A DNA stretch of 12,592 nucleotides from Acidobacteriota bacterium (lineage in GTDB: Bacteria; Acidobacteriota; UBA890; WLXD01), in contig JACZXM010000033.1 of NCBI GenBank assembly GCA_022571615.1, forward strand, positions 1 through 12,592, read 5' to 3'. Each line of letters opens with the position of its first letter. Position 1 is the stretch's first letter. The notes under the pieces were generated by a model. The model had not been told where the DNA came from and did not search any database. It saw nothing but the letters and a program-made list of their open reading frames with translations. Both the position numbers and the translations under genes were made by a program. Below, piece after piece: positions 1 through 12,592 of the stretch.

Positions 1-1
1 G

Positions 2-871
2 AGTTCGACCGCGGGCGTATGGTCCGGCCTCCTGGTGCCCCACATGGGAGCGACCGGGGCACGATTGTGTCGCGAGGCAGGGGTTGGCTATATGGACTGC
101 TGTGGCAACGCCTACCTGCGCTTCAACAGCGTAATGGTCCACATTTCCGGACTCCGTAACCGCTTTACCGAACGCAAGCAGATCCGAACATTGTTTCACG
201 ACAAGGCCACGATCCCCTTGCGTGTCTTGCTCGATCGGCCGGGTGACTGGCTGACGACACGGGAAATCGCCGATCGCGGCGGACTCAGCCTCGGCTGGGT
301 ATCGCAGATCCTGCAGCAAATGCACGCCGAAGGCTATATCGAACGCAAGCGGGGTGGGGGATCTCGCCTCCTGCGGCCCCGCCGCCTGCTGGCGGATTGG
401 CTCGAGGAGTACGCCTTCGAAGCCAACGAGGTCTTCCCCTTCCAGCTGCGCGATAGCGACTGTGCATCAGCACTCCAAAGGCTTCGTACGGTGGACGCGC
501 AGCTGTCGGACCGCTATGCCCTGACGTTGTCGTCGGCCGTACATGCGCTGCAACTCAGACCGCGCCAGCGGCGCCTACCCTACGATATTCACATCTATCT
601 GCCCGATCTGAACGAGGATCTGGAAGACACCCTCGAGATCTGGCGACGCGCGCTCGGGCTACGTCCTGCCGGCCATGGAGCGAACTGCTTCCTGGTCAAG
701 CCCTCGTATCGTCACGCCGCGTTGTTCCGGGCTCAGGCCAGCCAAGGCTTGCGCACGGTTTCCGATTTGCAGCTGTACCTGGACTTGTTTCACGCACCGG
801 GCGAGCGCTCCGCGGCCGCCGAGCGCTCACTCGCGGCGCGGCTTCCCTTCCAGGTGGCCTCACCCCACTAG
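2..871 (+). CDS. AbiEi-type (type IV toxin-antitoxin antitoxin-like) winged-helix protein, 5' end missing
   Basis: The frame is open from base 2, so the gene enters from the left and 289 codons are visible; the ATG at 35 is probably internal. The opening part (LLVPHM, then REAGVGYMDCCGNAYLRF at visible residues 24-41) matches the early 'EAGI-YLDLAGNA' segment of AbiEi-like proteins. A winged helix-turn-helix follows at about residues 70-120 (LTTREIADRGGLSLGWVSQIL). The C-terminal half carries the family-typical RYALTLSSAV and VSDLQLYLDLFHAPGE segments. Family members are DNA-binding regulators, some acting as antitoxins that repress their operon opposite an AbiEii nucleotidyltransferase. No such toxin lies downstream: the next gene is convergent. 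A partner could lie left of the window, or this may be an orphan regulator. The TAG stop is the first three bases of the dispersed repeat at 869. Family assignment is from recalled patterns; the biological role is inference. Confidence 0.72.
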   Translation, partial: SSTAGVWSGLLVPHMGATGARLCREAGVGYMDCCGNAYLRFNSVMVHISGLRNRFTERKQIRTLFHDKATIPLRVLLDRPGDWLTTREIADRGGLSLGWVSQILQQMHAEGYIERKRGGGSRLLRPRRLLADWLEEYAFEANEVFPFQLRDSDCASALQRLRTVDAQLSDRYALTLSSAVHALQLRPRQRRLPYDIHIYLPDLNEDLEDTLEIWRRALGLRPAGHGANCFLVKPSYRHAALFRAQASQGLRTVSDLQLYLDLFHAPGERSAAAERSLAARLPFQVASPH

Positions 872-879
872 CAGGCCGT
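869..879 (+). repeat. Dispersed repeat TAGCAGGCCGT, copy 1
   Basis: Exact 11-base copy in the context CTAGCAGGCCGT. Its TAG is the stop codon of the AbiEi-like gene. It faces two inverted, one-base-variant copies at 909-919 and 919-929 across the convergent gene junction. Confidence 0.8.
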
Positions 880-908
880 CGTGGGAGGGCTGCGAGCCGC
901 GATCTGCC

Positions 909-929
909 ACAGCCTGCTACAGCCTGCTA
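909..929 (-). repeat. Two overlapping inverted copies TAGCAGGCTGT
   Basis: On the minus strand TAGCAGGCTGT occurs at 929-919 and again at 919-909, sharing one base, so the top strand shows AGCCTGCTAC twice in tandem (911-930). Each differs from TAGCAGGCCGT by one C-to-T change. The TAG of the first is the stop codon of the MBL-fold gene. Confidence 0.75.
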
Positions 930-1769
930 CAGGTCGCGGGGCGGTCCGGGTACCAGCACCCCGTTGTCCTCGCTGACGCGCAGTGCCGTGACCTGAGGAT
1001 CGTGCTCGAACACCAACAACCAGCCCTCCCGTGCCGCCCGCAACAGGTAGCGCTGCTTCTCGGCCAGCGTAACCAGCGGCTCGTTGTCGTAGCTCATGAT
1101 GTAGGGCCAGCGCAGGTGTGTGGTGGTGGGCACCAGATCCGCCAGGTACAGCAGCGTGGTCTCGGGCCCACGGATCTTGACCACTTGCATCGCGGGCGTG
1201 TGCCCATCGAGAACGACGATCTCGATTCCCTCAAACAGCTCGATCTCTCCTTCCAGAAGATGCAGCCGATCGCTGCCCGCCAGAAGCGCGAAGTCCTCGG
1301 CCCGAAAGGATCCGGCGTCCTTGAGCGTCGGGTTGAACGCCCAATCCCAATGTCGTCGTTGCACATGGTGTATGGCGTTGGGAAATGTCAGCTGCAGCGT
1401 CTCCTTTTCCCGAAACGTCGTGCCCGCGGCGTGGTCGAAGTGCAAGTGGGTAAGGATCACGTCGGTGATGGCGCCGGGCTCTATCCCGCGTTCGCCCAGC
1501 GCCGCCAGCACGCCGCCGGCGGATCGATCCACCTGGAAGATTTCACGGCGCTTCTCGTCCCATTTGTCGCCGAGGCCGGTATCGACCAGGATCCGCCGGC
1601 CGGCGCCTTGGATGTACAGCAGACGCGAGGCAAGCCGCACACGATTGCGTTCGTCGGGCTCTTGGGCCCGTTCCCAGAGGGGCTTCGGTACCACTCCGAA
1701 CATCGATCCACCGTCCAGTGCAAAGGTGCCGTCGAGGATCGCGGTGACCTCGTACAGACCGATCTGCAT
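927..1769 (-). CDS. MBL-fold metallo-hydrolase
   Basis: A 280-residue protein of the metallo-beta-lactamase fold. The metal-binding signature THLHFDH is at residues 107-113 (H108, H110, D112, H113). Further likely ligands are H190 (DGHTPAM), D211 (YLADLVPTTTH) and H256 (FEHDP). The opening VTAILDGTFALDGGSMFG and the VDTGLGDKW segment (62-70) are typical of the lactonase-like/general hydrolase branch. No signal peptide is seen, so it is probably cytoplasmic. The substrate cannot be told from sequence; lactonase or esterase activity is only a family possibility. The start at 1769 is chosen because GGAG lies 7-8 bases upstream of this ATG and homologous-looking sequence begins there. An in-frame ATG at 1802 gives a longer form without comparable support. 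It lies 94 bp downstream of the DUF2207 gene on the same strand, separated by a repeat copy and an imperfect hairpin, so it may be co-transcribed or separately expressed. Confidence 0.88.
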   Translation of the reverse strand: MQIGLYEVTAILDGTFALDGGSMFGVVPKPLWERAQEPDERNRVRLASRLLYIQGAGRRILVDTGLGDKWDEKRREIFQVDRSAGGVLAALGERGIEPGAITDVILTHLHFDHAAGTTFREKETLQLTFPNAIHHVQRRHWDWAFNPTLKDAGSFRAEDFALLAGSDRLHLLEGEIELFEGIEIVVLDGHTPAMQVVKIRGPETTLLYLADLVPTTTHLRWPYIMSYDNEPLVTLAEKQRYLLRAAREGWLLVFEHDPQVTALRVSEDNGVLVPGPPRDL

Positions 1770-1809
1770 TATCTTCTCCAGGTTGGTGTCGCATCGGCTC
1801 ATGAGGGCC

Positions 1810-1850
1810 GCGCCGTGCATGGTGACGGCCCGGTCGCCCAACCACGGCGC
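1810..1850 (-). promoter_or_regulatory. Imperfect hairpin between DUF2207 gene and MBL gene
   Basis: GCGCCGTG (1810-1817) is perfectly complementary to CACGGCGC (1843-1850). Inside the 25-base loop, GGTGAC (1821-1826) pairs with GTCGCC (1833-1838) with one G.U pair. The structure starts right beside the repeat copy at 1851 and ends about 40 bases before the MBL start codon. No T-tract follows. It could end or process the DUF2207 message, or block translation of the next gene; both are inference. Confidence 0.4.
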
Positions 1851-1861
1851 TAGCAGGCCGT
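1851..1861 (+). repeat. Dispersed repeat TAGCAGGCCGT, copy 2
   Basis: Exact core. It shares a 15-base identity, CGCTAGCAGGCCGTG (1848-1862), with the copy at 4180 (4177-4191). It begins two bases beyond the TAG stop (1864-1866, read on the minus strand) of the DUF2207 gene. Confidence 0.8.
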
Positions 1862-1863
1862 GC

Positions 1864-3615
1864 CTAGAACGCGCCGCCGCCGCCGCCGCCGAATCCTCCG
1901 CCAGAGAACCCACCGCCGCCGGAGAACCCACTGCTGCCGCAGCTGCTGCGCGGGGCCGTTGTCATCGCCGTACCCAGCGCTGCCCCCATCGCTCCCATTC
2001 TGTGCGTGAACAGCCCACTGTGGAACTGCCCCGTAGGGCCGGCATACCAGCTCGGTGGCTGGTGCAAGAGCCCGCTGAACAACTTCGCCCATTGGTCGGC
2101 CACTCCGAGCGCCATCGCATAGGGGAGATACTCCTCGAACGTGGTCGCGGGCAGATCGAGCGTCTTGAAGCGCTCCGCTTCGGTGCGGCCGAGGAACTCC
2201 TCGAAGCCCTTGACATCCAGAAAGCGAGCCCGGCCCACGGCGGTCCGCGCCGGCATGAAAGCGGCGAACACGCCCACGGCCAGGCTGGTGAATGGTGCTG
2301 CTATCAGGAACGCCGGCTGGCCGAGCGCCAGGCCCAGCGTTATCCAGATGGGCAGAACCAGCGCCGCAACCACGAACCAGAAGATTCGCACTCGATCCGG
2401 TCGTGCGCGGAACAGCCGCTGCTCGGTGAGGCGGTCGTACAGCTCGCTCTTGATCTCGCTGATGCGCTTGTAGAAGCGTGTCTCGAGGTCCTCCATGGTC
2501 ACCTCGTCAGCGCGCTCGAACAGCCCCTCGAGGATCTTGCTCTCGTAGGGGCGAAGGGAGCTGTCGGCCTGTTTCAGGCGCACGAAGGTCGTCGCGGTGG
2601 AGTCGAAGAGCCATCCCTCCCGCACGCTCTCTTCGATGCGCAGGTACCCCCGAACCGCCAGATCAATGACCGTGGCCACGATGTCCCTGAGATCGACCTT
2701 CTCGTCAATCAGCGTGCCGACCTCGGCTGGAAGCATTCCCTCGGGCGGCTCGTAGCGCACCATGATCGACCGATCCAGCGACGGATCGCGGCCACGGCGC
2801 CAGAACACCGCGAGCATGAGCAGGAAAACCGCGACCGGGGTGGCCAGCGGCCAGTTGTCGGCCAAGAGCTCGCTAGCGCGCTCGGCCAGGGTGGGCCGGC
2901 GGACCGTGCCGGGTGTCCAGCCGACGACGATGGTAAGCCCTTCCCCCGGCTCCAGCTTCCGCCCCGCCCGGACGAGCACCTCGTTGTGTGCCGGTCGTTC
3001 GATCCGCACCCTATCGTCACCGCTCCCGTAGGGACCGACGAGGCCGCGCACCCACGGCTCGCCTGCCACCGCCTCCGGCAATACGACGCGCACGGAAGCG
3101 GATAGAATTGGTACCGTCCAGCGATCGCCCGTGACGTTCCAGTACAGCTGATCGTGGGCATCGAAGCCTTCCGCGGCCTCGGGGAATCGCAGTGCACGCC
3201 GTACGCTATAACGCAGTACGACCGTGCGCGACGCATCGCGGGCATCGGGGATCCAGACCTTGAATCGGAACTCGACGCCCCGACGGCGGGTCTCGTTGCG
3301 GAGCGCGGCACCGTGCCCGTCGGTCACAGAGAGCGGGGAGAGGCGCAGGTCGTAGTCCAGTCCCCACGGGGTCTCGAACTCCACCGCGATGTCGCGGTAG
3401 ATCCCATTGAAGCCGCCGTCGAAGCGGAAAGTCAGCCGCTCGGTCACCTCGATGGCGCCGTCCTCGTGTACCTGGATCGACGCATCAAAGCTCTCGAGCC
3501 AGTAACGGCGCGAGGCCTCCTGTGCAATCGACTCCTGAGCGCAGGCAACCAGCGCCAAGAAAGCCAGCAGAAAGATTGCGGTCACCTGGCCATGGCGATA
3601 CGGCCTGTCAAGCAT
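1864..3615 (-). CDS. DUF2207-family membrane protein with Gly-rich tail
   Basis: A 583-residue envelope protein of the DUF2207 (YciQ-like) family. In order: an N-terminal signal segment (about 10-31) whose LVAC at 22-25 fits a lipobox, with SIAQ/E as an alternative signal peptidase I site. Next comes an extracytoplasmic beta-rich domain (about 38-235; YWLESFDASIQVHEDGAIEVTERL, NGIYRDI), then a transmembrane helix (about 255-272) and a cytoplasmic-type domain (280-405). Two further membrane helices (about 409-432 and 434-454) follow, then FEEFLGRTEAERFK (471-484) and a terminal stretch of almost only Gly, Ser and Phe (559-583), which is usual for the family. The start is the ATG at 3615: it follows GGAGGTGG at good spacing and overlaps the lemA stop in ATGCTTGA (8 bp), indicating translational coupling. 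LemA-DUF2207 pairs are common in bacteria. The biochemical role of the family is not established. Confidence 0.88.
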   Translation of the reverse strand: MLDRPYRHGQVTAIFLLAFLALVACAQESIAQEASRRYWLESFDASIQVHEDGAIEVTERLTFRFDGGFNGIYRDIAVEFETPWGLDYDLRLSPLSVTDGHGAALRNETRRRGVEFRFKVWIPDARDASRTVVLRYSVRRALRFPEAAEGFDAHDQLYWNVTGDRWTVPILSASVRVVLPEAVAGEPWVRGLVGPYGSGDDRVRIERPAHNEVLVRAGRKLEPGEGLTIVVGWTPGTVRRPTLAERASELLADNWPLATPVAVFLLMLAVFWRRGRDPSLDRSIMVRYEPPEGMLPAEVGTLIDEKVDLRDIVATVIDLAVRGYLRIEESVREGWLFDSTATTFVRLKQADSSLRPYESKILEGLFERADEVTMEDLETRFYKRISEIKSELYDRLTEQRLFRARPDRVRIFWFVVAALVLPIWITLGLALGQPAFLIAAPFTSLAVGVFAAFMPARTAVGRARFLDVKGFEEFLGRTEAERFKTLDLPATTFEEYLPYAMALGVADQWAKLFSGLLHQPPSWYAGPTGQFHSGLFTHRMGAMGAALGTAMTTAPRSSCGSSGFSGGGGFSGGGFGGGGGGAF

Positions 3616-4177
3616 TCCAGTCCACCTCCACCGCGCGTCGCTCGAGGGCGTTGTCGAGCTTGAAGAATTGACGAGGGGCGAAGCCGGCAAGCCGCGCCAC
3701 GAGGAGATCGGGAAAACGCGCCAGATTCGTGTTCAGATCCCGCACCACGGCATTGTAGTAGCGTCGCGCGTCCTGCAGCCGGTCCTCGATCTCGGTCAAC
3801 TGCTCGATTAGCTGGCCGAACCGCTCGCTTGCTTTCAATTCAGGGTAGCTCTCGGCCAGAGCGAAGAGGCCTCGCAGGGCCCCGACCAGTTGGCCTTCTG
3901 AAGCCGCGACACCGCCTTCGGGCTGCACTTGCTCGCGCGCTCGGACTGCGGTGGCACGGAGGCGGATCACCTCGTCCAGCGTTCGCTGTTCGTGCCCGGC
4001 GTAGCCCTTGACCGTCTCCACCAGGGCCGGGACCAGGTCATGCCGCCGCTTGAGCTGCGCGTCGATGTCGGCCCAAGCCGCCTGGGCGCGCTTCCCTAGG
4101 CCTACCATCCGGTTGTAGGCGTGCACGCTCCAACCCACCACAGCGGCCGCGGGAACCAGCCACAGCACTGGGTTCAC
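3608..4177 (-). CDS. lemA: LemA family protein
   Basis: A 189-residue LemA protein: a short N-terminal membrane anchor (VNPVLWLVPAAAVVGWSVHAYN, about residues 1-22) followed by a long helical domain. Family hallmarks are RAQAAWADIDAQLKRRHDL (31-49), VPALVETVKGYAGHE (50-64), LKASERFGQL (114-123) and EIEDRLQDARRYYNAVVRDLN (129-149), ending with FPDLLVARLAGF and FFKLDN. The anchor topology puts the helical bundle on the outer face of the inner membrane; the function is unknown. I chose the GTG at 4177 because LemA proteins typically begin 'MNPVL...'. The alternative GTG at 4222 adds 15 unrelated residues and is immediately preceded by a TAA. Neither has a good Shine-Dalgarno sequence: the region just before the 4177 start is occupied by the dispersed repeat. 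It overlaps the DUF2207 gene by 8 bp and lies 181 bp after rho. Confidence 0.9.
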   Translation of the reverse strand: MNPVLWLVPAAAVVGWSVHAYNRMVGLGKRAQAAWADIDAQLKRRHDLVPALVETVKGYAGHEQRTLDEVIRLRATAVRAREQVQPEGGVAASEGQLVGALRGLFALAESYPELKASERFGQLIEQLTEIEDRLQDARRYYNAVVRDLNTNLARFPDLLVARLAGFAPRQFFKLDNALERRAVEVDWNA

Positions 4178-4179
4178 GC

Positions 4180-4190
4180 TAGCAGGCCGT
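4180..4190 (+). repeat. Dispersed repeat TAGCAGGCCGT, copy 3
   Basis: Exact core, two bases upstream of the chosen lemA start codon (lemA is on the minus strand). It shares 15 bases with the copy at 1851 and the 14 bases TAGCAGGCCGTGGT with the copy at 10999. It fills the place where a ribosome binding site would be expected. Confidence 0.8.
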
Positions 4191-4245
4191 GGTGCAAGTG
4201 TGGTGGGTCTGGCAAGCAGCACTTACGGGCGAGGGCAAGGAGCGA

Positions 4246-4275
4246 CGACGATAGCAATGTCTGTGTCCATCGTCG
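4246..4275 (-). promoter_or_regulatory. Inverted repeat in the rho-lemA gap
   Basis: CGACGAT (4246-4252) is complementary to ATCGTCG (4269-4275) across a 16-base loop. It lies about 70 bases before lemA and may be a leader structure or operator. The stem is short, so support is weak. Confidence 0.25.
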
Positions 4276-4291
4276 AGGAGTCGTGACACTG

Positions 4292-4310
4292 GCGGCATCG
4301 GACATGCCGC
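4292..4310 (-). terminator. Hairpin downstream of rho, candidate terminator
   Basis: GCGGCAT (4292-4298) and ATGCCGC (4304-4310) form a perfect 7-bp stem with a 5-base loop, about 48 bases after the rho stop codon on the minus strand. There is no T-tract after it, so it may protect or define a 3' end rather than act as a full intrinsic terminator. Confidence 0.4.
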
Positions 4311-4358
4311 GTACCAGCGAGCGGGGATACTGGAACCTCGACGCGAAGCGCCACCGCA

Positions 4359-5762
4359 TCATCCCGAGAACGTGTCGAGAAACTCCCGGTTGTCCTTCGT
4401 CTGTCGCAGGCGCTTGAGCAACAGCTCCATGGCCTCTTCGGCCGATACCGCAGCCAGCGCCTTGCGTAGCATCCAGATGCGCTGCAGATCGTTGGCTTCG
4501 ACCAGCAGCTCCTCCTTGCGAGTTCCTGAACGATTGATATCAATAGCTGGGAAGATTCGCTTGTCGGCCAGCTTGCGGTCGAGCACGAGCTCCGAGTTTC
4601 CGGTTCCCTTGAACTCCTCGAAGATCACCTCGTCCATCCGGCTGCCGGTGTCGACCAGCGCGGTAGCGATGATGGTCAGCGAGCCGCCCTCCTCGACGGC
4701 GCGAGCGGAGCCAAAGAACTTCTTCGGCTTCTCGAGCGCGTTGGCGTCGACACCACCGGTCAAAACTCGGCCGGAAGTGGGAGTAACGGTATTGTGCGCC
4801 CGAGCCAGACGGGTGATCGAGTCGAGGAGGATCACCACGTCATTGCCGCTTTCGACCATGCGCCGGGCCTTCTCGAGCACGATCGCACCGACCGCGACAT
4901 GCCGTGTCGCAGGTTCGTCAAAGGTCGAAGCCACGACCTCACCGCGCACCGAACGCCGCATGTCGGTGACTTCCTCGGGCCGTTCATCGATGAGCAGGAC
5001 CAGCAGCTTGACGTCCGGATGGTTCACCGCAATGCCCTTGGCGATCGCCTGCAGGATCATCGTCTTGCCGGCCCGCGGCGGCGACACGATCAGCGCTCGC
5101 TGGCCAAAACCCAACGGACACAGCAGGTCGATGACCCGGCCGATGGTGTCCTCGTCTTCGGTCTCCACCTTGAGCATCCGGTCCGGGTGCAGCGGGGTGA
5201 GGCTCTTGAACTGCGGCCGGTCCAACGCGCTGGTCGGCGTCTCTCGATTAATGGCATCGATTTGCACCAATGCAAAGTACTTCTCGCCCGACTTGGGAGG
5301 CCGGATGCTGCCGATGATGGTATCGCCGGTGCGCAGACCAAAGCGCCGAATCTGGGTAGGGGAGACGTAGACGTCCTCGGAGCCGGGAAGATACGAGTTC
5401 TCCGCCGCCCGGATGAACCCATAGCCGTCCGGCAGGCGCTCCAGGACGCCCTCCCGGTACACCAGGCCGTACTGGGCCGCCTGAGCTCGCAGACAGGCTT
5501 CGATGAGGACCCGCGGCTCCATGTGCGTGGCGTTCTCGACCTCGAGCTCTTTGGCGATCTCGAGCAACTCGGCGGGGCGGGCTTCCATCAGGTCGTCGAC
5601 GGAATGTCCGTTCGCCACCACAGCCAGAATGGCGGGATCTTCTTCGCGAGGCGGTACGAAAGTCTGCGGTTTGCGAGCGCGTCCGCTACGTCCACGGCCC
5701 CCGCGCGGGCGGCGCCGACCCCGGCGCCTGCGCTGCTGTTGCTGCTGCTGCTGCTCTGCCAT
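4359..5762 (-). CDS. rho: Transcription termination factor Rho
   Basis: A 467-residue hexameric RNA helicase that ends transcription in the cytoplasm. In order: a low-complexity basic extension (1-32: seven Gln, then a run rich in Arg and Gly), a Rho N-terminal helical domain (about 40-95) and a cold-shock-like RNA-binding domain (about 97-172; [16 protein letters not shown]). The ATPase core has Walker A SPPRAGKT (227-234), [12 protein letters not shown] (257-268), Walker [11 protein letters not shown] (309-318), the Q-loop region around 330-342 and the R-loop [10 protein letters not shown] (345-354). All key motifs look intact. It is longer than the 419-residue E. coli protein, mainly because of the N-terminal extension. 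The ATG at 5762 is preceded by GAGG at about 9 bases; a longer in-frame form up to 5855 lacks family similarity. A promoter and a leader of about 175 nt precede it. Confidence 0.97.
5729..5753 (-). repeat. CAG/CAA codon run encoding poly-Gln in Rho
   Basis: On the minus strand, codons 4-10 of rho read CAG four times, CAA once, CAG twice. This short trinucleotide tract could vary in length by slippage in steps of one residue without breaking the frame. Confidence 0.7.
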
Positions 5763-5849
5763 CGAGTGAAGCCTCGTTTGGGAGGATCCTGTGGCGCGGT
5801 CCTCGATCGCGGAGGAACCGTCGGCTCGACAAGGGATTGCACTTCGAGG

Positions 5850-5865
5850 TCGCACGAGGGTGCGA
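5850..5865 (-). promoter_or_regulatory. Hairpin in rho leader
   Basis: TCGCAC (5850-5855) and GTGCGA (5860-5865) form a perfect 6-bp stem with a 4-base loop, about 90 bases before the rho start and inside the predicted leader RNA. In other bacteria rho is autoregulated by termination in its leader; a similar role here is inference. Confidence 0.4.
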
Positions 5866-5941
5866 TCAGGCGGAAACGGAAACCGGCGGGCGCCGCGAAT
5901 CCGACTCAGAAAAAAGGGAAGGGCGCCCGGCCGACCCTGTT

Positions 5942-5971
5942 ATTGTCTGCGGCCGCCCCGCACACTGTCAA
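5942..5971 (-). promoter_or_regulatory. Sigma70-type promoter for rho
   Basis: On the minus strand there is a perfect TTGACA (-35, top-strand bases 5966-5971), an 18-base spacer, and GACAAT (-10, top-strand bases 5942-5947; 4 of 6 consensus bases). Transcription would start near 5935, giving a leader of about 175 nt before the rho ATG. It lies in the 252-bp gap after the cytochrome c gene. Confidence 0.6.
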
Positions 5972-5987
5972 GCCCTAACATCACGCG

Positions 5988-6010
5988 GCCCGAATGCGGC
6001 CTGCTCGGGC
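5988..6010 (-). terminator. Hairpin after cytochrome c gene, candidate terminator
   Basis: GCCCGA (5988-5993) and TCGGGC (6005-6010) form a perfect 6-bp stem starting 5 bases beyond the cytochrome stop codon on the minus strand. The 11-base loop holds AGCAGGCCG-like sequence (5997-6005), perhaps a decayed copy of the dispersed repeat. There is no T-tract. Confidence 0.35.
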
Positions 6011-6014
6011 TCCG

Positions 6015-6455
6015 TTAGCTGCCGGTAGATTGCTTGACGAAGGTCTCGATCACGTAGGCCGCAACGGCGAGAATCTCGTCCTCCTCCAGCAGGTCAGCGA
6101 AGGGTTCCATCTCGGTGCCTTCGATCCCGTCGCGGACCACACCGGCGACCTCGGACGCCGTGCCCTCGCTGACGGACTCCCATTCGCCCGCGGTGAGGTC
6201 ACGCGGCTTCGATTCGAGGAACTTGGCCGCCGGACCGTCTCCCTTGCCTTGGTTGCCGTGACACGGCTGGCATTGGCTCAGATAGACCTCCTCGCCCAAC
6301 TCCAGGACTGCCGCATCGAACTGCTGCGGCTCGGCCACTGCGGCGGGGGACGGGACGGCCAGCGCACCCGCGAGCAACTCATGCCGCGACACCAGGAGCG
6401 CCACGAGTATCAGCCCGAGGACGACCCACAATCCCGACCAATGACCTTCGCGCAC
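6015..6455 (-). CDS. Membrane-anchored monoheme cytochrome c
   Basis: A 146-residue class I c-type cytochrome. An N-terminal hydrophobic segment (about 7-23, WSGLWVVLGLILVALLV) is a signal anchor, so the heme domain faces the periplasm. Covalent heme attachment is at CQPCH (C62, C65, H66), and the likely sixth ligand is M116 in GTEMEPF. HGNQGKGDGPAA after the heme site and DEILAVAAYVI near the end are typical of small electron-transfer cytochromes. Partner redox enzymes are not in the window. The start is a GTG at 6455: AGGAGG lies 8 bases upstream, whereas the GTG two codons earlier would be only 2 bases from it. It lies 42 bp downstream of the GH113-like gene on the same strand, consistent with one transcript. 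Confidence 0.88.
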   Translation of the reverse strand: MREGHWSGLWVVLGLILVALLVSRHELLAGALAVPSPAAVAEPQQFDAAVLELGEEVYLSQCQPCHGNQGKGDGPAAKFLESKPRDLTAGEWESVSEGTASEVAGVVRDGIEGTEMEPFADLLEEDEILAVAAYVIETFVKQSTGS

Positions 6456-6462
6456 TCGCACA

Positions 6463-6468
6463 ACCTCC
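6463..6468 (-). promoter_or_regulatory. Shine-Dalgarno AGGAGG deciding the cytochrome start
   Basis: The minus strand reads AGGAGG, then TTGTGCGA, then GTG. Spacing favours the second of two in-frame GTG codons. Confidence 0.6.
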
Positions 6469-6497
6469 TGTCAACACTACGGATTCTAGCAATATGA

Positions 6498-8045
6498 CTA
6501 GCGACGACGGTCCACTCGCCCGAGGCGAGTACGGATCGTGTCGCCGACCCTTGCCGCCAGGGCGAGGTAGGCGTTGTCAAGAGCGTCCTCGTCGGTCACC
6601 GGCGTAGATTGCCAACCCAGGTCAGTATATCCGCTGCCGGGCTGCAGCAGCACGGCAAAGGGTTCAATCGCGCGGTGCTCGCTTTGGGTGGTCAGCTTCC
6701 ACAGAATGAATCCGCGCAAGGTATCGAACGCGCCGGCCTGGACGACATTGCTCAGGGCCTGCAACGCGGCGACGCGCTCGCTTGCATCGGTGGGCTGCGT
6801 CGCCCAGTGCACGCAGGTGAGCGAATCGGGCTCCGGCGCGGCTTCCGCCGCGGTTTCGAGCACCTCGACACGGCTGTACGAGTACGGGCGGACCGTGCTG
6901 CCCAGCCAACGCGTCCAGCCGAGCTCGAGCAAGATTGTCGGACGCGAGGGCACGACGCTCGCCAGGCGCTCGCCGATTCGTCGCCACGCTTGTTCCATCC
7001 GCGGCACTCGGGATTCACTCTCCAGACCGTACAGACCGAGGGGGAAGTAGGCATTCACGCCGACATACTCGAGCGCGTCCCAGAACCCGACCTGGTCGTA
7101 CTGGTCGAAGTTGGCGCCGTAGGTCAGCCCCCCGCCATACATGTCGCGAACCGCGGAGATGAGGCGTCGCCAGAACCGCTCGTAGCGGCCCCGACGAGCG
7201 TTGAGGTGCCCGAGGTTGCGTGGATTACCGCCTGTGATCGCATGTACCCAGGCACGTCGTACCTGTTCCTCGGCGCCAAGCATGGCCTCGAGATCCCGGT
7301 AACGACCGCCGTCCAGCTGCACCAAGTCGTCGCCGCGACCCTCTTCCATGACTTGCGCCGCGCAACGCACCAGCTCGCTGCGAACCGCAGCCACGCGCTC
7401 CGGATCGATCCAATACGCGTACAGGTCGGGCAACTGCTGAACCGGTAGGGTAGAGGCCAGGGAGCTGAGCTCGTTGCCCACAGCCAGCAGGTCGACGCCT
7501 TCGCGAGCCGCCATTCCCGCACCCCAGAGAACGAAATCCCGGTAACGCTGCATCCACAGCTCGAGCTGATCGTCTCGTGGCCAGATCATGCCGTGCCACA
7601 GGTGCCGATTTGCCGACAGGCCGTGCTCGAGCGCCACGCGCATAACCAGCACCACCCGTAGGCCGGCACGCTTGGCGGCGCGGATCTCCGATACCACCCA
7701 CGGCGCCTCGCGCTCGTACCACAGCTCGGCCTCGTCCCAGCGCTGTTGCCGCGCGTACAGGGTCACCTCGATACTGTCCAGGCCGGCCTCCGCTACCGCA
7801 TCGACCCAACGGTCGTGGTCCGGCTCGTTGACCTGAATGCCACCGAAAAACGTGGGCGGCACAAGAGCAGCCCGCACGGCCGTCCCAGGGCCGATCGGCC
7901 CTGGGACCCGGGCGCGGGCCTGTGTGCCGACCGCCAGGAGAGCATAAGCGCCCACAGCGCCCCCCAGGAGGTACCACCGCCACCGCACGGCCCGAACAGG
8001 GCTCGGCGGGGCCGTGCGCGGCCGAGGCGTACTATTAGTTTCCAT
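6498..8045 (-). CDS. Membrane-anchored GH113-like glycoside hydrolase (TIM barrel)
   Basis: A 515-residue protein. A basic N-terminus (VRAVRWRW) precedes one membrane helix (about 25-41), so the rest lies outside the inner membrane as an anchored or secreted domain. The body reads as a TIM barrel like glycoside hydrolase family 113: FFGGIQVNEP (66-75), SIEVTLYARQQ (91-101), VVLVMRVAL (131-139), then VGNELSSL with N191-E192 as the likely acid/base. LTYGANFDQYDQVGFWDALEYVGVNAYFPL spans 307-336, and ILLELGW contains E374 as the likely nucleophile. Known GH113 enzymes are beta-mannanases, but the substrate here is unproven and the length exceeds a minimal barrel. The ATG at 8045 is chosen over an upstream TTG because the membrane segment follows naturally. 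It lies 120 bp after the transglycosylase and 42 bp before cytochrome c. Confidence 0.78.
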   Translation of the reverse strand: METNSTPRPRTAPPSPVRAVRWRWYLLGGAVGAYALLAVGTQARARVPGPIGPGTAVRAALVPPTFFGGIQVNEPDHDRWVDAVAEAGLDSIEVTLYARQQRWDEAELWYEREAPWVVSEIRAAKRAGLRVVLVMRVALEHGLSANRHLWHGMIWPRDDQLELWMQRYRDFVLWGAGMAAREGVDLLAVGNELSSLASTLPVQQLPDLYAYWIDPERVAAVRSELVRCAAQVMEEGRGDDLVQLDGGRYRDLEAMLGAEEQVRRAWVHAITGGNPRNLGHLNARRGRYERFWRRLISAVRDMYGGGLTYGANFDQYDQVGFWDALEYVGVNAYFPLGLYGLESESRVPRMEQAWRRIGERLASVVPSRPTILLELGWTRWLGSTVRPYSYSRVEVLETAAEAAPEPDSLTCVHWATQPTDASERVAALQALSNVVQAGAFDTLRGFILWKLTTQSEHRAIEPFAVLLQPGSGYTDLGWQSTPVTDEDALDNAYLALAARVGDTIRTRLGRVDRRR

Positions 8046-8165
8046 AAGATCTCTTATCACGATTCGAGACAAAGGTCCCGAGATCTAGCCTTGGGCGCCG
8101 AGCCGGTTCGGTTACACGGCAAGGCGACCCGCTCGCACCCGCCACGGGCTACGTGCAGCCGACCC

Positions 8166-9368
8166 CTACTCGGCCAGTGCCGGGATTCGCAGCCGCTCGC
8201 CGATCCGTATCAAGGTCCGCCGGCCCATGTTGTTGGCACGCTGGATCGTCGCCACGTTGGTGCGGTAGCGGCGCGCGATGATCGTCAAATTCTCACCGCG
8301 GGTCACGCGATGAAGGACGAACTTGGGCTTCGGCGGCACTTTGCGAACGCGCAGCATCATGCCGTCGGCCACCGCTTCGTCCCAGAACAGCGCGTTGTCA
8401 CGGATGACACGCCACGGATCCGACTGTAGCGACTCGGCGATTCCCTCGAGGGTCTCGCCCTCTTGCACACGGTGCACCTTGTACTCGCCCTCCCACTGCA
8501 GGGGAATCCGCAACGTCATTCCGGTCGGCAGCGTCTGCAAGTGCCACAACCCGTTGTGCTGGCGTAGCGCGTCCAAGTCCACATCCAGGGTAAACGCGAT
8601 GTTGAAGTAGTTATCGCCATGCCGCGAGCGATACAGGAGATCTGAGCCGCTGAGCGTAAAGAGCTGCTCGCGCGGAGCGGCCGGATACGCTATCAACTGC
8701 CCCGGCCTGAGATCTCGCCGCGCCAAATAGGGGTTGTGGAGTCGCAGGTCGAGCAGCGACATCCCGAGCCGCCGCGATACCGTCCACCAGTCCTCATCCT
8801 CCCTCGCCGTCGTCAACCGCAGCTGGCTGGCGTGGTGCCGGATCGATCGTTCGTAGAGCTTGAGCATGGTGCGGTAGTAGCCCACACCGAGAACGTACTG
8901 CAGCGATTCGAGCCGCATCGCCCGTCCCCGACCCACGTTGCCAGGGCCCCCGTTGTATGCCGCCAACGCGTAGTCTTCACGCTCGAAACGCCGCACCATC
9001 TGCGCCAGGTACTTGACGCCCGCCTCGATGTTGGTCGATACGCCCAGCGAGCGAAACGTCGCCGGCATCACTTGGAAGTAGCCCCGCGCTCCGGCCCACG
9101 AGGTCAAGTTGGCATTGCCGCCCGACTCGTACATGCAGACCGCTCGTGCCAGGTCGTAATCGAGGCCGAATCGGTCGCTGGACCGTCGGATCTCGTCCTC
9201 GATCTCGATCGTCTTGCGGTAGATACCCAAGATCGTCGGCGAGAAGTCCTCCACCGGCAGGACGTCCTCGAACGCGGACTCCTGCGCCGATATAGGTACG
9301 GGCGGGCCGACCAGCACCGCCATCCATGCCGCGGCGCCAATGCCCAACCACGCGCTACGTCTCACCAC
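8166..9368 (-). CDS. Lytic transglycosylase (SLT domain) with C-terminal LysM repeats
   Basis: A 400-residue secreted peptidoglycan-cleaving enzyme. The signal peptide is residues 1-29 (cleavage after ISAQ). The SLT domain is at about 60-175: catalytic Glu81 in MYESGGNANLTSWAGARG, YFQVMPATF (97-105), IEAGVKYLAQM (114-124) and ALAAYNGGPGNV (134-145). Four LysM-like units follow: degenerate at about 193-229, 246-289 and 298-341, and a clear one at 352-397 (RVTRGENLTIIARRY, TNVATIQRANN, IGERLRIP). It would cleave glycan strands in the periplasm, like MltD-type enzymes. The start is a GTG at 9368, 7 bases after GAGG, immediately followed by a second possible GTG; upstream in-frame codons to 9674 overlap the divergent gene and are not protein-like. 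It is divergent from an M23 endopeptidase across a 240-bp spacer. Confidence 0.92.
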   Translation of the reverse strand: MVRRSAWLGIGAAAWMAVLVGPPVPISAQESAFEDVLPVEDFSPTILGIYRKTIEIEDEIRRSSDRFGLDYDLARAVCMYESGGNANLTSWAGARGYFQVMPATFRSLGVSTNIEAGVKYLAQMVRRFEREDYALAAYNGGPGNVGRGRAMRLESLQYVLGVGYYRTMLKLYERSIRHHASQLRLTTAREDEDWWTVSRRLGMSLLDLRLHNPYLARRDLRPGQLIAYPAAPREQLFTLSGSDLLYRSRHGDNYFNIAFTLDVDLDALRQHNGLWHLQTLPTGMTLRIPLQWEGEYKVHRVQEGETLEGIAESLQSDPWRVIRDNALFWDEAVADGMMLRVRKVPPKPKFVLHRVTRGENLTIIARRYRTNVATIQRANNMGRRTLIRIGERLRIPALAE

Positions 9369-9491
9369 GGCACCCCCTCGTTGATGACTCTCGCCCAGAC
9401 GCAAAAGGGACTCACAGCCGAATCTTGTAGCAATTCCTTCCCCCCCGACGCAACCACAACCGTCTCTTGTCTCGATCCAGCGCCAATGCCC

Positions 9492-9503
9492 CCGGCGCGC
9501 CGG
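9492..9503. promoter_or_regulatory. 12-bp perfect palindrome upstream of the M23 promoter
   Basis: CCGGCGCGCCGG is self-complementary and ends 4 bases before the -35 box. It could bind a dimeric regulator, but GC-rich palindromes also arise by chance in such DNA. Confidence 0.25.
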
Positions 9504-9507
9504 CGCC

Positions 9508-9535
9508 TTGAAAATGCCCCGGAATTCCCTATAAT
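9508..9535 (+). promoter_or_regulatory. Near-consensus sigma70 promoter for the M23 peptidase
   Basis: TTGAAA (9508-9513), a 16-base spacer, and a perfect TATAAT (9530-9535). Start of transcription is expected near 9542, giving a 5' leader of about 67 nt. It is the best promoter in the window. Confidence 0.75.
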
Positions 9536-9608
9536 ACCGCCCGATCGTCCGGCCGACCCTAATTGTGGTCCGCTGTTTTCCGTCGCCTCCTGATTTCCGG
9601 AACTCTGG

Positions 9609-10985
9609 GTGAACCTGAGAGTCCGTCTGAAGCTGGGATCCCTGTGGGACCTGCCCCTGCAGGTTACGGCCCATACGGTGCTGCAGCTACAGCTGCGCTG
9701 GCCGGCACTGGCGCTGGCCGTTCTTGGCACGGCCGGGGTCACGGTCGCCTTGCACCCGCCGGTACCTGTCTCTGCCCCGTTCCGTGCCTGGGTCGGTCCC
9801 TCGGAGCCAGTGCCGGAGTTGCCGAAACCGTGGCCGCAATCGCTCGCCGTGGAGGCCGCCCGTGTGCTCGAGGGACGGTTCGCGCCGGGCAGCACGCTAG
9901 CCCGAGAGCTCTCACGAGCCGGAGTCGAGCGCGGCACGGCGCATCAGGTCATGCTCGCCGCCGCCCAGGCCATCGACCTGCGTCGGATCCGCGACGGGCA
10001 GCGGTACCGCTTGTACTTCGACGGCAGCGACCGCCTCACGGCGTTGCGTTACCAGGTGAATCGCCAGACCGCGTGGTTCGTCGCTCATGAGCAGGACGGC
10101 TGGACGACGAGCAAGGTGTCGATCCCGGTGCGGATTCGACCGACGTTCATCTCGGCCACCATCGTCGACAGCCTGCACCGGGCGCTGGAGGGCAATACAC
10201 GGGACGGCACTTCCCGCCAGGAGCTGCTCTTGAAGGTCGCCGACATCTATGGCTGGGACGTTGATTTCAGCTACGACCTGCGCCGCGGCGATCGCCTCGA
10301 CCTGGTCGTAGAGGAGCGGTTCGTCGAGGGTGCGTTTAGCGGCTACGGCGACATTCTCGCGGCGGAGTTCAGCCTTGGGAGTCGGATATTGCCAGTGATC
10401 CGGTTCCAGGACGCCGGAAGCCACGTCTCCTACTTCCGGCCTGGCGGCGAGTCCGTGCGACGTACGTTCCTGCGATCGCCGGTCAAGTACACGCGCATCT
10501 CCTCGCGCTTCAGCCGGCGTCGCGTCCACCCGGCGACCGGTGTGGCGCGCGCCCACCGCGGCATCGACTACGTTGCCTATCCCGGCACTCCGGTGCAGGC
10601 CACCGCCGATGGTATCGTGGTGGAGGCGCGGTACGGCCGCGAGCCCGGGCGCTACGTGCGCATCCGCCATGGCGGCTCGTACAGCTCCGTATACATGCAC
10701 CTGTCGCGCTTCCATCCCAACGCCAAGGTAGGGGTCGAGATTCGCCAGGGCGACATCATCGGTTACGTCGGCAAGAGCGGCAACGCCACTGGCTACCACC
10801 TGCACTACGGGCTCGAGCAGGCCGGACGCTACGTGGACCCGATCTCGATCCAGTTCCCTACCGCCGAGCCGGTCCCAACGAACGAGTGGGAACTATTCGC
10901 AAGCCAGCGCGGTGAGTGGCTCACGGTTCTGCGCCAGGGGCAGGCCAATCTCGGCCTTCAGATCGCCGGCGCCGGCGGCATGTAA
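9609..10985 (+). CDS. M23-family peptidoglycan endopeptidase (MepM-like)
   Basis: A 458-residue zinc metallopeptidase expected to cut peptide cross-links in the cell wall. A hydrophobic segment (about 31-48) anchors or exports it. A LysM/OapA-like region follows (about 93-165: GSTLARELSRAGVERGTAHQ, RIRDGQRYRLYFD), then a linker domain with ADIYGWDVDFSYDLRRGDRLDLVVEE (about 211-236) typical of MepM/Csd3 proteins. The catalytic LytM domain is at about 300-412. Zinc ligands are H316 and D320 in HRGIDY and H399 in YHLHY; H397, and H364 in YMHLS, complete the site. All are intact. The GTG at 9609 has only a weak GGA at about -10; no better start is seen. It is driven by the promoter at 9508 and divergent from the lytic transglycosylase. 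Confidence 0.93.
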   Translation: MNLRVRLKLGSLWDLPLQVTAHTVLQLQLRWPALALAVLGTAGVTVALHPPVPVSAPFRAWVGPSEPVPELPKPWPQSLAVEAARVLEGRFAPGSTLARELSRAGVERGTAHQVMLAAAQAIDLRRIRDGQRYRLYFDGSDRLTALRYQVNRQTAWFVAHEQDGWTTSKVSIPVRIRPTFISATIVDSLHRALEGNTRDGTSRQELLLKVADIYGWDVDFSYDLRRGDRLDLVVEERFVEGAFSGYGDILAAEFSLGSRILPVIRFQDAGSHVSYFRPGGESVRRTFLRSPVKYTRISSRFSRRRVHPATGVARAHRGIDYVAYPGTPVQATADGIVVEARYGREPGRYVRIRHGGSYSSVYMHLSRFHPNAKVGVEIRQGDIIGYVGKSGNATGYHLHYGLEQAGRYVDPISIQFPTAEPVPTNEWELFASQRGEWLTVLRQGQANLGLQIAGAGGM

Positions 10986-10998
10986 GCGCACAATACCG

Positions 10999-11009
10999 TA
11001 GCAGGCCGT
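10999..11009 (+). repeat. Dispersed repeat TAGCAGGCCGT, copy 4
   Basis: Exact core, 13 bases after the M23 peptidase TAA stop, in the 92-bp gap before the DNA ligase. It extends to TAGCAGGCCGTGGT, shared with the copy at 4180. Confidence 0.8.
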
Positions 11010-11044
11010 GGTAGGCGCGCGGCTTTCTGCGCCCGCAGTGGCAC

Positions 11045-11062
11045 CCCGTTGAGAAATACGGG
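11045..11062 (+). promoter_or_regulatory. Small hairpin before the ligase gene
   Basis: CCCGT (11045-11049) and ACGGG (11058-11062) form a 5-bp stem with an 8-base AT-rich loop, ending 15 bases before the ligase ATG. It is too short to assign a role; no clear promoter or strong ribosome binding site is seen in this gap. Confidence 0.2.
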
Positions 11063-11077
11063 TTAAAGTCCGAGCCC

Positions 11078-12592
11078 ATGCGGGCTCTGGCACTGACGCT
11101 CGAAACCATCGCCGGTCACGGCGCCACCGAGGGTAAAATCCACGCGGCGGCGGCCTATCTCGCCAGCCAGGACGCTTCCAAGGTGGGTATGGCAGCACGC
11201 TTCCTCTCTGGCACTCCCCTACCCCCGGGCACGCCCGCCACCAACGTTGGGCGCGCGACCCTGGTCGAGCTGGTCGCCGCCTTTGCCGGCAAAGATCGTC
11301 GCGAGCTGCTGCGGCTTGCCACCCAGCGCGGCGACCTCGGCGTTGCCGTCGCCGAGGTCCTCGAGAACAGCCCACGCATGAGCGGCACCAGGTTGTCGCT
11401 GCGGGAGGTGGCGGAAGCACTCTTGGCCCTCGGCAGCATCGGTAGCACCCGCCGCAAGCAGCATTTGCGTTCGATGCTCGAGCGCTGTACGCCGCTCGAG
11501 GCCAAGTACCTCACCAAATTGTTGCTCGGCTCGATGCGCACCGGAATGCAGGCGACCCGGGTCGAGGAGTCCGTGGCGCTGGCCTTCGATCAGCCGATCT
11601 CGGCCGTACGGCGGGCCCACATGTTGCTCGGTGACATCGGTATGGCCGCCGAGCGGGCTGCCGGTGATAGTCTCGAGACGGTCTCCCTGAAAGCCTTCCG
11701 ACCCGTCCGCGTGATGCTGGCGCACCCCTGCCACAGCACCGCGGAGGTCCTCGACCTGACCCCGCTCCCGGTCATCGCCGAGGACAAGTTCGATGGCATC
11801 CGAGTGCAGGCACATATCGTCGACGGCAAGATGCGCCTGTACTCTCGAACGCTCGAGGATTCGACGCATTTCTTCCCCGAGATCCGATCAGCGGCGCCGC
11901 AACTGCCGGGTGAGTGGATCCTCGATGGCGAGGTGGTCGCCTGGGTCGACGGCCGCGCGCTGTCCTTCAACGCGCTCCAGCGACGCCTGGGCCGCAGGCA
12001 GGTTCCGCTGACCCTGTTGCTCGATGCACCGGTCATCTTTCTCGCCTTCGATGTTCTGCGGGCCGAGAGCAACGATCTGATCGATGTACCTCTCCGGGAA
12101 CGCAAGCAGGTGCTCGCGGAGCTTCCTCTGGACGGTGCCGTCCGGCGCGCGCCGTGGGAGTTGCTCGAGCAGGCCGAGGACCTGGCGGGCTGCTACGCCG
12201 CGGCCACAGCCCGCGGTAACGAAGGCGTGGTGTTCAAGGCCCCTGACAGCCTCTACCGTCCCGGTTCGCGCGGGCGCTCCTGGCTCAAGCTCAAGCACCC
12301 GCTAGGCACCATCGATGTAGTGGTAACCGGTGCGGAGTATGGTCGCGGCAAGCGTGCCGGACTGCTCTCTGATCTCGTGTTCGCAGTGCGCGCTCCCGAC
12401 GGGCTGGTGGACTCGGGACGTGCCTACAGCGGCTTGACCGATGAGGAAATCCGGCACTTGACCACCACTTTCAAGCAGACCACGCTTCGTACCGACGGCA
12501 CTCTTCGTCGCGTCGAGCCGCGCATCGTCCTGGAAGTCGCCTTCGACGATATTCGACCCAGCTCGCGGTATCCGAGTGGCTTCGCACTGCGC
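11078..12592 (+). CDS. ATP-dependent DNA ligase (LigB-type), 3' end missing
   Basis: 505 codons run from the ATG at 11078 off the right edge. The protein has an N-terminal DNA-binding domain (about 1-205) and a nucleotidyltransferase core. Motif I is EDKFDGIR (235-242) with K237 as the adenylated lysine, then RLYSRTLEDSTHFFPEI. Motif III is FLAFDVLR, motif IV NEGVVFKAPDSLY, and motif V SWLKLKHPLGTIDVVVTGAEYGRGKRAG. An OB-fold follows up to SSRYPSGFALR, which normally lies near the C-terminus, so only about 10-40 residues should be missing. It seals nicks in DNA using ATP. The size matches the roughly 500-residue LigB group found in some bacteria alongside the essential NAD-dependent LigA, suggesting a repair role (inference). 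Upstream spacing from the M23 gene is 92 bp with a repeat copy between. The ribosome binding site is weak. Confidence 0.94.
   Translation, partial: MRALALTLETIAGHGATEGKIHAAAAYLASQDASKVGMAARFLSGTPLPPGTPATNVGRATLVELVAAFAGKDRRELLRLATQRGDLGVAVAEVLENSPRMSGTRLSLREVAEALLALGSIGSTRRKQHLRSMLERCTPLEAKYLTKLLLGSMRTGMQATRVEESVALAFDQPISAVRRAHMLLGDIGMAAERAAGDSLETVSLKAFRPVRVMLAHPCHSTAEVLDLTPLPVIAEDKFDGIRVQAHIVDGKMRLYSRTLEDSTHFFPEIRSAAPQLPGEWILDGEVVAWVDGRALSFNALQRRLGRRQVPLTLLLDAPVIFLAFDVLRAESNDLIDVPLRERKQVLAELPLDGAVRRAPWELLEQAEDLAGCYAAATARGNEGVVFKAPDSLYRPGSRGRSWLKLKHPLGTIDVVVTGAEYGRGKRAGLLSDLVFAVRAPDGLVDSGRAYSGLTDEEIRHLTTTFKQTTLRTDGTLRRVEPRIVLEVAFDDIRPSSRYPSGFALR

Follow-up and report, generated by a model that had tools for sequence, protein, structure and literature searches.

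A putative MITE-like element with CTAG-associated ends recurs at gene boundaries in an Acidobacteriota genome

The window analyzed here is the whole stretch of 12,592 nucleotides of contig JACZXM010000033.1 (assembly GCA_022571615.1) from an Acidobacteriota bacterium. It carries dispersed copies of the 11-mer TAGCAGGCYGT, and all six places given for it in a preliminary description of this DNA were correct (forward strand 869, 1851, 4180 and 10999; reverse strand 909-919 and 919-929). The associated features are collected in Table 1. The copy at 868..930 separates two convergent genes, whose predicted stops are its own TAG triplets at 869-871 (+) and 929-927 (-). In the short remnant at 1850..1867, the right CTAG contains the stop codon (1864-1866, -) of a DUF2207 gene (1864-3585). 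The terminal repeat arm and inner hairpin at 4179..4317 together take up the larger part of the intergenic space that separates lemA (3608-4168, -) from rho (4359-5621, -); the covariance model R1 scored this hairpin at 27.0 bits, with an E-value of 1.1e-5 within the window and 0.0027 in the genome-wide search. An IS1380 copy located elsewhere in the genome has a right end similar to the consensus of the second repeat family. The MBL-fold gene of the window stops at the usual C-terminus and is therefore not visibly truncated by the element: in an alignment of the best 30 by score of 120 listed proteins, a set that includes the query's own protein, 26 share its last column and the other four extend 1-5 residues further.

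Table 1. Copies and fragments of the repeats found in the window.
Feature	Position	Strand	Details
Decayed copy consisting of the outer stem only, ~49 bp	868..930 (whole feature)	.	Arms 869-879 (+) and 909-919 (-)
10-bp tandem echo of the right arm of the 868..930 copy	919-929	-	
CTAG-CAGGCCGTGC-CTAG remnant	1850..1867	+	Between two minus-strand genes
Terminal inverted repeat, left arm	4179..4212	+	2 mismatches vs 34-nt consensus
Inner hairpin, module B type, partly decayed	4207..4317	+	Covariance model R1
Solo terminal-repeat fragment	10998..11012	+	13 bp past the stop of an M23-peptidase gene (10985)
End of second repeat family (CACCCCGTTGAGAAAT...)	11042..11066	+	

Within the window, six matches to the 11-mer were found at up to one mismatch, against 0.34 expected, and none of 200 shuffles gave six. 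The genome-wide count suggested in the preliminary description returned 159 matches in the 3.2-Mb draft (70 forward, 89 reverse) versus 6 for a reversed-pattern control (1 and 5), which is far above random, agrees with its view that the repeat is not due to chance and led us to reject both chance and local duplication as the origin of the 11-mer. Its idea of a strand-biased chromosome motif is not supported by the 70 versus 89 distribution, with the caveat that contig orientation is arbitrary; the shared orientation of the four CCGT copies in the window is thus a local feature. The proposed restriction to gene boundaries was nearly right, except that 9 of the 103 usable unique 11-mers in stretches fetched from the same genome lie within predicted coding sequences. 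In 37 of the 130 unique 11-mers, the TAG of the motif itself serves as the stop codon of a predicted gene.

A search for a longer parent element showed that the 11-mer forms the outer end of a terminal inverted repeat (TIR) belonging to a palindromic, GC-rich element with symmetric ends. A full copy measures about 276 bp, with 33-bp TIRs enclosing two homologous hairpins in opposite orientation; hairpin A comes first and runs forward, and hairpin B follows it reversed. Full-length copies are 275-277 bp long and each 90-95% identical to the query copy; shorter versions and many fragments are also present. The element displays TIRs, a length within the roughly 50-600 bp of MITEs, many dispersed copies and, judged from length and structure alone, no coding capacity.

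Exactly CTAG stands directly before 77 of 119 arms, and the four bases, read 3'->5', are retained in 116 (G), 112 (A), 105 (T) and 87 (C) of these arms. Across 121 non-redundant stretches fetched from the same genome, 139 insertion events were distributed as 44 at a stop codon (supplying its TAG), 79 in spacers and 16 within predicted coding sequences, compared with 14, 50 and 66, respectively, for CTAG sites without an element (inside versus outside coding sequence, Fisher p 1.5e-12). For the 97 events bounded by exact CTAG, the figures were 35, 58 and 4 (p 8.7e-16). In addition, C precedes the TAG stop in 41 of 52 stops formed by the element versus 18 of 56 other TAG stops. Relative to the CTAG sites available, stop codons are overrepresented only about 2-fold, which falls short of significance (p 0.067 for all events, p 0.053 for CTAG-bounded events), and the choice of target together with loss of insertions within genes accounts for most of the stop-codon habit. 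The CTAG flanks in this genome fit alike a TA duplication, no duplication or a longer CTAG duplication, and no empty insertion sites were seen.

The inner hairpin is conserved across the phylum, with R1 matches in 46 of 199 Acidobacteriota genomes. Weaker matches (best E above 1e-14), those in family f23 for instance, were given no weight and may reflect GC-rich hairpins of another kind. Elements in other families are organized similarly over about 275 bp, with different terminal repeats. In relative G187, identical 3-bp flanks border 10 of 10 readable copies (4 TAA/TAA, 6 TTA/TTA; an eleventh fetched copy was masked and left out), which argues for DDE-type transposition. The target-site duplication typical of MITEs is therefore found in this relative, and the flanks of the window's own CTAG form fit its presence and its absence alike. 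In relative G034, 7 copies were fetched of 15 model matches; they measure 276-278 bp, and CTAG stands at all 7 right ends and at 6 of the 7 left ones. Loci L109 and L155, considered as an orthologous locus, were read as related regulators and not as the same locus. Only one weak 47-base match to the element was found in the plasmid collection and none in the phage collection, and 0 viral contigs contained the core pattern.

Taken together, the element is very probably a non-autonomous, MITE-like DNA transposon that targets CTAG, with the 11-mer as the tip of its TIR. Among the identities considered in the preliminary description, the MITE-like element and insertion-sequence end fossils at CTAG fit this reading, and a REP element with its own tyrosine transposase and the strand-biased motif found no support. 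The element shares with RUP and Correia/NEMIS its short, gene-less, TIR-bounded form, terminal TA, high copy number and long stem-loops, traits that PMC2229807 gives for these bacterial MITEs. Unlike them, it is longer (~276 bp), GC-rich, built of two homologous inverted hairpins and partial to CTAG, and its interior is conserved across families whose TIRs differ. A literature search by sequence strings and topic words yielded no title on the element among the matches listed.

Several sources of mobility were weighed, two of which are compatible with the MITE reading. The search for a transposase with matching ends found no such partner insertion sequence in draft genomes screened with four Pfam families, a scope in which a partner could have been missed. 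The element's own genome (71% complete) gave no match to Y1_Tnp, IS630 DDE_3 or DDE_Tnp_4, and its two DDE_Tnp_1 genes belong to IS1380 and ISNCY; the IS1380 of contig C324 was rejected as the driver because its ends differ and resemble the second repeat family instead. An IS5-family transposase is a realistic candidate, if somewhat short of an even chance, with ends that would differ because IS5 subgroups serve different hosts. IS5-family target duplications include 4-bp YTAR and 3-bp TWA. The 3-bp TAA/TTA flanks in G187 and the ends of some relatives, such as GAGCCTGTCCGAG, which we take to resemble IS5-family ends, are reminiscent of MITEs derived from this family, and G034 encodes an IS5 transposase whose two frames overlap. 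Unlike such MITEs, the element has no detected partner sharing its ends: none of the 10 loci inspected held an IS5 copy bounded by these TIRs. Moreover, among 119 arms of the window family, 21 carry T at -4 and 1 carries A at -1; a 4-bp YTAR duplication read from both arms should make these counts equal and is unlikely for this family. A driver of the IS630/Tc1-mariner type, duplicating TA inside CTAG as in RUP/Correia, is possible and rather more doubtful. It would agree with the G before CAGG, which is present in 116 of 119 arms although the outer base is variable, and with a CTAG-bounded IS630 in relative G007 that occupies the CTAG belonging to a small hairpin element. However, the ends of that IS630 differ, by which it was rejected as the driver itself, the own genome lacks a DDE_3 match, and the G187 flanks match over 3 bp and not TA. 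It is very improbable that a Y1 tyrosine transposase (RAYT/TIRYT) mobilizes the element as a REP-type palindrome. According to PMC3733652, GTAG-tagged REPs are palindromic, lie mostly downstream of genes and have termini that often give neighbouring ORFs their TAG stop; the paper also reports Y1 transposases flanked by TIRs in Acidobacteria. The element is likewise palindromic, mostly 3' of genes and often the provider of a TAG stop, whereas REPs span 20-40 bp, bear their tag on a single end and are served by a Y1 transposase. The element does not fit a 20-40 bp palindrome tagged on one side with GTAG or CGTC, and its size and symmetric ends set it apart. Y1_Tnp was present in just 1 of 7 genomes searched, with TIR matches at chance level at its single locus, and these Y1 searches together with the matching 3-bp flanks of G187 led us to reject a RAYT-type REP.

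A different proposal, that a structured RNA or terminator useful to the host was spread or retained at gene 3' ends, is unlikely. Folding is strong (L006:51-330, z -15.4 as RNA), compensatory changes affect 21 of 38 pairs, and convergent spacers are enriched (28 of 89 intergenic copies versus 8 of 59 motif-free spacers). Against this, wobble pairs show no strand bias (30 G-T versus 25 A-C, p 0.59, leaving out one nearly fixed G-T column), and the preference for stop codons is not far from what the available CTAG sites would give. With Rfam 15, the window had 0 matches at the gathering score and seven element loci, searched at E up to 0.5, gave four weak matches, all well under it, so a known RNA family was rejected. 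The repeat may possibly have a role at transcript ends.

Under the MITE reading, a trans-acting transposase, presumably of the DDE type, would excise the element by cleavage at its TIRs and join it to a CTAG site. Where this CTAG bears a TAG stop, the upstream gene would keep an intact TAG, because the element starts with G after the shared TA. Insertions within genes would be lost, and selection is the probable cause of their scarcity. The survivors would be copies on or just past stop codons and, with time, fragments of the 11-mer alone.

The interior is better conserved than the TIRs, which is the opposite of an ordinary MITE, counts against the MITE reading and is the unusual feature of this element. 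We tentatively suggest, leaning towards doubt, that the hairpin pair, with its conserved internal loops (tandem G.A mismatches and a CAA bulge), is a phylum-wide structured module under selection in at least 10 Acidobacteriota families, carried inside MITEs whose TIRs have been repeatedly replaced. If so, the interior rather than the ends would be the lasting entity, a mobile passenger that swaps transposases and settles on stop codons. MITEs are expected to retain their ends and lose their middles, and this lineage appears to show the reverse across the phylum. Selection on the hairpins would hint that they act in transposition or at gene 3' ends. The CTAG preference offers a simple account of harmless landing on stop codons, which may extend to other repeats reported as giving TAG stops.

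All six copies of TAGCAGGCYGT that the preliminary description reported in the window were recovered at their positions. Across the draft genome to which the window belongs (3,198,469 bases, 527 contigs, 71% complete), the genome-wide count it proposed gave 159 copies, compared with 6 matches for the reversed pattern. The flanks of many copies were alike well past 11 bases, and the longer parent element suspected there was identified: the motif is the start of a 33-bp inverted repeat that encloses hairpin A and hairpin B in an element of ~276 bp, hairpin B being homologous to hairpin A (~74%) and in the opposite orientation. Pairing inward-facing arms (terminal repeat copies beginning with the motif) in this genome yielded a size series running from ~50 bp, with the outer stem alone, through 126 and 169 bp, each with a single module, to ~276 bp, with two modules. 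One copy (table) had folding energies of -186.4 kcal/mol (z -15.4) as RNA and -105.1 kcal/mol (z -12.8) as DNA. Many of the 11-mers are isolated arms around which little more can be recognised; the window holds three short remnants and one half-element, and no intact element was found in it. Several copies are cut off by contig ends, so true copy numbers are probably higher. Exact matches to the 33-base arm were present in four contigs of two MAGs, B66T1B5 and B71T1B8 (both "Acidobacteria bacterium"), in a search that may omit records very near the window's genome.

The target site was analyzed in 119 unique arms from fetched stretches of the same genome. The four bases preceding CAGG matched C, T, A and G in 87, 105, 112 and 116 arms, respectively, and 77 arms had exact CTAG there. 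Since G at -1 is nearly fixed and the outer base is variable, this G is either part of the element or strictly required. A 4-bp YTAR duplication predicts equal numbers of A at -1 and T at -4, which were observed in 1 and 21 arms, respectively. A TA duplication within CTAG fits the arm data best; no empty site was found. The identification of the element as a non-autonomous transposon is well supported.

A transposase with matching ends, also proposed earlier, did not emerge: Pfam transposase family searches of this genome and ten relatives found no candidate driver. In the window's genome (71% complete), Y1_Tnp, DDE_3 and DDE_Tnp_4 gave no match, and DDE_Tnp_1 detected one IS1380 and one ISNCY transposase. 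In the ten relatives, DDE_Tnp_1 detected 10 loci across 6 genomes, against which four terminal repeat strings gave chance-level matches only (5 mismatches). Other mobile elements and repeats encountered are included in the table. The second repeat family, judged by its consensus, suggests small IS1380-derived repeats. A further repeat occurs in 10 IMG/VR viral-collection stretches, in 6 of them close to a stretch end, as if assemblies break at it.

Coordinates and end sequences of the features described (L-numbers, sequence stretches; G-numbers, genomes of relatives; family 1, the window's element)
Feature	Location	Strand	Sequence	Observation
Element copy	L006:51-330			folded as RNA and DNA
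MBL-fold gene	window 927-1841	-		
rho frame	window ~5690-5762	-		open upstream of predicted start 5621; Rho domains present
Second repeat family, end	window 11042-11066		CACCCCGTTGAGAAAT...CTAG	consensus matches IS1380 right end
IS1380-family insertion	L118:2236-3952 (contig C324, window's genome)			CTAG-bounded; right end matches second-family consensus
Third, sibling repeat family	L035, around 167	-	TAGCAGCCCGTGGCAGAAGTGGCGTGGG (start)	
Third family	L067:892		TAGCAGCCCGTGGCAGAAGTGGCGTGGG (start)	family-1 arm within ~110 bases
Third family	L013:1725		TAGCAGCCCGTGGCAGAAGTGGCGTGGG (start)	family-1 arm within ~110 bases
DDE_Tnp_1 transposase gene	G152, L271:~93-2003			between long inverted repeats and CTAG; ends differ
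IS630	G007, L122:2232-3439		TAGCAGCGGTCTGAAGAACTCCCG... (adjoining element)	CTAG-bounded; directly at CTAG end of small hairpin element
IMG/VR repeat	L124-L133		TAGCAGGCYGTTGAAAAA	6/10 within ~110 bases of a stretch end
End set, relatives			CTAG-CAGGCCGTGGTGGAAG	
End set, relatives			CTAG-CAGGCTGCTGAAAAACTCCCG	
End set, relatives			CTAG-GAGCCTGTCCGAGTAATAG	
End set, relatives			TWA-GGGCCCGTCAGGAAATAAG	

Genes were predicted with a simple codon-usage caller written for this analysis, which gave sensible genes in the window: Rho, LemA, DUF2207, M23 peptidase, a MarR-like protein and a LysM/SLT transglycosylase by Pfam, and an MBL-fold protein. If its start lies upstream of 5621, the rho product would have an extended N-terminal region rich in glutamine and in arginine/glycine. 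Regarding the relation to stop codons raised in the preliminary description, the TAG of the motif serves as the stop in 37 of 130 unique 11-mers. With 27 set aside near stretch ends, the 103 usable 11-mers lay between tandem (42), convergent (28) or divergent (19) genes, inside a CDS (9) or with one flank unknown (5); the earlier statement that the motif occurs only at gene boundaries thus holds for most copies and fails for nine. Insertion events in 121 non-redundant stretches numbered 44 at a stop, 79 in spacers and 16 inside CDS (35, 58 and 4 for events bounded by exactly CTAG), versus 14, 50 and 66 for non-element CTAG sites; these stretches had been selected for their repeat copies, and one decayed element could enter the tally twice, so the counts are not genome-wide rates. 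The element strongly avoids gene interiors (p 1.5e-12 for all events, 8.7e-16 for exact-CTAG events). Stop use was ~2x that predicted from CTAG availability, which was not significant (p 0.067 and 0.053, respectively). In an alignment of the best 30 of 120 listed MBL-fold proteins, own record included, 26 share the same terminal column and the other four extend 1-5 residues further, indicating that this stop was probably in place before the element arrived.

In two relatives, element ends also close coding-like open frames (>=140 open codons with GC3 >=0.86). In G034, at least one end does so with its TAG in 6 of 7 copies, and both ends in two; in G191, 2 of 3 copies do so, and two of the three right ends there carry mutations. 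The stop-codon habit, on these frames, is not confined to the window's genome. Because REP termini are already reported to provide TAG stops (PMC3733652), this supply is not new in kind. Literature searches by sequence strings and topics returned no account of the element among the matches listed (open-licence papers only).

The inner hairpin is more widely distributed than the tip. Allowing at most one mismatch, the 18-base tip was detected in 7 of 60 genomes, a count that includes the window's own; six of these belong to the same order. A looser tip occurred in 19 of 297 Acidobacteriota genomes. A 138-base half-element matched 9 of 11 chosen genomes; for families f3 and f28, most alignments among the matches listed start inside the element, at 74-88% identity, with the terminal repeat unmatched. 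From 42 non-redundant cores (inner hairpins), 22 of the 25 A-type cores, from families f1, f2, f3 and f28, were aligned, and three A-type and all 17 B-type were omitted. Their common structure had 88.7% of cells paired and both-side changes in 21 of 38 pairs. The covariation score was 0.301 versus 0.095 for shuffles, a control that makes no correction for relatedness. For slid versions it did not exceed 0.076; over these the structure is favoured by being drawn from the same sequences. Two internal loops consist of tandem G.A mismatches, at columns 27/91 and 28/90 (G.A in 19/22, A.G in 21/22) and columns 42/75 and 43/74 (G.A in 20/22, A.G in 22/22). Of 199 Acidobacteriota genomes searched with a covariance model of the core, 46 gave matches at E <=1e-4, with E-values that are rough owing to a shortened calibration. 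Conclusions rest on the 22 genomes, from 10 families, whose best match was <=1e-14; eight supplied model sequences and 14 are independent of the model.

Inverted ends surrounded the core at 18 of the 22 loci checked and were absent at four; 13 of the 18 span 263-284 bp, and five are shorter or longer. The relatives carry several end sets (examples in table) that are not alignable over their full length, some sharing the first bases CTAGCAGG. In G187, matching 3-bp flanks occurred in all 10 readable copies (4 TAA, 6 TTA), and one further copy was masked. Between families of the same order, the whole element including its ends is 79-89% identical; the sole coding match in that comparison (68%) involves related non-orthologous genes and provides no measure of genome divergence.

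Horizontal transfer of whole elements would bring the ends too; the simpler reading of the conserved middle and changing ends is that selection acts on the interior and the ends turn over, although recombination between elements could also produce this pattern. Wobble counts favour neither strand, which speaks mildly against a pure RNA role. Judged from these alignments and model matches, the interior remains recognisable phylum-wide, and the ends do not.
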